From: Iamia majanohamensis
Lineage (GTDB): Bacteria; Actinomycetota; Acidimicrobiia; Acidimicrobiales; Iamiaceae
Assembly: GCF_028532485.1 (NCBI RefSeq)
Contig: NZ_CP116942.1
Location: 1,488,001 to 1,552,000 of the forward strand
Direction of reading: 5' to 3'
Length of the DNA stretch: 64,000 bases
Below the pieces are notes generated by a model that saw only the letters and a list, made by a program, of their open reading frames with translations, did no database searches and had not been told where the DNA came from. This document shows, one piece after another, positions 1 to 64,000 of this stretch. Every line of letters begins with the position of its first letter. Position 1 is the stretch's first letter. Made by a program: the position numbers and the translations under genes.

Positions 1-306
1 GCTGGCGCTCGCTCCGTTCCGACGAGCTGACTGGGCTCGCTGCGCTCGCGCCGAGGGATCCCGGCAGGGGCGGCTCGTCCCTCGCAGCCCCTGCCTCTCC
101 CCGGGGGAGACCCCCGGACCCCCAGCGGCAGAGCCGGCCCTCACGCACGAGGTGACGCAGCGACCCTCTGGGCGGACGACGGGTGGCCTCTCGCGAGGTG
201 TCATGGCCCGGCGCAGCCGCTGGGGGTCTGGGGGCGGAGCCCCCAGGGGGAGGGAGCCGATCCAGCTTGCTGGTCGGCGACCTGGGTGTGAGCAGAGCGA
301 ACCCGA
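1..306. other. Non-coding intergenic stretch with inverted repeats
   Basis: No convincing gene lies before the stop codon of the first gene. Short reading frames here have no domain-like composition. The stretch contains G/C-rich palindromic segments, including a run of self-complementary GGGGGC/GCCCCC blocks near 231-250 that could fold as a terminator for genes reading into it. Codon structure is absent, and the sequence resembles dispersed actinobacterial intergenic repeat DNA more than decayed coding sequence. Confidence 0.6.
111..234. repeat. Long imperfect inverted repeat, 19-bp arms
   Basis: The arm at 111-129 (cccccggacccccagcggc) is the reverse complement of 216-234 with one mismatch in 19. 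The arms are separated by 86 nt. Simple G/C content is unlikely to give this match by chance, so it is either a structured RNA/terminator element or a remnant of a dispersed repeat. Confidence 0.6.
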
Positions 307-2487
307 TCAGGTCGAGCGAAGAGCTTGCTCTGAGCTCGAAACCCCGAGGGCGGTGAGGAGGAAGGAGAGGGTCTCGGCCTCCTTGCGCCAGGCGTCGTAG
401 CGGCCGGAGGGGCCGCCGTGGCCGGCGCCCATCTCCACCCGGAAGACCACCGGCCGGTCGGGGGAGGTGTCGGTGCGCTCGCGCAGGCGCTGGACCCAGG
501 TCGCAGGCTCGTGGACGCCGACCCGTGGGTCCGACAGGCCGCCGGTGGCGAGCACCGCCGGGTAGGGGCCCGCGCCGATGTTCTCGGTGGGGCTGTAGGC
601 CCGCATCGCCGCGAAGACCTCGGGGTCGGTGATGGGGTTGCCCCACTCCTCCCACTCGGTGGCCGTGAGGGGGGCGTCGGGGTCGAGGATGGTGTTGAGG
701 GCGTCGACGAAGGGCACCTCGCCGACGACGGCCCGGAAGCGCTCGGGTGCCAGGTTGAGCGCGGCGCCGACCAGCAGGCCCCCGGCGCTGCCGCCGCGGA
801 GGGCGATGCGGTCGGGTGCGCACCAGCCCTCGACCGCCAGGTGGTCGGCCGCCGCGACCAGGTCGGAGAACGAGCTGGCCTTGGCCAGAAGCTTGCCGTC
901 CTCGTACCACCGCCGGCCCATCTCGCCCCCGCCCCGCACGTGGGCGATGGCGAACACCACGCCCCGGTCGAGCAGGGACAGGCGGGGGATCGAGAACCAG
1001 GGGTCCATGCTGATCTCGTAGGCCCCGTAGCCGTAGAGCACGAGGGGGGCGGAGCCGTCGTGGGGGACGCCCGCCCGGCGGGCCACCGAGATCGGGACCC
1101 GGGTCCCGTCGGCCGCGGTGGCCCACACCTGGGTCGTCTCGTAGTCGTCGGGGTCGAAGCCGCCGAGGACGGGGGCCCGCTTGAGCACGGTGCGCTCCCC
1201 GGTGGCGACGACCTCCTCGAACACCGTCGCCGGGGTGGTGAGGGACTGGTAGGCGAAGCGGTAGCGGTCCGTCTCCCACTCCTCGTTGGCCGCGCCGGAC
1301 AGGGAGTGCCCGCCGTCGGGGAAATCGAGGTCGCGGCTGGCCGCGGTCACCTCCTCGTCGGTGGGCGGGACGTCGCCGCCGGCCTCCAGGGCGTCGACGT
1401 CGAGGATGCGGAGCGCCGGTCGCCCCCCGGTGCGCAGGTGCACGACGAGGTGGTGGGCGAAGGACTCCACCCCCAGGACGCGGGTGCCGGGGGAGTGGGG
1501 GATCACCGGCTGCCAGCGCTCCGGGTCCGGTGCGGCGAGCGGCGCCCGCCACAGGGCGAAGTCGAGGGCCCCGTCATTGCTCACCAGGTAGAGCCAGTCG
1601 CCGTGGTGGACGGCCTGGACCTCGACGCCCTGCCGACGGGGGACGGCCAGCCGGGCGCCGGCCTCGGGGGCGTGGGCGTCGACGACGTGGAGCTCGGAGG
1701 TGACCGCGCTGCTCACGTCGACGAGCACGAGGTCACCGCTGCGGCTGGCGCCGAGGCCGACCCAGAACCGGTCGTCGGGCTCCTCCAGGACCAGGGCGTC
1801 CTCGGCGCCGGTGGGCTCCGCGCCGAGGTGGTGGGTGCGCACGCGCCAGGGCCGCCGGGCCGGGTCGAGGGTGGTGTAGAGCAGCGTGCCGCTGTCGGCC
1901 GACCAGGCCAGGCCGTAGGACGCCTCGGCGATGGCGACGGGGAGGTCGTCCCCGGTGCGCAGGTCGCGCACCCGCAGCACGTGGGCCTCGGACCCGTCGT
2001 GGTCGACGGCGTAGGCGAGGAGCCAGCCGTCGGGGCTGACCTCGGCTGCGCCCACCGACAGGTAGTCGTGGCCCTCGGCCAGGGCGTTCTCGTCGAGGAC
2101 GACCTCCCAGGGCGCGTCGTCGGCCGGCCCGGTGCCGTCACCCCGGTCGCGCCGGCGCTCGTACACGGCGTAGGACGCGCCCTCGATGGTGCGGCTCCGG
2201 TACCACCAGTCGCCCTTGCGGTGGGGGACGCTCTCGTCGTCCTCCTGGGTGCGGTCCCGGATCTCGCCCTCGATGCGGTCCACCAGCTCGGCCAGGGGGG
2301 CGAGCACGACGTCCGCGTGGGCGTCCTCGGCCTCCAGCAGCGGCCGCAGGGCGGGGTCGGCGTGGTCGCGCATCCAGGCCAGGTCGTCGGGCTCGTCGGT
2401 GCCGTGGCGCAGCCGGCGCGCCGGACGGCGCTCGGCCACCGGCGCCTCGGCGGCGGCGAAGCGGGGGGGCGGCGAGGTCGGCTCCAT
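307..2487 (-). CDS. ptrB: Oligopeptidase B (S9A prolyl oligopeptidase family)
   Basis: A cytosolic serine peptidase expected to cut short peptides after Arg/Lys. The 726-residue product has the family layout: an N-terminal beta-propeller (about 70-420) that gates access, and a C-terminal alpha/beta-hydrolase domain. The nucleophile is Ser567 in GGSAGG, with Asp653 (GGLSDPRV) and His690 (GAGHGGPSGR), in the right order and with family-like spacing. The ATG at 2487 was chosen because the frame continues open upstream but there runs antisense through the next gene and loses peptidase similarity. The gene is divergent from the carbonic-anhydrase-like gene, with about 110 nt between the two starts. 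No signal peptide is seen. Family assignment is firm; exact substrates are inferred. Confidence 0.92.
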   Translation of the reverse strand: MEPTSPPPRFAAAEAPVAERRPARRLRHGTDEPDDLAWMRDHADPALRPLLEAEDAHADVVLAPLAELVDRIEGEIRDRTQEDDESVPHRKGDWWYRSRTIEGASYAVYERRRDRGDGTGPADDAPWEVVLDENALAEGHDYLSVGAAEVSPDGWLLAYAVDHDGSEAHVLRVRDLRTGDDLPVAIAEASYGLAWSADSGTLLYTTLDPARRPWRVRTHHLGAEPTGAEDALVLEEPDDRFWVGLGASRSGDLVLVDVSSAVTSELHVVDAHAPEAGARLAVPRRQGVEVQAVHHGDWLYLVSNDGALDFALWRAPLAAPDPERWQPVIPHSPGTRVLGVESFAHHLVVHLRTGGRPALRILDVDALEAGGDVPPTDEEVTAASRDLDFPDGGHSLSGAANEEWETDRYRFAYQSLTTPATVFEEVVATGERTVLKRAPVLGGFDPDDYETTQVWATAADGTRVPISVARRAGVPHDGSAPLVLYGYGAYEISMDPWFSIPRLSLLDRGVVFAIAHVRGGGEMGRRWYEDGKLLAKASSFSDLVAAADHLAVEGWCAPDRIALRGGSAGGLLVGAALNLAPERFRAVVGEVPFVDALNTILDPDAPLTATEWEEWGNPITDPEVFAAMRAYSPTENIGAGPYPAVLATGGLSDPRVGVHEPATWVQRLRERTDTSPDRPVVFRVEMGAGHGGPSGRYDAWRKEAETLSFLLTALGVSSSEQALRST

Positions 2488-2589
2488 GGCCGGGAGGGTA
2501 CGGGCTGGCCCCCGCCGCCCCGCCCCGGGGCCGAGGGCGCGAGGGGACCGGCGCCCGGGAGAGCGGAGGGACGATCGGGTGGGCCTGGG

Positions 2590-2595
2590 TAGGGT
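2590..2595 (+). promoter_or_regulatory. -10 box TAGGGT, leaderless start
   Basis: TAGGGT fits the actinobacterial TANNNT -10 consensus and ends 6 nt before the ATG at 2602. Transcription would therefore begin at or next to the start codon. No Shine-Dalgarno sequence is present, which agrees with a leaderless mRNA. Confidence 0.55.
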
Positions 2596-2601
2596 CCGGC
2601 C

Positions 2602-3123
2602 ATGGCCATCTACGCCCTCGGCGACCAGGAGCCCGACATCGACCCGGACGCCTACGTCCACCCCGACGCGGTCGTCATCGGGTCGGTGCGCATCGGCCCC
2701 CGCTCGTCGGTGTGGCCCCACGCCGTGCTGCGGGGCGACGACGGCGAGATCGTCATCGGGGCGGGCACCTCGATCCAGGACGGCACCGTGGTCCACACCA
2801 CGCCCTTCTGGCCGACGACGGTGGGCGACGACTGCGTGGTCGGCCACAACGTGCACCTCGAGGGCTGCACCATCGAGGACGGCTCCCTCGTGGGCTCGGG
2901 GTCGGTCGTGCTCCACCGGGCGGTGGTGCGCAGCGAGGCCCTGGTCGGGGCCAACGCCCTGGTCACCAACGACACCGAGGTCCCCAGCCGGGCCATGGCC
3001 CTGGGCGTGCCGGCCGTCATCAAGGAGGACCGCGTCGACCCCGAGACCATGATCCAGCTCGGGGCCCAGGCCTACCGCGACCGGATCCCCCGCTACCGCG
3101 ACGGGCTGCGCCGCCTCGACTGA
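2602..3123 (+). CDS. Gamma-carbonic-anhydrase-like hexapeptide-repeat protein
   Basis: A left-handed beta-helix protein of 173 residues built from hexapeptide repeats, as in the YrdA/PaaY gamma-carbonic anhydrase family. Such proteins form trimers with zinc at subunit interfaces. His65 (VVHTT) and His82 (VGHNVHLEGC) match two classical metal ligands. At the third position, where YrdA-like proteins read GHxxxLHGC, this protein has Glu87, and a His sits three residues earlier at 85. The family is clear, but hydration of CO2 is not guaranteed. It is monocistronic and divergent from the ptrB gene. Confidence 0.85.
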   Translation: MAIYALGDQEPDIDPDAYVHPDAVVIGSVRIGPRSSVWPHAVLRGDDGEIVIGAGTSIQDGTVVHTTPFWPTTVGDDCVVGHNVHLEGCTIEDGSLVGSGSVVLHRAVVRSEALVGANALVTNDTEVPSRAMALGVPAVIKEDRVDPETMIQLGAQAYRDRIPRYRDGLRRLD

Positions 3124-3143
3124 GCCCGCCCCCGCCCGGGGCG

Positions 3144-3671
3144 TCAGGTGAAGCTGTTGAGGTACTCGAAGGCGGCCACGCCGGGGATGTTGCGGACCAC
3201 GGTGAACACCAGCATGGCCACGGCCGCGACGCCGAGCGCAGCCCGGCGGGGCCGGGGCAGGCGGGGCACGGGCACCCCGAGGGTGCGGAGCGTCCAGAGG
3301 AGCCAGACGACGATCGCCAGCGGGACCCCCACCGCGACCCACACGTTGTGGTCGAGGGCGCCGGCCAGGTCGCCGTGGGTGAGGGCGTGGGTGGCCCGCA
3401 GGCCCCCGCAGCCGGGGCAGTCCCAGCCGGTCATGCTCCGGAGGGGGCAGCCCGGGAACAGGCCGTCGCCCGTGGTGGGGTCCTGCCAGGCGGTGTAGGC
3501 CGTGGCCAGGGCGACGCCCACCCCGACGCCCGCGGGGGCGAGCCACGGCCGCCGGGTGAGGGCCCGGCGCAGCGGGCCGGGCTCGGGGGTGGGCCAGGCG
3601 GGGGCCGCCGGTGGCGGTGGGGGAGCGCGGTCCGGGGCCGGGGCACCGGGCCCGGGGTCGACGGCGGTCAC
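3144..3671 (-). CDS. DUF2752 membrane protein
   Basis: A 175-residue protein with a Pro-rich N-terminus and about three hydrophobic segments (near 50-65, 105-125 and 140-158). The diagnostic DUF2752 motif is present: CPGCGGLRATHAL follows a second short Cys-containing stretch (FPGCPLRS). The family is widespread in Gram-positive bacteria and its biochemical role is unknown. The GTG at 3671 is chosen because the upstream extension overlaps the following kinase gene and is low-complexity. It reads in the same direction as the ABC1-kinase gene 71 nt upstream, so co-transcription is possible. Confidence 0.8.
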   Translation of the reverse strand: MTAVDPGPGAPAPDRAPPPPPAAPAWPTPEPGPLRRALTRRPWLAPAGVGVGVALATAYTAWQDPTTGDGLFPGCPLRSMTGWDCPGCGGLRATHALTHGDLAGALDHNVWVAVGVPLAIVVWLLWTLRTLGVPVPRLPRPRRAALGVAAVAMLVFTVVRNIPGVAAFEYLNSFT

Positions 3672-3742
3672 GGCGCCCACCCTACCCGGGGCCCGCCGCG
3701 CCGTTCCCTCGTGGGGCACCCCTCCCCGGGGGGCAGCGGACC

Positions 3743-5083
3743 TCAGGGCACGGCGTGGCCGGCGGCGATGGCGTCGTCCATCTCCCGGCCCCGCTGCACG
3801 CCGGCGGCGATCTGCTGGGCCAGGTCGGGGTACTTGGTCATCAGCGTGGAGTAGATGAGGGTCTGCTCCTCGAGGAGGTCGGCCTCGGGGGCGAGGGTCG
3901 CGGCGGCGCCCTCCAGGTACAGCATCTGCTTGGTGAGCAGCACCAGCTCCCGGGGGATCCGCACCCGGTAGCGGACCATGGCCCGGATCATGGTGTCCAT
4001 GAGCTCGCCCAGCTGGGCGGTGACCACGCCCCGCTCGACGAAGGGCTCGTAGAGGCGGGCGATGGTCGCGGTCATCTCCGCCACGTCGACGTCGGGCGGC
4101 ACCGAGCCGAAGGACCGCAGGGCCCGCACCATCGACGCGTAGTCGTTGGTGGTGACCGCCATCAGGTACATGGCCAGGCGGGCCCGGGTGGACTCGGTCA
4201 GGCGGCCGACGATGCCGAAGTCGAACAGGACGAAGGTGCCGTCGGGGAGCACGCAGGCGTTGCCGGCGTGGAGGTCGCCGTGGAAGAAGCCGTGGATCAG
4301 GACCCCCTCGACCACGGTCTGCACGCCGAGGCGGAGGAGGCGCTCGGTGTCGATGCCCTCGGCCCGCATGGCCTCCACGTCGTTGAAGCGCAGCCCGTCG
4401 ATGCGCTCCATGGTGAGGACCCGCCGGCCCACCAGGTCCCGGTGCACCTCGGGGACCCGGCAGTCGTCGATCTGCGAGGCCACCAGGACCTGGCGCATGC
4501 GCTCCATGTTGTCGGCCTCGAGGCGGAAGTCCATCTCCTCGTGGAGCGTGCGGGCGAAGTCCTCGGCCAGGGCCCGGGGCGAGCCCACCGAGGCCTGGGG
4601 GATGCGCTCCAGCAGCTCGCAGACGATGAGCAGGGCGCGCAGCTCGTCGCGCACCTGCTCCTCCAGCCGGGGGCGCTGGACCTTGACCACCACCCGCCGG
4701 CCGTCGAGGAGGGTCGCCCCGTGGACCTGGGCGATCGAGGCCGCGGCCAGGGGCACGTCGTCGAAGGAGGCGAACACGCTCGAGAGGGGCCGGCCCAGGT
4801 CCTCCTCCACCGTGCGGCGGGCCAGGGCGGTCGGGAACGGCGGCACCGCGTCGCGGAGGGATGCGAACTCGTCGATCCAGTCGCGGGGGAACAGGCCCGG
4901 GCTGGAGGCGATGACCTGTCCCACCTTCACGAAGGTGGGGCCGAGCTCGACGAAGGCGGTGCGGAGGCGCCGGGGCAGGGGGTCGCGGACCCGGGCCAGG
5001 TGGCGGGCGAAGGTGGCGGTGATGTCGGCCGACCGGCGGGCGATGCCGCCGCGGGAGGCGGTGGGAACGACCGGGGCGGACAT
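3743..5083 (-). CDS. ABC1/UbiB-family atypical kinase
   Basis: A 446-residue member of the ABC1/ADCK/UbiB protein-kinase-like family, which has ATPase activity linked to isoprenoid-quinone or lipid metabolism. Family signatures appear in order: KVGQ near the N-terminus, an Ala-rich nucleotide loop (AAASIAQVHGA), the VVVKVQRP lysine, EMDFRLEADN, the catalytic loop FHGDLHAGN and the metal-binding DFG (LFDFGIVGRL). The C-terminal single-pass anchor found in some homologues is not obvious, so membrane attachment is uncertain. The ATG at 5083 precedes the conserved KxGQ region by a normal distance. The substrate cannot be told from the sequence. Confidence 0.88.
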   Translation of the reverse strand: MSAPVVPTASRGGIARRSADITATFARHLARVRDPLPRRLRTAFVELGPTFVKVGQVIASSPGLFPRDWIDEFASLRDAVPPFPTALARRTVEEDLGRPLSSVFASFDDVPLAAASIAQVHGATLLDGRRVVVKVQRPRLEEQVRDELRALLIVCELLERIPQASVGSPRALAEDFARTLHEEMDFRLEADNMERMRQVLVASQIDDCRVPEVHRDLVGRRVLTMERIDGLRFNDVEAMRAEGIDTERLLRLGVQTVVEGVLIHGFFHGDLHAGNACVLPDGTFVLFDFGIVGRLTESTRARLAMYLMAVTTNDYASMVRALRSFGSVPPDVDVAEMTATIARLYEPFVERGVVTAQLGELMDTMIRAMVRYRVRIPRELVLLTKQMLYLEGAAATLAPEADLLEEQTLIYSTLMTKYPDLAQQIAAGVQRGREMDDAIAAGHAVP

Positions 5084-5121
5084 CGGCGCGACGGTACCCG
5101 CCCCCCGGCGGGCGGCCGTCC

Positions 5122-7110
5122 TCAGCCGTCCCGGGTGTCGAGGTCGTGGAGCGTGGGGCCCAGCCAGCCCTGCCACAGCCACCGGGCCCCGTCCTCGGAC
5201 CAGTGCTGGCCGTCGTCGGGTCGGGGGTCGCCGACGCCCGCCACGTCGGTGATCGGCTCGTCGCCCGCACACGCCACCTCTGCGGGGCGCACCACCACGG
5301 CCTCGTCGCGGGACGCGGCCACGGGGTCGAGGACCTCCTCGGTGAACCACGCCTGGCGCCGCCGCTCCTCGGCGTCCGGGCCGCAGGGGTCGGCCCAGAG
5401 CGCGACCACCGCGCCCTCGGCGCCCAGCTCGGTCACCCGGGCGTCGAGCAGGGACCGGATCTCGGCGGTCCAGCCCTCGTCGCCCGGGCCCACGGTGCGG
5501 CCGTCGCGCTCGTGGTCGGAGGACTCCCAGGCGCCGGTGACGAGCAGGACCACGTCGGGATCACCCTCCAGCCCCAGGCGGTCGGCGTCGGCCACGGGCG
5601 TGGCGCACCCCTCGTAGTCCTCGGGGGAGCCGGCCTCGACCGCCTCGGCGGGCCTGGCCCCCTTGGTCAGCAGCCCGCAGCCGGGCAGGCCCCGGGCGTC
5701 GACCGAGGCCACGCCGGGGATGTCGGTGGGGGCGTACTCGCCGAGGGTGTAGGCGACGCTGTCGCCCACCACCAGCACCCGGCTCCCCTCCTCGCCCCCG
5801 GAGCCGGTGGGCGCCACCGCCGGCCGGCGGGCCCCGGCCTCCAGCTCCTCGGCGCCCAGCGCGGCGAGCGGGTCGGGCCGGGCCGTGGTGGTGGTCCCCG
5901 CCACGACCACCACGAGGACGACGAGCACGGCGCCGGCGACGAGGGCGCCGGGCGCCCGACGGGAGGCGGCGGGGGCGGGGGCGTCGGCGTCCCGGCGGCG
6001 GGGGAGAAGGGCCCGCAGCCCGTCGCGCCGCACCGGCACCTCGAGGTAGCGGAAGCTCACCGTCGCCGCCGCGAAGGCACCGGCGGTGGTGGCCGCGGCC
6101 AGCGCCGCGCCGGCCAGCCCCTGGGCGGCCAGCACCACCTGCAGGGGCCAGGAGTAGAGGTAGAGGCCGTAGGACCGCTCGCCCACCCACCGCAGGGGGC
6201 GGGGACCGAGGGCGCGGGCCAGCGCCCCCTCCCGCCCCACCACGCTGCCGGCGACGACGGCCGCGCCCAGCACCGCCACCAGGGCGAAGCCGCCGCGGTA
6301 CATCCAGGCCGCGTCGGGCGGCACCGCGACGACGGCGACGGCCAGGCCCGCCAGGGCCACCGCCCCGACGACCCCGGCGCCCCGGCGCACGCCGGCCGAC
6401 GGCCTCCGGTCGAGCCGTCCCTGGAGCAGGCAGGCGAGCACCGCACCCGAGAGGGGGGCGACGAGGCGGGTGTCGGTGCCGAGGTAGAGGCGGTCGGTGC
6501 TCCAGGACGCGGCGTGCAGCGCCATCCAGAGGGCGCTGGCCACCGCCCCGGCCAGGGCGGTGCCCCCGACCACGACCGCCGCCCGGGCCCCCCGCCGCCG
6601 GGCGAGCACCATGCCGGCCACCACGACGAGCGGCCACACCAGGTAGTACTGCTCCTCGATGGCGAGCGACCAGGTGTGGCGCAGGGGCGACGGGTCGGCC
6701 GCGAAGTAGCCGCCGGCGGTCTGGGTGGCGAAGCGCCAGTTGGCCACGTAGCCGGCGGTGGTGAGGGCGTCGACGCGCAGGGCCGGGAGGGTGCCGTGGT
6801 CGAGCCAGATCCGGGCCGCCACCACCACCCCCACGAGGGCCACGGCCAGGGCGGGCAGGAGCCGGCGGGCCCGGCGCACCCAGAAGTGGCGGAGGTCGAC
6901 CCCGCCGGTGGCGGACCCCTCCCGGAGCAGCAGCGAGGTGATGAGGAACCCGGACAGGACGAAGAACAGGTCGACGCCCAGGTAGCCACCCTCCAGGTGC
7001 CCGAGGTGGTAGGCCATGACGGCGAGCACGGCGAGGCCCCGCAGGCCGTCGAGCGCGGGCCAGCGGGGAGCGGCGGCCGGGGCCGCAGCGGCGGTCGACG
7101 CAGGTCCCAC
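5122..7110 (-). CDS. Acyltransferase-3 / SGNH fusion O-acyltransferase (OafA-like)
   Basis: A 662-residue integral membrane protein. Residues about 15-350 are an acyltransferase-3 domain with the usual marks: LDGLRGLAVLAVMAYH, FFVLSGFLITS and HTWSLAIEEQYYLVWP, with around ten hydrophobic segments. After an Ala/Arg/Pro linker and one further membrane segment comes an extracytoplasmic SGNH domain with the nucleophile loop VVGDSVAY and the C-terminal DGQHWSEDG Asp-His pair. By family knowledge the membrane half passes acyl groups across the membrane and the SGNH half places them on a glycan, such as peptidoglycan or surface polysaccharide. The start is GTG. A TAGCGT box on the minus strand 11 nt upstream could be its -10. 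Confidence 0.88.
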   Translation of the reverse strand: MGPASTAAAAPAAAPRWPALDGLRGLAVLAVMAYHLGHLEGGYLGVDLFFVLSGFLITSLLLREGSATGGVDLRHFWVRRARRLLPALAVALVGVVVAARIWLDHGTLPALRVDALTTAGYVANWRFATQTAGGYFAADPSPLRHTWSLAIEEQYYLVWPLVVVAGMVLARRRGARAAVVVGGTALAGAVASALWMALHAASWSTDRLYLGTDTRLVAPLSGAVLACLLQGRLDRRPSAGVRRGAGVVGAVALAGLAVAVVAVPPDAAWMYRGGFALVAVLGAAVVAGSVVGREGALARALGPRPLRWVGERSYGLYLYSWPLQVVLAAQGLAGAALAAATTAGAFAAATVSFRYLEVPVRRDGLRALLPRRRDADAPAPAASRRAPGALVAGAVLVVLVVVVAGTTTTARPDPLAALGAEELEAGARRPAVAPTGSGGEEGSRVLVVGDSVAYTLGEYAPTDIPGVASVDARGLPGCGLLTKGARPAEAVEAGSPEDYEGCATPVADADRLGLEGDPDVVLLVTGAWESSDHERDGRTVGPGDEGWTAEIRSLLDARVTELGAEGAVVALWADPCGPDAEERRRQAWFTEEVLDPVAASRDEAVVVRPAEVACAGDEPITDVAGVGDPRPDDGQHWSEDGARWLWQGWLGPTLHDLDTRDG

Positions 7111-7248
7111 AGCGGGCCGCGACGCTAGTGCTCCCCCGCCGGAGGGGACCGGTCACCGCCCCGCCGCCCCCGGCCCGGCCGTCGGACCGCCCTGCGACCA
7201 GGGCCGCGGCGGCGCGGAACCGCCTGGGGCGGTGGCAGACGGTGCCGG

Positions 7249-7254
7249 TAGCCT
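7249..7254 (+). promoter_or_regulatory. -10 box TAGCCT before the ABC exporter leader ORF
   Basis: A TANNNT-type -10 ends 8 nt before a GTG at 7263 that opens a 15-codon reading frame. No good -35 is visible. Its position predicts transcription starting within one or two bases of that GTG. Confidence 0.45.
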
Positions 7255-7262
7255 CCTGACCC

Positions 7263-7310
7263 GTGGGTCAGGATCGGAGCGTCGCCACCGGCACGCCCGG
7301 CGCCGCGTGA
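7263..7310 (+). CDS. Putative 15-residue leader peptide upstream of the ABC exporter
   Basis: GTG opens a 15-codon frame (VGQDRSVATGTPGAA) whose TGA overlaps the GTG of the exporter gene in a GTGA junction. The placement, directly after a -10 box, suggests leaderless translation of the short frame and coupling into the ABC gene, which itself has no evident Shine-Dalgarno. The peptide has no recognised family. It may be just a translated leader, and a chance frame is possible. Confidence 0.35.
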   Translation: MGQDRSVATGTPGAA

Positions 7311-9181
7311 CGGCGCCGGTCGCCGCGGCGCGCCCGCAGGACGCCTCCTCGGCCGCGTCCTCCCTCACCACCGTCGGCGACGGGTGGCACCTGCTGCGGG
7401 CCGAGCTGTGGCGGCGCAAGGTGGGCCTGGGCGCCGGCGTGCTCGCCGGCCTGGTCTGGACCGGGGGGCGGGTCAGCATCCCGACGCTGGTGCAGCGGGC
7501 CATCGACCAGGGCATCGACGTGGGCGACGAGGCCGCCGTCGTCCGGTACTCGATCCTCATCGGCCTGGTCGCGACCCTCACCGCCCTCACCACCGGCCTG
7601 CGCCGCTACCTCGCCTTCCGCGAGGCCCGCCACGCCGAGGCCTCGCTCCGCGACCGCCTCTTCGCCCACCTGGTGCGCCTCTCGTTCCCGTTCCACGACC
7701 GCAGCCCCACCGGGCAGCTGCTGAGCCGGGCCAACCTCGACCTCCAGCAGGTCCAGAACCTCGTCGTGCTGGTGCCGCTCACCCTGGCCAACGTCCTCAC
7801 CGTCGCCGCGACCGCGGTGATCCTGGCCCGCATCGACCTGGGGCTGACCGTCCTCGCCCTCGGCGTCCTGCCGTTCGTGGTGGTGGTGACCCGCCGGTTC
7901 AGCACCCGGCTGTTCCCCACCATGATGCGGGTCCAGCAGGAGTCGGCCGAGCTGGCCGGCGTGGTCGAGGAGTCCGTCGCCGGGGTGCGGGTGGTCAAGG
8001 GCTTCGGCGCCGAGCGGGTGCAGGCGGCCCGCCTGGCCCTCGAGGCCGACGACCTCTACGGCGCCTCCATGGACGCCGCCCGGGTCCGGTCCCGCAACGT
8101 CCCCTGGCTCGAGCTGCTGCCCAACGTGGGGCTCATCGTGGTCCTCGCCTACGGGGGCCACCTGGTCATCGACGGCGGCCTGACCATCGGCGAGCTGGTG
8201 GCGTTCAACGCCTACGTCGCCCTGCTCGTGACCCCGCTGCGGATGCTCGGCTTCATCGTGGCCGTGGCCCAGCGGGCCATGGCCGCGGCCCAGCGGGTCG
8301 ACGCCCTCATGGCCACCGAGGTCGAGGTGGCCGAGTCCGACGACCCCACCCCCCTCCCGGGCGACGGCGAGCTCGGCCGGGTGCGCTTCCGCGACGTCGG
8401 CTTCGGCTACGTCGACGGCGCCCCGGTGCTCGACGGCTTCGACCTCGAGATCCCGCCGGGGCAGTCCGTCGCCGTGGTGGGCGCGACCGGCAGCGGCAAG
8501 TCGACCGTCGCCCGCCTGCTGTGCCGCTTCTACGACGTGGAGCGCGGCGCGGTGGCCCTCGACGGCGTCGACGTCCGCCACCTCACCCTGGCCGACCTGC
8601 GCCAGGCCGTGGGCCTGGTGTTCGAGGACACCTTCCTCTTCAGCGACACCCTCGCCGGCAACATCGCCTTCTCCCACCCGGACGCGCCCCCGGAGGACAT
8701 CGAGCGGGCCGCCCGCCTGGCCGGTGCCCACGAGTTCATCTCCGGGCTGCCCGAGGGCTACGCCACGGTGGTGGGGGAGCGGGGCTACTCGCTCTCCGGC
8801 GGCCAGCGCCAGCGCGTGGCCATCGCCCGGGCGATCCTCGCCGACCCCCGCGTGCTCGTGCTCGACGACGCCACCAGCGCCGTCGACCCCACCAAGGAGC
8901 ACGAGATCCGGGGCGCGCTGGGCGAGGTCATGCGCGGCCGCACCACCATCGTCATCGCCCACCGCCCGGCCACCATCGCCCTGGCCGAGCGGGTCGTCCT
9001 CGTCGACGGGGGCCGGGTCGTGGCCGACGGGACCCACGAGGGCCTGCTGCGCTCCGACGCCCGCTACCGGGAGGTGCTGGCGACCGTCGCCGCCGAGGCC
9101 GCGCGGGCCGAGGCGGCCGCCGAGGACGCGGAGGACGAGGCCGACGACGGGTCGCTGCCGATCGGGGGTGGGGGCTCGTGA
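7307..9181 (+). CDS. ABC exporter half-transporter, degenerate-site subunit
   Basis: A 624-residue half-transporter with about six membrane helices (roughly 45-330) followed by a nucleotide-binding domain. Walker A is GATGSGKS at 392-399, the signature LSGGQ at 496-500, and Walker B ends LDD with Asp521 where the catalytic Glu is expected. The Q-loop reads VFED in place of the usual Gln. These substitutions are typical of the impaired subunit of heterodimeric ABC exporters. The GTG at 7307 is preferred because the upstream extension overlaps the divergent acyltransferase gene. It overlaps the next gene by 1 nt (TGATG), so the two are translated together. The substrate is unknown. Confidence 0.85.
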   Translation: MTAPVAAARPQDASSAASSLTTVGDGWHLLRAELWRRKVGLGAGVLAGLVWTGGRVSIPTLVQRAIDQGIDVGDEAAVVRYSILIGLVATLTALTTGLRRYLAFREARHAEASLRDRLFAHLVRLSFPFHDRSPTGQLLSRANLDLQQVQNLVVLVPLTLANVLTVAATAVILARIDLGLTVLALGVLPFVVVVTRRFSTRLFPTMMRVQQESAELAGVVEESVAGVRVVKGFGAERVQAARLALEADDLYGASMDAARVRSRNVPWLELLPNVGLIVVLAYGGHLVIDGGLTIGELVAFNAYVALLVTPLRMLGFIVAVAQRAMAAAQRVDALMATEVEVAESDDPTPLPGDGELGRVRFRDVGFGYVDGAPVLDGFDLEIPPGQSVAVVGATGSGKSTVARLLCRFYDVERGAVALDGVDVRHLTLADLRQAVGLVFEDTFLFSDTLAGNIAFSHPDAPPEDIERAARLAGAHEFISGLPEGYATVVGERGYSLSGGQRQRVAIARAILADPRVLVLDDATSAVDPTKEHEIRGALGEVMRGRTTIVIAHRPATIALAERVVLVDGGRVVADGTHEGLLRSDARYREVLATVAAEAARAEAAAEDAEDEADDGSLPIGGGGS

Positions 9182-10971
9182 TGCCCGGCGCCGCGGTCAC
9201 CGAGGAGGACCGCCTCGACGCCAAGGCCGCCGGCCAGGTGATGCGCCGGGCGGCCCGCACCATGGGGCCCTACCGGGCCCGGCTCTGGCTCGCCCTCGGC
9301 CTGCTCGTCACCTTCACCCTCTGCACCATCGCCGGGCCCTACCTCGTCCGGTACGGCATCGACCACGGCATCCGGGACGGCGACGGCGGCGCCCTCGACC
9401 TGGCCGTCGGGGCCTACGTCGCCGTGGCCATGGTCGGGTTCTTCGTCAACCGGGCCCAGATCGTGGTCATCTCCCAGGTGGGGGAGGGCTTCCTGCGCGA
9501 CATGCGCAACCGGGTCTTCGACCACCTCATGCGCCTGTCGATGCCCTTCTACGACCGCGAGAAGGCCGGCGTGGTGGTGTCCCGGATGACCTCCGACATC
9601 GACTCGATGCAGGAGCTGGTGCAGCAGGGGCTGCTGCAGTTCGTGTCCAGCATCCTGCTGATCGTCCTCACCCTCGTGCTGCTGGCCCTCACCTCGTGGG
9701 AGCTGCTGCTCGTCGTCGCCATCCCGATGCCCTTCGTGATCCTGGCCAGCATCCGGTTCCAGCGCGACTCCAACCAGGCCTACCTCACCGTGCGCGACCG
9801 CATCGGCCTCATGCTCTCGCACCTCCAGGAGGGGCTGAGCGGCGTCCGGGTCATCCAGGCCTACGGCCGGGAGACGGTCGAGACCGACCGCTTCGCCCAC
9901 CGGAACAAGACGCTCTACCGGGCCCACATGCGGTCGGTCTGGATCCAGGCCTGGTACCTGCCGGTGATCGAGCTGGCCGGCACCGGGGCCACCGCGCTCG
10001 TGGTGTTCGTGGGCGGTCGCCTCGTCATCGAGGACAGCCTCACCGTCGGCACCGTGGCCCTCTTCGTGCTGTCGCTGTCGAACCTCTTCGACCCCGTCCA
10101 GCAGCTCTCCCAGCTGTTCAACCAGGTGCAGTCCGGCGGGGCCGGGCTGAAGAAGCTCTACGAGCTGCTCGACACCGACGTCGACGTGCCCGAGGCACCC
10201 GACGCCGTGGCCCTGCCCGCGGCCGGGGCCATCGCCGTCGCCGGCGTGGGCTTCGCCTACCGCCCCGACCTCGACCCCGTGCTGCGCGACGTCGACCTCA
10301 CCGTCGCCACGGGGGAGCGCCTGGCCCTGGTCGGCCCGACCGGGGCCGGGAAGTCGACGCTGGCCAAGCTGGTGGCCCGCTACTACGACCCCACCGACGG
10401 CACCGTCTCCTTCGGCGGCGTCGACCTCCGCCGGGCCACCTCGGACTCGCTCCGGCAGCGCATCGCGGTGGTGCCCCAGGAGGGGTTCCTCTTCAACGGC
10501 ACGATCCGCGACAACGTGCGGGTGGCCCGGGCCGAGGCCAGCGACGAGGAGGTCGAGGCCGCCCTCGACGCCCTCGGGGTGCGCGACCGCTTCGAGGCCC
10601 TGCCCGAGGGGCTGGAGACCGAGGTGCGCGAGCGGGGCAGCCGCCTGTCGGCCGGGGAGAAGCAGCTGGTGTCGATGGCCCGCGCCGCCCTGGCCGACCC
10701 CACCGTGCTGGTCCTCGACGAGGCCACCTCCAGCCTCGACCCCGGCACCGAGGCGGTGGTGGAGGACGCGGTCGAGCGGCTCATGGAGGGCCGCACCACC
10801 ATCGTCATCGCCCACCGCCTGTCCACCGCGGCCCGGGCCGACCGCGTGGGCGTCGTCGACGACGGCCGCCTCGTCGAGCTGGGCTCCCACGACGAGCTCC
10901 TCGCCCTCGAGGGCGGCCGCTACCGGGCCCTCTACGCGGCCTGGACCGCCGGCCTGGCCGCCACCGCCTGA
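9181..10971 (+). CDS. ABC exporter half-transporter, catalytic-site subunit
   Basis: A 596-residue partner of the preceding gene with the same layout of a six-helix membrane domain and an NBD. Walker A is GPTGAGKS (385-392), the Q-loop is VVPQEGFLFNG with Gln intact, and Walker B ends LDE with catalytic Glu514. The signature motif is LSAGE (489-493) rather than LSGGQ. Because composite sites pair one subunit's Walker motifs with the other's signature, the heterodimer would have one consensus site (this Walker A/B with LSGGQ of the partner) and one degenerate site. The substrate (lipid, peptide or drug) cannot be told. Confidence 0.88.
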   Translation: MPGAAVTEEDRLDAKAAGQVMRRAARTMGPYRARLWLALGLLVTFTLCTIAGPYLVRYGIDHGIRDGDGGALDLAVGAYVAVAMVGFFVNRAQIVVISQVGEGFLRDMRNRVFDHLMRLSMPFYDREKAGVVVSRMTSDIDSMQELVQQGLLQFVSSILLIVLTLVLLALTSWELLLVVAIPMPFVILASIRFQRDSNQAYLTVRDRIGLMLSHLQEGLSGVRVIQAYGRETVETDRFAHRNKTLYRAHMRSVWIQAWYLPVIELAGTGATALVVFVGGRLVIEDSLTVGTVALFVLSLSNLFDPVQQLSQLFNQVQSGGAGLKKLYELLDTDVDVPEAPDAVALPAAGAIAVAGVGFAYRPDLDPVLRDVDLTVATGERLALVGPTGAGKSTLAKLVARYYDPTDGTVSFGGVDLRRATSDSLRQRIAVVPQEGFLFNGTIRDNVRVARAEASDEEVEAALDALGVRDRFEALPEGLETEVRERGSRLSAGEKQLVSMARAALADPTVLVLDEATSSLDPGTEAVVEDAVERLMEGRTTIVIAHRLSTAARADRVGVVDDGRLVELGSHDELLALEGGRYRALYAAWTAGLAATA

Positions 10972-10996
10972 CCCCGTCACGAAGCCGCGACCCCGG

Positions 10997-11013
10997 CGGG
11001 CGCTGTGCGCCCG
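10997..11013. terminator. Short hairpin between convergent genes
   Basis: A 7-bp stem, cgggcgc / gcgcccg, with a TGT loop lies in the 71-nt gap between the ABC operon and the convergent YceH-nitrobindin gene. It has no U-tract, as is common for actinobacterial terminators, and could serve both strands. Confidence 0.4.
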
Positions 11014-11042
11014 GGATCACTGCCGTTCCCGGGGGGTGGGGA

Positions 11043-12116
11043 TCAGGCGCGGCGGAGGGTGGCGTGGAGGTGGTGGGTGAGGGGCTCGCCGACCGCGGCC
11101 ATGGCCAGGTCGTAGGTGAGGACGTCGCCCTCGACGCGGTAGGTGCGCTCGGTGGCGGTCACCTCCTTGGCCGTCGGGGTCCCGACGACGGTCTCGGACA
11201 CCAGCGCGACCTCGACCCCGGTGGCGCCCACCTCGACCAGGCCTGCGCACGTCTCCGCCACGCCCGGCGCGCCGGCCACGACCAGCTCCACCGCGCCGTC
11301 GCCGACCCGGCGCAGGAAGCCGCTCTCGGCGTGGAGCCCCCGCCCGTCGTCGCTCGCGGTGGTGGTCGAGCGGTAGGCGAGCACCGGCTTGCCCGCGACG
11401 GGGACGAGCTCGATGCGCTCGTGGTAGGAGAAGCCGTCGATGGTGGGGTAGTGGCCCTGCCCCGAGCCGGTCCACCTGCCGGCCAGGGGCGCCAGCTCGC
11501 GGTGGACGGCGGGGTCGGGTGCCGGAGCCGCGGTGCCGCCCTCCGGTGACGGGCCGCCGCCGGCCGCGGTCGTCGCCCCGTCCGCGCCGGCCGTCGTGCC
11601 CCCGGTGGGGTCGGCGGGCTCGCCGGCGAGGAGGTGGGCCCAGCGGGCGTCGCGCTGGCCCGGCGCCCGGGGCAGCAGCCGCACGAGGGGCTCGCCCCAG
11701 CCGGCCATGTCCTCCAGGGTGGCCTCCACCTCGCCGGCGTCGGCGAAGGGGTGGATGCGCTCGGTGCGCACCTTCAGCTCCTGGGGCGTCTGCGGCCCCC
11801 GGAGGAGCAGGACGGTGAGCACCGCCCGCTGCGGGTCGTCGACGGTGAGGGCGTCCTGGGCCACCTGGCGGTACTTGACGACCCGGCTGCCGGTGGTGGG
11901 CAGCACCTTGCGCACCAGGTGCTGGGCCTTGAGGCGGTCGAGGGCGGCCTCGACCTGGTGCTCGGAGAGGTCGGTGACCGGGTCGCGGCTCGACGACTGG
12001 TTGCACGCGGTGACCAGGCCGTTGAGGGTCATGGGGTAGGTGGCGGGCACGGTGCGCTCCTTCTCCAGGAGGCTGCCGAGCACCCGCACCTCCGCCGGGG
12101 AGAGCACCAGGTCCAC
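11043..12116 (-). CDS. YceH (DUF480) - nitrobindin fusion protein
   Basis: The 357-residue product joins two families. Residues about 1-155 are a YceH/DUF480 tandem winged-helix unit, recognisable from LSPAEVRVLGSLLEKE and YPMTLNGLVTACNQ. After an Ala/Gly/Thr/Pro linker (about 160-203), residues 205-357 are a nitrobindin-like beta-barrel with LAGRWTGSGQGHYPTI, GLHAESGFLRR, TAKEVT and a C-terminal THHLHATLRR, where a His (probably 349) corresponds to the heme ligand. Nitrobindins bind heme b and react with NO or peroxynitrite; YceH function is unknown. The fusion suggests a heme- or redox-sensing regulator, which is inference. The start is GTG. Confidence 0.82.
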   Translation of the reverse strand: MDLVLSPAEVRVLGSLLEKERTVPATYPMTLNGLVTACNQSSSRDPVTDLSEHQVEAALDRLKAQHLVRKVLPTTGSRVVKYRQVAQDALTVDDPQRAVLTVLLLRGPQTPQELKVRTERIHPFADAGEVEATLEDMAGWGEPLVRLLPRAPGQRDARWAHLLAGEPADPTGGTTAGADGATTAAGGGPSPEGGTAAPAPDPAVHRELAPLAGRWTGSGQGHYPTIDGFSYHERIELVPVAGKPVLAYRSTTTASDDGRGLHAESGFLRRVGDGAVELVVAGAPGVAETCAGLVEVGATGVEVALVSETVVGTPTAKEVTATERTYRVEGDVLTYDLAMAAVGEPLTHHLHATLRRA

Positions 12117-12181
12117 GCCGGCACCCTACGGCGGGCTCCTGGCGGCGCGCTCACATCGGGGCGGCCCCCTCCGATGGGCCG

Positions 12182-13405
12182 GTGATGACACGGCGCCTCC
12201 CCCTCCGCGTCTCCGGTGCGCTCGTCGCCCTGGTGACCCTTCTCTCCCTCGTCGCCTGCACGCCCGACGAGGCGACCTTCCGGGGCCACGGCTACGGCCA
12301 CGGCCGGGGGATGAGCCAGTGGGGCGCCCTCGGCTACGCCGTCGACCACGGCTGGAGCGGCACCCAGATCCTGGACCACTACTACCGGGGCACCACCACC
12401 TGGGAGGTGGCCCCGTCCACCCAGCGGGTGTACCTGATGGGCTCCGACGGCCAGGAGCTGGTGGTGACCCAGGACCAGGGCCGCCTGCGGGTCGACGGCC
12501 ACGGCGGCGAGGTCGGCTCGGTCCGGGTCCTGCGCCTGTCGGCCACCCACTACCGGCTCTACCGCGGCGCCGGGGGCTGCACCGGGCCGTGGACCTTCGT
12601 GGCCGACGTGCCCGCCGACGACGTGGAGGTGCGCTCGGCGGTGGACGCGGGCGAGGACCCCTCGCTCATGCTCCAGCGCTGCACGACGGGGGGCACCCGC
12701 TACTACCGGGGGTCGCTGCGGCTGGTCCGGGGCCGGGGCTCGGTCGTCACCGTGAACCAGGTCGGCACCGAGGACATGGTCCGGGGGATCGTGCCCCGCG
12801 AGGTCTCGCCCTCGTGGGCCGACGCCGGGGGCGGCAAGGGCCTCAACGCGGTGCGGGCCCAGGCCCTCGCCGCCCGCTCCTACGCCCTCGCCGGCGACAC
12901 CCGGTGGGCGCCCTACGCCACCACCTGCGACTCGACGTACTGCCAGGCCTACGAGGGCTACGGCTTCCGCCCCACGGGCTCGGGTGCCATCCAGATGAAC
13001 GAGGACCGCCGCACCGACCGGGCCGTGCGCGACACCACCGACCAGGTCCGGGTGTTCGCCGACGGGCGCATCGCGGCCACCGAGTTCAGCTCGTCGTCGG
13101 GCGGGTGGACCAAGGCCGGGGCCTTCCCCGCCGTCGTCGACGAGGGCGACGACATCGCCGCCAACCCGCACCACGACTGGGCCGTGACCCTCACCCGGGC
13201 CCAGATCGAGACGGCCTTCGACCGGTGGGCCGGGCGTGACCTGGGCACGTGGAACGGCTTCGACCAGTATGTGCGGGACGGCCGCGGCGACATGGGGGGA
13301 CGGGTCGTGAGGATGACGGTCCGCTTCTCCGGCGGCGACATCACGGTCAGCGGCGACCAGGTGCGCTCCATCCTCGGCCTCCGCTCCGACTGGTTCACCG
13401 CATGA
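12182..13405 (+). CDS. SpoIID/LytB-domain lipoprotein
   Basis: A 407-residue exported protein. The N-terminus has Arg residues, a hydrophobic core and the lipobox LVAC (Cys26), so membrane anchoring by lipid is likely. The mature part begins with FRGHGYGHGRGMSQWGA, the conserved start of the SpoIID/LytB domain, and contains GIVPREVSPSWA and ALAARSYAL, all typical. SpoIID proteins are peptidoglycan lytic enzymes or amidase enhancers. Here it is a vegetative envelope protein, since nothing else suggests sporulation. The start may be GTG 12182 or the ATG one codon later (12185). The next gene, 59 nt downstream, is also exported. Confidence 0.85.
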   Translation: MMTRRLPLRVSGALVALVTLLSLVACTPDEATFRGHGYGHGRGMSQWGALGYAVDHGWSGTQILDHYYRGTTTWEVAPSTQRVYLMGSDGQELVVTQDQGRLRVDGHGGEVGSVRVLRLSATHYRLYRGAGGCTGPWTFVADVPADDVEVRSAVDAGEDPSLMLQRCTTGGTRYYRGSLRLVRGRGSVVTVNQVGTEDMVRGIVPREVSPSWADAGGGKGLNAVRAQALAARSYALAGDTRWAPYATTCDSTYCQAYEGYGFRPTGSGAIQMNEDRRTDRAVRDTTDQVRVFADGRIAATEFSSSSGGWTKAGAFPAVVDEGDDIAANPHHDWAVTLTRAQIETAFDRWAGRDLGTWNGFDQYVRDGRGDMGGRVVRMTVRFSGGDITVSGDQVRSILGLRSDWFTA

Positions 13406-13464
13406 CCGACCCCACCGTCGCCCGCCTCCACCGCCCGCCCCGGGCCTGACCCCCGCGAGGACCC

Positions 13465-15660
13465 GTGCCCACCGCTCGCCTGCCCCGTCCCCCCGCCGCC
13501 CGGACGACCGTCCGGGCCCTGGTCGCGCTGGTCCTCGCCGTCGTGCTCGCCGCCGGCGTGGTCCCCGGCCCCGGGCGCTCGCTCGCGCCCGAGCCGGCCG
13601 GCGCCCAGACGACCCTGCGGGGCATCCGCAACGTGGACGTGCGGCTCGACACCCTGACGGTCCCGACCGGGTCCTCGGAGTACAAGTCCTCGCCCGCCCT
13701 GGCCGACCTCGACGGCGACGACCGGCCCGAGGTGGTGGTCGCCGCCCCCAACGGCACCGTCACCGCCTTCCGCGTGGCCGACGGGGGCGTGCGGTGGCGC
13801 CGCTCCCTGGGCCGGACCGCCATCCAGGCCTCCCCGGTCGTCACCGACGTCGACAACGACGGGCGGGTGGACGTGGTGGTCGCGACCATGGACGGTCGGG
13901 TCCTGCTCCTCGACGGCCAGAGCGGCGGGGTGAAGCGGACCTTCCGCCAGGGCGCGCCCCTCTTCTGCCCGGCGGGGGTCGACTGCCGGCCCGACGGCTT
14001 CTACGCCACCCCCGTGGTGGCCGACGTCAACGGCGACGGCCGCAAGGACATCGTCGCCCCCAGCTACGACCACACCGTCTACGCGTGGAGCTGGGGCGGC
14101 ACCCTCCTGTGGCGCTCGTACCTCTACGACACCCTGTGGTCCTCGCCCGCCGCCGTCGACCTCGACAAGAACGGGACCACCGAGATCGTCCTCGGCGGCG
14201 ACATCTACGCCGGCAACCCGCTGGGGCTGCCCCAGGGCGGTCTCCTCTGGGTGCTGAACGGGCGCAACGGCGCCCGCTTCCCCGGCTACCCGCGCTCCCT
14301 GCCGGGCCAGACCATCTGGTCGTCGCCGGCCATCGCCGACATCGACGGCGACACCCGCCCCGACGTCGTGGTGGGCACGGGCACCAACGGCCCCTTCGGC
14401 GACGGCGCCGCGGCGCGCCGGCTCTGGGGCTTCACCCTGGCCGACCGGCGCGACCTGCCCGGCTGGCCGGTCAGCATGCCCGGGCGGGTGGTGAACCAGC
14501 CCGCGGTGGGCGACATCGACAACGACGGCCGTCCCGAGGTGGTGGCCGGGACCGAGGGGGGCTACGTCGTGGCCCTGGAGCACGACGGGGCCCGGAAGTG
14601 GGCCACGTGCAACTACTCCTCGACCTCCCAGTGCCCGGGCTCGCCCAACCTGCCCACCCACGGAGGGGTGGCCATCGCCGACGTCGACGACGACGGCAAC
14701 CAGGAGGTCATCTCCGCCCTGTCGCCCCGGCTGCGGGTGTACCGGGGCTACGACCGCCAGCTCGAGGCCGACCACCTCCTCACCGACTACGGCACCCTCG
14801 GTCCCACCTCGGTGGCGGCCATCGGGGAGATCAACGGCTCGACCGTGATCGCCCAGTCGTACTTCTACCGGGTGGGCGGCCACGGCGGACAGGCCCGCGC
14901 CGGCGACCTGGTGCGGACGACCCTGCTCACGACCGACCGGCCCCTCTGCGCCGAGGACTGGCCCGGGTTCAAGCGCGGCCCGGCCCGCGACTCGTTGGTG
15001 CCGCCCCGCCCGCCGTGGAACCCGTTCCCGTGCGCGCGGCCCTTCGTGGCCCAGCAGTACCGCGACCTGCTCGGCCGCGAGCTCGACACCGCCGGGGCCA
15101 CCTTCTGGGCCGGGCGGCTGCGCACCACGTGGTCGGGGGCCCGGGTGGTGGCCGGGTTCCTGAACAGCGGCGAGTTCGGCGTCGTCGCCGCGCCGGTCAG
15201 CCGCCTCCACCTGGGGCTGAAGGGCGGTCCGCCGATCGACGGGGCCGAGGTCCGTGACCAGATGCAACGCCTCCGCGACGGCGAGTCGCTGGCATCCATC
15301 GCCGAGGGGATCCTGGCGTCGGGCCCGTGGGCCCGGGAGACCGACGACCAGCTGGTGACCCGCGCCTACTTCACCCTGCTGCGCCGCGCCGCGACCGCGT
15401 CCGAGCGGTCCGCGGCCCTCGCCGCCATCACGGCCCGGGGCCGGGCCGCCTGGTACGCGGACCTGTCCCAGACCACCGAGGCCCGCACCAAGACCGACGA
15501 CCGGGTGCAGGTCATCATGATCTACGTCGGGCTCCTGGCCCGGGGCCCGGACCAGGGGGGCTGGGACTACTGGGCGCCGCGGGCCGAGACCGGCACCCCG
15601 GTGCAGCGGCTCATCTCCCTGTTCCTCAACTCCGGGGAGTACAGGAACCGGGTCCTCTGA
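13465..15660 (+). CDS. Exported FG-GAP/VCBS repeat protein with C-terminal DUF4214
   Basis: A 731-residue secreted protein. A signal peptide (hydrophobic about 17-35, Ala-rich cleavage near AGA-QTT) is followed by at least seven calcium-loop repeats of the DxDxDG type, including ADLDGDDRPEVVV, TDVDNDGRVDVVV, ADVNGDGRKDIVA, ADIDGDTRPDVVV and GDIDNDGRPEVVA. These should form a seven-bladed propeller. From about residue 525 onward are two DUF4214-like helical modules (FVAQQYRDLLGRELDTAG and YVGLLARGPDQGGWDYW). Both families are associated with surface adhesion and matrix proteins; the ligand is unknown. A strong hairpin follows the stop codon. The start is GTG. Confidence 0.85.
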   Translation: MPTARLPRPPAARTTVRALVALVLAVVLAAGVVPGPGRSLAPEPAGAQTTLRGIRNVDVRLDTLTVPTGSSEYKSSPALADLDGDDRPEVVVAAPNGTVTAFRVADGGVRWRRSLGRTAIQASPVVTDVDNDGRVDVVVATMDGRVLLLDGQSGGVKRTFRQGAPLFCPAGVDCRPDGFYATPVVADVNGDGRKDIVAPSYDHTVYAWSWGGTLLWRSYLYDTLWSSPAAVDLDKNGTTEIVLGGDIYAGNPLGLPQGGLLWVLNGRNGARFPGYPRSLPGQTIWSSPAIADIDGDTRPDVVVGTGTNGPFGDGAAARRLWGFTLADRRDLPGWPVSMPGRVVNQPAVGDIDNDGRPEVVAGTEGGYVVALEHDGARKWATCNYSSTSQCPGSPNLPTHGGVAIADVDDDGNQEVISALSPRLRVYRGYDRQLEADHLLTDYGTLGPTSVAAIGEINGSTVIAQSYFYRVGGHGGQARAGDLVRTTLLTTDRPLCAEDWPGFKRGPARDSLVPPRPPWNPFPCARPFVAQQYRDLLGRELDTAGATFWAGRLRTTWSGARVVAGFLNSGEFGVVAAPVSRLHLGLKGGPPIDGAEVRDQMQRLRDGESLASIAEGILASGPWARETDDQLVTRAYFTLLRRAATASERSAALAAITARGRAAWYADLSQTTEARTKTDDRVQVIMIYVGLLARGPDQGGWDYWAPRAETGTPVQRLISLFLNSGEYRNRVL

Positions 15661-15665
15661 CCGAC

Positions 15666-15696
15666 CCGACGAGGTGGGCCCGGCCCACCTCGTCGG
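15666..15696 (+). terminator. Hairpin terminator, perfect 13-bp stem
   Basis: The arm at 15666-15678 (ccgacgaggtggg) pairs perfectly with 15684-15696 across a 5-nt loop, starting 5 nt after the stop codon of the FG-GAP gene. There is no U-tract. The stability and position make termination the likely role. Confidence 0.7.
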
Positions 15697-15738
15697 CTCC
15701 CTCGTGGTGGGGGAGGACCCTCCCCCGGGCGCGACGAA

Positions 15739-15769
15739 GGGGCCCGGACCAGGGGGAGGTCCGAGCCCC
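15739..15769 (-). terminator. Hairpin terminator for the coiled-coil gene
   Basis: The arms at 15739-15750 (ggggcccggacc) and 15758-15769 pair with one mismatch across a 7-nt loop. It lies 70 nt beyond the stop of the minus-strand gene at 15840 and opposite the previous terminator, as expected for convergent genes. Confidence 0.5.
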
Positions 15770-15839
15770 TCCGGTGCGGCCGGGGGACCGGCCGCAGCGC
15801 CTCCGGCACCCAGGGGGGAGCGCCGGGGGCGGACGGTGG

Positions 15840-16280
15840 TCAGGCGGCGACGGCCTTGCGCACCTGCGTGCGGGCGTCGCGAGCGGTCTCGCGGGCCTGG
15901 GCGCGGGCGTCGCGGGCGGTGGTGCGGGCCTGGGCCACGATCTCGCGGGCCTGCTCGGGGAGCTTGGCCTCGATCTCGTCGAGGAGCGCCTCGACGCGGG
16001 ACTCGACGGCGTCGAGGCGGGCCTCGAGGTCCTTCACCCGGTCGTCCGCGGTGTCGGCGGCGGTGCTCAGGCGGGTGCGGAGCTCGGCGAGGAGGCTCTC
16101 GGCCTCGGCGGTGAGGCGCTCGAGCTGGCCCTTGGCCTCGCCGGCCTGCTCCTTGACCGCCTTGGTCAGCTCCACCCGCTGGACCTGGGCCTTCTGGACG
16201 CCGATCACGCCGAGGCCGACGCCGACGTAGAAGGTGTCCTTGGCGATGCGGGTGAGCTCGTTCGCGGTGATCTCGGGCAT
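15840..16280 (-). CDS. Coiled-coil / apolipoprotein-like hypothetical protein
   Basis: A 146-residue protein with no signal peptide. After a short hydrophobic patch (FYVGVGLGVIGV, about 16-27) the chain is almost entirely predicted amphipathic helix rich in Ala, Glu, Arg and Lys. The last 40 residues are a near-repeat of ARxxARDARxQARETARDAR with 11-residue character, as in apolipoprotein- or phasin-like proteins that lie on membranes or granules. The ATG at 16280 is supported by AGGAG 7 nt upstream; an upstream in-frame start falls inside the promoter. It has its own promoter and operator-like repeat. The function is unknown. Confidence 0.75.
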   Translation of the reverse strand: MPEITANELTRIAKDTFYVGVGLGVIGVQKAQVQRVELTKAVKEQAGEAKGQLERLTAEAESLLAELRTRLSTAADTADDRVKDLEARLDAVESRVEALLDEIEAKLPEQAREIVAQARTTARDARAQARETARDARTQVRKAVAA

Positions 16281-16310
16281 GGTGCGCTCCTGTGGGGGGT
16301 TCGAGGGGAA

Positions 16311-16352
16311 GTGCTCGCAACCGTACCCATCTTGATAAACAGTTGCAAGCAC
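16311..16352 (-). promoter_or_regulatory. Promoter with overlapping inverted repeat (operator candidate)
   Basis: On the minus strand a -35-like TTGCAA (16343-16348) and a -10 TACGGT (16320-16325) are separated by 17 nt, pointing at the coiled-coil gene with about a 33-nt leader. The inverted repeat GTGCTCGCAAC (16311-16321) / GTTGCAAGCAC (16342-16352) has one mismatch in 11 and centres 31 nt apart, about three helical turns. It covers the -35 and the region just after the -10. This relatively A/T-rich patch stands out from its surroundings. A dimeric repressor or an arm-spanning activator is plausible. Confidence 0.6.
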
Positions 16353-16426
16353 GACGGGGTGTGAAGATCGTCTCCCGGGCCCTCCCGGGAGCCCCCCGGG
16401 TGCCCGATCGGCGAGGGGGCAGGCGG

Positions 16427-16432
16427 TACCCT
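16427..16432 (+). promoter_or_regulatory. -10 box TACCCT for the giant glycosyltransferase gene
   Basis: A TANNNT -10 ends 9 nt before the GTG at 16442, giving a nearly leaderless transcript for the GT2-DUF5719 operon. Confidence 0.45.
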
Positions 16433-16441
16433 GGCTCGGCC

Positions 16442-19400
16442 GTGACCGCCGCCCCTCCCCCCGCCGACGAGTCCGCGCCGGCTGCGACGGCCGACCCGCC
16501 CGTCGCCGGCGGCGCGCCCGCCGTCGTGGCCGTCGTGGTCACGCGCGACCCCGGGCCCTGGTTCGAGGAGGTCCTCCGCTCCCTCGCCGCCCAGACCTAC
16601 CAGAGCCTCTCGGTCCTGGTCGTCGACGCCGGCAGCGAGGAGGACCCCGCCCCCCGGGTCGCAGCCGTGCTGCCCCGGGCGCGGGTGGCCCGCCAGGAGG
16701 GCGCCACCGGGTACGGGGCCGCCGCCAACCGGGTCCTCGAGGCCGTCGAGGGCGCCGCGTTCTACCTGCTCTGCCACGACGACGTGGCCCTCGCCCCCGA
16801 CGCCGTACGCCACCTCGTGGAGGAGGCGTTCCGCACCAACGGCGGCGTGCTCGGCCCCAAGCTGCTCGACTGGCACGACCCCCGTCGCATCCGCTCGGTC
16901 GGCGGGGCCATCGACAAGGTGGGGGCGCCGGCCCCGGCCGCCGAGCCCGGCGAGCTCGACCAGGAGCAGCACGACGCCGTGCGCGACGTGTTCTACGTGG
17001 CCGGCGGGGCCACCCTCGTGCGCGCCGACCTGTTCCGGACCCTGGGCGGGTTCGACCCGGGCATGACCCTGCACGGCGACGACGTCGATCTGTGCTGGCG
17101 GGCCCACATCGCCGGGGCGCGGGTCGTGGTCGTGCCCGCGGCGCAGGCCCGCCACCTCGAGGCCCTGGCCGAGCGCCACCCCGACGACGACCGCCGTCGC
17201 CTGCAGCAGCGCCACCGGGTGCGGTCGCTGCTCACCAACTACGGCCCCGTGCACCTGCTCCGGGTCGTGCCCCAGGCCCTGGTCCTCACCCTGCTGGAGG
17301 CCGTGTTCGCCGTCGTGGGGGGCCGGTTCCGCCACGGGGCCGAGGTCGTGGCCGCCTGGACGTGGAACCTCGGCCACCTCGGCGGCCTGCGCCGGCGGCG
17401 CAAGGCCAACAAGGCCATCCGCTCGGTCCGCGACCGCGAGGTCCGCGAGCTCCAGGTGCGGGGCAGCGCCCGGCTCACCGCCTTCCTCCGGGGCCAGGTC
17501 GGGCCGGCCGACGACCGCCTGGGCGCCCTGGCCGAGACGGGCCGCGACCTCTCCTCGGCCCTCCGCACCCCGCTCACCCGGGTGGCCGTCGCCGCGGCCG
17601 GCTTCACCCTGCTGCTCATGTTCCTCGGCAGCCGCAACCTGCTGTTCCAGCCGCTGCCCTCGGTGGGCGAGCTCAACGCCTTCCCCGACTCGGCCCTCGA
17701 GCTGCTGCGCACCCACCTCTCCGGCTGGCGGACCACCGCCGGAGGGGGCACCGCACCGTCGCCCACCGGCGACGGGGTCTTCGGGCTGCTCGGCCTGGCC
17801 AGCCTCGGGTCGATGGGCCTGGCCCGCAAGATCGCCATCCTCGGGCTCCTGCCCGCCGGGCCGCTGGGCATCTGGCGGCTGTCGCGCCCCATCGGCTCCA
17901 TCCGGGCCGCGGCCGCCGCCGTCGTCGTCTACACGGCCGTGCCGCTGCCCTACAACGCCCTGGCCGACGGGTCCTGGGCCGCCCTCGCCGCCTACGCCGT
18001 CGTGCCCTGGATCGTGCTCGGCCTGGCCCGCTCGATGCGCCTCGCCCCGTGGGGCCGCCTCGACCTCGACGACGCCGACACCGCCCACTCCGTGCCCCCG
18101 GTGAGCGGCCTGGCCCGGGTCCTCGGCCTCGGCCTGGCCATCGCCCTCGGGGCCATCGTCACCCCCGCCATCGTCCCCCTCGCCGCCCTCGTCGCGGTGG
18201 GCCTGGCCCTGGGCTCGCTCGTCGCCGGGCGGCTGGCCGGCGTGGTCCGGATGCTCGGCACGGCCGTCGGCGGCATCGCCGTGGCCCTGGTCCTCCACCT
18301 GCCGTGGACCTTCAGCCTGCTGGCCGACGGCGGCAGCTGGGCCGCGGTGGTCGGCGCCGACGAGCAGGCCAGCCGCTCCCTCGGCCAGCTCCTCCGCTTC
18401 CAGACCGGCCCCTACGGCGACACCCCGTTCGCCTGGGCGTTCCTCGTCGCCGCGGCCCTGCCCCTGGTCATCGGCCGGGGCTGGCGCCTGGCCTGGGCCG
18501 TGCGGGCCTGGTTCACCGCCCTCGCCGGGTGGGCCGTCCTCGTCGCCGTCGACGAGGGCTGGGTCACGATCCCCCTGCCGGCCTCGGAGGTGCTGCTCGC
18601 GCCCGCGGCCGTCGGCCTGGCCCTGAGCGCGGGCCTGGGCATGGCCGCCTTCGAGGTCGACCTCCGCCACTTCCGGTTCGGCTGGCGCCAGCTGGCCTCG
18701 GTGGTCGCGGCCGCGGCGGTCATCGTCGGGGGCCTGGGCCTGGTGTCGGGGTCCTTCGACGGACGCTGGAAGGTCCCCCGGGGCGACCTCAACCGGGCGC
18801 TGGCGCCCGTCCTCACCGCCGACGGCGACCCCGAGGCCGAGGTCCTGTGGCTGGGCGACCCCGACCTGCTGCCCCTCGGCGCCCACGACTACCGCGACGA
18901 CGTGGCCCTGGCCACGAGCGAGGGCCTGCCCGACGTCCGGTCCCGGTGGGCGGGTCCCCGCTTCGCCAGCACCGACCGCCTCGACCAGGCCCTCGACCTG
19001 GCCGTCGACCGCCGCACCGCCCGCCTGGGTCGCATCCTCGGCCCGCAGGGCGTGCGCTACGTCGTCGTCCCCACCAGCGAGGTGCCCGAGGCCTTCGGCG
19101 GCAGCGACCGGCCCCCGCCCCCGTGGCTGGTCGACGCCCTCGAGGCCCAGCTCGACCTGGAGCAGGTCGACACCGACCGGTCCCTGCTCGTCTACCGCAA
19201 CACCGCCTGGCGCGGCGAGGTCACGGCGGTGCCGTCGGGGACCGAGCTGCCCGACGCCCCGAGCGGGGCGGCGGCCACCGACCCCGAGGGCTGGGAGGAC
19301 GTGGCCGGCGAGCCCGAGGTGGGGCGGGTGCCGTTCACCGCCCCCGGCGACACCGACGTGGTGGCCGCGGTGCCCGCCGACGACGGCTGGTCGATGACCG

Positions 19401-19777
19401 TCGAGGGCGGCGAGGTCGAGGCCGACGAGGCCTACGGCTGGGCCCTCCGGGCCCCCGACGTGGCCGCCGGGCCGGGTGAGGTGTCCTACGCCACCGGCTG
19501 GGGCCTCCGCGCCCTGGTCCTGCTCCAGCCCGTGCTGTGGGTGCTCGTCCTGCTGGCCCGCAACCGGGCCATGGCCCGGGCCCGGGGCCACGACCGGGAC
19601 GTGGCCCCGGTCCCGGAGCCGGCCACCCCCGAGGTCGACCCCGTCGAGAGCGCCGCCGCCGCGGTGGCGGGCCTGGCCGAGCGGACCGCCGCGGCCCGGC
19701 GAGACGGGACCGACGACACCGAGGAGCCGGCGCGCCGCCGGGGTGGGCGCCGCCGCCGCAGGAAGGGATCCCCGTGA
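16442..19777 (+). CDS. Large membrane glycosyltransferase, GT2 domain plus polytopic region
   Basis: A 1111-residue protein. The N-terminal GT2 domain (about 20-330) shows VVVTRDPGPWFEEVLRSL, the DAGS nucleotide loop, the acidic LLCHDDV motif and the late motif GGFDPGMTLHGDDVDLCWR. Then come roughly a dozen hydrophobic segments between about 375 and 765, and a long C-terminal soluble stretch that ends after one last membrane helix (about 1020-1040) with a Lys/Arg-rich tail. Proteins of this layout lie beside DUF5719 and manB genes in many Actinobacteria and are thought to build cell-wall glycans. Donor and acceptor are unknown. The GTG start is chosen from a -10 box and domain placement. It overlaps the next gene by 4 nt. 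Confidence 0.82.
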   Translation: MTAAPPPADESAPAATADPPVAGGAPAVVAVVVTRDPGPWFEEVLRSLAAQTYQSLSVLVVDAGSEEDPAPRVAAVLPRARVARQEGATGYGAAANRVLEAVEGAAFYLLCHDDVALAPDAVRHLVEEAFRTNGGVLGPKLLDWHDPRRIRSVGGAIDKVGAPAPAAEPGELDQEQHDAVRDVFYVAGGATLVRADLFRTLGGFDPGMTLHGDDVDLCWRAHIAGARVVVVPAAQARHLEALAERHPDDDRRRLQQRHRVRSLLTNYGPVHLLRVVPQALVLTLLEAVFAVVGGRFRHGAEVVAAWTWNLGHLGGLRRRRKANKAIRSVRDREVRELQVRGSARLTAFLRGQVGPADDRLGALAETGRDLSSALRTPLTRVAVAAAGFTLLLMFLGSRNLLFQPLPSVGELNAFPDSALELLRTHLSGWRTTAGGGTAPSPTGDGVFGLLGLASLGSMGLARKIAILGLLPAGPLGIWRLSRPIGSIRAAAAAVVVYTAVPLPYNALADGSWAALAAYAVVPWIVLGLARSMRLAPWGRLDLDDADTAHSVPPVSGLARVLGLGLAIALGAIVTPAIVPLAALVAVGLALGSLVAGRLAGVVRMLGTAVGGIAVALVLHLPWTFSLLADGGSWAAVVGADEQASRSLGQLLRFQTGPYGDTPFAWAFLVAAALPLVIGRGWRLAWAVRAWFTALAGWAVLVAVDEGWVTIPLPASEVLLAPAAVGLALSAGLGMAAFEVDLRHFRFGWRQLASVVAAAAVIVGGLGLVSGSFDGRWKVPRGDLNRALAPVLTADGDPEAEVLWLGDPDLLPLGAHDYRDDVALATSEGLPDVRSRWAGPRFASTDRLDQALDLAVDRRTARLGRILGPQGVRYVVVPTSEVPEAFGGSDRPPPPWLVDALEAQLDLEQVDTDRSLLVYRNTAWRGEVTAVPSGTELPDAPSGAAATDPEGWEDVAGEPEVGRVPFTAPGDTDVVAAVPADDGWSMTVEGGEVEADEAYGWALRAPDVAAGPGEVSYATGWGLRALVLLQPVLWVLVLLARNRAMARARGHDRDVAPVPEPATPEVDPVESAAAAVAGLAERTAAARRDGTDDTEEPARRRGGRRRRRKGSP

Positions 19778-21426
19778 GCCCACGCTTCGGACGGAGGGAG
19801 CGCGCCGCGTCGCGCACCGACACCGGCCCGACCCGCGCCGAGCGGCGCCGGGGGACGGGCGGGCCCGGCCGGTCCGGGGCCGCCCCGAGCCGACGCTGGC
19901 CGGCGCTGGTCCTGATCGCCGCCCTGGTCGTCGGGGGGGTGGTCCTGGGCTCCGACGACGTCGCCGTCGAGGACCCGCCCCCGGCCGACCCCAGCACCCT
20001 GCTCCCGATCGCGGCGCCCGACGACGCCCTGGGCTCGGTGTGGTTCTGCGCGGGCCAGAGCGCCGGCGACGACACCCCGGCCGACGGCACGCTGGTCATC
20101 TCCAACCCGTCCGACGAGGCCGCGGCCGGGCGCATCGAGCTGGTCTCGGCCGAGGGCGAGGAGGCGGCCGACGAGGTCGCGGTGGAGCCCTGGACCACCA
20201 CCCGGGTCCGGGTGGCCGACCTGCTGGCCGGCGAGTGGGTGGCGGCACGGGTGGAGACCACCTCGGGCACCGTGGTGGTCGAGCACGAGGTGGTGGGCGA
20301 GGCCGGGCGCGACGTGGCGCCGTGCCAGACCCGGGCCGCCGACCGGCTCTACCTCCCCTCGGGGGCCACCACCCGCGACGCCCAGCTCACCCTCCTGGTG
20401 TTCAACCCGTACTCCGACGCCGCGACCGTCGACCTGTCGTTCGTCACCGACGACGGCGTCCGCCGGCCTCGCGCCCTGCAGGGCCTCCCCGTCCCGGCCG
20501 GCGCCGTCGTCCCCGTCGACGTCTCCGGCGTCGTCACCGTCCGGCCCCTGGTCGCCACCATCCTCACCGCCCGGCGGGGACGGGTGGTCGTCGACCGGGT
20601 GCAGACCTTCGACGGCCGGGGCGCAGCCACCACCGAGGAGGAGGCGGCCGAGGAGCCCTACCGGCGCGAGGGCCTCACCGTCACCCCGGCCGTGCCCCGG
20701 ACCGCCACCGACTGGGTGTTCCCGGCCGGCCTGCGGGCCCCCGGGATCCACGAGCAGATCACGGTGTTCAACCCGGGCGAGGAGCTGGCCGAGGTCGACG
20801 TCACCCTCGACCTGGCCGACCCCCAGCGCAACGGCACGCTCGACCCCTTCGCCCTGGAGGTGCCGGGGGGCGAGGCCCGGGTGCTCGAGGTCGACGAGGC
20901 CGAGGGCGTCCCCGAGGGCGTCACCCACTCGGTGAGGGTCACCTCCACCAACCAGGTGCCGGTCGTGGCCGAGCGCGCCCTGGCCGTGACCGGCGACGCC
21001 AGCTACCGGGCCCAGCTCACCAGCACCGGCGCCCCGGTCGTCTCCGAGGGGTGGGTGTTCGCCGCGGGGTGGCGGGGGCCCGACGAGGAGGCCCAGCGCA
21101 TCGCCCTGGCCAACCCGGGCGACGAGGAGGTCACCGTCGAGCTGGTGGCCTACGGCGACGGCGAGCGCAGCGACCCACTCGGCGACGAGCCGATCACCCT
21201 CGCGCCCGGCGAGCACGTGGAGCTCGACGTCGGCCAGCTGGGCGGGCTGGAGGAGGGCCAGACGTCCCTCGAGGTCACGGCCTCGGCGCCCATCGTCGCC
21301 GAGCGCCGCCTCATCAGCCGCTCGCCGAGCGACGACCCCGACGCCGACGACGCCGAGCCCGGCGTCGGGGGCTCGGCCGCCCTGGGCGTGCCCGTCGGCC
21401 CCGGCACCGCCGCCCTGGGCGAGTAG
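19774..21426 (+). CDS. DUF5719 family membrane-anchored protein
   Basis: A 550-residue protein with a basic N-terminus, one membrane helix (about 45-62) and a long extracytoplasmic part made of repeated beta-sandwich-like units. Each unit carries a version of 'xxNPxDExA' such as VISNPSDEAAAG, LVFNPYSDAA, TVFNPGEELAE and ALANPGDEEVT. This matches DUF5719, found next to a large GT2 gene in Actinobacteria. The GTG at 19774 overlaps the GT2 stop (GTGA), so translation is coupled. It is probably a partner of that glycosyltransferase in envelope assembly, which is an inference from conserved order. Confidence 0.75.
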   Translation: MSPRFGRRERAASRTDTGPTRAERRRGTGGPGRSGAAPSRRWPALVLIAALVVGGVVLGSDDVAVEDPPPADPSTLLPIAAPDDALGSVWFCAGQSAGDDTPADGTLVISNPSDEAAAGRIELVSAEGEEAADEVAVEPWTTTRVRVADLLAGEWVAARVETTSGTVVVEHEVVGEAGRDVAPCQTRAADRLYLPSGATTRDAQLTLLVFNPYSDAATVDLSFVTDDGVRRPRALQGLPVPAGAVVPVDVSGVVTVRPLVATILTARRGRVVVDRVQTFDGRGAATTEEEAAEEPYRREGLTVTPAVPRTATDWVFPAGLRAPGIHEQITVFNPGEELAEVDVTLDLADPQRNGTLDPFALEVPGGEARVLEVDEAEGVPEGVTHSVRVTSTNQVPVVAERALAVTGDASYRAQLTSTGAPVVSEGWVFAAGWRGPDEEAQRIALANPGDEEVTVELVAYGDGERSDPLGDEPITLAPGEHVELDVGQLGGLEEGQTSLEVTASAPIVAERRLISRSPSDDPDADDAEPGVGGSAALGVPVGPGTAALGE

Positions 21427-21492
21427 CCCCGGCCGCCGGTCGTCGCGCCCCCGCCTGAGGCGACGGGCGGGCGGCGTGGCAACCTCGGGACC

Positions 21493-21933
21493 GTGGAACG
21501 CCTGCTCCTGGTCGTCGCCCTCGGGCTGGTGGCGGTGGCCGTGGCCGCCCTGCTCCGGTCCCGGACCCGCCTCGACGCCCCCACCCGACCCACCTGGGCC
21601 GTGCCCGACCAGGTCGACCGGCGCGAGTTCGCCCGGCCCGACGCCCCCTGGCTGGTGGCCGTGTTCAGCTCGTCGACCTGCCTGGCCTGCCGGGGGACCT
21701 GGGAGAAGGCCCGCCAGCTGGAGAGCGACGACGTGGCCGTGCAGGACATCGACGCGATCGCGGGCAAGGCCCTGCACGAGCGCTACGGCGTCGACGCCGT
21801 GCCGATGCTGCTCGTGGCCGGTCCCGATGGCTCCGTGCGGGCCAGCTTCCTCGGGGAGCCCCCGACCGCGGACCTGTGGTCGGCGGTGGCCGACGCCCGG
21901 GCCGGCGCCGAGGGCCCGTCCGAGGGGGCGTGA
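21493..21933 (+). CDS. Membrane-anchored thioredoxin-like protein
   Basis: A 146-residue protein with an N-terminal membrane helix (about 4-22) and an extracytoplasmic thioredoxin-like fold. The active-site motif is CLAC (Cys63, Cys66) in FSSSTCLACRGTW, and VDAVPMLLV contains the expected cis-Pro. It would act as a thiol oxidoreductase for exported proteins or cytochrome maturation. It starts at a GTG 66 nt after the DUF5719 gene. It is convergent with the SDR gene that follows, with only 18 nt between stops. Confidence 0.8.
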   Translation: MERLLLVVALGLVAVAVAALLRSRTRLDAPTRPTWAVPDQVDRREFARPDAPWLVAVFSSSTCLACRGTWEKARQLESDDVAVQDIDAIAGKALHERYGVDAVPMLLVAGPDGSVRASFLGEPPTADLWSAVADARAGAEGPSEGA

Positions 21934-21951
21934 CCCCGGCCCCCGCCGGGC

Positions 21952-22722
21952 TCACATGGCGGTGAAGCCGCCGTCGAGCACCATGTTGGTGCCCACCACG
22001 AAGCGGGCCTCCTCGCTCGTGAGGTAGCGCACCGCGGCGCACAGCTCCTCGGGCCGGAGCTTGCGCCCGGCGGGGATGGCGTCGAGGAGCTCCTCCTCGG
22101 GGATCCCGGTCTCGGCCACGAAGCGCTGGAACATGCCGCCCTCGACGTCGGCGCCGATGAACGACAGGGCGTTGACGCTGATGCCCTCGGCCGCCACCTC
22201 GACCGCGACGGTCTTGGTCAGGCCGTCGACGCCGCCCTTGGCCGCGGCGTAGAGGCCGTTGCCCCGCGCCGCCGCCAGGTCGCTCGACACCGACGACATG
22301 TTGAGGATGGCCCCGCCCCGCCCGCCGGCCCGCAGGGCCCGGATCTCGTGGGCCACGCAGCTGCGCACCCCCTGGAGGTTGGTGGCCAGCACGGCCGCGA
22401 ACTGCTCCGGGGTGGAGTCGGCCACCTCGACGGGGACCTCGATGCCGGCGTTGTTCACGGCCACGTCGAGGCGGCCGTAGGTCTCGACGCAGGCGTCGAC
22501 CATCCGGGCGACCTGGGCGTCGTCGGCGACGTCGGCCACCACGAGCGTGGCCTCGCCCCCCTCGGCCGTGATCCGGTCGACGGTCTCGGCCCCCGTGCGG
22601 GGGTCGATGTCGTTCACCACCACGTGGGCGTGCCGGGCGGCGAGGTCCTCGGCGATGACCCGGCCGCAGGCCCGGCCCGCCCCGGTCACCAGCACCACCC
22701 TGCCGGTCGCGTCGTCGATCAC
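21952..22722 (-). CDS. SDR-family oxidoreductase
   Basis: A 256-residue classical short-chain dehydrogenase. The NAD(P)-binding glycine motif reads TGAGRACG rather than the usual TGxxxGIG. The NNAGI motif, the catalytic Ser in NMSSVSS and YAAAK are all present, and the C-terminus has the common LDGGFTAM ending. An acidic residue after the second strand (VVVNDIDP) suggests NAD(H) preference. The GTG at 22722 has GAGGAG shortly upstream. The substrate is unknown. It lies 59 nt downstream of ftsH on the same strand. Confidence 0.85.
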   Translation of the reverse strand: MIDDATGRVVLVTGAGRACGRVIAEDLAARHAHVVVNDIDPRTGAETVDRITAEGGEATLVVADVADDAQVARMVDACVETYGRLDVAVNNAGIEVPVEVADSTPEQFAAVLATNLQGVRSCVAHEIRALRAGGRGGAILNMSSVSSDLAAARGNGLYAAAKGGVDGLTKTVAVEVAAEGISVNALSFIGADVEGGMFQRFVAETGIPEEELLDAIPAGRKLRPEELCAAVRYLTSEEARFVVGTNMVLDGGFTAM

Positions 22723-22781
22723 CCGTCTCCTCCTCGGCGTGCGGCTCCGTGGGACCCGGGGCGCAGGGCCCCGGGGGCGCC

Positions 22782-24701
<1,920 letters not shown>

Positions 24702-24707
24702 GGGCAC

Positions 24708-24713
24708 ATGGTA
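24708..24713 (-). promoter_or_regulatory. -10 box TACCAT, leaderless ftsH start
   Basis: On the minus strand TACCAT ends 6 nt before the ftsH ATG at 24701, placing the transcript start at the start codon. Confidence 0.55.
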
Positions 24714-24764
24714 GGGGTCCCGGACCCCGTCGCGGCCATCACCGAGGGCGGTTTCGGGGGGCGG

Positions 24765-24770
24765 TACCCT
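24765..24770 (+). promoter_or_regulatory. -10 box TACCCT, leaderless DUF3499 start
   Basis: TACCCT ends 6 nt before the ATG at 24777. Together with the ftsH box this forms a compact divergent promoter pair in a 75-nt gap. Confidence 0.5.
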
Positions 24771-24776
24771 GCCCCC

Positions 24777-25016
24777 ATGGCCCGCCGTTGCGCCCGTCCC
24801 GACTGCGCCGAGGTGGCGTCGACGACCCTGGCCTACGAGTACGCCACCTCCACGGTCTGGATCGGCCCGCTGGCCGAGGAGAGCCACCCGATGCGCCACG
24901 ACCTCTGCGAGCGCCACGCCGACCGGCTCCGGGTGCCCCAGGGCTGGCAGCTGCGCGACCGGCGCGACGTGCTGCCCCTGCCGCTCTTCGGCCGCGGCGA
25001 CGCCCTGGCCAGCTGA
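24777..25016 (+). CDS. DUF3499 family small zinc-ribbon-like protein
   Basis: A 79-residue protein matching actinobacterial DUF3499. It has Cys5 and Cys10 (RRCARPDC) and a later CxxH pair (Cys44, His47 in HDLCERH), a likely metal site, plus the family's YEYATSTVWIGPL and LRVPQGW segments. The role is unknown. In many Actinobacteria this gene lies close to manB and a sugar-phosphate isomerase, as it does here 5 kb away, so a link with envelope metabolism is possible. The ATG start is leaderless. Confidence 0.85.
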   Translation: MARRCARPDCAEVASTTLAYEYATSTVWIGPLAEESHPMRHDLCERHADRLRVPQGWQLRDRRDVLPLPLFGRGDALAS

Positions 25017-25119
25017 CCGGCGGCGCGGCCGGGCCTGACCGGGAGCGGGGCGGGGCCGACCGGTAACCTCGGCCGGCCCGGGTCCTCCCTGCCGCTGCCC
25101 GTGACCTGGGCCCCCTCCG

Positions 25120-25935
25120 TTGAGCGCACCGACCCCGGCCCCCACCCGCCCCGACGCACCCGTCCCGCCCCCGGCGTGGGGCCTGGGCGAGGTCGCCCTG
25201 GCCGCGGTCGCGACCCTCGTGGTCCAACAGGTGGTCGCCGCCGTCATCATCGCCGTCGCCGGCGTGGACGTCCCCGACGGCCAGACCCCCACCGAGGCGG
25301 CGTCGCTGGCGGTCATCGCCCTGCTCCAGACCAGCCTCTGGTTCGGGATGCTCGGCTCGGTGGTGGTCGTGCTGCGGCGCCGGCGCATCACCGACCCGCT
25401 CCGCGCCCTCGGCCTGCGGGTGCGGGCCCTCGACGTGCCCGGCGGGCTCCTGCTCGGCGTGGTCTGCCAGCTGGTCCTGGTGCCGCTGGTCTCGTGGCCC
25501 TGGGCGTGGGCGATCCGCCAGGACCCCGACGAGCTGCGGGAGCCGGCCTGCCGCCTGGCCGACAAGGCCGACGACCCCCTGGGCGTCGTCCTGCTCGTCC
25601 TCATCACCGTGGTCGGTGCCCCCGTCGTGGAGGAGCTGTTCTTCCGGGGCTTCGTGCAGCGCCCCGCCGTGGCCCGCCTCGGTCGGGTGGCGGGCGTGAC
25701 CCTCACCGCCGTGCTCTTCGGCCTCACCCACTTCCAGCTGCTCCAGCTGCCGGCCCTCGTCGTGTTCGGCCTGGTCCTCGGGGTCCTGGCCGAGCGCACC
25801 GGGCGCCTGGGCCCCTCGATCGCGGCCCACGTCGGGTTCAACGCCACCACCGTCGTGTCGCTGCTGCTGCTGTCGTCGTCCGACGCCCAGTGCCGCGAGG
25901 TGCTCGGCGCGGTGGCGGCCGGGGTCCTGCCGTGA
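25120..25935 (+). CDS. CPBP-family intramembrane glutamic endopeptidase
   Basis: A 271-residue polytopic membrane protein with about seven hydrophobic segments. The CPBP (Abi/Rce1-like) motifs are complete: VEELFFRGFVQR (EExxxR), FGLTHFQ and AAHVGFNATT. It is expected to cut membrane or lipidated peptides; the substrate is unknown. The proposed start is TTG, which is the weakest part of the call. A TAACCT -10 at 25064-25069 would give a leader of about 45 nt. It overlaps the next gene by 4 nt (GTGA), so the two are translationally coupled. Confidence 0.82.
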   Translation: MSAPTPAPTRPDAPVPPPAWGLGEVALAAVATLVVQQVVAAVIIAVAGVDVPDGQTPTEAASLAVIALLQTSLWFGMLGSVVVVLRRRRITDPLRALGLRVRALDVPGGLLLGVVCQLVLVPLVSWPWAWAIRQDPDELREPACRLADKADDPLGVVLLVLITVVGAPVVEELFFRGFVQRPAVARLGRVAGVTLTAVLFGLTHFQLLQLPALVVFGLVLGVLAERTGRLGPSIAAHVGFNATTVVSLLLLSSSDAQCREVLGAVAAGVLP

Positions 25936-28913
25936 CCGAGGTCCACGACGTCGCCGGCGTGGGCGGCACGGCCGCACCCCGCCGGGGCGGGTCCGACGCC
26001 GACGGGTCCGACGCCGACGGGTCCGACGCCCACGGGGCCGTCGCTGCGCCCGCCGGCGGCTCGACCGGCCTGGCCGCGGCCCGGGCCCGGGTGGCCACGG
26101 TGGTCCGCGCCGGGCTGGCCCGCATCGGCGGCGCCTCCTGGGAGTCGGCCGTCACCGGCCTGGTGGTCGCGGCGTGCGCCACCTTCGTGCTCGTCACCGT
26201 CCACCCGGGGCTGATCCTCACCGACAACACGCCGACCGGCGGTGACATGGGGTCCCACGTGTGGGGGCCCATGTACCTGATGCGGGAGGTGCTGCCCCAG
26301 TGGCGCCTCTCGGGCTGGAGCCCCGACTGGTACGCCGGGTTCCCTGCGTTCCAGTTCTACATGGTGCTCCCCATGCTGGCGATCGTCGTGCTCGACGTCG
26401 GCGTGCGCTCGCCGCTGCTGGCGCTCTCCCTCCCAGCGGCCCTCGCCGTGGTCCCCCTGGGCTGGTTCGTGGCCCGGCTCCGGCGCTGGCGCTGGGCCCT
26501 CTTCGGCGTGGGCCTGCTCCTCACCCTGCTGGTGCTGCCCGTGCCCTACGGCGTCGCCTTCAAGCTGGTCGCGGTGTCGGGGCTGGTGACCCTGCCCGTC
26601 GCGGCCTGGGCCCTGGGCCGGCTCGCCGGCGCGCCCTTCCCGGTGCCGCCCGCCCTGGCCCTGGGCTCGCTGTTCTTCCTCTACAACCTGGAGCCGACCC
26701 TCAACTCCGGCACCGGCAACATCATCGGCGGGAACCTGACCTCGACGATGGCCGGCGAGTTCTCCTTCTCGATCAGCCTGACCCTCGGCCTGCTCTACCT
26801 CGGTTTCCTCATCCGGGGCCTGCGCACCGGGGAGGGGCGGGCCACCACGGCGGTGCTCCTTGCGCTGTGCGGCCTCTGCCACATCATCCCCGCGTTCTAC
26901 GTCCTCGGCGCCACCGCGCTGGCCCTGGTGATCTGGCCCGGGCGGGCCCGGCTGCGGTGGTTCCTCCCGATCGGGCCCGTCGCCGGCCTCCTCGCCGCGT
27001 TCTGGGTGGTGCCGTTCGCCACCCGCCACGCCTACGTCAACGACATGGGCTGGGAGCGGGTGCCCCACGTCGGCAGCGACCCGGCCCAGGGCTACTGGGA
27101 CTACCTGGCGCCGAACGCCCTCTGGGTCCCCCTCGGCCTCGCCGCGGTGGGCCTGGTGGTCGGCGTGGTCGTCGGGCGTCGCCTCGCCTACCTCCTCGGC
27201 GCCCTGGTCGTGCTGTCCGGCCTCGCCTTCGTCCACGTGCCCGACGGCCGCCTCTGGAACGCCCGCATCCTGCCCCTCTACTACCTGGCCCTGTTCCTGC
27301 TGGCCGCCCTCGGGGTGGCCGAGGTCCTGCGCGCCCTGGCCGTGCTGGTGTCGCGCGACCCCCGACGGCCGACCCCGTGGGTCGGGGTGGCCGCCGCCCT
27401 CCCCGCGGTGGTGTTCGTCGTCCTCTTCCTGGGCGGGCCGCTCGCCACCCTGCCGGGGATCTCGGGCGTCAACGACAAGGGCGAGGCCACGCTGTTCGCG
27501 GGGTCGCCGATCGAGATGACCCGCACCTACCGCAACCCCGGCTCCTTCTGGGCCCGCTACAACTTCCGCGGCCTCGAGGGCCAGGAGCCGGTCGCCACCG
27601 GGGCCGGGGCCGAGGCCACCGTCCCCGACGGCCAGGGGGGCTGGCCCGAGTACCGGGACATGGTCGCCACCATGGCCGCGCTCGGCCAGGACCCCGACCA
27701 CGGCTGCGGGCGGGCCTTCTGGGAGTTCGAGCGGGAGCGCCTCGGCACCTACGGGACCACCATGGCGCCGATGATGCTGCCGTACTTCACCGACGGGTGC
27801 ATCGGGTCCATGGAGGGCCTCTACTTCGAGTCGTCGGCCACCACGCCGTACCACTTCCTCACCCAGTGCCAGCTGTCCCAGGCCGGCTCCTGCTCCCAGC
27901 GCGACCTGGCCTACTCCGGCTTCGACCTGGACCGGGGCCTCGACCAGCTCGAGCTGATGGGCGTCACGTACTACATGGCGGTGAGCGACACCGCGGTGAC
28001 CCAGGCGTCGCAGAGCGACCGGCTCACCGAGGTGGCCGTCTCGGGCCCCTGGCACGTCTACGAGCTCGACCCCGAGCGCTCCCAGCAGGTGGTCGGACTG
28101 GGCGCCGAGCCGGTGGTGCTGGAGGACGTGGAGCCGACCCAGGACAGCTGGCTCGACCCGGCCGCGGCCTGGTTCCAGGACCCGTCGCGGTGGGCCGTGC
28201 CCTTCGCCCTCGACGGACCCGAGGACTGGGCCCGGGTGGAGCTGCCGGAGGCCGAGGAGGAGACCTCGTCGGGGACGCCCCGACGGGTCGGCGACCGCAC
28301 CCTGCCCGACCTCCCCGTCGACGAGGTGCGGGAGGCCCAGGTCAGCGAGGTCGAGATGGGCACCGACACCATCTCCTTCCGCGTCGACGAGCCGGGCACG
28401 CCGGTGCTGGTGAAGGCCTCCTACTTCCCGAACTGGGAGGCCACCGGCGCCGAGGGCCCCTACCGGGTGTCGCCCAACCTGATGGTGGTGGTGCCCACCG
28501 ACCAGGAGGTGAGCCTGCACTACGGCCGCACCTCGGTCGACTGGGCCGGCTACGCCCTCACCCTGCTCGGCCTGGTCGGCCTGGTCGTGCTGTGGCGCCT
28601 CGGGCCGGTGGCCGTCCCCGAGGGGTGGGTCGACCGCCGGCGCCGCCTCCGCGACGAGGACCGCGACCGCGCCCGGCGCGAGGCCGAGGCCCGCTCCCGG
28701 GCCGAGGGGTGGCTCGCCGCCCCGCCCGTCGCCGCCCCCGGCGCCGGGACCCCCGACGACGCCGGTCCCGCCCCGCCGGACCGCGACCCCGTGCCCTGGG
28801 CCGACCGCGCGCCCTGGTCCGACGGGCCCGACGGGTCGGACGGGTCCGACCCCGTGCCCGGCGCCGACGGAGCCGGCGACGCGCCGCCCGGCGACGACCC
28901 CCCGGACCGGTGA
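25932..28913 (+). CDS. YfhO-like large polytopic membrane protein
   Basis: A 993-residue protein with about twelve membrane helices in residues 75-510 and a large extracytoplasmic C-terminal part, followed by one more helix (about 875-895) and a charged tail. The layout, and features such as NTPTGGDMGSHVWGP early in the chain, resemble YfhO/GT-C type proteins that move sugars from polyprenyl carriers. Both ends carry low-complexity Asp/Ser/Gly/Pro stretches. It is fused by 4-nt overlaps to the protease gene before it and the GtrA-GT2 gene after it, so all three are one translational unit. Transferase activity is inferred. Confidence 0.7.
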   Translation: MTEVHDVAGVGGTAAPRRGGSDADGSDADGSDAHGAVAAPAGGSTGLAAARARVATVVRAGLARIGGASWESAVTGLVVAACATFVLVTVHPGLILTDNTPTGGDMGSHVWGPMYLMREVLPQWRLSGWSPDWYAGFPAFQFYMVLPMLAIVVLDVGVRSPLLALSLPAALAVVPLGWFVARLRRWRWALFGVGLLLTLLVLPVPYGVAFKLVAVSGLVTLPVAAWALGRLAGAPFPVPPALALGSLFFLYNLEPTLNSGTGNIIGGNLTSTMAGEFSFSISLTLGLLYLGFLIRGLRTGEGRATTAVLLALCGLCHIIPAFYVLGATALALVIWPGRARLRWFLPIGPVAGLLAAFWVVPFATRHAYVNDMGWERVPHVGSDPAQGYWDYLAPNALWVPLGLAAVGLVVGVVVGRRLAYLLGALVVLSGLAFVHVPDGRLWNARILPLYYLALFLLAALGVAEVLRALAVLVSRDPRRPTPWVGVAAALPAVVFVVLFLGGPLATLPGISGVNDKGEATLFAGSPIEMTRTYRNPGSFWARYNFRGLEGQEPVATGAGAEATVPDGQGGWPEYRDMVATMAALGQDPDHGCGRAFWEFERERLGTYGTTMAPMMLPYFTDGCIGSMEGLYFESSATTPYHFLTQCQLSQAGSCSQRDLAYSGFDLDRGLDQLELMGVTYYMAVSDTAVTQASQSDRLTEVAVSGPWHVYELDPERSQQVVGLGAEPVVLEDVEPTQDSWLDPAAAWFQDPSRWAVPFALDGPEDWARVELPEAEEETSSGTPRRVGDRTLPDLPVDEVREAQVSEVEMGTDTISFRVDEPGTPVLVKASYFPNWEATGAEGPYRVSPNLMVVVPTDQEVSLHYGRTSVDWAGYALTLLGLVGLVVLWRLGPVAVPEGWVDRRRRLRDEDRDRARREAEARSRAEGWLAAPPVAAPGAGTPDDAGPAPPDRDPVPWADRAPWSDGPDGSDGSDPVPGADGAGDAPPGDDPPDR
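25989..26033 (+). repeat. Three 15-bp tandem repeats in coding sequence
   Basis: The unit gggtccgacgccgac occurs at 25989-26003, 26004-26018 and, with one change, 26019-26033. It encodes Gly-Ser-Asp-Ala-Asp repeats in the cytoplasmic N-terminus of the YfhO-like protein. It keeps frame and could vary in copy number by slippage. Confidence 0.85.
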
Positions 28914-30115
28914 GGCGACGGCTGCGCCGCTTCGCCTCCATCGGGCTCATCTCCACCCTCGTCGACGTGGGGGTGCTGGTGCTCCTGGCCCGGGGGCTGG
29001 GCCTCATCGTGGTGGTCGCCGACGTCGGCGCCCTCGTGGCTGCGGCCGCGGTGAGCTTCGCCCTCCACCGCCAGATCACCTTCGCCGGCGACCCCTCGGT
29101 GCGCTGGGTCCAGCACCCGCTGGCCTTCGTCCTCACCGCCACGGTCGCCGGGGTGGTCGACGTGGCCGTGCTGCGCGGCCTGGTCGAGCTCACCGGGTGG
29201 CAGACGGCCCCGGAGCTGGTGGCGGCCAAGCTCCCCGCCATCGCGGTGGCCTCCGTGGTGCGCTTCGTCGCCTACCGCTGGGTGCTCTTCGGCGCCGTCC
29301 GGGAGGAGCTGGCCGCCCGCGACCCCCGCCCCCCGGCCCCCGGCGACCGCCGCCTGAGCGTGGTGGTCCCGGCCTTCCGGGAGCAGGACCGCATCGCCGC
29401 CACCGTGGCCCGCATCCGGGAGGGGCTGGGCCCGGCGGTGGCCGCCGCCGACCTCGAGGTGGTGGTCGTCGACGACGGCTCGGCCGACGCCACCGCGGCG
29501 ACGGCCCGGGCCGCGGGCGCCGACCAGGTGGTGGTCCTGCCCGAGAACCGGGGCAAGGGCGCCGCGGTGCGGGCCGGCGTGCTCGCGGCCCGGGGCCGGA
29601 CCATCGCCTTCACCGACGCCGACCTGTCCTACCCCCCGGCCCAGGTCGCCGACCTGCTCCGGGAGGTGGAGGCGGGCTGGGACGTCGTCGTGGGCAGCCG
29701 GGTCCACACCCACACCTCCACGCTCGTGCGGGCCCGGCGGGTGCGCGAGCTGGGCGGGCGGGTGATCAACCTCTGCACCCACGCCGTCCTCCTGGGGGCC
29801 CACCGCGACACCCAGTGCGGGCTGAAGGCGTTCCGCTCCGACGTGGCCCGCTCCCTGTTCTCCCGCAGCCGCATCGACGGCTTCGCCTTCGACGTCGAGC
29901 TGTTCCACCTGGCCGAGCGGGACGGGCTGTCGGTCGAGGAGGTCCCCGTGCAGGTGGTGAACGCCGAGCGCTCCAGCGTGCGGGTCGTCCGTGACGGCCT
30001 GGTCCTGGTCCGCGACCTGGCGCGCATCGTGCGCGGCGGGCGGGCCGGGTGGTACGACGCCGACCCCTCCGAGGTGGTCCCGACGGCCGCCGGGGCCGAA
30101 CAGGGCAGCGACTAG
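28910..30115 (+). CDS. GtrA-like / GT2 fusion, dolichyl-phosphate-sugar synthase type
   Basis: A 401-residue protein. Residues about 1-135 form a GtrA-like domain with four membrane helices and the typical RQITFAG and VVRFVAYRWVLF segments. Residues about 145-380 are a GT2 domain of the polyprenyl-phosphate glucose/mannose synthase type: LSVVVPAFREQDRIAATV, VVVDDGSADAT, ENRGKGAAVRAG, FTDADLSYPP and DTQCGLKAF. It would load a sugar onto a polyprenyl phosphate and help flip it, feeding the YfhO-like enzyme upstream. The GTG overlaps the previous stop by 4 nt. Known two-domain relatives usually have GT2 first. Confidence 0.85.
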   Translation: MRRRLRRFASIGLISTLVDVGVLVLLARGLGLIVVVADVGALVAAAAVSFALHRQITFAGDPSVRWVQHPLAFVLTATVAGVVDVAVLRGLVELTGWQTAPELVAAKLPAIAVASVVRFVAYRWVLFGAVREELAARDPRPPAPGDRRLSVVVPAFREQDRIAATVARIREGLGPAVAAADLEVVVVDDGSADATAATARAAGADQVVVLPENRGKGAAVRAGVLAARGRTIAFTDADLSYPPAQVADLLREVEAGWDVVVGSRVHTHTSTLVRARRVRELGGRVINLCTHAVLLGAHRDTQCGLKAFRSDVARSLFSRSRIDGFAFDVELFHLAERDGLSVEEVPVQVVNAERSSVRVVRDGLVLVRDLARIVRGGRAGWYDADPSEVVPTAAGAEQGSD

Positions 30116-30118
30116 GGT
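30113..30118 (+). promoter_or_regulatory. -10 box TAGGGT overlapping the previous stop codon
   Basis: TAGGGT ends 9 nt before the manB ATG and includes the TAG stop of the GtrA-GT2 gene, suggesting an internal promoter for manB and the genes after it. Confidence 0.4.
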
Positions 30119-30127
30119 CGGCCCGCC

Positions 30128-31483
30128 ATGGCCGACCTCGACGCGATCTTCAAGGCCTACGACGTCCGGGGCACCGTCCCCGAGCAGATCGACGACGACC
30201 TGTGCCGCGCCGTCGGGGCCGCCTTCGCCCGGTTCGCAGCCGACACCGAGGGGGCCACCCGCATCCTCGTGGGGCGCGACATGCGTCCCTCCGGCGTCCG
30301 CTTCGCCGCCGCCTTCGCCGAGGGGGCCCAGTCCCAGGGCCTCGACGTCGTCGACCTCGGCCTCTGCTCCACCGACCTCGTGTACTTCGCCTCCGGGGCC
30401 CACGCCGCCCCCGGCGCCATGTTCACCGCCAGCCACAACCCGGCCCGCTACAACGGCATCAAGTTCTGCCTCACCGGGGCCAAGGCGGTGGGCCAGGACA
30501 CCGGCCTCGACCGCATCAAGGCCATGGCCGCCGACGGCGTGCCCGGGCACCTGGGCGAGCCGGGCCGGCTCTCCTCGCTCGACCTCCTCGACGACTTCGC
30601 CACCCACGTCCGCTCCTTCGTCGACGTGGGCGCCCTGGCCCCGCTCAAGGTGGTGGCCGACACGGCCAACGGCATGGGCGGCCTCGTCGTCCCCGCCGTG
30701 TTCGACGGCCTCCCGTGCGACCTCGAGGTCATGTACGGCGAGCTCGACGGCAGCTTCCCCAACCACCCCGCCGACCCCATCCAGGTCGAGAACCAGGCCG
30801 ACCTGCGGGCCCGGGTCGTGGAGGTGGGCGCCGACGTGGGCCTCGCGTTCGACGGCGACGCCGACCGGGTCTTCGTGGTCGACGAGCGGGGCGAGCCCAT
30901 CTCCGGCTCGACCACCACCGCCATGGTCGCCGCCGGCGTGCTGGAGAAGGAGCCCGGGGCGACCATCCTCCACAACCTCATCTGCTCCAAGTCGGTGCCC
31001 GAGATCATCACCGAGCGGGGCGGCACGCCGGTCCGCACCCGGGTCGGGCACTCGATCATCAAGGCCGTCATGGCCGAGACCGGGGCCGCCTTCGGGGGCG
31101 AGCACTCGGCCCACTACTACTTCCGGGACAACTGGCGGGCCGACAGCGGCCTCATCGCCGCCCTCCACGTCCTCGAGCAGCGCAGCAAGGCAGGCGTGCC
31201 GCTCTCGGAGATGCGGAAGCCCTTCGAGCGCTACGTCGCCTCGGGCGAGATCAACACCGAGGTCCCCGACCCCCTCGCCGTCATCGAGACGGTGGCCGCG
31301 GCCTACCCCGACGGCGACCAGGACCGCCTCGACGGGCTCACCGTCGACCTCGGCCCCTGGTGGTTCAACCTGCGCCCCTCCAACACCGAGCCCCTCCTCC
31401 GCCTCAACCTCGAGGCACCGACCCGGGACGAGTGCGACGCCCACGTCGCCGAGGTCCTGGGCCTCATCACCGGCCCCGCCTGA
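30128..31483 (+). CDS. manB: Phosphomannomutase / phosphoglucomutase
   Basis: A 451-residue alpha-D-phosphohexomutase interconverting hexose 6- and 1-phosphates in the cytosol, giving mannose-1-phosphate for GDP-mannose or glucose-1-phosphate. It has all four family landmarks: the phosphoserine loop TASHNP (Ser102), the metal loop FDGDADR, the sugar-specificity loop GGEHSAHYYF (a GEXS-type motif usual for PMM/PGM) and the C-terminal phosphate-binding RPSNTEP. Length is normal. It lies in the conserved actinobacterial order manB, Trm112-like, SIS isomerase. Confidence 0.93.
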   Translation: MADLDAIFKAYDVRGTVPEQIDDDLCRAVGAAFARFAADTEGATRILVGRDMRPSGVRFAAAFAEGAQSQGLDVVDLGLCSTDLVYFASGAHAAPGAMFTASHNPARYNGIKFCLTGAKAVGQDTGLDRIKAMAADGVPGHLGEPGRLSSLDLLDDFATHVRSFVDVGALAPLKVVADTANGMGGLVVPAVFDGLPCDLEVMYGELDGSFPNHPADPIQVENQADLRARVVEVGADVGLAFDGDADRVFVVDERGEPISGSTTTAMVAAGVLEKEPGATILHNLICSKSVPEIITERGGTPVRTRVGHSIIKAVMAETGAAFGGEHSAHYYFRDNWRADSGLIAALHVLEQRSKAGVPLSEMRKPFERYVASGEINTEVPDPLAVIETVAAAYPDGDQDRLDGLTVDLGPWWFNLRPSNTEPLLRLNLEAPTRDECDAHVAEVLGLITGPA

Positions 31484-31496
31484 CCCTGGAGACCCC

Positions 31497-31733
31497 ATGG
31501 CCCTCGACTCCCAGCTCCTCGACATCCTCGCCTGCCCCGAGGACAAGGGCCCGCTCCTCTACTTCGAGGACGAGGCCTGCCTCTACAACCCCCGCCTCAA
31601 GCGCCGCTACCGCATCGAGGACGACATCCCGGTGATGCTCGTCGACGAGGCCACCGAGGTCGACGACGCCGAGCACGAGCGGCTGGTGGCCAAGGCCGAG
31701 GCCGACGGCGTCACCCCCACCTTCGAGGCCTGA
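31497..31733 (+). CDS. Trm112-like / UPF0434 small protein
   Basis: A 78-residue protein beginning LLDILACPEDKGPL and continuing RRYRIEDDIPVML, the core of the UPF0434/Trm112 fold. Classical members carry CPxC; here only one Cys of that pair is kept (CPED). Trm112 proteins activate methyltransferases, but the role of this conserved actinobacterial member between manB and the isomerase is unknown. It lies 13 nt after manB and 4 nt before the next gene, so it is part of that operon. Confidence 0.85.
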   Translation: MALDSQLLDILACPEDKGPLLYFEDEACLYNPRLKRRYRIEDDIPVMLVDEATEVDDAEHERLVAKAEADGVTPTFEA

Positions 31734-31737
31734 GGCC

Positions 31738-32805
31738 GTGGTCGGCGGCACGGGGGAGGGCGGGACCGGGCCGACGCGCCGGGGCATCGACACGCTCGGC
31801 CTGCGCGAGGCCACCCTGGGCCTCGCCGACCAGGTGGCCGACGCCGTGGCCGTCGGGGAGGCCGTCGACGGCCTCCCTGCGGGCGAGGACGTGGCCAACG
31901 TGCTGGTGCTCGGCATGGGCGCCGCCGGCGCCGTCGGCGACGTGCTCGAGGCCGTGGGCGAGCTCTTCCTCCCCGTCCCGGTCGTGGTGGCCAAGGGCTA
32001 CGACGCCCCCAGCTTCCTCGGCTCCGACACCCTCGTCGTCGCCGTGTCCCACTCCGGCGACACCGAGGAGGTGCTGGTCGCGGCGGAGGAGGCCCAGCAG
32101 GCCGGCGCCCGCATGCTGGCGGTCACCTCCGGCGGCCGCCTGGCCGAGCTGGCGGGGGAGTGGGGCGTGCCCGTGGCCCCTGTGCCCGACGGCCTGGTCG
32201 CGTCGCGCGCCGCGCTCGGCGCCATGGCCGTCCCGCCGCTGGTCTGCCTGGAGCGCATGGGCCTGTTCCCCGGGGCCCACGGCTGGATCCAGGCCGCCGT
32301 CGACCAGCTCCGGGTGCGGGCCGACGAGCTGTCCTCGGACCGCAGCTCGGCCGTGGCCCTGGCCCGACGTCTGGGCCGGTCCCTGCCCATCGTCTACGGG
32401 TCCGGCGCCGTCGGCCGGGTCGCCGCCACCCGGTGGAAGACCCAGGTCAACGAGAACGCCAAGAGCCCGGCGTTCGCCAACGTCCTGCCCGAGGCCGGCC
32501 ACAACGAGGTGGTGGGCTGGGGCCAGAACGGCGACCTCACCCGGCAGGTCTTCCAGATGGTGTTCCTCCGCCACGACGAGGAGCACCCTCAGCAGGCCCG
32601 CCGCTTCGCCGCCCTGGAGACGGTCCTCGACGAGGTGGTCGGGGGCATCCACACCGTCGAGGCCGCGGGGGAGGGGGCCCTGGCCCAGCTGCTCGACCTG
32701 TGCCTCGTGGGCGACGCCGTGAGCCTCGAGCTGGCCGCCCAGGAGGGCGTCGACCCGGGCCCGACCCCCGTGCGCGACGACCTGGCCCGCCTGGCCGACA
32801 CCTAG
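31738..32805 (+). CDS. SIS-domain phosphoglucose/phosphomannose isomerase
   Basis: A 355-residue protein with two SIS subdomains of the bifunctional phosphoglucose/phosphomannose isomerase family. The first has VVAVSHSGDTEEVL (phosphate-binding loop), and the second has the signature NENAKSPAFANVLPEAGHNE with the conserved Glu and His used in isomerisation. It links fructose-6-phosphate to glucose- and mannose-6-phosphate, the substrate of the adjacent mutase. In mycobacteria and relatives the same pair sits side by side. The start is GTG, 4 nt after the Trm112-like stop. Confidence 0.88.
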   Translation: MVGGTGEGGTGPTRRGIDTLGLREATLGLADQVADAVAVGEAVDGLPAGEDVANVLVLGMGAAGAVGDVLEAVGELFLPVPVVVAKGYDAPSFLGSDTLVVAVSHSGDTEEVLVAAEEAQQAGARMLAVTSGGRLAELAGEWGVPVAPVPDGLVASRAALGAMAVPPLVCLERMGLFPGAHGWIQAAVDQLRVRADELSSDRSSAVALARRLGRSLPIVYGSGAVGRVAATRWKTQVNENAKSPAFANVLPEAGHNEVVGWGQNGDLTRQVFQMVFLRHDEEHPQQARRFAALETVLDEVVGGIHTVEAAGEGALAQLLDLCLVGDAVSLELAAQEGVDPGPTPVRDDLARLADT

Positions 32806-32881
32806 CCCGGAGGGCCCCCTGGTCGGGCGGACCCGGTCCCGACCAGCCCACGGGAGCGGGAGACGGCGCGATGATGGGGCC

Positions 32882-33598
32882 GTGACCCGCCGTCGCGCCC
32901 GCCACGCCCTCGGTGCCGCCGTCGTCGCCGTGGTGCTCGCCACCTCCCTGGCCGGGTGCCAGGCCCGGCCCCGGGTCATCGTCTACGGCGACTCCCTCGT
33001 GTGGGAGTCGAGCCGCGAGATCACGCAGTGGGCTGCGTCGCGGGGCTGGGACGTGACCATCCGCCAGCGCTTCGGCGGGGCGCCCTGCTCGTTCTTCTCC
33101 CAGATGCGGGCCGACCGGGCGTCGCGGCCCGACGAGGTGATCCTCTCCTTCGCCGGCAACCCCAGCTACCTCGAGCCCTGCGTGGGCGCCGACGTGACCG
33201 CCTCGTACCGGGCCCAGATGCGGGAGGTGAAGCGCATCTGGACGGGGTCGGGCACCGAGGTCACCTGGGCCGAGGTCCCCTTCGTGCCCGCCGCCGAGTC
33301 CGAGCCCGCCCAGCAGGCCATGCGCGTAGAGTCCCACCGCCAGGGCCTCAAGGTCATCGACGCCGGCCGGTACGTCACGCCCGACGGCGTCTACGTCTGG
33401 ACCCAGCCGTGCATGGCGGGGGAGCGCTGCATCGGCTCCCAGCTCAGCCCGTCGGTGCCGCCGGGCCGCAACATCGTCCGGGCCAACGACCGGACCCACT
33501 TCTGCCCCGGGCCCGGCCACGGCCTCGACCCGTGCCCGGTCTACAGCTCGGGCTCGTGGCGCTACGCCCGGGCCCTGACCGAGGCCCTCGTCAGCTGA
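32882..33598 (+). CDS. SGNH-hydrolase-like lipoprotein
   Basis: A 238-residue exported protein. The N-terminus is Arg-rich with a hydrophobic core and the lipobox LAGC. The mature domain starts with VIVYGDSLVWES (GDSL nucleophile block), has Asn in FAGNPSY, and ends with the Asp-His pair NDRTHFCPG. Six or more Cys residues suggest disulfides, and the thioredoxin-like protein encoded about 11 kb upstream could serve such partners. It probably acts as an esterase or O-acyltransferase on envelope glycans. The GTG start follows a GATGAT sequence at -10 spacing. Confidence 0.8.
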   Translation: MTRRRARHALGAAVVAVVLATSLAGCQARPRVIVYGDSLVWESSREITQWAASRGWDVTIRQRFGGAPCSFFSQMRADRASRPDEVILSFAGNPSYLEPCVGADVTASYRAQMREVKRIWTGSGTEVTWAEVPFVPAAESEPAQQAMRVESHRQGLKVIDAGRYVTPDGVYVWTQPCMAGERCIGSQLSPSVPPGRNIVRANDRTHFCPGPGHGLDPCPVYSSGSWRYARALTEALVS

Positions 33599-33633
33599 CG
33601 CCGCCCGGCGGCCTCGCTGTCGCAGGGGGTCCG

Positions 33634-33639
33634 TAGGGT
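33634..33639 (+). promoter_or_regulatory. -10 box TAGGGT, leaderless start
   Basis: TAGGGT ends 7 nt before the ATG at 33647 and there is no Shine-Dalgarno sequence, predicting a leaderless transcript. Confidence 0.5.
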
Positions 33640-33646
33640 CGGGGGC

Positions 33647-35014
33647 ATGTCCCGGAGGCGGAAGCAGCAGCACAGGCGGCCGGCCGCGCCCTGGCGGGGG
33701 CGGGCCCGGCCCGACCACGGTGCCCGGGGCGAGGCCCGGCCACCCTTCCCCCCACCGGGGGCCGGTGGCGCCGGGTCGGCCGCAGGTCCGGCGGGCCCCG
33801 GCGCCGACCGACGCCGGGCCACGAGCATCCTCGCCCTCCTGGCCGCGGGCCGATCACCGGGCCGTCGCGCCGTCCGCGACGCGCTCGGCGCCCTGGACCC
33901 CGACGCAGTGCAGGACGCGGCCCGGCCCCTGCTCGAGGGCGCCGTCGCCGGGGCCTGGGCCCACGGGTGGCAGCCGAGCGAGCTCGCCTGGCACGTCGGA
34001 CGGGTGGGCACCGCGGCGGGTGGCGAGCTGCTCGTCGCCGCCGTCCGCGCCGACGCCGCCCGCCTCACCGCAGCCGACCTCGACCCCCGCTGGGCCGACC
34101 AGCTGGCCGCGCTCGGGGTCGAGGTCGACGACGAGGCCGGCCCGGCCGACCCGCGCTGGCTGGCCGAGGCGTGGGCCGGGCTGGCCGACCCGGCCGGGGC
34201 GGTCGGCGGCGCGGTCGCGGCCCTGGGCGCCCTGCCCCCGCTGCAGGTCCTGCTCCCCGTGCCCGGGCGGCCCGACGTGGCCGTCGAGGCCGTCGCCGGC
34301 CCCGCCGGCACCGAGGGGATCGACGCCAAGGTGCTCGAGCGGGTCCGGGCCCTGCTGGCCAAGGCCGAGGCCACCACCTTCGAGGCCGAGGCCCAGGCGT
34401 TCACGGCCAAGGCCCACGAGCTCATGACCCGCCACTCCGTCGAGCACGCGGTGGTGGCCGGGGCGGGGGCGGGCCGGCGGTCCCGCCCGGTGGCCCGGCG
34501 GCTGCGCCTCGACGACCCCTACGCGGACGCCAAGGCCCTGCTGGTGCAGGTGGTGGCCGAGGCCAGCCGGTGCCGTGCCGTCCAGCACACCGGGGTCCAG
34601 ATGTCGACCGTCGTGGGCTTCGAGTCCGACATCGCCGCCGTCGAGGTCCTGTTCACGTCCCTGCTGGTGCAGGCCCAGACCGCCCTCCAGGAGCTGGCCG
34701 GCCAGACCGAGGCCGGCTCCCGCGAGCGCACGCGGGGCTTCCGCTCGTCGTTCCTCACGGGGTTCGCCCACCGGATCGGCCAGCGGCTCGACGCCACCGG
34801 CGAGGCCGCGGTGGCCGAGGTCGACCGCGACCGCGGCGGGGCCCTCCTGCCGGTGCTGGCCGAACGGGCGGCCGAGGTCGACGACGAGCTGGCCCAGCTG
34901 TTCCCCCGGGTCCGCACCAAGCGGGGCTCGGGGCCGGCCGACGGCCTCGGCTACCGGGCCGGCACGGCCGCAGCCGAGCGAGCCGACCTCCCCTGGGCCC
35001 AGGTCCGCGGCTGA
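33647..35014 (+). CDS. DUF2786 domain protein
   Basis: A 455-residue cytosolic protein. After a basic Pro/Gly-rich tail (1-55) comes an Ala-rich helical region of unknown family. The DUF2786 motif, VRALLAKAEATTFEAEAQAF followed by TAKAHELMTRHSV, lies at about 227-262. A helical C-terminal half follows (FESDIAAVEVLFTSLLVQ, SFLTGFAHRIGQRL). DUF2786 occurs in bacteria and some phages and its function is unknown. No catalytic motif is obvious. It is monocistronic and convergent with the toxin gene, with 6 nt between stops. Confidence 0.75.
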   Translation: MSRRRKQQHRRPAAPWRGRARPDHGARGEARPPFPPPGAGGAGSAAGPAGPGADRRRATSILALLAAGRSPGRRAVRDALGALDPDAVQDAARPLLEGAVAGAWAHGWQPSELAWHVGRVGTAAGGELLVAAVRADAARLTAADLDPRWADQLAALGVEVDDEAGPADPRWLAEAWAGLADPAGAVGGAVAALGALPPLQVLLPVPGRPDVAVEAVAGPAGTEGIDAKVLERVRALLAKAEATTFEAEAQAFTAKAHELMTRHSVEHAVVAGAGAGRRSRPVARRLRLDDPYADAKALLVQVVAEASRCRAVQHTGVQMSTVVGFESDIAAVEVLFTSLLVQAQTALQELAGQTEAGSRERTRGFRSSFLTGFAHRIGQRLDATGEAAVAEVDRDRGGALLPVLAERAAEVDDELAQLFPRVRTKRGSGPADGLGYRAGTAAAERADLPWAQVRG

Positions 35015-35020
35015 GGCGGC

Positions 35021-35425
35021 TCAGGTGGAGACGACGTCGTAGCCGAGGGCGAGGGCCACCGGGATCTGGCGGGGGTCGAAGGTGACGAAGCGGACCGGCG
35101 GGGGGAGCCGGTCGGCCGCGGCCAGGTGGAGGGCGTCGACGGTGCGGAGGGGCTGGGACCGGGCCAGCTCGGCGGCCCGGTCGAGGCAGAGGGCGTCGAC
35201 GGGCACCACGTGCACCCGCTCCCAGTCGTCGCGCAGGGCCCGGCGGAGGCGGTCGCGGTCGCCGGGGCTCTCGGTCACCCGGTCCACCAGGGGCAGGGCC
35301 TCGGCCAGGGCCAGGGCCGAGGCGCACCACGACGGGTCGTCGGCCATGGCGTCGACCACCACCTGGCGGTGGGGACCGGTGAGGAACCGGCCGAGCAGGG
35401 CGGTGGTGTCGAGCGCGAGGGTCAC
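35021..35425 (-). CDS. PIN-domain toxin (VapC-like ribonuclease)
   Basis: A 134-residue PIN-domain protein with all four metal-binding acids: Asp6 (LALDTTAL), Glu42 (ALAEALP), Asp97 (RTVDALHLAAA) and Asp117 (VTFDPRQ). It is expected to cut RNA when its antitoxin is lost. The GTG at 35425 places Asp6 correctly; the upstream extension overlaps the antitoxin gene in another frame. It lies 34 nt downstream of a Phd/YefM-type antitoxin gene, and the two form a type II module. Confidence 0.87.
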   Translation of the reverse strand: MTLALDTTALLGRFLTGPHRQVVVDAMADDPSWCASALALAEALPLVDRVTESPGDRDRLRRALRDDWERVHVVPVDALCLDRAAELARSQPLRTVDALHLAAADRLPPPVRFVTFDPRQIPVALALGYDVVST

Positions 35426-35459
35426 CTCGGTGTCCTCGCGAGCACGAGGAGGGGAGCGG

Positions 35460-35738
35460 TCACGAGCGGACCTCGCCCACGATGCGGTCGAGGCGGCTGC
35501 CGGGCCACGGGTCGAGGCGCACGTCCGGGGGCGGTCGATCGGGCCGGCGGGCCGGCACCACCAGGCCCCGGGCCGCCAGGTCCTCGATGGTGGGGGCGTC
35601 GTCACCGGGGTCGAGGGGGCCCAGCTGGGCCACCGGGCGCCCGCCGGAGGTGACCACGATGCGCTCGCCCCCCTCGGCCCGGCGCAGGTAGGCGGCGGCG
35701 TTGGCCCGGAGGGTGCGGACGGGGACGGTCTCGGTCAC
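35460..35738 (-). CDS. Phd/YefM-type antitoxin
   Basis: A 92-residue protein with the Phd/YefM DNA-binding and dimer fold: VPVRTLRANAAAYLRRAEGG followed by ERIVVTSGGRPVAQLGPL. The C-terminal tail is Pro/Asp/Arg-rich and should bind the PIN toxin. The start GTG is 6 nt after a TAGGCT -10, so it is leaderless. A TGTACA-centred palindrome sits just upstream. Autorepression by the toxin-antitoxin complex is expected from the family. Confidence 0.87.
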   Translation of the reverse strand: MTETVPVRTLRANAAAYLRRAEGGERIVVTSGGRPVAQLGPLDPGDDAPTIEDLAARGLVVPARRPDRPPPDVRLDPWPGSRLDRIVGEVRS

Positions 35739-35744
35739 CCGACG

Positions 35745-35750
35745 AGCCTA
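35745..35750 (-). promoter_or_regulatory. -10 box TAGGCT of the toxin-antitoxin operon
   Basis: On the minus strand TAGGCT ends 6 nt before the antitoxin GTG. The -35 region is weak and covered by the adjacent palindrome. Confidence 0.5.
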
Positions 35751-35752
35751 GG

Positions 35753-35770
35753 CCACGTGTACACATGTGG
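35753..35770. promoter_or_regulatory. TGTACA-centred palindrome, toxin-antitoxin operator
   Basis: The arms ccacgtgt and acatgtgg pair with one mismatch around a TGTACA core (35758-35763). YefM-type antitoxins are known to recognise palindromes with TGTACA cores. The site overlaps the spacer of the antitoxin promoter and is also 51 nt upstream of the acyl-CoA dehydrogenase start. Confidence 0.65.
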
Positions 35771-35820
35771 ACGCATGGGCTGCTGGCGCCCGCCGCCGCC
35801 GGTCGGGCAGGGTCTGGGCC

Positions 35821-36936
35821 ATGAACTTCGCCTTCAGTGACGAGCAGGAGGAGCTGCGCAAGGTCGTGCGCCAGTTCCTGGAGAACAAGTCCCCCGAGAC
35901 CGCGGTCCGGGAGCAGATGGACACCGAGACGGGCTACGACCCCGCGGTGTGGAGCCAGATGGCCGAGCAGCTGGGCCTCCAGGGCCTGGCCATCCCCGAG
36001 GAGTACGGCGGCTCGGGCTACGGCTACATCGAGCTCATCGTGATCTTCGAGGAGATGGGCCGCTCGCTGCTGTGCGCCCCCTACTTCTCGACCGTGGCGC
36101 TGGCGGCCAACGCCCTTCTCCACTCGGGCGACGACGCGGCCAAGAAGGCCCACCTGCCCGGCATCGCCTCGGGCGAGACCATCGCCACGGTGGCCTTCAC
36201 CGAGGCCAACGGCAAGTGGGACGAGTCGGGCATCACCGCCACCGCCACCAAGGACGGCGACGGGTTCACCATCTCGGGCGAGAAGATGTTCGTCCTCGAC
36301 GGCCACACCGCCGACCTCGTCATCGTGGCCGCCACGACCGACGCCGGCACCAGCCTCTTCACCGTCGCCGGCGACGCCTCCGGGCTCACCCGCGAGGCCC
36401 TGCCCACCATGGACCAGACCCGCAAGCAGGCCCGCCTGACCTTCGACGGCACGCCGGCCACGCTGCTCGGCACCGACGGCGAGGGCTGGGCGGTCATGGA
36501 GCGTGTGCTCGACCTCGCCGTGGTCGCCCTGGCCGCCGAGCAGGTCGGCGGCGGGCAGTACGTGCTCGACATGTCGGTCCAGTACGCCAAGGACCGCGTG
36601 CAGTTCGGCCGGCCCATCGGCTCGTTCCAGGCCATCAAGCACAAGTGCGCCGACATGCTGCTCGAGGTCGAGTCGGCCAAGTCGGCCGCCTACTACGCCG
36701 GCTGGTGCGCCTCGGAGCTCAACGACGAGCTGCCGTCGGTGGCCTCGCTGGCCAAGGCCTACTGCTCCGAGGCCTACTTCCACGCCGCGGCCGAGAACAT
36801 CCAGATCCACGGCGGCATCGGCTTCACCTGGGAGCACCCGGCCCACCTGTACTTCAAGCGGGCCAAGTCCTCCGAGCTGCTCTTCGGCGACCCGACCTAC
36901 CACCGGGAGCTGCTGGCCCAGCGCATCGGGCTCTGA
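35821..36936 (+). CDS. Acyl-CoA dehydrogenase family protein
   Basis: A 371-residue flavoprotein of the acyl-CoA dehydrogenase superfamily. The N-terminal helical part begins MNFAFSDEQEELRKVVRQFL, followed by GLAIPEEYGGSGYGY, the middle beta domain (VAFTEANGKW...FTISGEKMFVLDG) and the C-terminal helices with RVQFGRPIGSFQAIKHKCAD and IQIHGGIGFTWEHPAHLYFKR. The usual YEGT segment carrying the catalytic Glu is absent near the C-terminus, as in several actinobacterial FadE-type subunits that work in heteromers. Substrate and partner are unknown. No second subunit is adjacent. A strong hairpin follows the gene. Confidence 0.85.
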   Translation: MNFAFSDEQEELRKVVRQFLENKSPETAVREQMDTETGYDPAVWSQMAEQLGLQGLAIPEEYGGSGYGYIELIVIFEEMGRSLLCAPYFSTVALAANALLHSGDDAAKKAHLPGIASGETIATVAFTEANGKWDESGITATATKDGDGFTISGEKMFVLDGHTADLVIVAATTDAGTSLFTVAGDASGLTREALPTMDQTRKQARLTFDGTPATLLGTDGEGWAVMERVLDLAVVALAAEQVGGGQYVLDMSVQYAKDRVQFGRPIGSFQAIKHKCADMLLEVESAKSAAYYAGWCASELNDELPSVASLAKAYCSEAYFHAAAENIQIHGGIGFTWEHPAHLYFKRAKSSELLFGDPTYHRELLAQRIGL

Positions 36937-36973
36937 GCACCGGGGCTCCGCCCCGCTCCCACCCTCCGACCGA

Positions 36974-36998
36974 CGGCCCCGGGTCCACCCCGGGGCCG
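36974..36998 (+). terminator. Hairpin terminator, perfect 10-bp stem
   Basis: cggccccggg and its exact complement are separated by the 5-nt loop TCCAC, 38 nt after the acyl-CoA dehydrogenase stop. The remaining 180 nt up to the next start shows no gene. Confidence 0.65.
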
Positions 36999-37180
36999 CC
37001 GTCGCGCCCGGGCCGTCGAGGCATCGACACCAGGGGGACGGGATCAGCCCTGCTCACGGGGGTCGTCGGCCAGCGAATCGACGGCGAATCGCCGCCCGAC
37101 GGGCCGGGGGAGGCGGTCACGCCTCACCGGGACGGGCACCCGCTGGGGGTCGCGGGCCCCCGGCTTGGCATCATCGGGGC

Positions 37181-37636
37181 GTGCTCGCCGTCGTGCTGGT
37201 CGCCGTGGCCGTCGTCCTCGTCGTCGCCATCGCCTTCTACGCGGTGGGGCGCGAGGTGGTGCTGCTCGAGGACCGGGTGCAGCCCGCGGTGTTCGAGCTG
37301 GAGGAGGCCATCGTCTTCATCGCCGACCGGCTGCCCGACCACGTCACCGCCCGGGTCAGCCTCGACGACGTGCGCTGGGTGCTGATCGCCGACGCCGAGG
37401 TGCTGGAGGAGGCCACCGCCGAGGCCGTGGCCCGGGGCGACGACGACGAGGTCCTCGACGAGGACGGCGCGGTGGGACGGGTGCTCGACCGGGCCACCGA
37501 CGAGCGGCCCGACCTGGCCGACGAGGACGTGGTCGCCATCCTCGACGCCCGCCTCGCCTACCTGCAGGAGATCGGCGCCGTGGGCAGCGAGGCCGACCGG
37601 GCCGGCCCCGGGGGCCCGGCCGGCACCGGGGCCTGA
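37181..37636 (+). CDS. Hypothetical single-pass membrane protein
   Basis: A 151-residue protein: a hydrophobic N-terminal helix of about 23 residues (VLAVVLVAVAVVLVVAIAFY) and then an acidic cytosolic or periplasmic domain with predicted helices (DDVRWVLIADAEVLEEATAE, EDVVAILDARLAYLQEIGAVG) and a Gly/Ala/Pro tail. I do not recognise the family. The phrase DDVRWVL...VVAILDARLAYL recurs, to my knowledge, in actinobacterial hypotheticals. It starts at a GTG with no Shine-Dalgarno, 6 nt after CATCAT at -10 spacing. Codon use matches its neighbours, so it is likely real. Confidence 0.65.
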   Translation: MLAVVLVAVAVVLVVAIAFYAVGREVVLLEDRVQPAVFELEEAIVFIADRLPDHVTARVSLDDVRWVLIADAEVLEEATAEAVARGDDDEVLDEDGAVGRVLDRATDERPDLADEDVVAILDARLAYLQEIGAVGSEADRAGPGGPAGTGA

Positions 37637-37677
37637 CCGCCGCCGGCGTCCGGTGGGGGCGGCACAGGGGCCGGAAC

Positions 37678-37683
37678 TAGGGT
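37678..37683 (+). promoter_or_regulatory. -10 box TAGGGT
   Basis: TAGGGT ends 8 nt before the ATG at 37692. There is no Shine-Dalgarno sequence, so translation is probably leaderless. Confidence 0.5.
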
Positions 37684-37691
37684 CAGCGGCC

Positions 37692-37934
37692 ATGGAGCGC
37701 CCCACCCGTTTCGAGCACAGCCGCTGGGTCGGCGACAAGCGCGACCAGCGCGTCCACGACCTCGACCACTGCGACGAGGCGGCGGTGGAGGAGCTGATGG
37801 AGGCCCGCACCTACCTGAGCTTCGGCCCCGACACCCTGGCCGAGGCCCGCAACCGGGGCTACCGCCTCTGCCGCTGCCCGGGCGCCCGCCAGGCGCACCG
37901 GGCCGAGACCGACGTCGACGCCGCCGAGGCCTGA
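37692..37934 (+). CDS. Small conserved-looking hypothetical protein
   Basis: An 80-residue acidic/basic soluble protein. It has ERPTRFEHSRWVGDKRDQRV at the N-terminus, a central helix (EAAVEELMEARTYLSFGPD) and a short Cys pair CRCPG near the C-terminus. I do not recognise a named family. The well-placed -10 box, codon bias and lack of low complexity support a genuine gene. It lies 37 nt before the alpha/beta-hydrolase gene and may be co-transcribed with it. Confidence 0.6.
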   Translation: MERPTRFEHSRWVGDKRDQRVHDLDHCDEAAVEELMEARTYLSFGPDTLAEARNRGYRLCRCPGARQAHRAETDVDAAEA

Positions 37935-37971
37935 CCCGGTGCCCGGGGCGCCGCTCCGGCGGGACCGCTAG

Positions 37972-38733
37972 GTGCCGGTCGACGACCACCCGGTCCGGTC
38001 CCAGGAGCACACCCTGGTCGGCCACCTGGCCCGGCCCCGGGCCCGCAGCAGCGCGGGCCGGCCCGGGCTGGTGCTGCTCCACGGCCTGCCCCCCGCCACT
38101 GCGGGCGCGGCCGACGCCGGTCGGGACCTGCCCGAGCTGGCCGACCGCATCGCCACCTCTCTCGGGTGGGTCGTGCTCGCCCTGCGCCTGCGGGGCGCGG
38201 GCGGCTCGGAGGGCGACTTCTCCCTCGGGGGCTGGCTGCACGACATCACCGCCGGGCTCGCCTCGCTGCGGGCCGAGCCCGACGTGAGCGCCACCTGGAT
38301 CGCCGGCTTCGGGACCGGCGGCGGGCTCGCCGTCGGTGCCGGGGCCCTCGACCGCGACGTCGAGGGCGTCGCCGCCCTGGCCTCGCCGGCCGACTTCGAC
38401 GACTGGGCCAGCCACCCCCGGCGGCTCCTCCAGCACAGCCGGGAGATCGGCATCATCTCCACCCCGGGGTTCCCGCCCCAGCCCGAGCTGTGGACCCGCG
38501 AGCTGCGCGACATCCGGCCCGTCGCCGCCGCGCCCGCCCTGGCGCCTCGCCCGCTGCTGCTCGTCCACGGCCTCGACGACGAGGCCGTGCCCCACTTCGA
38601 CGCCCGCGTGGTGGCCGACGCCCACGGCTCGGCCGAGCTGCGGATCATCGGCGGGGCCGGCCACCAGCTCCGCCACGACCCCCGGGCCATCGCCGTGCTG
38701 CTGGGGTGGCTCGACCGCCAGGCCCACACCTGA
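37972..38733 (+). CDS. Alpha/beta-hydrolase-fold protein lacking the nucleophile
   Basis: A 253-residue protein with the alpha/beta-hydrolase fold: GLVLLHGLPPAT with the oxyanion HG, the strand-helix LALRLRGAGGSEGDFS, the acid in LLVHGLDDEAVP and the His in GGAGHQL. The nucleophile elbow reads GFGTG (112-116), so Gly114 stands where Ser is expected. Only Thr115 offers a hydroxyl, one residue off. It may therefore be a non-catalytic member or a binding protein. The start is GTG, with no clear Shine-Dalgarno. It is convergent with the DUF2207 genes, 24 nt between stops. Confidence 0.75.
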   Translation: MPVDDHPVRSQEHTLVGHLARPRARSSAGRPGLVLLHGLPPATAGAADAGRDLPELADRIATSLGWVVLALRLRGAGGSEGDFSLGGWLHDITAGLASLRAEPDVSATWIAGFGTGGGLAVGAGALDRDVEGVAALASPADFDDWASHPRRLLQHSREIGIISTPGFPPQPELWTRELRDIRPVAAAPALAPRPLLLVHGLDDEAVPHFDARVVADAHGSAELRIIGGAGHQLRHDPRAIAVLLGWLDRQAHT

Positions 38734-38757
38734 CCGGCGCGGCCGGCGCCGCGCCCG

Positions 38758-40554
38758 CTACCAGCTGCCGCCGCCACCCCCGCCGCCGCCTCCGCCGACC
38801 ATGCCGCCGCCGGAGAACCCGCCGCCGGAGAAGCCCCCGCCGCCCCCGCTCGAGCTGGGTGCGGTGCGGGCCGAGTGGAACGCCGAGCTGTAGAGCACCG
38901 GCGCCATGATCCCGTGGGTGTGGTCGATCTCGGGCGGGGGCACGGCGGAGGCCGCCATGGCCCGGTTCCACGCGTCGGCCTCGCCCAGGGCGACGGCCCA
39001 GGCCGAGTACTCCCGGAGCAGACCGTTGTCGAAGGCCCACTCGACGTGCTGGGCCTCGCTGTCGTGCAGGAAGCGCCGGAACGACTCGGACCGCAGGGCG
39101 ATGGCCGAGCCCCGGGCGCTCAGGCTGCGGGTCAGGAACCCGTAGGCGAACCACCCGGCCGCCACCGGGACGAGCAGGGCGATGAGCACGGCCATGACCG
39201 CGCCCCGGAGGCCGAGCACCCCCGTGGACGCCGAGGCCGACGCCAGTGCGGGGAAGAACAGGAAGCCGAGCAGGACGAGCAGACCCAGGTTCAGCTTCAT
39301 GCCCCCGGGCTGCGGGGGGCGGCGGCGGAAGACCCCCTCGCTGCGGGCCCAGCGCCCGATGGTGTGGCCCGTCCGCGTCCACGCCGAGGAGAAGGCGTGG
39401 TCCCAGCGGTTGAGGTCGATGCGGTCGCGCCCCGCCAGGGCCCGGTTGAGGATGGAGGCGGTGTCGGCGTCGGCCTCGGCGGCCCGGGGCCCGGGGGAGA
39501 GGACCACGCTCGACCCGCTCGGCGTCATGTCCAGCACGTCGTGGGCGGTCTGGCCCGCGAACCAGGACCCGATGGCCCGGTCGTCGACCTGCTCGCGCAG
39601 CACCACCGACGCCTGCCACGGCTCCACCCCCTCGGGGGGCACGAACTCGATGCCGGCCAGCTCCCCCATCTGCGAGTCGGCCACCATCCGGGTCTCCGGC
39701 GCAGGTGTGCCCGGCGTGGGCCGGTGGGGGCCGAAGGGGGACGAGCCCCCGGCGAAGGCGGCCTCGGTGGCCCCTCCGCCGGCCACCTCGTTGCGGCCCA
39801 GCTGCCGGCAGACCACGAAGGTGGCGGCCGCGGCCACGGCGGCCAGGCCCCCGACGACCAGCGCCCACCGCAGCCGGGCGCCGTCGGCCCGACCCTCGAA
39901 CGGCGGCAGCGCGGGCAGGTCGACCGCCTCGGTGCTGACGACGTCGCCGTCGACGGTGACCCCCTCGCCGGCGTCGAGGTCGTCGACCTGCACCCGGTAG
40001 CCGCCGTCGGAGCCCGTGAGCTCGCACGTCTCGGCCGAGCCCGCGGCGCCGACGAAGCACCCGGTGTCGGTCAGCTCGGCGCCCTGGACGAGGACGGTGG
40101 CGTCCTCGATGGGCACGTCGAACTCGCTGCCGACGGCGTCGAGCGCGAAGCGGTCGCCGGCCACGGTGGAGGGCAGGACGTAGGAGATGACGTAGCGGTG
40201 GCGCCCCGAGATCTGCACGTCCGGGTCACCGATGCGGACCTCGGTGGTCGACCCCTGCGGGGTGACCTGGAGGTCGTCGGGGGCGTCGGGCGAGGTCACC
40301 TCCACCTGGGTGGGGACGCCCCCGTCGCTCGGGATGGTGCGGAAGATGCCCCGGCGCGAGGCGCCGCCGAAGTCCCAGTCGATCACCTCCCGCACGGCCA
40401 CGGTGCGGTCCTCCCGGATCGTGGCCACCACGTCGTAGGAGGTGATCCGCTCGGGGCCGACGGCGGGGCCGATGATCCCGAAGGCGGCCAGCCCGGCCAG
40501 CACGAGGACCAGCACGGCCATGGCGACGTGGCGGAGGCGCAGGTCGACGGTCAC
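38758..40554 (-). CDS. DUF2207 membrane protein, downstream paralogue
   Basis: A 598-residue protein with an N-terminal membrane helix (about 10-30), an extracytoplasmic DUF2207 beta-domain (AVREVIDWDFGGASRRGIFR is the characteristic opening, and HRYVISYVLP follows), a second helix near 230-250, then cytosolic segments, two or more helices near 425-475, and a conserved FRRFLHDSEAQHVEWAFDN...YSAWAVALGE. The last 45 residues are Gly-rich and end GGGGSW. DUF2207 proteins are of unknown function. It is paralogous to the gene 45 nt upstream, to which it is aligned along its full length. Confidence 0.85.
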   Translation of the reverse strand: MTVDLRLRHVAMAVLVLVLAGLAAFGIIGPAVGPERITSYDVVATIREDRTVAVREVIDWDFGGASRRGIFRTIPSDGGVPTQVEVTSPDAPDDLQVTPQGSTTEVRIGDPDVQISGRHRYVISYVLPSTVAGDRFALDAVGSEFDVPIEDATVLVQGAELTDTGCFVGAAGSAETCELTGSDGGYRVQVDDLDAGEGVTVDGDVVSTEAVDLPALPPFEGRADGARLRWALVVGGLAAVAAAATFVVCRQLGRNEVAGGGATEAAFAGGSSPFGPHRPTPGTPAPETRMVADSQMGELAGIEFVPPEGVEPWQASVVLREQVDDRAIGSWFAGQTAHDVLDMTPSGSSVVLSPGPRAAEADADTASILNRALAGRDRIDLNRWDHAFSSAWTRTGHTIGRWARSEGVFRRRPPQPGGMKLNLGLLVLLGFLFFPALASASASTGVLGLRGAVMAVLIALLVPVAAGWFAYGFLTRSLSARGSAIALRSESFRRFLHDSEAQHVEWAFDNGLLREYSAWAVALGEADAWNRAMAASAVPPPEIDHTHGIMAPVLYSSAFHSARTAPSSSGGGGGFSGGGFSGGGMVGGGGGGGGGGSW

Positions 40555-40599
40555 GGGCCGATGGTCGCACGTGGCCGCCCCCCACCGGTGACAGGGCGA

Positions 40600-42387
40600 C
40601 TACCAGGAGCCCCCGCCGCCACCGCCCCCACCGCCACCGGAGCCGCCACCGCCACCGCCGTCGCTGGAGCTGGAGGGGGCGGTGTGGCTGGAGCTGAAGC
40701 TCGACGACGCCACCGACGGCGCCAGGATGCTGTCGGTCACCGTCGTCTCCGACGGCGGGACCCCCGAGCCCTCGAGGGCCCGGCCCCACGCCCGGGACTC
40801 GCCCAGGGCGACGGCCCACGCCGAGTACTCCCGCAGGAGGCCGTTGCGCCAGGCCCAGTCGACGTGCTGGGCCTCGCTCTCGTGGAGGAAGCGGCGGAAC
40901 GACTCGGTCTGCAGGTGGAGGGCCGAGCCCTTGGCGCTCAGGCTGCGCACCAGGCGCCGGTAGAGCCCGAGGGCGACGAAGCCGGGGACGACGACGGCCA
41001 GGGCCACGGCCGCGAAGGGCACCTGGAACCCGGCGGTGAACCCGATGGCCAGGGCGAGGGGCACGACGACCAGGGACCCCAGGCCGACGGTGATGCCGAC
41101 GGCCTGGCCACCGCTGCTGCCCTGGCCCGGCGGTCGCCGGCGGAAGGTCCCCGACGACGAGGCCCAGGTGCTGATGATGCCGCCCACCTTCGTCCAGGCC
41201 GAGGAGAAGGCGGGGTCGTACCGGCCGAGGGTCACCGAGCCCCGCCCGCCCAGGGCGGTGTTGAGCACCGCGGCCGTCTCGGCATCGGCGGACCGGGCCT
41301 CGGGGCCGGGGGCCATCACCACCGTGCCGCCGGTGTTGTGGAACACGACCACGTCGCGGGCCGCCTGGCTGGAGAACCAGGCCCCGGTGGTGGCCGGCCC
41401 GATCTCCTCGCGCAGCACCACCGCACCCTGCCACGGCTCGATGGGCGGCGGGGTGAACGACAGCCCGGCCAGCTCGTGCATGTCGGCGTCGGCCACCAGC
41501 CGGGTGCGGCCGCCCCCGGCGGGGCCGGTCGGGCCCACCTCCGCGAAGGCGGCCTCGGTGGCGCCGCCGACCGCCACCTCGTTGCGGCCCGTCTGGCGGC
41601 TCCAGCCGTAGGCGGCCACGGCCACGAGGGTCCCGAGGGCGGCCACGATCGCCGCCCACCGGGCGGCCAGGTCCGGGTCGCGCGGGGTGAAGGGGGGCAG
41701 GGGCTGGCCCGCGGCTGCGGAGGACACCTCGTCGACCACGGGCTCGCCCTCGGCCGCGGGCGGGGCGAGCAGCGTGCCCTCGATCGAGACGGCCTCGTGG
41801 GCGTCGAGGTGGTCGAGGTGGGTCCGGTAGGTCCCGTCGCCCTCCTCCAGCGGGCACCGCTCGTCGGAGCCGTCGGGCCCGACGAAGCAGCGGGGCCCGT
41901 CCAGCCGCGCCCCCCGGATGGTCACCGTGGCGTCCTCCACGGGCACCGGCCACCCGGTGCCGATGGCGTCGAGGAAGAAGGTGTCCCCCTCGACCAGCTC
42001 CGGCAGCACGTAGGTGATGACGTAGCGCTGACGGCCGCGGACGAGGGTGGCGGCGTCGCCGATGCGGATGGATGCGTCGGTGCCCTTGCGGGAGGCCAGG
42101 GTGGCGTCGGGGGCACCGGGTGACCACACCCGCACCTGCTGCGGCACGCCGGCGTCGGTCGGGATGTCCCGGAAGATGCCGTGCTTGTCGAGGGCGATGC
42201 CGAAGTCCCAGTCGATCACCTCGCGCACCGACACGGTCCGGTCCGGGTTGACGGTGGCCACCACGTCGAAGCGCTCGATGCGCTCGGGCCCGGCCGCCGG
42301 GCCCACCACCCCGAACGCGGTCAGCACCACGCAGACCAGGATCGACAGGCCCACCACGAGGTGGCGCCACCACATCCTCACCCTCAC
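40600..42387 (-). CDS. DUF2207 membrane protein, upstream paralogue
   Basis: A 595-residue paralogue of the next gene, with the same order: N-terminal helix, DUF2207 domain (SVREVIDWDFGIALDKHGIF), second helix near 235-255, helices near 420-475, FRRFLHESEAQHVDWAWRN and YSAWAVALGESRAW, and a Ser/Gly-rich tail ending GGGGSW. Two alternative starts (GTG 42381, ATG 42375) lie just inside the GTG at 42387; all leave the first membrane helix intact. The pair looks like a tandem duplication followed by divergence, mostly in the linkers. Confidence 0.85.
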   Translation of the reverse strand: MRVRMWWRHLVVGLSILVCVVLTAFGVVGPAAGPERIERFDVVATVNPDRTVSVREVIDWDFGIALDKHGIFRDIPTDAGVPQQVRVWSPGAPDATLASRKGTDASIRIGDAATLVRGRQRYVITYVLPELVEGDTFFLDAIGTGWPVPVEDATVTIRGARLDGPRCFVGPDGSDERCPLEEGDGTYRTHLDHLDAHEAVSIEGTLLAPPAAEGEPVVDEVSSAAAGQPLPPFTPRDPDLAARWAAIVAALGTLVAVAAYGWSRQTGRNEVAVGGATEAAFAEVGPTGPAGGGRTRLVADADMHELAGLSFTPPPIEPWQGAVVLREEIGPATTGAWFSSQAARDVVVFHNTGGTVVMAPGPEARSADAETAAVLNTALGGRGSVTLGRYDPAFSSAWTKVGGIISTWASSSGTFRRRPPGQGSSGGQAVGITVGLGSLVVVPLALAIGFTAGFQVPFAAVALAVVVPGFVALGLYRRLVRSLSAKGSALHLQTESFRRFLHESEAQHVDWAWRNGLLREYSAWAVALGESRAWGRALEGSGVPPSETTVTDSILAPSVASSSFSSSHTAPSSSSDGGGGGGSGGGGGGGGGGSW

Positions 42388-42462
42388 CTGCTGCCCCGTT
42401 CCCGGCCGCCCGATGGCCGTGTCGCCCGGGGCGGGCCGGGGGGCCCGCCCGTCGTCGGATCG

Positions 42463-43041
42463 TCAGCCCGCGGCGGCGCGGGCCCTCGCCTTCTGCTCGC
42501 GCTTCCACGCCCGCACCCGCTCGAAGGCGTCGCGGCTGTCGATGTCGGCCACCGAGAGCCGGGTGCCGTCGGCGAACCCGCCCGCGGCCTCCTCCCACCC
42601 CGCCGGTCGGACGCCGAACCGCTTGGCCAGCAGGGCGACGAAGATGCGGGACTTCTCCTCGCCGAAGCCGGGGAGGGCGCGGAGGCGGGCCAGCAGGTCG
42701 GCGCCGTCGGCGGCGCCCTCCCACACGTCCTCGGCCCGACCGTCGTGGTGCGCGACCAGGGCCTCGCAGAGGGCGCGGGTGCGGTCGGCCATGCTCTTCG
42801 GGAACCGGTGCAGGGCGGGGCGCTGGCGGAAGCTCTCGACCAGGTCGTCGGGGTCGGCCGCGGCGATGGCGGCGGCGTCGAGCCCGCCCCGCCGGGTGGA
42901 CAGGTCGTAGGGGCCGCGGAACGCCTTCTCCATGGGGATCTGCTGGTCGAGCAGCATGCCGACGAGCAGGGCCAGGGGGTCCTCGACGAGCAGGGCGTCG
43001 GCCGCGTCGTCGCCGGTGATGGGGAAGGTCGCAGCGGGCAC
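42463..43041 (-). CDS. HhH-GPD-type base-excision DNA repair protein
   Basis: A 192-residue protein of the small actinobacterial HhH-GPD family. It begins ITGDDAADALLVEDPLALLVG then LLDQQIPMEKAFRGP, and has the helix-hairpin-helix LPGFGEEKSRIFVALLAKRFG around 125-145. The usual Fe-S cluster loop of endonuclease III is absent and the protein is shorter than Nth/MutY. It may be a glycosylase or a DNA-binding relative; the catalytic Asp cannot be assigned with confidence. The start is GTG at 43041. It is divergent from the lipoprotein gene. Confidence 0.8.
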   Translation of the reverse strand: MPAATFPITGDDAADALLVEDPLALLVGMLLDQQIPMEKAFRGPYDLSTRRGGLDAAAIAAADPDDLVESFRQRPALHRFPKSMADRTRALCEALVAHHDGRAEDVWEGAADGADLLARLRALPGFGEEKSRIFVALLAKRFGVRPAGWEEAAGGFADGTRLSVADIDSRDAFERVRAWKREQKARARAAAG

Positions 43042-43103
43042 GGCGTCACCGTACCGGCCCCGGTCCGGGCCCGCCGCGGCCCGGACCAGGGCCGGTGGTC
43101 GCC

Positions 43104-43109
43104 TACGGT
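43104..43109 (+). promoter_or_regulatory. -10 box TACGGT
   Basis: TACGGT ends 9 nt before the ATG of the lipoprotein gene at 43119, giving a nearly leaderless transcript. Confidence 0.45.
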
Positions 43110-43118
43110 TCGGGGGCC

Positions 43119-44096
43119 ATGGCCGCCGCACCCGACCGCCGACCGCGCCGCCGGCGCCTGGTGGCCCTGCTCGCGGTCCTGGCCCTGGTCGCCGGGGCCT
43201 GCTCGGGCGGCGACGACCCCGGTGACGCGGTGGACGAGTCGACCGATGCCGCCCTCACCGAGCGCACCCCGGTCACCGCCGCCGACCTCGGCCCGTTCCA
43301 GGTGAGCACCGACGGCCTGGCGGGCCCGGGCACGCCGCTCGGTGGCGGCCTGGAGGTGCCCGAGGGGGCGCTGCTCGAGGGCGTCCCCTTCCCCGACCTG
43401 GTCGGCGACGGCTTCCGGGCCCTCCTCCTCGTCCCCGGCGACCCCGTCGCCGTGTTCGCTGCGGTGGCCGAGCAGGCCGGGGCGGCGGGGATGGTGGCCG
43501 AGGGCGGCTGCCTCAACGTGTTCGACCAGCTGGGCTGCTCGGCGCAGTTCCGCGACCCCGCCGACGGGGAGAGCCTGACCGTGCGGGTGTCGCGCCGCAT
43601 CGGCTTCAGCGGCGTCGTGTCCGGCATGGCCCTCCGGTACCTGCCCCCCGGCAGCGGGGAGACCGGCGGCTCGGTGCCCGACTCCGCCCCCCGCCCCACC
43701 GACCCGGTGACGCCGTTCCCCCTGCCCGAGGGGCCGGTGGCCCCGCCCGACGACGCCGACGTGGTCCTGGCCCTGCGGGACCCGGCCGCCCCGGCCCGCT
43801 CGGTGGAGGTGGGCAGCACGCTCGTCGGGGTGCCCGGGCCCTGCCCCTGCCTGGGGACGGGCTGGTCCTTCGTCGTCGAGGTCGACGGCGTGGCCCGCGA
43901 CGTGGTGGCCGCCTACGCCCGGCAGCTGGCCGACCTGGGCGAGGTGCCCGACGTCGAGGACCAGCTGCGCGACGACCTCACCCTGCTCGGCGTCCGGGTG
44001 GGGGAGGACGGCGACGTGGCCGAGGTGCGGGCCGTGGTCCCCGACTCCGGCACCGCCTACGCCATCGTCACCTTCGAGGCCGCCGAGGAGGGCTGA
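43119..44096 (+). CDS. Hypothetical lipoprotein
   Basis: A 325-residue exported protein with an Arg-rich N-terminus, a hydrophobic core and the lipobox AGAC. The mature protein has two similar halves of mixed alpha/beta character (around FPDLVGDGFRALLLVPGDPV and RDVVAAYARQLADLGEVPD), joined by a Pro-rich linker. Cys residues occur in pairs (GGCLNVFDQLGC; GPCPCLG). The repeat of 'volume-like' halves suggests two ligand-binding lobes, but I recognise no family. The ATG was chosen for its -10 box and correct signal-peptide length. It is convergent with aceE (10 nt between stops). Confidence 0.7.
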   Translation: MAAAPDRRPRRRRLVALLAVLALVAGACSGGDDPGDAVDESTDAALTERTPVTAADLGPFQVSTDGLAGPGTPLGGGLEVPEGALLEGVPFPDLVGDGFRALLLVPGDPVAVFAAVAEQAGAAGMVAEGGCLNVFDQLGCSAQFRDPADGESLTVRVSRRIGFSGVVSGMALRYLPPGSGETGGSVPDSAPRPTDPVTPFPLPEGPVAPPDDADVVLALRDPAAPARSVEVGSTLVGVPGPCPCLGTGWSFVVEVDGVARDVVAAYARQLADLGEVPDVEDQLRDDLTLLGVRVGEDGDVAEVRAVVPDSGTAYAIVTFEAAEEG

Positions 44097-44106
44097 GCCC
44101 CGGGGC

Positions 44107-46815
44107 TCAGCGGGTCCAGGGCGGCGCCACGTCGGGGTCGAGGCCGTGGCGGGCCACCGCCTTGTCGACCTCGCCGGCGTCGACCGCCCCGCTGCGGGCC
44201 AGGCTGGACAGCACCGCGACGGTGACGTGGCCGGCGTCGGTCTCGAAGAAGCCGCGCAGGGCCTCACGGGTGTCGGAGCGGCCGTAGCCGTCGGTGCCGA
44301 GCGAGGTGTAGGGGCGGGGCACCCACCGGGCCACCTGGTCGGGCACGGCGGCCATGAAGTCGGTGACCGCGACCACCGGGGCCTCGCCCTGGCCCAGCAG
44401 CTCGGCGACCCGGGGGGTGCGGGCCGGCTCGTCGGGGTGGAGCCGGTTCCACCGCTCCACCGCCAGGGCCTGCTCCCGCAGCTGCTTGTAGCCCGGTGCG
44501 CTCCACAGGTCGACCCCGATGCCGTGGTGCTCGGCCAGCTCGGCCTGGGCCTCGCGGGCCGCCACGTGGGCGGTGCCCGAGAACAGCACCGACGCGCGCG
44601 TCTCGAGGCCCTCGGGCGGCCCGGCCCAGCGGTAGAGGCCCTCGACGATCCCCTCGGCCGCCCCCTCCGGCATCTCCGGCATGGGGTGGTTCTCGTTGTA
44701 GAGGGTCAGGTAGTAGAAGACGTCCTCGGGCTCGGGGCCGTACATGTGGTGGATGCCGTGGCGGACGAGCGCGGCCACCTCGTAGGCGAAGGCGGGGTCG
44801 TAGGCCCGGCAGGCGGGGACGGTGGAGGACAGCACCAGGCTGTGGCCGTCCTGGTGCTGCAGCCCCTCGCCCAGCAGGGTGGTGCGGCCCGCCGTGGCCC
44901 CCATCAGGAAGCCGCGGGCCCGGGCGTCGGAGGCCTGCCAGATGAGGTCGCCGACCCGCTGGAAGCCGAACATCGAGTAGAAGATGTAGAAGGGCACCAT
45001 GGGCACGCCGCGGGTGGCGTAGGACGTGGCCGCCGCGGTCCACGAGGCCAGCGAGCCGGCCTCGGTGATGCCCTCCTCCAGCAGCTGGCCGTCCTTGGTC
45101 TCGGTGTAGGACAGCAGCAGCGAGTGGTCGACGGGCTGGTACTTCTGGCCCTGCGACGCGTAGATGCCGAACTCCTTGAACAGCGAGTCCATGCCGAAGG
45201 TGCGGGCCTCGTCGGGGATGATGGGCACGATCCGGTGCCCGAAGCCCTCGGTGCGGGCCAGGGCCCGCAGCAGCCGGGTGAACGCGGTGGTGGTGCTGGC
45301 CGCCTGGGACCCGGACCCGCCCAGCAGCTCGGCGAAGGCGTCGTCGGACGGCAGCTCGAGGGGCCGTCGGGTGGTCTCCTGGCGCAGGGGCAGCGGTCCG
45401 CCCAGGGCCTCGCGCCGCTGCATGAGGTAGGTGTGGGCCGGGTGCCCTTCGGGTGGCCGGAAGTACGGCGGCTCGGCGTCGTCGGCCAAGGCCTCCTCGG
45501 GGATCTCGTCGTGGAGGTGGAGTCGCTCCCGCAGGGTGCGGAGCTGGGTCATGGTCATCTTCTTGATCTGGTGGGTGGCGTTGCGGGCCTCCACCCCCTC
45601 GCCGAGGGTCCACCCCTTCACCGTCTTGGCCAGGATGACGGTGGGCGCGCCCCGCTGCTCGGCCGCGGCCCGGTAGGCGGCGTAGAGCTTGCGGTAGTCG
45701 TGGCCGCCACGGGGGAGGCTCTTCAGCTCGTCGTCGGAGAGGTCCTCGACCATGGCCCGCAGGCGGGGGTCGGGACCGAAGAAGTGGTCGCGGATGTGAG
45801 CGCCGTCGGCCGTGGCGTAGCGCTGGAAGTCGCCGTCGACGGTCGAGTTCATCTTGTCGAGCAGCACGCCGTCGACGTCGCGGGCCAGCAGCTCGTCCCA
45901 GCGCGACCCCCAGATCACCTTGATCACGTTCCAGCCCGCGCCGCGGAACACGGCCTCGAGCTCCTGGATGATCTTGCCGTTGCCCCGCACCGGCCCGTCG
46001 AGGCGCTGCAGGTTGCAGTTCACGACCCAGATGAGGTTGTCGAGGCCCTCCCGGGCGGCCAGGGCGATGGAGCCGAGCGACTCGGGCTCGTCGGTCTCGC
46101 CGTCGCCGAGGAAGCACCAGACCTTGGTGGCCTCGGTGGCGTCGATCTGGCGGGCGTGCAGGTAGCGGTTGAAGCGGGCCTGGTAGATCGACGAGATGGG
46201 GGCCAGGCCCATCGACACCGTGGGGTACTCCCAGAAGTCGGGCATGAGCCGGGGGTGGGGGTAGCTCGACAGCCCCCGGCCCCCGATCTCCCGGCGGAAG
46301 CCGTCGAGGTCCTCCTCGTCCAGGCGACCCTCCAGGAACGCCCGGGCGTAGATGCCGGGGGCGGCGTGGCCCTGGATGTGCACCGCGTCGCCGGCCTGGC
46401 CCGCCCCCTTGCCCCGCCAGAAGTGGTTGAAGCCGACCTCGTAGAGCGCGGCCGAGCTGGCGAAGGTGGCCAGGTGGCCGCCGATGCCCTCGGCCGCCTT
46501 GTTGGCCTTGATCACCATCACCGCCGCGTTCCAGCGGATGTAGGCCCGGATGCGGCGCTCGATGTGCTCGTCGCCGGGGAACCAGTACTCGGCCTCCTGG
46601 AGCCCGGGCGGGATGGTGTTGATGTAGGGCGTCCGCACCGGGGCGGGGATCCCGAACTGGAGCTCGTGGCTGCGCTCCAGCAGCTTCTGCATCAGGTACT
46701 CCGCCCGGGTGCGGCCCTGGACGCTGGCCACCGCGTCGAGCGAGTCGATCCACTCCCGGGTCTCCTCGGGGTCCGTGTCGGGGAGCTGGTCGACGAAGTC
46801 GTCGTGGATGCTCAT
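44107..46815 (-). CDS. aceE: Pyruvate dehydrogenase E1 component, homodimeric type
   Basis: The thiamine-diphosphate decarboxylase of the pyruvate dehydrogenase complex, making acetyl groups for lipoyl-E2. At 902 residues it is normal for AceE (about 890). The ThDP-binding motif GDGETDEPES (from 237) ends at NCNLQRLDG (266-274). His residues and motifs of the AceE family are intact (IKANKAAEGIGGHLATFASS; EEGITEAGSLASWTAAATSY; GEGLQHQDGHS). A GGGAGG lies 12 nt before the ATG. The E2 and E3 genes it needs may be those at 60748-63631. It is divergent from rnhA across 200 nt. Confidence 0.95.
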   Translation of the reverse strand: MSIHDDFVDQLPDTDPEETREWIDSLDAVASVQGRTRAEYLMQKLLERSHELQFGIPAPVRTPYINTIPPGLQEAEYWFPGDEHIERRIRAYIRWNAAVMVIKANKAAEGIGGHLATFASSAALYEVGFNHFWRGKGAGQAGDAVHIQGHAAPGIYARAFLEGRLDEEDLDGFRREIGGRGLSSYPHPRLMPDFWEYPTVSMGLAPISSIYQARFNRYLHARQIDATEATKVWCFLGDGETDEPESLGSIALAAREGLDNLIWVVNCNLQRLDGPVRGNGKIIQELEAVFRGAGWNVIKVIWGSRWDELLARDVDGVLLDKMNSTVDGDFQRYATADGAHIRDHFFGPDPRLRAMVEDLSDDELKSLPRGGHDYRKLYAAYRAAAEQRGAPTVILAKTVKGWTLGEGVEARNATHQIKKMTMTQLRTLRERLHLHDEIPEEALADDAEPPYFRPPEGHPAHTYLMQRREALGGPLPLRQETTRRPLELPSDDAFAELLGGSGSQAASTTTAFTRLLRALARTEGFGHRIVPIIPDEARTFGMDSLFKEFGIYASQGQKYQPVDHSLLLSYTETKDGQLLEEGITEAGSLASWTAAATSYATRGVPMVPFYIFYSMFGFQRVGDLIWQASDARARGFLMGATAGRTTLLGEGLQHQDGHSLVLSSTVPACRAYDPAFAYEVAALVRHGIHHMYGPEPEDVFYYLTLYNENHPMPEMPEGAAEGIVEGLYRWAGPPEGLETRASVLFSGTAHVAAREAQAELAEHHGIGVDLWSAPGYKQLREQALAVERWNRLHPDEPARTPRVAELLGQGEAPVVAVTDFMAAVPDQVARWVPRPYTSLGTDGYGRSDTREALRGFFETDAGHVTVAVLSSLARSGAVDAGEVDKAVARHGLDPDVAPPWTR

Positions 46816-47014
46816 GCTCTGGGGGGCCTCCCGGGCTCGAGGTCCCCCCACTCTCGCAGCGGCGGGTCCCCGCCGCACCCACCCTGTGTGAACTCCGCGT
46901 GGCACCTCCCGCCCGGCCCGTCTGCGATGCTCGGCCCGTGCCGACGGTGGTCCACACACGTCCTCCGACCCCGCCCGCCGCCCTGGCGGCGGTCGGCGGC
47001 GCGCGGGGGACGTG

Positions 47015-48085
47015 ATGGCCCCGCCGACCATCGTCTACACGGACGGCGCCTGCTCGGGGAACCCGGGGCCGGGGGGGTGGGCCTGGGCCGTGCCCGGCGG
47101 CGCCTGGGCGCGGGGCCACGACCCCGACACCACCAACCAGCGCATGGAGCTCCGGGCCGTGCTGGAGGCCACGCGCACGCTCGAGGGCGAGCTCGACGTG
47201 GTGACCGACTCGACGTACGTGGCCAACTGCTTCCGGGACGGCTGGTGGAAGGGGTGGGAGCGGCGCGGCTGGCGCAACTCCCAGAAGCAGCCCGTGGCCA
47301 ACCGGGACCTGTGGGAGCCGCTGATCGAGGCCCACAAGGCGGGCCGCTTCGGCGTCCCCCGGTGGGTGAAGGGCCACTCCGGCGACGTCATGAACGACCT
47401 CGTCGACCGCCTGGCGGTGGCCTCCGCCACCCGGGGCGACGACGGCGCCGGCTCCACCCCGCCCGAGGACCACGAGCTGGGCCCGGCCGACGCCCCGGGG
47501 GCGGGGTCCGGTCGGGCGGGGCTCACCGCGGCGGCCGCCCGCCTAGCGGACATGGAGCCGGCCGAGCGGCGCGCCGAGCGCCGCCGGCGCGACGGGCGCA
47601 TCCCGGCGGGCACGCTGTGCGTCACCGGTGGGCAGCGCTCGGTGCCCGAGGACCCCGGCGAGGCCGGTGACCTGCGGCGGCGCCTGGCCGAGATGATGGC
47701 CGGCCTCGCCCAGATCCACGACGACCTGGTGGTGCTGACCGGGCTCCGTCCCGGGGCCGAGGCCCTGGCCGGTCGGGCCGCGCTCGACGCCGGGGTGGAC
47801 TGGGTCGCGGTGCTCCCCTGGCCCGACCCGCAGGACCACATGCGGTTCGCCGACCGCGACGAGTTCCTCGCCCTCCGGGGCCAGGCGCCGGCGGAGCTGG
47901 TCCTCGAGCGCAAGGTGCCCGCCACCCGGGCCGACCGGGCCAAGGCCCTCACCCGGCGCGACGCCTGGCTGGCGGCGGCCGCCGACCTCGCCCTCGTCGC
48001 CTGGGACGGCGACGACGCCGACGGCGGGGCCTTCGCCCGGCGCCTGGAGAAGGCCGTGGGCGACGACCTGGTCGTGCTCTGGTAG
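47015..48085 (+). CDS. rnhA: Ribonuclease HI fused to a SLOG-like domain
   Basis: A 356-residue protein. Residues 1-140 are RNase HI: YTDGACSGNPG with Asp10, MELRAV with Glu45, TDSTYV with Asp65, VKGHSG with His121 and LVDRLA with Asp131, so the catalytic set is complete. After a charged, Ala-rich linker (141-198) a second domain (about 199-356) begins GTLCVTGGQRSV and continues with LVVLTGLRPGAEALAGRAALD, WVAVLPW, LVLERKVPATRADRAK and RDAWLAAAADLALVAWDG. This order resembles the YpsA/DprA-like SLOG (Rossmann-type) nucleotide-binding fold. Hydrolysis of RNA in RNA-DNA hybrids is firm; the second domain's ligand is unknown. GTG 47012 is an alternative start. Confidence 0.82.
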   Translation: MAPPTIVYTDGACSGNPGPGGWAWAVPGGAWARGHDPDTTNQRMELRAVLEATRTLEGELDVVTDSTYVANCFRDGWWKGWERRGWRNSQKQPVANRDLWEPLIEAHKAGRFGVPRWVKGHSGDVMNDLVDRLAVASATRGDDGAGSTPPEDHELGPADAPGAGSGRAGLTAAAARLADMEPAERRAERRRRDGRIPAGTLCVTGGQRSVPEDPGEAGDLRRRLAEMMAGLAQIHDDLVVLTGLRPGAEALAGRAALDAGVDWVAVLPWPDPQDHMRFADRDEFLALRGQAPAELVLERKVPATRADRAKALTRRDAWLAAAADLALVAWDGDDADGGAFARRLEKAVGDDLVVLW

Positions 48086-48124
48086 GGCGCCGCGCCGCCG
48101 CCACCCCGATGGGGGAGGGGAGGG

Positions 48125-48352
48125 CTAGCGGCGCCCGGCGGGGGTGCGGTCGGTGGCGCGGTCGCGGTCCGCGCTGCGGGAGCGGACCACCTGCACCGGG
48201 TTGCTGGTGAGCACCACGAGGGCGGCCACGCAGACCATGGTGATGACCACGGCGGCGGTGATGAGGGTGGAGAGGGGGGACACGGCGAGGACCACCCCCA
48301 GCCCCACGAAGGCCACGGCGGCGTTGGTGCGCTCGTGGGGATGGGCGGACAT
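48125..48352 (-). CDS. Small two-helix membrane protein, hypothetical
   Basis: A 75-residue protein with two hydrophobic stretches (about 12-30 and 32-48) and a positively charged C-terminus with many Arg/Asp. The ATG has AGAGAGG 8 nt upstream. I do not recognise a family. It is convergent with rnhA (39 nt between stops) and divergent from hyuA. Confidence 0.65.
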   Translation of the reverse strand: MSAHPHERTNAAVAFVGLGVVLAVSPLSTLITAAVVITMVCVAALVVLTSNPVQVVRSRSADRDRATDRTPAGRR

Positions 48353-48543
48353 GGCAGGCCTCTCTGCGGCGGGGACGGGTCCATCATCGGGGCCCGAGGG
48401 CCGGTCGTCACGGGGGAAGCCCCCCCCGAGGCGCGGTGGGGGCGGTGGGGGTGGACCCTCCCCCCACCCGCTGATCGGTCGCCGTCGCCGCGATGTGAGG
48501 GGCGGCCGGGACCCTGTGACCAGGGAAGTGGCATGCTCGGCCG

Positions 48544-50361
48544 GTGCCCGTGCCCGATGCCCGCCACCGCGTCGGGGTCGACACCGGGGGCACCTTCACC
48601 GACGTCGTCGGGTCCGACGGCAGCGTCGTGAAGGTGCCCTCGACCCCCGACGACCCGGGACGGGCGGTCCGGCGGGGGATCGACGCGCTCGACGGCCGGG
48701 GCCGTCCCGGCACCCTGGCCCACGGCACCACGGTCGCGACCAACGCCCTGCTCGAGCGGCGGGGGGCGCGGGTGGCCCTGGTGACCACCGAGGGCTTCGC
48801 CGACGTGGTCGAGATCGCCCGCCAGGACCGCCCCTCGCTCTACGACCCCTTCGCCGACCGCCCGGCACCGCTGGTCGACCGGGCCGACCGCCACGAGGTG
48901 GCGGGCCGCCTCGACGCCACCGGGCGCGAGCTGCGCCCCGTGGATGCCGAGGAGGTCGGCGCCCTCGACCTGGGCGGGGCCGAGGCCGCCGCCGTGGCCC
49001 TCCTCCACGCCGACCTCGACCCGGTCCACGAGCGGCGGGTGGCCGAGGCCCTGGCCGCCCGAGGGGTCGACGTCACCGCGTCCCACGAGGTCTCGCCCGA
49101 GATGCGGGAGTACGAGCGCACGGCCACCACGGTGGTCAACGCCTACCTCCGCCCCCCGTGCCGGACGTACCTCCGGGGCCTGGCCGACGCGGCCGACGAG
49201 GTGCTGGTGATGGGCTCCGCCGGGGGCCTGGTGCCCCTCGACCAGGCGGCCGAGCTGCCCGCCACCCTCCTGCTGTCGGGCCCCGCCGGGGGCGTGGCCG
49301 CCGCCGCCCGGGTGGCCGCCGCGTGCGGCTTCGCCGACGCCGTCACCTTCGACATGGGCGGCACCAGCACCGACGTCTGCCTCGTCCGCGACGGGGCGCC
49401 GGAGCCGGCCGCGGAGCGGACCGTCGCCGGCCTGCCCGTCCGGCTCCCGTCGCTCGACGTGCACACCATCGGCGCCGGCGGGGGCTCGATCGCCTCGGTC
49501 GACCCGGGGGGCGCCCTCGTGGTCGGGCCCCGCAGCGCCGGTGCCGTGCCCGGGCCGGCCTGCTACGGGCTGGGCGGCACCGAGCCCACCGTGACCGACG
49601 CCGACCTGGTGGCCGGGCGCCTGGCGCCCGACACCGTCCTGCCCGGCCTCGGGCCCGTCGACGTCGCCGCCGCCGAGGCCGCGCTGGCGGCCGCCGGGGT
49701 CACCGCCGAGGGCGTGGTCGAGGTGGTGGAGGCGGCCATGGAGCAGGCCGTGCGGGCGGTCACCGTGGCCCGGGGCATCGACCCCCGCGACCTGGCCCTG
49801 GTGGCCTTCGGCGGCGCCGGGCCCCTGCACGCCTGCGGCCTGGCCGACGCCCTCGGCATGGGCACGGTGCTGGTGCCGCCCCGCGCCGGGGTGCTCTCGG
49901 CGGTGGGCATCCTCGGCGCCGCCCGCCAGCACGACCTCGTCCGCACCTGGCCCGGGCGCACCGACCACGACGGCCTCGACGCCGCCCTCGACGCGCTGGC
50001 CGCCGAGGCGGCCGGCGCCCTCGGGGACGGGCCCGACGTCGAGGTGACCTGCGAGCTCGACTGCCGGTACGAGGGCCAGTCCCACGAGCTGCGGGTGCCG
50101 GGCGTCGATGCCTTCGCCGCCGAGCACCAGCGCCGCAACGGCTACGCCCGCCCCGACACGCCGGTGGAGGTGGTCGCCCTGCGCGCCTCGGCCCGACGGG
50201 CGACGCCGCTGGCCCTGGAGGACCTGCCGGCCCCGGCGCGGGGCGCGGCCGTGGGCCCCGCCGTGGTGGCCGAGGACGACTGCACCGTGTTCGTGGCCCC
50301 CGGGTGGCGGGCCGACCCGGGGCCGCTCGGCACCCTGGTGCTGACCCGGGAGCCGGGGTGA
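48544..50361 (+). CDS. hyuA: Hydantoinase/oxoprolinase subunit A (HyuA)
   Basis: A 605-residue ATP-grasp-like/actin-fold protein of the hydantoinase A/oxoprolinase family. It begins VGVDTGGTFTDVVG, the N-terminal signature, and continues with LAHGTTVATNALLER, TFDMGGTSTDVCLV and GAGGGSIASVD. Such proteins act with HyuB to hydrolyse hydantoins or 5-oxoproline (or carboxylate ketones) in an ATP-dependent way; the substrate cannot be told. GTG starts at 48544 or 48550 are equally possible. It overlaps hyuB by 4 nt (GTGA), so both are made together. Confidence 0.9.
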   Translation: MPVPDARHRVGVDTGGTFTDVVGSDGSVVKVPSTPDDPGRAVRRGIDALDGRGRPGTLAHGTTVATNALLERRGARVALVTTEGFADVVEIARQDRPSLYDPFADRPAPLVDRADRHEVAGRLDATGRELRPVDAEEVGALDLGGAEAAAVALLHADLDPVHERRVAEALAARGVDVTASHEVSPEMREYERTATTVVNAYLRPPCRTYLRGLADAADEVLVMGSAGGLVPLDQAAELPATLLLSGPAGGVAAAARVAAACGFADAVTFDMGGTSTDVCLVRDGAPEPAAERTVAGLPVRLPSLDVHTIGAGGGSIASVDPGGALVVGPRSAGAVPGPACYGLGGTEPTVTDADLVAGRLAPDTVLPGLGPVDVAAAEAALAAAGVTAEGVVEVVEAAMEQAVRAVTVARGIDPRDLALVAFGGAGPLHACGLADALGMGTVLVPPRAGVLSAVGILGAARQHDLVRTWPGRTDHDGLDAALDALAAEAAGALGDGPDVEVTCELDCRYEGQSHELRVPGVDAFAAEHQRRNGYARPDTPVEVVALRASARRATPLALEDLPAPARGAAVGPAVVAEDDCTVFVAPGWRADPGPLGTLVLTREPG

Positions 50362-51908
50362 GCGAAGAGCCCGCGCCCGACCCGGCCGCCCTCGCCGTGC
50401 TCATCGCCCGCCTCACCGGCGTGGCCGAGGAGATGGGGGCGGTGCTGCGGCGGGGCGCCTTCAGCCCCAACATCAAGGAGCGGGCCGACTGCTCGGCGGC
50501 GCTCTTCACCGCCGACGGGACCCTGCTCGTGCAGGCCGAGCACATCCCGGTGCACCTCGGCTCCATGCCCGCCTCGGTCCGGGCCGCCATCGACGCCCTC
50601 GGCGCCGACCCCGAGCCCGGCGTCCAGGTGATCGTCAACGACCCCTTCGCCGGGGGCACCCACCTGAACGACGTGACCCTCGTGGCCCCCTGCCACGCCG
50701 GCGGCCGCCTGGTCGGCTGGGCCGCCAACCGGGCCCACCACGCGGACCTGGGCGGCGCCGCCCCGGGATCGCTCCCGGCCGACGCCGTCGAGGTCCAGCA
50801 GGAGGGCCTGCGGATCCCGCCGGTGCGGTTCACCGACGAGGTGCGGGAGATCCTGGTCGCCTCGTCGCGCACGCCCGAGGAGCGCCGGGGCGACATCGAC
50901 GCCCAGGTCGGGGCCAACGTGGTCGGCGTGGCCCGCCTGGCCGAGCTGGCCGACGCCCCCCTCGACGAGGTGGTGGCCTACGGCGAGCGCCGCATGCGGG
51001 CCGCCCTGGCCGCCCTCCCCGACGGGGAGTGGGAGGCCACCGACGTCCTCGACTCCTTCGGCTCCGCCCCCGAGCAGCAGGACCCCACCACCATCCGCGT
51101 CCGGGTCCGCATCGACGGCGACCGCGTCACCCTCGACCTCACCGGCAGCGACCCCCAGCGGCGGGGCAACGTCAACGCGGTGGAGGCGGTGACCGTCAGC
51201 GCCGCGGTGTTCGCCCTGCGCTGCGCCCTCGACCCCACCGTCCCGGCCAACGGCGGCGGCCTGCGGGCCGTCGAGGTGGTCGCCCCGCCCGGCTCGGTGG
51301 TGGCCGCCCTGCCGCCGGCGGCGGTGGGCGCCGGCAACGTCGAGGTGAGCCAGCGGGTCGCCGACGTCTGCCTCGCGGCGCTGGCCGGCGCCGTGCCCGA
51401 CCGCCTCGGCGCGGCCTCCCAGGGGACGATGAACAACCTCCTCCTCGGGGGCGAGGGCTGGGTGTACTACGAGACCGTCGCCGGCGGGCAGGGCGGTCGC
51501 CCCGGCCCGGGCGGAGGACGCCCCGGGGCGTCGGGGATCCACACCGGCATGACCAACACCCGCAACACGCCGGTGGAGGCCCTGGAGCGGGCCTTCCCGC
51601 TGCGGGTCCTCCGGTCCCGCCTCCGCCGAGGGAGCGGGGGTGCCGGCTCCGCCCCCGGGGGTGAGGGCATCGAGCGTGACCTCCAGGTCCTGGAGGACGC
51701 CACGCTGTCGCTCATCACCGAGCGCCGCACCACCCCGCCCTGGGGCCTGGCCGGTGGCGGGCCGGGCGCGGTGGGGGAGGGCTGGCTCCTCCCCGGTGGC
51801 GACGAGGAGCGGGCCGAGCGCCTCCCCGACAAGTGCACCCGCCGGCTCCGGGCCGGCGACGTGCTCCGCATGCTCACCCCCGGCGGAGGTGGTTGGGGCA
51901 CCCCCTAG
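50358..51908 (+). CDS. hyuB: Hydantoinase subunit B (HyuB)
   Basis: A 516-residue partner of HyuA. Family features include NIKERADCSAALFTADGTLL, HIPVHLGSMPASVRAAID, NDPFAGGTHLNDVTL and NRAHHADLGGAAPGS, with the conserved His-His-Asp typical of the metal site. The C-terminus (GMTNTRNTPVEALERAFPLRV and ending TPGGGGWGTP) is complete. The GTG overlaps the hyuA stop. No transporter gene accompanies the pair here. Confidence 0.9.
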   Translation: MSEEPAPDPAALAVLIARLTGVAEEMGAVLRRGAFSPNIKERADCSAALFTADGTLLVQAEHIPVHLGSMPASVRAAIDALGADPEPGVQVIVNDPFAGGTHLNDVTLVAPCHAGGRLVGWAANRAHHADLGGAAPGSLPADAVEVQQEGLRIPPVRFTDEVREILVASSRTPEERRGDIDAQVGANVVGVARLAELADAPLDEVVAYGERRMRAALAALPDGEWEATDVLDSFGSAPEQQDPTTIRVRVRIDGDRVTLDLTGSDPQRRGNVNAVEAVTVSAAVFALRCALDPTVPANGGGLRAVEVVAPPGSVVAALPPAAVGAGNVEVSQRVADVCLAALAGAVPDRLGAASQGTMNNLLLGGEGWVYYETVAGGQGGRPGPGGGRPGASGIHTGMTNTRNTPVEALERAFPLRVLRSRLRRGSGGAGSAPGGEGIERDLQVLEDATLSLITERRTTPPWGLAGGGPGAVGEGWLLPGGDEERAERLPDKCTRRLRAGDVLRMLTPGGGGWGTP

Positions 51909-51962
51909 GACGGCTGCTCGGCGGCCATGCGTTGGACGGCCGTTCGGGACCCGCAGGATCCA

Positions 51963-51980
51963 GTGCCAGGTACTAGGCAC
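51963..51980. repeat. Imperfect palindrome upstream of the CbrC-like gene
   Basis: gtgccaggtactaggcac matches its reverse complement at 14 of 18 positions, with arms gtgcc/ggcac. It sits 97 nt before the start of the next gene in a 168-nt gap that is less G+C-rich than its surroundings. It may be an operator or chance. Confidence 0.35.
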
Positions 51981-52076
51981 GCAGCGGAAACGGGCGCGCC
52001 CGACGAAAGCACCCTCGACGAGGTACTGGGAGGCCCCGGGTGACGAGCTCCGAGAAGTCCTCGAGCGGTCAGACTG

Positions 52077-52619
52077 ATGGTGATGGAGCCTTTGCCTGCG
52101 ACCCGGTACCACCCGGACCCCCTGGAGACGGGGTCGGTGGAACCCGACGACGTGACCTGCATCGTGTGTGACCGTGCTCGTGGCTACGTCTACGTCGGGC
52201 CCGTCTACGCCGACGAGGAGTACGTCGACGAGATCTGTCCGTGGTGCATCGCCGACGGATCGGCCGCCACCGCGCTCGGCGCGACCTTCACCGACGTGGA
52301 CCCCGCCCCCGCAGACGTCCCGGGTGGCGTCGTGCGCGAGGTCGCAGAGCGCACTCCAGGGTTCGCCGGCTGGCAGCAGGAGCAGTGGCAGTTCCACTGC
52401 AGGGACGCCGCCGCCTACCTCGGGACCGCAGGGATCGAGGAGCTCGCAGCACGAGACGGGGCGCTCGAGATGCTCCTCCACGAGCACGACCGGTTCGGGT
52501 GGACCGCCGAGCAGTCGCAGACGTTCGTCGAGTCTCTCCGCCGCGCAGGGAACCCCACCGCGCACCTCTTCCGCTGCCTCCACTGCGGGCTCCACCTCGC
52601 CCACTCCGACCGGTCCTGA
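52077..52619 (+). CDS. CbrC/UPF0167 family protein
   Basis: A 180-residue cytosolic protein matching the CbrC (UPF0167) family: YHPDPLETG near the start, CxxC at 28-31 (TCIVCD), VGPVYADEE, ICPWCIADGSAAT (Cys54, Cys57), ERTPGFAGWQQEQWQFHCRD and a last FRCLHCG. The paired Cys suggest zinc binding. In E. coli CbrC is linked with colicin E2 tolerance; the molecular role is unknown. Codon use is a little less biased than in the neighbours (more A/T third positions), so recent acquisition is possible. No partner gene is adjacent. Confidence 0.85.
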   Translation: MVMEPLPATRYHPDPLETGSVEPDDVTCIVCDRARGYVYVGPVYADEEYVDEICPWCIADGSAATALGATFTDVDPAPADVPGGVVREVAERTPGFAGWQQEQWQFHCRDAAAYLGTAGIEELAARDGALEMLLHEHDRFGWTAEQSQTFVESLRRAGNPTAHLFRCLHCGLHLAHSDRS

Positions 52620-52674
52620 TGCGGCGGCGGGTGGCGGTGTGCCAGCCTGACGCCGTCCGAGACGGAGGCCCCGA

Positions 52675-53082
52675 GTGCACATCCTCATCTACTCGTCCCG
52701 TGCCGTCGACGGCACCGACCGCGACGCGCTGCGCGACATCCTGGCGTCCAGCCGGGGCCGCAACGCCGAGGAGGGCGTGACCGGGTGCCTGCTCTACTCG
52801 GGCACCGCCTTCCTCCAGGTGCTCGAGGGGGAGGAGGCGCCGGTGCGGGACACCTTCGCCCGCATCCGCCGCGACCCCCGCCACACCGACGTGCGGGTGC
52901 TCGTCGACGAGCAGGCGTCGGACCGGGCCCACGGCGACTGGTCGATGGGCTTCGCCCACCTCGGCGAGGACGAGGTGCCGGGCGAGGAGGACACCGCCGA
53001 CGCCCTGGTCGACGGCGAGGCGGCCCGCGCCCTGCTGCTGCGCTGCGGGGCCCGGGCCGACGCGGGCCACGCCGACGCCTGA
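52675..53082 (+). CDS. BLUF-domain blue-light photoreceptor
   Basis: A 135-residue protein consisting almost only of a BLUF domain, which binds FAD and senses blue light. The residues that tune the photocycle are all present and keep the exact AppA spacing: Tyr6, Asn30 (SSRGRN), Gln48 (FLQVLEG), Trp89 and Met91 (DWSMGF), each offset by 15 from AppA. Residues about 95-135 are an acidic/Ala-rich helix with no effector domain, so output must be through another protein. GGAGG lies 9 nt before the GTG start. Confidence 0.92.
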   Translation: MHILIYSSRAVDGTDRDALRDILASSRGRNAEEGVTGCLLYSGTAFLQVLEGEEAPVRDTFARIRRDPRHTDVRVLVDEQASDRAHGDWSMGFAHLGEDEVPGEEDTADALVDGEAARALLLRCGARADAGHADA

Positions 53083-53169
53083 CCCGGGGCCCCCGGGGCC
53101 GGCGACGGGCCCGCCCCGGCCTCGCTCCCGTCGCGCTCCCGCTCCACCGCGGCGACGCCGTTCGCACGC

Positions 53170-53185
53170 TTGACCGTCCAGTCAA
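53170..53185. promoter_or_regulatory. Operator-like inverted repeat TTGAC-N6-GTCAA
   Basis: The perfect 5-bp arms TTGAC (53170-53174) and GTCAA (53181-53185) frame 6 nt and lie directly before the -10 of the SDR gene. The whole 16-bp site matches its reverse complement at 12 of 16 positions. Its place and form fit repression by a TetR-type regulator of fatty-acid or steroid catabolism, which is an inference. Confidence 0.5.
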
Positions 53186-53191
53186 TAAGGT
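53186..53191 (+). promoter_or_regulatory. -10 box TAAGGT, leaderless SDR start
   Basis: TAAGGT ends 7 nt before the ATG at 53199, with no Shine-Dalgarno sequence. It abuts the TTGAC repeat. Confidence 0.55.
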
Positions 53192-53198
53192 CCGCCCC

Positions 53199-53978
53199 AT
53201 GGAACTCAACGGGATCAGCGCAATCGTGACCGGAGGCGCCTCGGGCCTCGGTGAGGCCACCGCCCGGCTCCTCGCCGAGCGCGGGGCCAAGGTCGTCGTG
53301 GCCGACATGAACGCCGAGAAGGGCGAGGCCGTGGCCTCCGACATCGGGGGCGTGTTCCGCTCCACCGACGTGGCCGACACCGACCAGGGCATCGCCACCG
53401 TGGAGGCGGCCAAGGAGATGGGCCCCCTGCGGGCACTGGTGAACGCGGCCGGCATCGGCTGGGCCACCCGCACCATCGGCAAGGACGGGGAGTACTCCTC
53501 GGCCCACGACCTCGACATCTTCAAGAAGGTGCTCGAGGTCAACCTGGTCGGCTCGTTCAACATGATCCGCCTGGCCGCCACGGCCATGAGCGGCCTCGAC
53601 CCGGCCGACGAGTTCGGCGAGCGCGGCGCCATCGTCAACGTGGCCTCGGTGGCCGCCTTCGACGGCCAGATCGGCCAGGCCTCCTACTCCGCCTCCAAGG
53701 GCGGCGTGGTGGGGATGACCCTGCCCATCGCCCGTGACCTCTCCGCCGTCGGCATCCGGGTCAACTGCATCGCCCCCGGCCTGATCGACACCCCGATCTA
53801 CGGCTCGGGCGAGGCCTCCGAGCAGTTCAAGGACCGCCTCAAGGCCGGCGTCCTGTTCCCCAAGCGCCTCGGCACCTCCGAGGAGTTCGCCACCCTCGCC
53901 CTGGAGCTGCTGACCAACAGCTACCTCAACGCCGAGACCGTCCGCATCGACGGCGGCATCCGCATGCAGCCCAAGTGA
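53199..53978 (+). CDS. SDR dehydrogenase, type II 3-hydroxyacyl-CoA dehydrogenase-like
   Basis: A 259-residue short-chain dehydrogenase with a complete glycine motif (VTGGASGLGEAT), an acidic residue after strand 2 (VVVADMNAEKG, NAD preference), NAAGIGWATRT, and the catalytic Ser and YSASK (VASVAAFDGQIGQASYSASK). The insert around DLDIFKKVLEVNLVGSFN and the AFDGQIGQASYSA stretch resemble HSD17B10-type (short-chain 3-hydroxyacyl-CoA) enzymes. It would act in beta-oxidation or steroid/acyl catabolism. The ATG is leaderless behind an operator. Confidence 0.88.
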   Translation: MELNGISAIVTGGASGLGEATARLLAERGAKVVVADMNAEKGEAVASDIGGVFRSTDVADTDQGIATVEAAKEMGPLRALVNAAGIGWATRTIGKDGEYSSAHDLDIFKKVLEVNLVGSFNMIRLAATAMSGLDPADEFGERGAIVNVASVAAFDGQIGQASYSASKGGVVGMTLPIARDLSAVGIRVNCIAPGLIDTPIYGSGEASEQFKDRLKAGVLFPKRLGTSEEFATLALELLTNSYLNAETVRIDGGIRMQPK

Positions 53979-54011
53979 TCGTCGGGCGCGCCTGCGCCCG
54001 CTCGTCAGGCT

Positions 54012-54041
54012 CCGCAGCCCCCGGTCCGCCGGGGGCTGCGG
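54012..54041. terminator. Bidirectional hairpin terminator, perfect 13-bp stem
   Basis: ccgcagcccccgg (54012-54024) pairs perfectly with 54029-54041 around a TCCG loop. It sits between the convergent SDR and TIGR01777 genes and could end both transcripts. There is no U-tract. Confidence 0.7.
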
Positions 54042-54051
54042 CGCGCCCGGA

Positions 54052-54954
54052 CTAGGCGGGCCGGTCGAGGAGGTCGCGCAGAGCCTCCTCCAGGGTCTCG
54101 TGGCGGAACGAGAACCCGGCCTCCTCCAGCACCGCGGGCAGGACCCGGGCGCTCGAGAAGAGGAGGTTCTCCACGAGGGCGCCGACGCCGAGGGGGAGGT
54201 GGGTGACGGCGCGCGGGATGGGGAGCACCGCCGGGCGGTGCAGCACCTTCCCGAGGGTCTTGGCGAAGACCCGGTTGGACACGGGGTGGGGCGCGGTGAG
54301 GTCGACCGGCCCGGCCACGTCGTGGTCGAGCAGGAAGCGGATGGCGGCGACCTCGTCGTCCAGGGAGATCCAGGGCATCCACTGATGCCCGGCCCCCGCC
54401 GGTCCGCCCAGGCCGAGCTTGAACGGGAGCAGCTGCTTGCCCAGGGCGCCCCCGTCGGGGCTGAGCACGATGCCGGTGCGCACGTGGGCCACCCGGATGC
54501 CGGCCGACGCGGCCAGGCCGGTGGCCGCCTCCCAGGCCAGGCACACCTCGGGGAGGAAGCCCTCGCCCGGCGGGCTGTCCTCGGTGAGGACCTCGTCGCC
54601 CCGGTCGCCGTAGTACCCGATGGCCGAGCCCGACACGAGCACCGGCGGCGGCTCGGAGAGCGAGGCCAGGGCCTCGGAGAGCAGCGCCGTGCCCCGGCTG
54701 CGGCTGTGGAGCACGGCCGCCTTGTGCTCCTCGGTCCACCGGCTGCTGGCGATGCCGGCGCCGGCCAGGTGCACGACCCCGTCGAGGCCCTCCAGCCCGG
54801 CCGTGTCGATCTCCCCGGCGTCGATGTCCCACCGCACCTCGGACGGGCCGGGCGTGCCGCGGACGACGCGCACCACCCGGTGGCCGTCGCCCTCCAGGGA
54901 GCGCACCAGCGCCCCTCCGATCAAGCCGTGGGACCCGGTCACCGCGATGCGCAT
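54052..54954 (-). CDS. TIGR01777 family NAD-dependent epimerase-like protein (YfcH/SDR39U1)
   Basis: A 300-residue atypical SDR with MRIAVTGSHGLIGGALVRSL (Rossmann start), VHLAGAGIASSRWTEEHKA (the TIGR01777 signature), VSGSAIGYYGDRGDEVLTED, SFKxG-like LLPFKLGLGGPAG and QWMPWISLDDEVAAIRFLL. The Tyr in SAIGYYG is the catalytic one. It belongs to the YfcH/SDR39U1 family, whose substrate is not settled. No promoter box was found close to the ATG. It runs opposite to mscL, starting 103 nt away. Confidence 0.9.
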   Translation of the reverse strand: MRIAVTGSHGLIGGALVRSLEGDGHRVVRVVRGTPGPSEVRWDIDAGEIDTAGLEGLDGVVHLAGAGIASSRWTEEHKAAVLHSRSRGTALLSEALASLSEPPPVLVSGSAIGYYGDRGDEVLTEDSPPGEGFLPEVCLAWEAATGLAASAGIRVAHVRTGIVLSPDGGALGKQLLPFKLGLGGPAGAGHQWMPWISLDDEVAAIRFLLDHDVAGPVDLTAPHPVSNRVFAKTLGKVLHRPAVLPIPRAVTHLPLGVGALVENLLFSSARVLPAVLEEAGFSFRHETLEEALRDLLDRPA

Positions 54955-55015
54955 GCCCTCGTCTACCCGGGCACCACCGGGAACCCAACCTCGGGCGGGT
55001 GCGAGGGCGAGGGGG

Positions 55016-55021
55016 TACGGT
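55016..55021 (+). promoter_or_regulatory. -10 box TACGGT for mscL
   Basis: TACGGT would give a leader of about 30 nt to the ATG at 55058, and that leader carries the Shine-Dalgarno GGAGG. Unlike many genes here, mscL therefore appears to have a conventional leader. Confidence 0.45.
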
Positions 55022-55057
55022 CCGGCCCCCACCGTGCCGACCCTGGAGGATCAGGTC

Positions 55058-55441
55058 ATGTTGAAGGAGTTCAAGGACTTCTTGATGAAGGGCAACCTGC
55101 TCGAGATCGCCGTCGGGCTGATCCTCGCCCTCGCGTTCAAGGCCGTGGTCGACAGCCTGGTGGCCGACATCCTGACGCCGATCGTCGCTGCGGTCTTCGG
55201 CCAGCCGGACTTCAGCAGCCTCGTGCTGGACATCGGCGACGGGAAGATCACCTACGGCGTCTTCCTCAACGCGGTGATCTCCTTCGTCATCATCGGCTTC
55301 GTCCTGTTCCTGGTCGTGAAGGCCTACAACCAGATGGTGGGCATGGCCCGGCGCAAGGGCGAGACCGAGGAGACCGAGGAGGACTCGGCCGAGGTCATCC
55401 TCCTCCGGGAGATCCGCGACCAGCTCGCCTCCCGCCCCTGA
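55058..55441 (+). CDS. mscL: Large-conductance mechanosensitive channel
   Basis: A 127-residue channel that opens under membrane tension to release solutes on osmotic downshock. The N-terminal amphipathic helix and TM1 (FKDFLMKGNLLEIAVGLILA, with AFKAVVDSLVADILTPIV) are the strongest family match, followed by a short periplasmic loop (FSSLVLDIGDGKITYGVFLNA), TM2 (ISFVIIGFVLFLVVKAYN) and a charged C-terminal helix (VILLREIRDQLA). GGAGG lies 9 nt before the ATG. Confidence 0.96.
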   Translation: MLKEFKDFLMKGNLLEIAVGLILALAFKAVVDSLVADILTPIVAAVFGQPDFSSLVLDIGDGKITYGVFLNAVISFVIIGFVLFLVVKAYNQMVGMARRKGETEETEEDSAEVILLREIRDQLASRP

Positions 55442-55480
55442 CCCACCCGGCGCCGTCGCCCGACGTCTGCGTCGGCGCGC

Positions 55481-57373
55481 TCAGACCGAGGTGTCGGCCG
55501 GGCCCGTGGGCACCGACGTCGGCGGAGGGGGCGGGGCCGGGTCCCGCACCGCCTCGTCGGCCAGGAGGTCGCGCAGCTGGTCCACGACCTGTGTCACCCC
55601 GGCCGTGGCCACCGCGGCCAGCCGGCCGGGGTCGAGCGGCGGGACGGGGACCTCGGTGATGAGGGGGTGGCAGGTGCTCGCCCCCTCCTCGCCGGACGAG
55701 AGGAGCACCTCGTGGAGCTTCTCGCCGGGTCGGAGCCCGGTGTAGGTGATGTCGATCGGCCGGTCCGCCGCCGCCGCCAGCCGGCGGGCCACGTCGTCGA
55801 TCTTCACCGGGGACCCCATGTCGAGGACCAGGGCGTGGCCGTCGAGGTCGAGGGCCCCGGCCTGGATCACCAGGGTCACCGCCTCCTCGATGGTCATGAA
55901 GAACCGGGTGACGTCGGGGTGGGTCACGGTGATGGGCCCCCCGGCGTCCACCTGGGCCCGGAACGTGGTCAGGACCGACCCACGGCTGCCGAGCACGTTC
56001 CCGAACCGCACGCTGAGGTAGGTGCCGTCGCCCTGGAGCGCCCAGTGGGCGGTCAGGCGCTCGGCCACGCGCTTCGACAGGCCCAGCACGCTCGTCGGGT
56101 CGGCCGCCTTGTCGGTGGAGACGTTCACGAACCGGTCCACGCCGTGGGCGGCGGCCGCCCGCAGCACGTTGTCGGTGCCCGTGCAGTTGGACTTCACCGC
56201 CTCGCCCGGGTGCATCTCGAGCAGCGGCAGGTGCTTGAGGGCGGCGGCGTGGAACACCACCTCGGGCCGGTGCTCGTCGAAGACCTCCTGGAGCCGGTCG
56301 ACGTCGCGGATGTCGCAGACGACCAGGTCGCGCGTGTCCAGGGTGGCGCGCCCGCGCAAGGCCAGCTCGGTGCCGTGCAGGGCCGACTCGTCGCGGTCGA
56401 GCATCACCATCTGGGCCGGGGCGAACCGGTGGACCTGGCGGCACAGCTCCCGGCCGATCGACCCGCCGGCCCCGGTGACGAGCACCGTGCGGCCGGTCAG
56501 GTAGTCGGCGACGGCGTCGATGTCGATGTCGACCTTGACCCGCCCGAGCAGGTCCTCCTCGGTGACGGGCCGGATGTCGGCGATGCCGACCTGGCCACCG
56601 AAGATCTCGACCACCGAGGGGAGGGTGAGGACCGCGAGGCCGGCGTCCTCGGCCGCCGCGGTGAGGTCGCGGATGACGGCGCTCTCGACGCTGGGCATGG
56701 CGAGCAGCACCGTCCGGGCCCCGTGGGCCTCGGCCACCGCCACGAGGTCGCGCGACGTGCCTCCGACCGGCACCCCGTGGACCCGCAGGCGGCGCTTGGC
56801 CGGGTCGTCGTCGACCAGCGCCACCGGGCGGTAGGGGCAGTCGCGGGTCCGGAGCAGCTGGGCCACGATCTGCGCCCCCGCCTCGCCGGCCCCCGCCACG
56901 AGGAGCGGCGCGGCACCGTCAGAGCTGGCCCGGATGCGGCGCTCCTGGTCCGCCCTCCAGATCCACCGCACGACGCTGGCGCCGAGGAGGGTGAGCGGCC
57001 CGTACGCCACGGCGACGGTCACCGGGATCGAGCGGTCGAGCAGGAAGAGGTCGCTGACCACGACCACCGTGGTGCTGGCCACGGTGGTCTTGGCCACGAT
57101 CATCATCTCCTCGAAGGAGGCCGGGCGGTAGTGACCGCGGTAGAGCCCGGTCAGGGCCCCGAGGAGCACCTGGGCGGCGACGGCCACCAGGACCGCCGGG
57201 ATCGAGTCCTCGACGCGCCCCGCCGGCACCGAGCCGTCGTAGCGGACGACGAGCGCCACCTGGATGGCCACGACGACGCAGGCGACGTCGGCGGCGATCA
57301 CCCCCGCCGTCCTCATCAGGCGCCGGCGGCGTGCACGGCGCTCCTCGGTCGCGCTCGCTGTCGTCATGGTCAT
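55481..57373 (-). CDS. Polytopic nucleotide-diphosphate-sugar dehydratase/epimerase (WbpM/CapD-like)
   Basis: A 630-residue membrane enzyme. Four N-terminal helices (about 22-130) precede a first Rossmann domain (LLVAGAGEAGAQIVAQLL) and a second, catalytic SDR domain (VLVTGAGGSIGRELCRQVHRFAP). Family marks include HAAALKHLPLLEMHPGEA, TDKAADPTSVLGLSKRVAE and LRPGEKLHEVLL. Large WbpM-type 4,6-dehydratases use a Ser-Met-Lys triad in place of Ser-Tyr-Lys; here the middle residue is Leu (VLGLSK). It would begin synthesis of a modified sugar for a surface glycan. Two start ATGs lie 6 nt apart (57373, 57367). Confidence 0.88.
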   Translation of the reverse strand: MTMTTASATEERRARRRRLMRTAGVIAADVACVVVAIQVALVVRYDGSVPAGRVEDSIPAVLVAVAAQVLLGALTGLYRGHYRPASFEEMMIVAKTTVASTTVVVVSDLFLLDRSIPVTVAVAYGPLTLLGASVVRWIWRADQERRIRASSDGAAPLLVAGAGEAGAQIVAQLLRTRDCPYRPVALVDDDPAKRRLRVHGVPVGGTSRDLVAVAEAHGARTVLLAMPSVESAVIRDLTAAAEDAGLAVLTLPSVVEIFGGQVGIADIRPVTEEDLLGRVKVDIDIDAVADYLTGRTVLVTGAGGSIGRELCRQVHRFAPAQMVMLDRDESALHGTELALRGRATLDTRDLVVCDIRDVDRLQEVFDEHRPEVVFHAAALKHLPLLEMHPGEAVKSNCTGTDNVLRAAAAHGVDRFVNVSTDKAADPTSVLGLSKRVAERLTAHWALQGDGTYLSVRFGNVLGSRGSVLTTFRAQVDAGGPITVTHPDVTRFFMTIEEAVTLVIQAGALDLDGHALVLDMGSPVKIDDVARRLAAAADRPIDITYTGLRPGEKLHEVLLSSGEEGASTCHPLITEVPVPPLDPGRLAAVATAGVTQVVDQLRDLLADEAVRDPAPPPPPTSVPTGPADTSV

Positions 57374-57512
57374 GCCCCCCTGGCGTCGACCGGCGCAGCG
57401 AGGCGATGTCGGTGCAGAGCCGCGATGCCCGGTCAGGTGCCCGAGGGTAGCGTCGTCGGACCCCTGGCGCCCGCACGGCGGGACCCGCCGTGGACAGGGA
57501 GGAGGTCGCGCC

Positions 57513-59798
57513 ATGGTCAGCCCCGAGGTCACGACGCCACGGGGCCGCGACGTCACGCGCCCCTCGCTGCTCGACCGGCGCCAGCGGAGGGCCGTCGTGC
57601 TCGCCATCGTCGCTCTCTCGGCCGTGGCCGCGGCGACGGCGGGGGCCCGTCCGACCGACCTCCGGGTGGCCGACGTCGCCCTCGCGGCCGGGGTGGGGGC
57701 GCTGGTCCCCTGGTGCGCGGCCCATGCCCGCCGCTGGACGTGGTGCTGGGTGGCGGGCGTCGCCGGGGTGGCCACGGTGGACCGCCTCCTGCCCTTCTCC
57801 CTGGCCGTCGCCGCCCTCGCGATCGCCCTCGCGGCCAGCCGGACGCGGCACCGACGGCGGATGACCGGGGCGCTCGTCGGCGCCTTGGCCATCCAGGCCC
57901 TGCTCCGCGTCGGCGACCTGGGGCCGGTCGGCGTGCCGGCCCTCCTCACCCTGCTCGCGGTGGTGCCCGTCGTCCTCTCGGGCCGGCGCCTGATGGGCCG
58001 ACGGCGGCGGCGCTGGCTCGACCGAGGGGTGGTGGCCGTCGCCCTGGTGGCCGTGGTGGGTGCGGCGGCCGCCGTGGTCGCCGCCCTCCTCGTGCGCGAC
58101 CCCCTGGTGGGGGCGGTCGATCGGTCGGAGGCGGCCGTGGCGGGCGTGGGCGCCGGGGAGCAGGAGGGCACCCTCGCCGACCTCGATGCCGCCCGGTCCG
58201 ACTTCGCCGAGGCGGGCGACCTCCTCGGCTCCCCGCTGCTGTGGCCGGCGCGCGCCGTGCCCGTGGTCGGCCCCCACGTGGGCGCCCTGGGTGAGCTGGC
58301 CGCGGTGGGGGAGGACCTGACCGCCACGTCCTCGACCACCGTCGCCGACGTCGACTACGACCGTCTCCGCTACCGGTCCGGGCGCATCAACCTGGCGGAG
58401 GTCGAGCGGGTCGCGCCCGCGCTGCGGACGATCCGGGGGGCGCTGGCCGACGCCGAGGCGCGCACCGCCGACCTCGACTCCCCCTGGCTGGTGGCTCCGC
58501 TCACCGATGAGGTCGACGACCTGCGGGGGCGGCTGGTGGAGACCCGGGACCAGGCCGCCACCGCCGAGGTGGCACTCGACCTCGCCCCGGAGATGCTGGG
58601 GGCCGACGGCCCCCGCCGCTACCTCGTGGTGTTCCCCACCGAGTCCGAGTCCCGCGGCGGTGGGGGCTTCGTCGGGAACTTCGTGGTCCTCGACGCCGTC
58701 GACGGCGAGGTGCGCCTGACCGAGTCGGCCCGCATCCGCACCCTGATCGATGCCCGTCCGGAGGGCGAGCGCCGCCTCGAGGGCCTCGACGACTACGTCG
58801 ACCAGTACGGCAGGTTCCGGCCCGAGGACTTCAACCAGGACATCCTCCTCTCGCCCCACTTCCCCGACGACGCCGCCGCCTTCGCCCAGGTCGCCGACCA
58901 GTCGCTGCGCGGACCGGTGGACGCCGTCATCAGCATGTCGCCGGCGGCCCTCGGCTCGCTGCTCACCTTCACGGGCCCGCTGCCGGTCCCCGGGCGCGAG
59001 GCGCCCCTCGTGCCCGACGAGGCCGAGCAGTTCCTGCAGCTCGGGCAGTACCTGGAGTACCAGGACGACGAGCAGAGGGCCGACGCCCTGGAGGGCCTCA
59101 CCCGGGAGGTCTTCGACCGCCTCACCGAGGGCACCCTGCCCTCGCCCCGAGCCCTGGGCGAGCAGCTCGGGCCGCTGGTGCCGACGGGTGGGCTGCGGGT
59201 CTGGTCCACCCGACCGGAGGAGGAGGACCTCCTGCGCCGCCTCGACGTCACCGGGGAGCTGCCCGAGGCCGGCGGGCACGACCTGGTGCACGTCAGCGGG
59301 ATCAACGGGGGCCAGAACAAGATCGACGTGTTCCTGCAGCGGGAGGTGGAGGTGGTCCCCGCCATCGACCCCGACACCGGCGAGGTCACCTCGACCGTGC
59401 GGGTCACGCTCCGCAACGACGCGCCGGCCGGGGGGCTGCCCCGCTACGTCATCGGCAACGCCCAGGGCGACCCGCCCGGCACCAACCGGCACCTCCTGAC
59501 GGTGTTCTCGCCCCTCGAGCTGGAGGGAGCGCGCGTCGGCGACCGGTCCGTGGGGGTGACCGTCGGCGAGGAGCGCGGCTACCGCACCTACGGGCTGTAC
59601 CTGGACGTCCCGCCGGGGGGCGAGGTCACCCTCGAGCTGTCCCTGCGGGGCACGATCCCGGACATGGAGGGGTACCGGTTGGTGGTCCCCGCCCAGCCGA
59701 TGGTGAACCCCGACGCCCTCACCGTCTCGGGGCCCGTCCTCGACGAGCCCGACGTCGTGCTCGACCGCACCCGCACCTTCGGCGCGCCGGGCGGGTGA
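57513..59798 (+). CDS. DUF4012 membrane protein
   Basis: A 761-residue protein. Several hydrophobic helices occupy residues about 27-155, a further one lies near 170-195, and the large remainder is extracytoplasmic. It carries the DUF4012 motif, RYLVVFPTESESRGGGGFVGNF followed by SARIRTL and SPHFPDDAAAFAQVADQ. DUF4012 genes accompany surface-polysaccharide genes in Gram-positive bacteria, and this one is next to a nucleotide-sugar dehydratase. Its biochemical role is unknown. GGAGG lies 7 nt before the ATG. It is divergent from the dehydratase, 139 nt apart. Confidence 0.85.
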   Translation: MVSPEVTTPRGRDVTRPSLLDRRQRRAVVLAIVALSAVAAATAGARPTDLRVADVALAAGVGALVPWCAAHARRWTWCWVAGVAGVATVDRLLPFSLAVAALAIALAASRTRHRRRMTGALVGALAIQALLRVGDLGPVGVPALLTLLAVVPVVLSGRRLMGRRRRRWLDRGVVAVALVAVVGAAAAVVAALLVRDPLVGAVDRSEAAVAGVGAGEQEGTLADLDAARSDFAEAGDLLGSPLLWPARAVPVVGPHVGALGELAAVGEDLTATSSTTVADVDYDRLRYRSGRINLAEVERVAPALRTIRGALADAEARTADLDSPWLVAPLTDEVDDLRGRLVETRDQAATAEVALDLAPEMLGADGPRRYLVVFPTESESRGGGGFVGNFVVLDAVDGEVRLTESARIRTLIDARPEGERRLEGLDDYVDQYGRFRPEDFNQDILLSPHFPDDAAAFAQVADQSLRGPVDAVISMSPAALGSLLTFTGPLPVPGREAPLVPDEAEQFLQLGQYLEYQDDEQRADALEGLTREVFDRLTEGTLPSPRALGEQLGPLVPTGGLRVWSTRPEEEDLLRRLDVTGELPEAGGHDLVHVSGINGGQNKIDVFLQREVEVVPAIDPDTGEVTSTVRVTLRNDAPAGGLPRYVIGNAQGDPPGTNRHLLTVFSPLELEGARVGDRSVGVTVGEERGYRTYGLYLDVPPGGEVTLELSLRGTIPDMEGYRLVVPAQPMVNPDALTVSGPVLDEPDVVLDRTRTFGAPGG

Positions 59799-59839
59799 GC
59801 AGGGCCACCCCGGTGCTCGCCGGTCGGGGGCCGGTGGGG

Positions 59840-59845
59840 TAGCCT
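59840..59845 (+). promoter_or_regulatory. -10 box TAGCCT for the LARTG surface-protein gene
   Basis: TAGCCT predicts transcription from about 59852, giving a leader of some 29 nt that contains GGGGAG before the ATG at 59881. Confidence 0.45.
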
Positions 59846-59880
59846 CGCCCGCAGTCCGACGAGGTCAGTGGGGAGTCGAC

Positions 59881-60498
59881 ATGCGCAAGGTGATCGGGGC
59901 AGCGGCCGCTGTCGTGCTGGCGGTCCTCGCCAGCCTCACGGTGAGCCAGGTGGCGGGGGCGCAGTACGACCCCGAGGCCTGCACCGTCACCGTCTCGCCC
60001 GCATCGGTCGAGGCCGGCGGCACCGTCACCCTCTCCGGTGAGACCTCGAGCTCGGTCGGCGGCACCGCGGGCCAGCCCGTGTCCTTCTCGATCGACGGCG
60101 AGGCCCTGGCCGAGACCACCACCGGCGACGACGGCACCTTCTCGGTCGAGGCCACCATCCCCGCAGGCCTTGCGCCCGGGACCTACACCATCACCGCCCA
60201 GTGCGGCGGTGCCGGGGGCGAGGTCCTCGGCACCACCGACGTCCAGGTGCTCGCCGCCGGCGGCGGCGGCGCCGGGGGCGACGGGACCGGCGGCACGGGC
60301 ACGGGTGCCGGCGGCACCGGCTCGGGTGCCGGTGGCACCGGCTCGGGTGCGGGCGGCACCGGCTCGGGCGGCCAGTCCGGCGGCGACCTCGCCCGCACGG
60401 GCACCGACCTCGGCCTCCCCGTCCAGGTGGGCGTGGCCCTGCTCGCCCTCGGCGGGATCGCCCTCGCCCTCACCACCTCCCGTCGCCGGGCGGCCTGA
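59881..60498 (+). CDS. Sortase-type (LAxTG) surface protein with Ig-like domain
   Basis: A 205-residue exported protein. A signal peptide (about 1-27, cleaved near AGA-QYD) is followed by an Ig-like beta domain (CTVTVSPASVEAGGTVTLSG ... YTITAQCG, with one Cys pair). A Gly/Thr/Ser linker with three 7-residue repeats (GTGSGAG type) leads to LARTGTDLG, a hydrophobic helix (PVQVGVALLALGGIALAL) and the tail TTSRRRAA. This is the complete cell-wall sorting signal; LAxTG is recognised by class E sortases in actinobacteria. No sortase gene lies in the window. GGGGAG precedes the ATG. Confidence 0.82.
   Translation: MRKVIGAAAAVVLAVLASLTVSQVAGAQYDPEACTVTVSPASVEAGGTVTLSGETSSSVGGTAGQPVSFSIDGEALAETTTGDDGTFSVEATIPAGLAPGTYTITAQCGGAGGEVLGTTDVQVLAAGGGGAGGDGTGGTGTGAGGTGSGAGGTGSGAGGTGSGGQSGGDLARTGTDLGLPVQVGVALLALGGIALALTTSRRRAA
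60310..60372 (+). repeat. Three 21-bp tandem repeats in the linker of the surface protein
   Basis: Three consecutive 21-nt units (60310-60330, 60331-60351, 60352-60372) with the core ggcaccggctcgggtgcc encode the Gly-Thr-Gly-Ser-Gly-Ala-Gly linker. They keep frame, so copy-number changes would lengthen or shorten the stalk. Confidence 0.85.
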
Positions 60499-60552
60499 GC
60501 CCCGGCCCCGCCGGGTGACCGTCGTCGTCGCCCCGGCCCCGCCCGTCGGCTC

Positions 60553-60645
60553 GTGAGCACCCGACGCCTCATCGTCGCCGCGCTGCTGTGCGGCCTGGCC
60601 ATCCTGGTCGCGTTCGCCCTGCAGGTCGTGCTGGCCCGGGCCTGA
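60553..60645 (+). CDS. Possible 30-residue single-helix membrane peptide
   Basis: A GTG opens a 30-codon frame ending TGA: VSTRRLIVAALLCGLAIL followed by VAFALQVVLARA. It has a basic start and a clean hydrophobic helix, which is unlikely in random high-G+C sequence. It lies between the surface-protein gene and lpd. There is no clear Shine-Dalgarno. It may be a real micro-protein; the function is unknown. Confidence 0.5.
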   Translation: MSTRRLIVAALLCGLAILVAFALQVVLARA

Positions 60646-60722
60646 TCGCGGCCACCGGGCCGCCCTGCCGCGGGAGGGTGGAGGCGCAGGTCACGCCGGG
60701 CACGACCGGTGGTCGCTCTCGC

Positions 60723-60728
60723 TAGAGT
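60723..60728 (+). promoter_or_regulatory. -10 box TAGAGT before lpd
   Basis: TAGAGT lies 19 nt before the proposed GTG (60748) of lpd, giving a short leader that contains the AGGAGG just before it. A GTG 5 nt after the box is out of frame. Confidence 0.4.
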
Positions 60729-60747
60729 CGGCCGTGCACCCGAGGAG

Positions 60748-62157
60748 GTGGTCCCCACGGCCGACACGCACGATCTCGTCATCATCGGAGGAGGCCCGGG
60801 CGGCTACGCAGCCGCCCTCTACGGGGCCGCCGCCGGGCTCGACGTCGGCATCATCGAGAACCGGCGCCTGGGCGGCACCTGCCTGAACCGGGGCTGCATC
60901 CCGGCCAAGGAGCTGCTCCAGACCGCCGAGGTGGCCCGCACCGTGGCCGACTCCGGCACCTTCGGCATCAAGGCCGGCGGCGACGTCACCCTCGACTTCT
61001 CGGCCTCCACCGACCGCATGTGGGGCGTGGTCGACCAGCTGGTGAAGGGCCTCGGCAGCCTGCTGAAGGGGCGGAAGGTCACCGTCTACGAGGGCACCGG
61101 CACCCTCGGCGCCGACCGGCAGGTCACCGTGACCGACGGCGACGGCGAGACCACCACCCTGCAGGGCGACAACGTGCTCCTCGCCAGCGGCTCGGTCCCC
61201 CGCCTCCTCCCCGGGTTCGACGTGAGCGACCGGGTGCTCACCTCCGACGAGGTCTTCCAGCTCGACCACGTCCCCGACCGGGTCGTCGTGGTCGGCGGGG
61301 GCGCCATCGGCATCGAGTTCGCCTCCATGTTCAACGACCTCGGCGCCGAGGTCACCGTGCTCGAGGCCCTCCCGGCCATCCTCCCCGGCGTCGACGCCGA
61401 CGTGGTGAAGCTGGTCCACCGGGCGCTGGAGAAGCGGGGCATCACCATCCGCACCGGGGTCAAGGTCGAGGGCCAGGACACCGGCGACGCCGCCATCACC
61501 GTGACCCTCGAGGGTGGCGAGTCGGTCGAGGCCGACCGGGTGGTCGTGTCGGTCGGGCGCCGGCCGCTCTCGGACTCCCTCGGCCTCGACGGCAGCGGCG
61601 TGACCACCGACGACCGCGGCTTCGTCGAGGTCGACGAGTGGTGCCGCACCGGCGCCGACGGCGTGTTCGCCACCGGCGACCTGATCGCCACCCCCGGCCT
61701 GGCCCACGTGGCCTACGCCGAGTCCATCCTCGTGATCAAGCAGATCATGGGGGAGCCCGCGGCCCCGGTCGAGTACTCGCGGGTGCCGTGGTGCGTCTAC
61801 TGCCACCCGGAGGTCGCCTTCGTCGGGCTCACCGAGGAGGCGGCCAAGGCCGCCGGCCACGACGTGGTCACCTCCAAGCACCGCTGGCCGGGCAACGGCC
61901 GGGCCATGATCCTGGGCGAGACCGAGGGCATGGTGAAGGTCATCGCCGAGAAGCAGGACGACGGCACCGGCGGCCAGATCCTCGGCGTGCACATGGCCGG
62001 CCCGTGGGTCACCGAGCAGCTGGGCCAGGGCTACCTGGCGGTGAACTGGGAGGCCACCGTCGACGAGGTGGCCGCCTTCATCCAGCCCCACCCGTCCCTC
62101 TCGGAGAACTTCGGCGAGACCATCCTCTCGCTCACCGGCCGTGGCCTGCACGGCTGA
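60748..62157 (+). CDS. lpd: Dihydrolipoyl dehydrogenase (E3)
   Basis: A 469-residue FAD disulfide oxidoreductase that reoxidises dihydrolipoyl groups on E2. It shows the FAD motif VIIGGGPGGYAAALYG, the redox pair Cys45/Cys50 (GGTCLNRGCIP), the NAD-binding motif VVVVGGGAIGIEFASMF, ATGDLIATPGLAHVAYAES and the C-terminal His448-Glu453 dyad (PHPSLSENFGE). Start choice is uncertain: a GTG at 60748 follows AGGAG immediately, and a longer frame from 60709 would begin upstream of the -10 box. It is followed 58 nt later by the E2 gene. Confidence 0.92.
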   Translation: MVPTADTHDLVIIGGGPGGYAAALYGAAAGLDVGIIENRRLGGTCLNRGCIPAKELLQTAEVARTVADSGTFGIKAGGDVTLDFSASTDRMWGVVDQLVKGLGSLLKGRKVTVYEGTGTLGADRQVTVTDGDGETTTLQGDNVLLASGSVPRLLPGFDVSDRVLTSDEVFQLDHVPDRVVVVGGGAIGIEFASMFNDLGAEVTVLEALPAILPGVDADVVKLVHRALEKRGITIRTGVKVEGQDTGDAAITVTLEGGESVEADRVVVSVGRRPLSDSLGLDGSGVTTDDRGFVEVDEWCRTGADGVFATGDLIATPGLAHVAYAESILVIKQIMGEPAAPVEYSRVPWCVYCHPEVAFVGLTEEAAKAAGHDVVTSKHRWPGNGRAMILGETEGMVKVIAEKQDDGTGGQILGVHMAGPWVTEQLGQGYLAVNWEATVDEVAAFIQPHPSLSENFGETILSLTGRGLHG

Positions 62158-62160
62158 CAC

Positions 62161-62190
62161 CCCCACCTGATCGCCCCCCACCTGATCGCC
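62161..62190 (+). repeat. 15-bp tandem duplication between lpd and E2
   Basis: The unit ccccacctgatcgcc occurs twice in a row (62161-62175, 62176-62190), followed by a partial third copy that runs into the E2 Shine-Dalgarno region. Confidence 0.8.
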
Positions 62191-62215
62191 CCCCACCCCC
62201 AGGAGCGCGCCCCCC

Positions 62216-63631
62216 ATGGCCGAGATCCAGATGCCCCAGCTGGGCGAGACCGTCACCGAGGGCACCATCACGAAGTGGCTGAAGTCCGTCGGTGACGAGA
62301 TCACCGAGGACGAGGCCATCGTGGAGGTGTCCACCGACAAGGTCGACTCGGAGATCCCCTCGCCCGTCAGCGGGACCATCACCGAGATCAAGGTCGAGGA
62401 GGGCGACACCGTCGACGTGGGGGCCGTGCTGGCCATCGTCGGCGACGGCGACGCGGCCCCGGCCGCCGACGGCGGCGGCGAGGAGGCCGACGCCAGCGAC
62501 CCGGAGCCCGAGCCCGACGCCGAGGAGGAGGCCCAGGACGAGGCCACCGAGCCGGAGGCGGAGCCCGAGCCCGAGCCTGAGCCGGAGCCGGCCCCCGAGC
62601 CCGAGCCCGCACCGGAGCCGGAGCCAGCCCCCGCCACCGCGGCGGCGTCCGACGAGGGGCGGTCCGGCGGCGGGGCCGAGGGCATGGTCCTGTCGCCCGT
62701 GGTGCGGCGGCTGGTCGCCGAGCACGACGTCGACGTGTCGTCCATCGAGGGCACGGGGGCCGGCGGGCGCATCACCCGCAACGACGTCCTCGCCGCCGTC
62801 GAGGGCGGCCAGGCGGCCGCCGCCGCACCGACGGCCGAGCCCGAGGCCCCGGCCGCCCCGGCCCCGGCCGCGCCCCGGGCCCCCAGCCCGCAGCGGGTCA
62901 CCCCGTCCACCCCGGGCGAGGCGTCCACCTCGGTGCCGTTCAACAACATCCGGCGCCGCACGGGCGAGCACATGGTGCGCTCCCAGGCCACCTCGCCCCA
63001 CGCCTTCACCGCCATGGAGGTCGACCTCGAGGGGGTGGAGCAGGTCCGCCGGGCCCACAAGGAGCGCTTCAAGGCCGAGTCCGGGGCCAGCCTGACCTAC
63101 CTCCCGTTCATCTCCCGGGCCCTGGTCGACGCGGTCGACGAGTTCCCCCACATGAACGCGAGCGTCGGCGACGGCGAGCTCATCGTCCACCACGACGTCA
63201 ACCTCGGCTTCGCCGTCGACCTCGGCTACGAGGGCCTCATCGTCCCCGTGGTGCACGGGGCCCAGGACCTGCGCCTCCCGGCCATCGCCCGGGCGGTGGC
63301 CGACCTGGCCGACAAGGCCCGCACCCGCAAGCTCTCGGCCGACGACATCAGCGGCGGCACCGCCACCATCACCAACGCCGGGGCGTCCGGCACCCTGCTG
63401 CAGCTGCCCATCATCAACCAGCCCCAGGTGATGATCCTCTCCACCGAGGGGGTCGTCCGTCGTCCCGTCGTGGTCACCGACGCCGCCGGCAACGAGGCCA
63501 TCGCCATCCGCTCGGTCGGCAACCTCACCCTCGGGTGGGACCACCGGGCCTTCGACGGCGCCTACGCCGCCGCCTTCCTGCGGCGCATGGTCGACATCCT
63601 CGAGCAGCGGGACTGGGAGGCGGAGCTGTAG
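62216..63631 (+). CDS. Dihydrolipoyllysine acyltransferase (E2) with one lipoyl domain
   Basis: A 471-residue E2 core of a 2-oxoacid dehydrogenase complex. The N-terminal lipoyl domain (1-80) carries Lys42 in VSTDKVDSE. Next is a long acidic/Pro linker of repeated Glu-Pro (about 95-145), a peripheral-subunit-binding domain (LSPVVRRLVAEHDVDVSSIE, about 157-195), an Ala/Pro linker and the catalytic domain with His443 and Asp447 in DHRAFDG. The partner is either pyruvate or 2-oxoglutarate E1. AGGAG precedes the ATG. It overlaps lipB by 1 nt. Confidence 0.9.
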   Translation: MAEIQMPQLGETVTEGTITKWLKSVGDEITEDEAIVEVSTDKVDSEIPSPVSGTITEIKVEEGDTVDVGAVLAIVGDGDAAPAADGGGEEADASDPEPEPDAEEEAQDEATEPEAEPEPEPEPEPAPEPEPAPEPEPAPATAAASDEGRSGGGAEGMVLSPVVRRLVAEHDVDVSSIEGTGAGGRITRNDVLAAVEGGQAAAAAPTAEPEAPAAPAPAAPRAPSPQRVTPSTPGEASTSVPFNNIRRRTGEHMVRSQATSPHAFTAMEVDLEGVEQVRRAHKERFKAESGASLTYLPFISRALVDAVDEFPHMNASVGDGELIVHHDVNLGFAVDLGYEGLIVPVVHGAQDLRLPAIARAVADLADKARTRKLSADDISGGTATITNAGASGTLLQLPIINQPQVMILSTEGVVRRPVVVTDAAGNEAIAIRSVGNLTLGWDHRAFDGAYAAAFLRRMVDILEQRDWEAEL

Positions 63632-64000
63632 TGGCGCCCGGGGTCCCGCCGCTGCACGTCCGCTGGCTGGGTCGCGTCCGCTACCGCGACGCCCTCGCCC
63701 TCCAGCGGGGCCTGCACCGCACACCGGGCCACGACCACCTGCTCCTGCTCGAGCACCCGAAGGTGTTCACCCTCGGGGTCCGGGCCGACCTGTCCCACGT
63801 GCTGGTCCCGCCGGCCGAGGTGGGCGCCGAGCTGGAGCGGGCCGACCGGGGCGGCGACGTCACCTACCACGGCCCCGGCCAGCTCGTCGGCTACCCGATC
63901 CTCACCGTCCCCGGGGCGGCCGGCGGCTCCAAGCCCGACACCCCCGCCTTCGTCCACGGCGTGGAGCAGCTGGTCATCGACGCCCTGGCCGAGCTGGGCG
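63631..64000 (+). CDS. lipB: Octanoyltransferase LipB, truncated by the window end
   Basis: The first 123 residues of LipB, which moves octanoyl groups from acyl carrier protein to lipoyl domains. LLLLEHPKVFTLG and the signature RGGDVTYHGPGQLVGYPI are clear. The C-terminal active-site Cys and Lys lie beyond the window. The GTG overlaps the E2 stop by 1 nt (taGtg), so lipB is translated with its substrate protein. Confidence 0.92.
   Translation, partial: MAPGVPPLHVRWLGRVRYRDALALQRGLHRTPGHDHLLLLEHPKVFTLGVRADLSHVLVPPAEVGAELERADRGGDVTYHGPGQLVGYPILTVPGAAGGSKPDTPAFVHGVEQLVIDALAELG

Follow-up and report, generated by a model that had tools for sequence, protein, structure and literature searches.

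Human THAP4 carries a DNA-binding(-like) domain, the THAP zinc finger, at its N terminus and a nitrobindin barrel at its C terminus, and it has been proposed to act as a sensor (passages in PMC6275384 and PMC10135655). Nitrobindins themselves have been studied closely for their chemistry, but their function is termed obscure in the opening of the PMC9599043 abstract. YceH (UPF0502) has a similarly thin record: the titles of its solved structures refer to a protein of unknown function, a passage in PMC13246756 predicts interactions with proteins tied to the negative regulation of transcription, and an excerpt of PMC8228696 includes YceH in the gene table of an Escherichia coli oxidant-resistance screen (category, other and unknown). 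We found no report of DNA binding by a YceH in open-licence PubMed Central papers, and we found no description there of a protein joining YceH to a nitrobindin or to a methyltransferase; domain databases may already list such an architecture. Here we describe a YceH-nitrobindin fusion, which places two functional questions on one molecule (i.e., heme uptake by the barrel and its effect on what YceH binds).

A YceH-nitrobindin gene in Iamia majanohamensis

The window that we analyzed is a 64,000-nucleotide stretch of the I. majanohamensis genome, which consists of one contig of 4,576,919 bases. The coding sequence of the fusion (11043..12116, reverse strand; 357 amino acids) begins with a GTG codon at 12116, and its open frame extends upstream by a further 3 codons (360 in total). 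Pfam detected a DUF480/YceH domain (PF04337) at residues 5 to 154 (11655..12104, reverse strand; 182.9 bits against a cut-off of 25; E = 5e-54; profile positions 1 to 149 of 149) and a nitrobindin domain (THAP4_heme-bd, PF08768) at residues 207 to 356 (11049..11498, reverse strand; 135 bits against a cut-off of 25; E = 3e-39; profile positions 4 to 151 of 151). Given scores so far above the cut-offs, a chance match of either half is excluded. The sequence-only reading had placed the YceH half at residues 1 to 155 and the nitrobindin half at residues 205 to 357; both assignments stand with slightly different limits, and the three motifs that it cited are present in the translation.

The genome contained one match each for PF04337 and PF08768, both in the fusion gene. 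The same joint frame was found uninterrupted in eight further genomes, giving nine carriers with I. majanohamensis. The fusion protein is therefore real, and the recurrence of one joint frame in nine genomes rules out an assembly artefact or a chance frame.

Structure prediction with AlphaFold2 (55 aligned rows; mean pLDDT, 90.9; pTM, 0.57) gave confident folds for both halves, and these matched solved YceH and nitrobindin structures. Residues 172 to 194 (11535..11603, reverse strand; pLDDT under 50) form a disordered linker. The model predicts two firm domains with no fixed mutual packing.

Residues 1 to 170 superposed on Pseudomonas syringae 3bz6 (Z, 26.8; rmsd, 1.2 Å; 165 aligned residues) and on E. 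coli YceH 5vyv chain A (Z, 26.5), at 42 to 46% identity and with a full-length domain match. In the Foldseek search, MarR-family regulators appeared far down the list (rank 44; E = 7.5e-3). By the NCBIfam YceH equivalog model PRK11239 (NF008413), the protein scored 148.4 bits, below the cut-off of 321, and by its profile matches it is classed as a member of the DUF480 family but not as a YceH equivalog. Conservation of the core was nevertheless nearly complete: of 27 columns that were at least 95% conserved in 111 YceH rows without a nitrobindin, 25 were unchanged in all nine fusions and two in eight of nine, each deviating in one fusion row. The YceH core thus appears to be constrained alike when a nitrobindin follows it.

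The nitrobindin half showed ten strands (each of at least three residues) within residues 213 to 356 of the model. Residues 198 to 357 superposed on Mycobacterium tuberculosis Rv2717c (Mt-Nb; 2fr2) with a Z of 25.9 (rmsd, 1.3 Å; 157 aligned residues) and on the barrel of human THAP4 (3ia8) with a Z of 23.8; lipid- and FABP-type barrels superposed as well, with Z values of about 11. The shared order of an N-terminal DNA-binding(-like) domain and a C-terminal nitrobindin recalls THAP4, but the window protein has the unrelated DUF480 in place of the THAP zinc finger, and Pfam detected no THAP domain in it (at E values up to 0.1, only DUF480 and THAP4_heme-bd were matched). Because the N-terminal domains are unrelated, the likeness to THAP4 covers the layout and not the whole protein. 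This suggests that the layout of a DNA-binding domain followed by a nitrobindin arose twice.

The fusion gene is a solitary one. Two ABC exporter genes (7235-9178 and 9190-10968, forward strand) lie downstream and converge on it, and upstream a SpoIID-domain protein is encoded divergently (12182-13402, forward strand). One congener (G015) has the same adjacent genes on both sides, and another (G016) has them on the SpoIID side only. The window's neighbors were absent beside the fusion in the congener G014, where the contig is short, and in the carriers outside the genus. The sequences upstream of eight fusion genes did not align (only 3 of 169 columns invariant) and showed no conserved operator. 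A near-palindrome (12154-12176; 11-nucleotide arms, 82% complementary, 1 nucleotide apart) occupies part of the spacer that separates the fusion gene from the divergent SpoIID-domain gene; it has no aligned counterpart in the congeners, and we gave it no weight as an operator. Farther along the window, an FG-GAP repeat protein (13465-15657, forward strand) has a DUF4214 stretch close to its C-terminal third.

The predicted heme site and the distal loop

At position 155 of the 2fr2 chain, Mt-Nb has the proximal heme ligand position, which aligns with His349 of the window protein (11070..11072, reverse strand). With the barrels superposing at 1.3 Å over 157 residues, a proximal His lying away from the barrel pocket, the placement that the sequence-only reading had named as a refutation, does not occur in the model. 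The contacts of the Mt-Nb porphyrin given in a passage of PMC7915275 (Ile30, Phe33, Tyr35, Met145, and Leu156) align with Ile, Phe, Tyr, Met, and Leu, respectively, provided that the chain positions of 2fr2 equal the numbers of that paper, which is the case for Leu156 and the distal His85. Two histidines (At His158, proximal, and At His76, on the distal side) are named as conserved nitrobindin positions in a passage of PMC10135655; the counterpart of At His76 is His262 (11331..11333, reverse strand). Both His349 and His262 were invariant in the nine fused and the 25 standalone rows, and a further 24 columns with a conservation of 90% or more among standalone nitrobindins were unchanged in all nine fusions. 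On this alignment evidence, the fused barrel very likely still takes heme.

The ligand side gave a different picture. Residues F245 (24 of 25 standalone rows), Q250 (25 of 25), and P283 (25 of 25) were each found in none of the nine fused rows, and one of these three sits in the distal heme loop; the standalone barrels were chosen by similarity and the fused ones form one clade, meaning that shared changes may represent one event. The loop itself, which is His85-Pro86-Ser87-Gly88 in Mt-Nb, is altered to G282-A283-P284-G285 in the window protein (11262..11273, reverse strand). Standalone rows read HPTG (18), QPSG (4), QPTG (2), or HPFG (1), and fused rows read GAPG, TASG, AGPG, TGSG, HGFG, QAPG (2), QGAG, and QGSG. 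Even within the window's genus, position 282 varied (G, T, A, and T in four rows). As judged from these alignments, the ligand side of the fused barrel is re-shaped. The ligand preference of standalone nitrobindins is thus not simply transferable to it.

Position 282 corresponds to His85, the distal residue of Mt-Nb, and human nitrobindin has Thr91 on the distal side and no distal His there (both from passages in PMC7915275). Given this human precedent, a missing distal His is compatible with NO chemistry. Human nitrobindin shows a Soret band near 406 nm. Compared with Rv2717c (2fr2 and 6r3w), the window protein has 44% identity and keeps the proximal His and the listed porphyrin contacts, whereas His85-Pro86-Ser87 is replaced by Gly282-Ala283-Pro284. 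It also falls under the 225-bit cut-off of the NCBIfam peroxynitrite isomerase equivalog model (NF045819), with 176.7 bits; two other fusions that we scored, L073 (178.1) and L023 (166.8), missed it as well.

Spread of the fusion and exchange of the YceH tail

Regarding its phylogenetic spread, which the sequence-only reading had left as a matter to check, the fusion proved to be rare, with nine distinct carriers and 52 to 68% identity to the window protein across the fused set. Both halves were matched in 7 of the 24 family genomes, including four of four of the genus, in 2 of 395 genomes of the class sample (among the matches listed, I. majanohamensis itself and G278), and in a single genome, again that of I. 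majanohamensis, of the 396 sampled from the phylum. The three samples overlap. For the class and phylum samples, scoring covered the five best candidates in each genome, and a reading of match ranges would miss a fusion that was split into two reported pieces. A scan of named genomes kept 80 loci, of which five were fused (L072 to L076). Four of these overlap carriers in the family (G014, G018, G001, and G022), and the fifth (L073) comes from a Candidatus Microthrix metagenome-assembled genome.

Against 13 standalone barrels, the fused barrels formed one clade (support, 100/99), which makes a single joining event probable. On the YceH tree, two changes of the nitrobindin label are required, with one also possible. 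Two fused loci, L007 and L023, were paired in the barrel tree (97/96) and lay apart in the YceH tree, which has many weak branches; on this pair the two trees disagree, and the fused gene may have been transferred from one lineage to another.

Genomes that have the two genes unfused carry them at distant places or on separate contigs (e.g., G366, G050, and G464). A PF08768 search of eight fusion carriers found no further match in seven and one divergent match (74.4 bits) in G018, and the fused barrel was the only canonical nitrobindin in all eight. This status means little, since 7 of 10 family genomes with a nonfused YceH also lack a canonical nitrobindin; the other three (G004, G008, and G011) have a standalone one. 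Counts of PF04337 and PF08768 in the 24 family genomes showed no clear pattern of a standalone nitrobindin being swapped for a fused one.

The nitrobindin is one of several tails that follow the YceH core. Among 120 YceH rows, which were chosen for their resemblance to the window protein, meaning that the class shares are not frequencies, tails were classified as class I SAM methyltransferase (62), short (45), nitrobindin (9), or other (4); repeats (L001, L022, L052 to L058, L072, and L074 to L077) and the short L018 were left out. Short tails, labeled as coil, are those under 130 amino acids with neither a methyltransferase nor a nitrobindin match. Some labels are to be read with care: L150 (coil) and L148 (methyltransferase) have short tails that run to the contig end, L015 is labeled as a methyltransferase and Pfam detects no such domain in it, and L081 (other), possibly frame-shifted, nests within the clade of methyltransferase rows.

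Of the 45 short tails, 39 contained an unbroken run of three or more heptads with hydrophobic residues at a and d (0.1 expected from shuffles), as against none of the nine nitrobindin and none of the 62 methyltransferase rows, for which heptads were scored over the first 60 tail residues only. These counts indicate that, in these rows, the barrel and the methyltransferase occupy the usual place of the coiled coil. It is here that the window protein, with its nitrobindin barrel, departs from short-tailed YceH proteins.

YceH-methyltransferase proteins share the YceH core and have a foreign domain after it, but in them a class I SAM methyltransferase replaces the barrel. They were frequent among the fetched Actinomycetota loci (Nocardioides, Kribbella, Kineosporia, Micropruina, Aquihabitans, and kin), with examples at L077:6004-7218 and L078:5989-7188 and others among L009 to L014 and L078 to L148. 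NCBI assigns the genus Aquihabitans to Iamiaceae (Acidimicrobiia). Pfam matched Methyltransf_25 in the tails of L009 and L011 and gave weaker methyltransferase matches, below the cut-offs, in L046; no specific methyltransferase name was obtained above the NCBIfam cut-offs for L077 and L078. In L049:1489-2742, the domain fused to YceH is of the PEP_mutase type (E = 1.2e-60). The long C-terminal tails of L051:1507-2859 and L015:1180-2091 matched no Pfam family; the latter does score against the tail of L009, a methyltransferase, and is perhaps what remains of a degraded one. In 5 of the 80 loci (L078, L082, L084, L115, and L116), the opposite strand has a nitrobindin-like frame at a distance of about 3 kb from the gene for the YceH-methyltransferase protein. 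We did not count this as support for any reading, as the loci are closely related and other genes surround the frame in L078 and L116.

Judged by domain matches and heptad patterns, the YceH tail is exchanged among a short coiled coil, a methyltransferase, a nitrobindin, and a PEP mutase. Both domains of the window protein are known; what appears to be new is the YceH tail as a swap site. These exchanges open other routes to the study of YceH, most notably through the frequent methyltransferase form of Nocardioides and its relatives.

Possible functions of the fused protein

We tentatively favor, at somewhat less than even confidence, a one-component regulator responsive to heme or reactive nitrogen species, akin to what has been proposed for THAP4 in humans. 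The YceH half would be a winged-helix DNA-binding module, probably dimeric, and the barrel would bind ferric heme at His349. NO, peroxynitrite, or the heme supply would alter the state of the barrel, and this change would pass through the flexible linker to what the YceH half binds. The fused protein may also still scavenge reactive nitrogen, since no other canonical nitrobindin was found in the eight carriers searched.

Several results argue for such a regulator. Both domains are complete, score above the curated cut-offs, and have folds that match the solved structures. The YceH core, His349, and His262 are conserved, and the joint gene has been kept in nine genomes despite differing neighbors outside the genus. 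The single fused clade, the exchange of YceH tails, the distant MarR matches, and the layout and sensor proposal of THAP4 point the same way. The reading is weakened by the lack of a neighbor common outside the genus, of a conserved operator, and of any report found of DNA binding by a YceH, and likewise by the altered distal loop and the missed NF045819 cut-off. The sequence-only reading had arrived at a regulator too; its domain assignments are borne out by sequence and predicted fold, whereas gene surroundings, upstream regions, and the distal loop tell against its regulatory part in the simplest form.

A broader proposal, which we regard as possible but doubtful, is that YceH serves as a general winged-helix platform and that its C-terminal tail is swapped from one lineage to the next, the nitrobindin version being a bacterial analogue of THAP4 (i.e., a heme-based, NO- or peroxynitrite-responsive DNA-binding protein with a re-shaped distal pocket). 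If true, this would give YceH and the nitrobindins a first role in gene control that can be tested.

Because the methyltransferase and PEP mutase tails are enzyme folds, tethering fits the tail exchange as well as sensing does. The barrel could keep NO binding and the conversion of peroxynitrite to nitrate, with YceH merely placing it on DNA or on a partner protein in need of protection and heme state regulating nothing. The kept heme-ligand His and the status of the fused barrel as the sole canonical nitrobindin in the eight searched carriers agree with this, but the changed distal loop, the loss of F245, Q250, and P283 from every fused row, and the score under the peroxynitrite isomerase equivalog cut-off suggest chemistry that is not the ordinary one. 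We consider a tethered scavenger unlikely.

These same distal-side changes, common to the fused clade, raise the question of whether the barrel has left the NO task to become a plain sensor or store of heme, to bind another hydrophobic ligand, or to take over from the coiled coil, mainly as a link between YceH subunits. The last idea draws on the position of the barrel, which sits where most short tails have their heptads and the nitrobindin linkers have none, and the superposition of lipid- and FABP-type barrels is in line with another ligand. But the 24 conserved columns that accompany His349 and His262 unchanged through all fusions point to a kept heme site, and human nitrobindin likewise does without a distal His at the equivalent place (Thr91). 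A departure from NO chemistry therefore seems improbable to us.

A neutral fusion of two housekeeping proteins, co-translated by chance and acting independently, would suit the flexible linker, the lack of predicted packing (pTM, 0.57), and the lack of common neighbors or an operator, but it is very improbable given that the joint frame has been kept in nine genomes at 52 to 68% identity in changed surroundings and that the fused barrels have a residue signature of their own.
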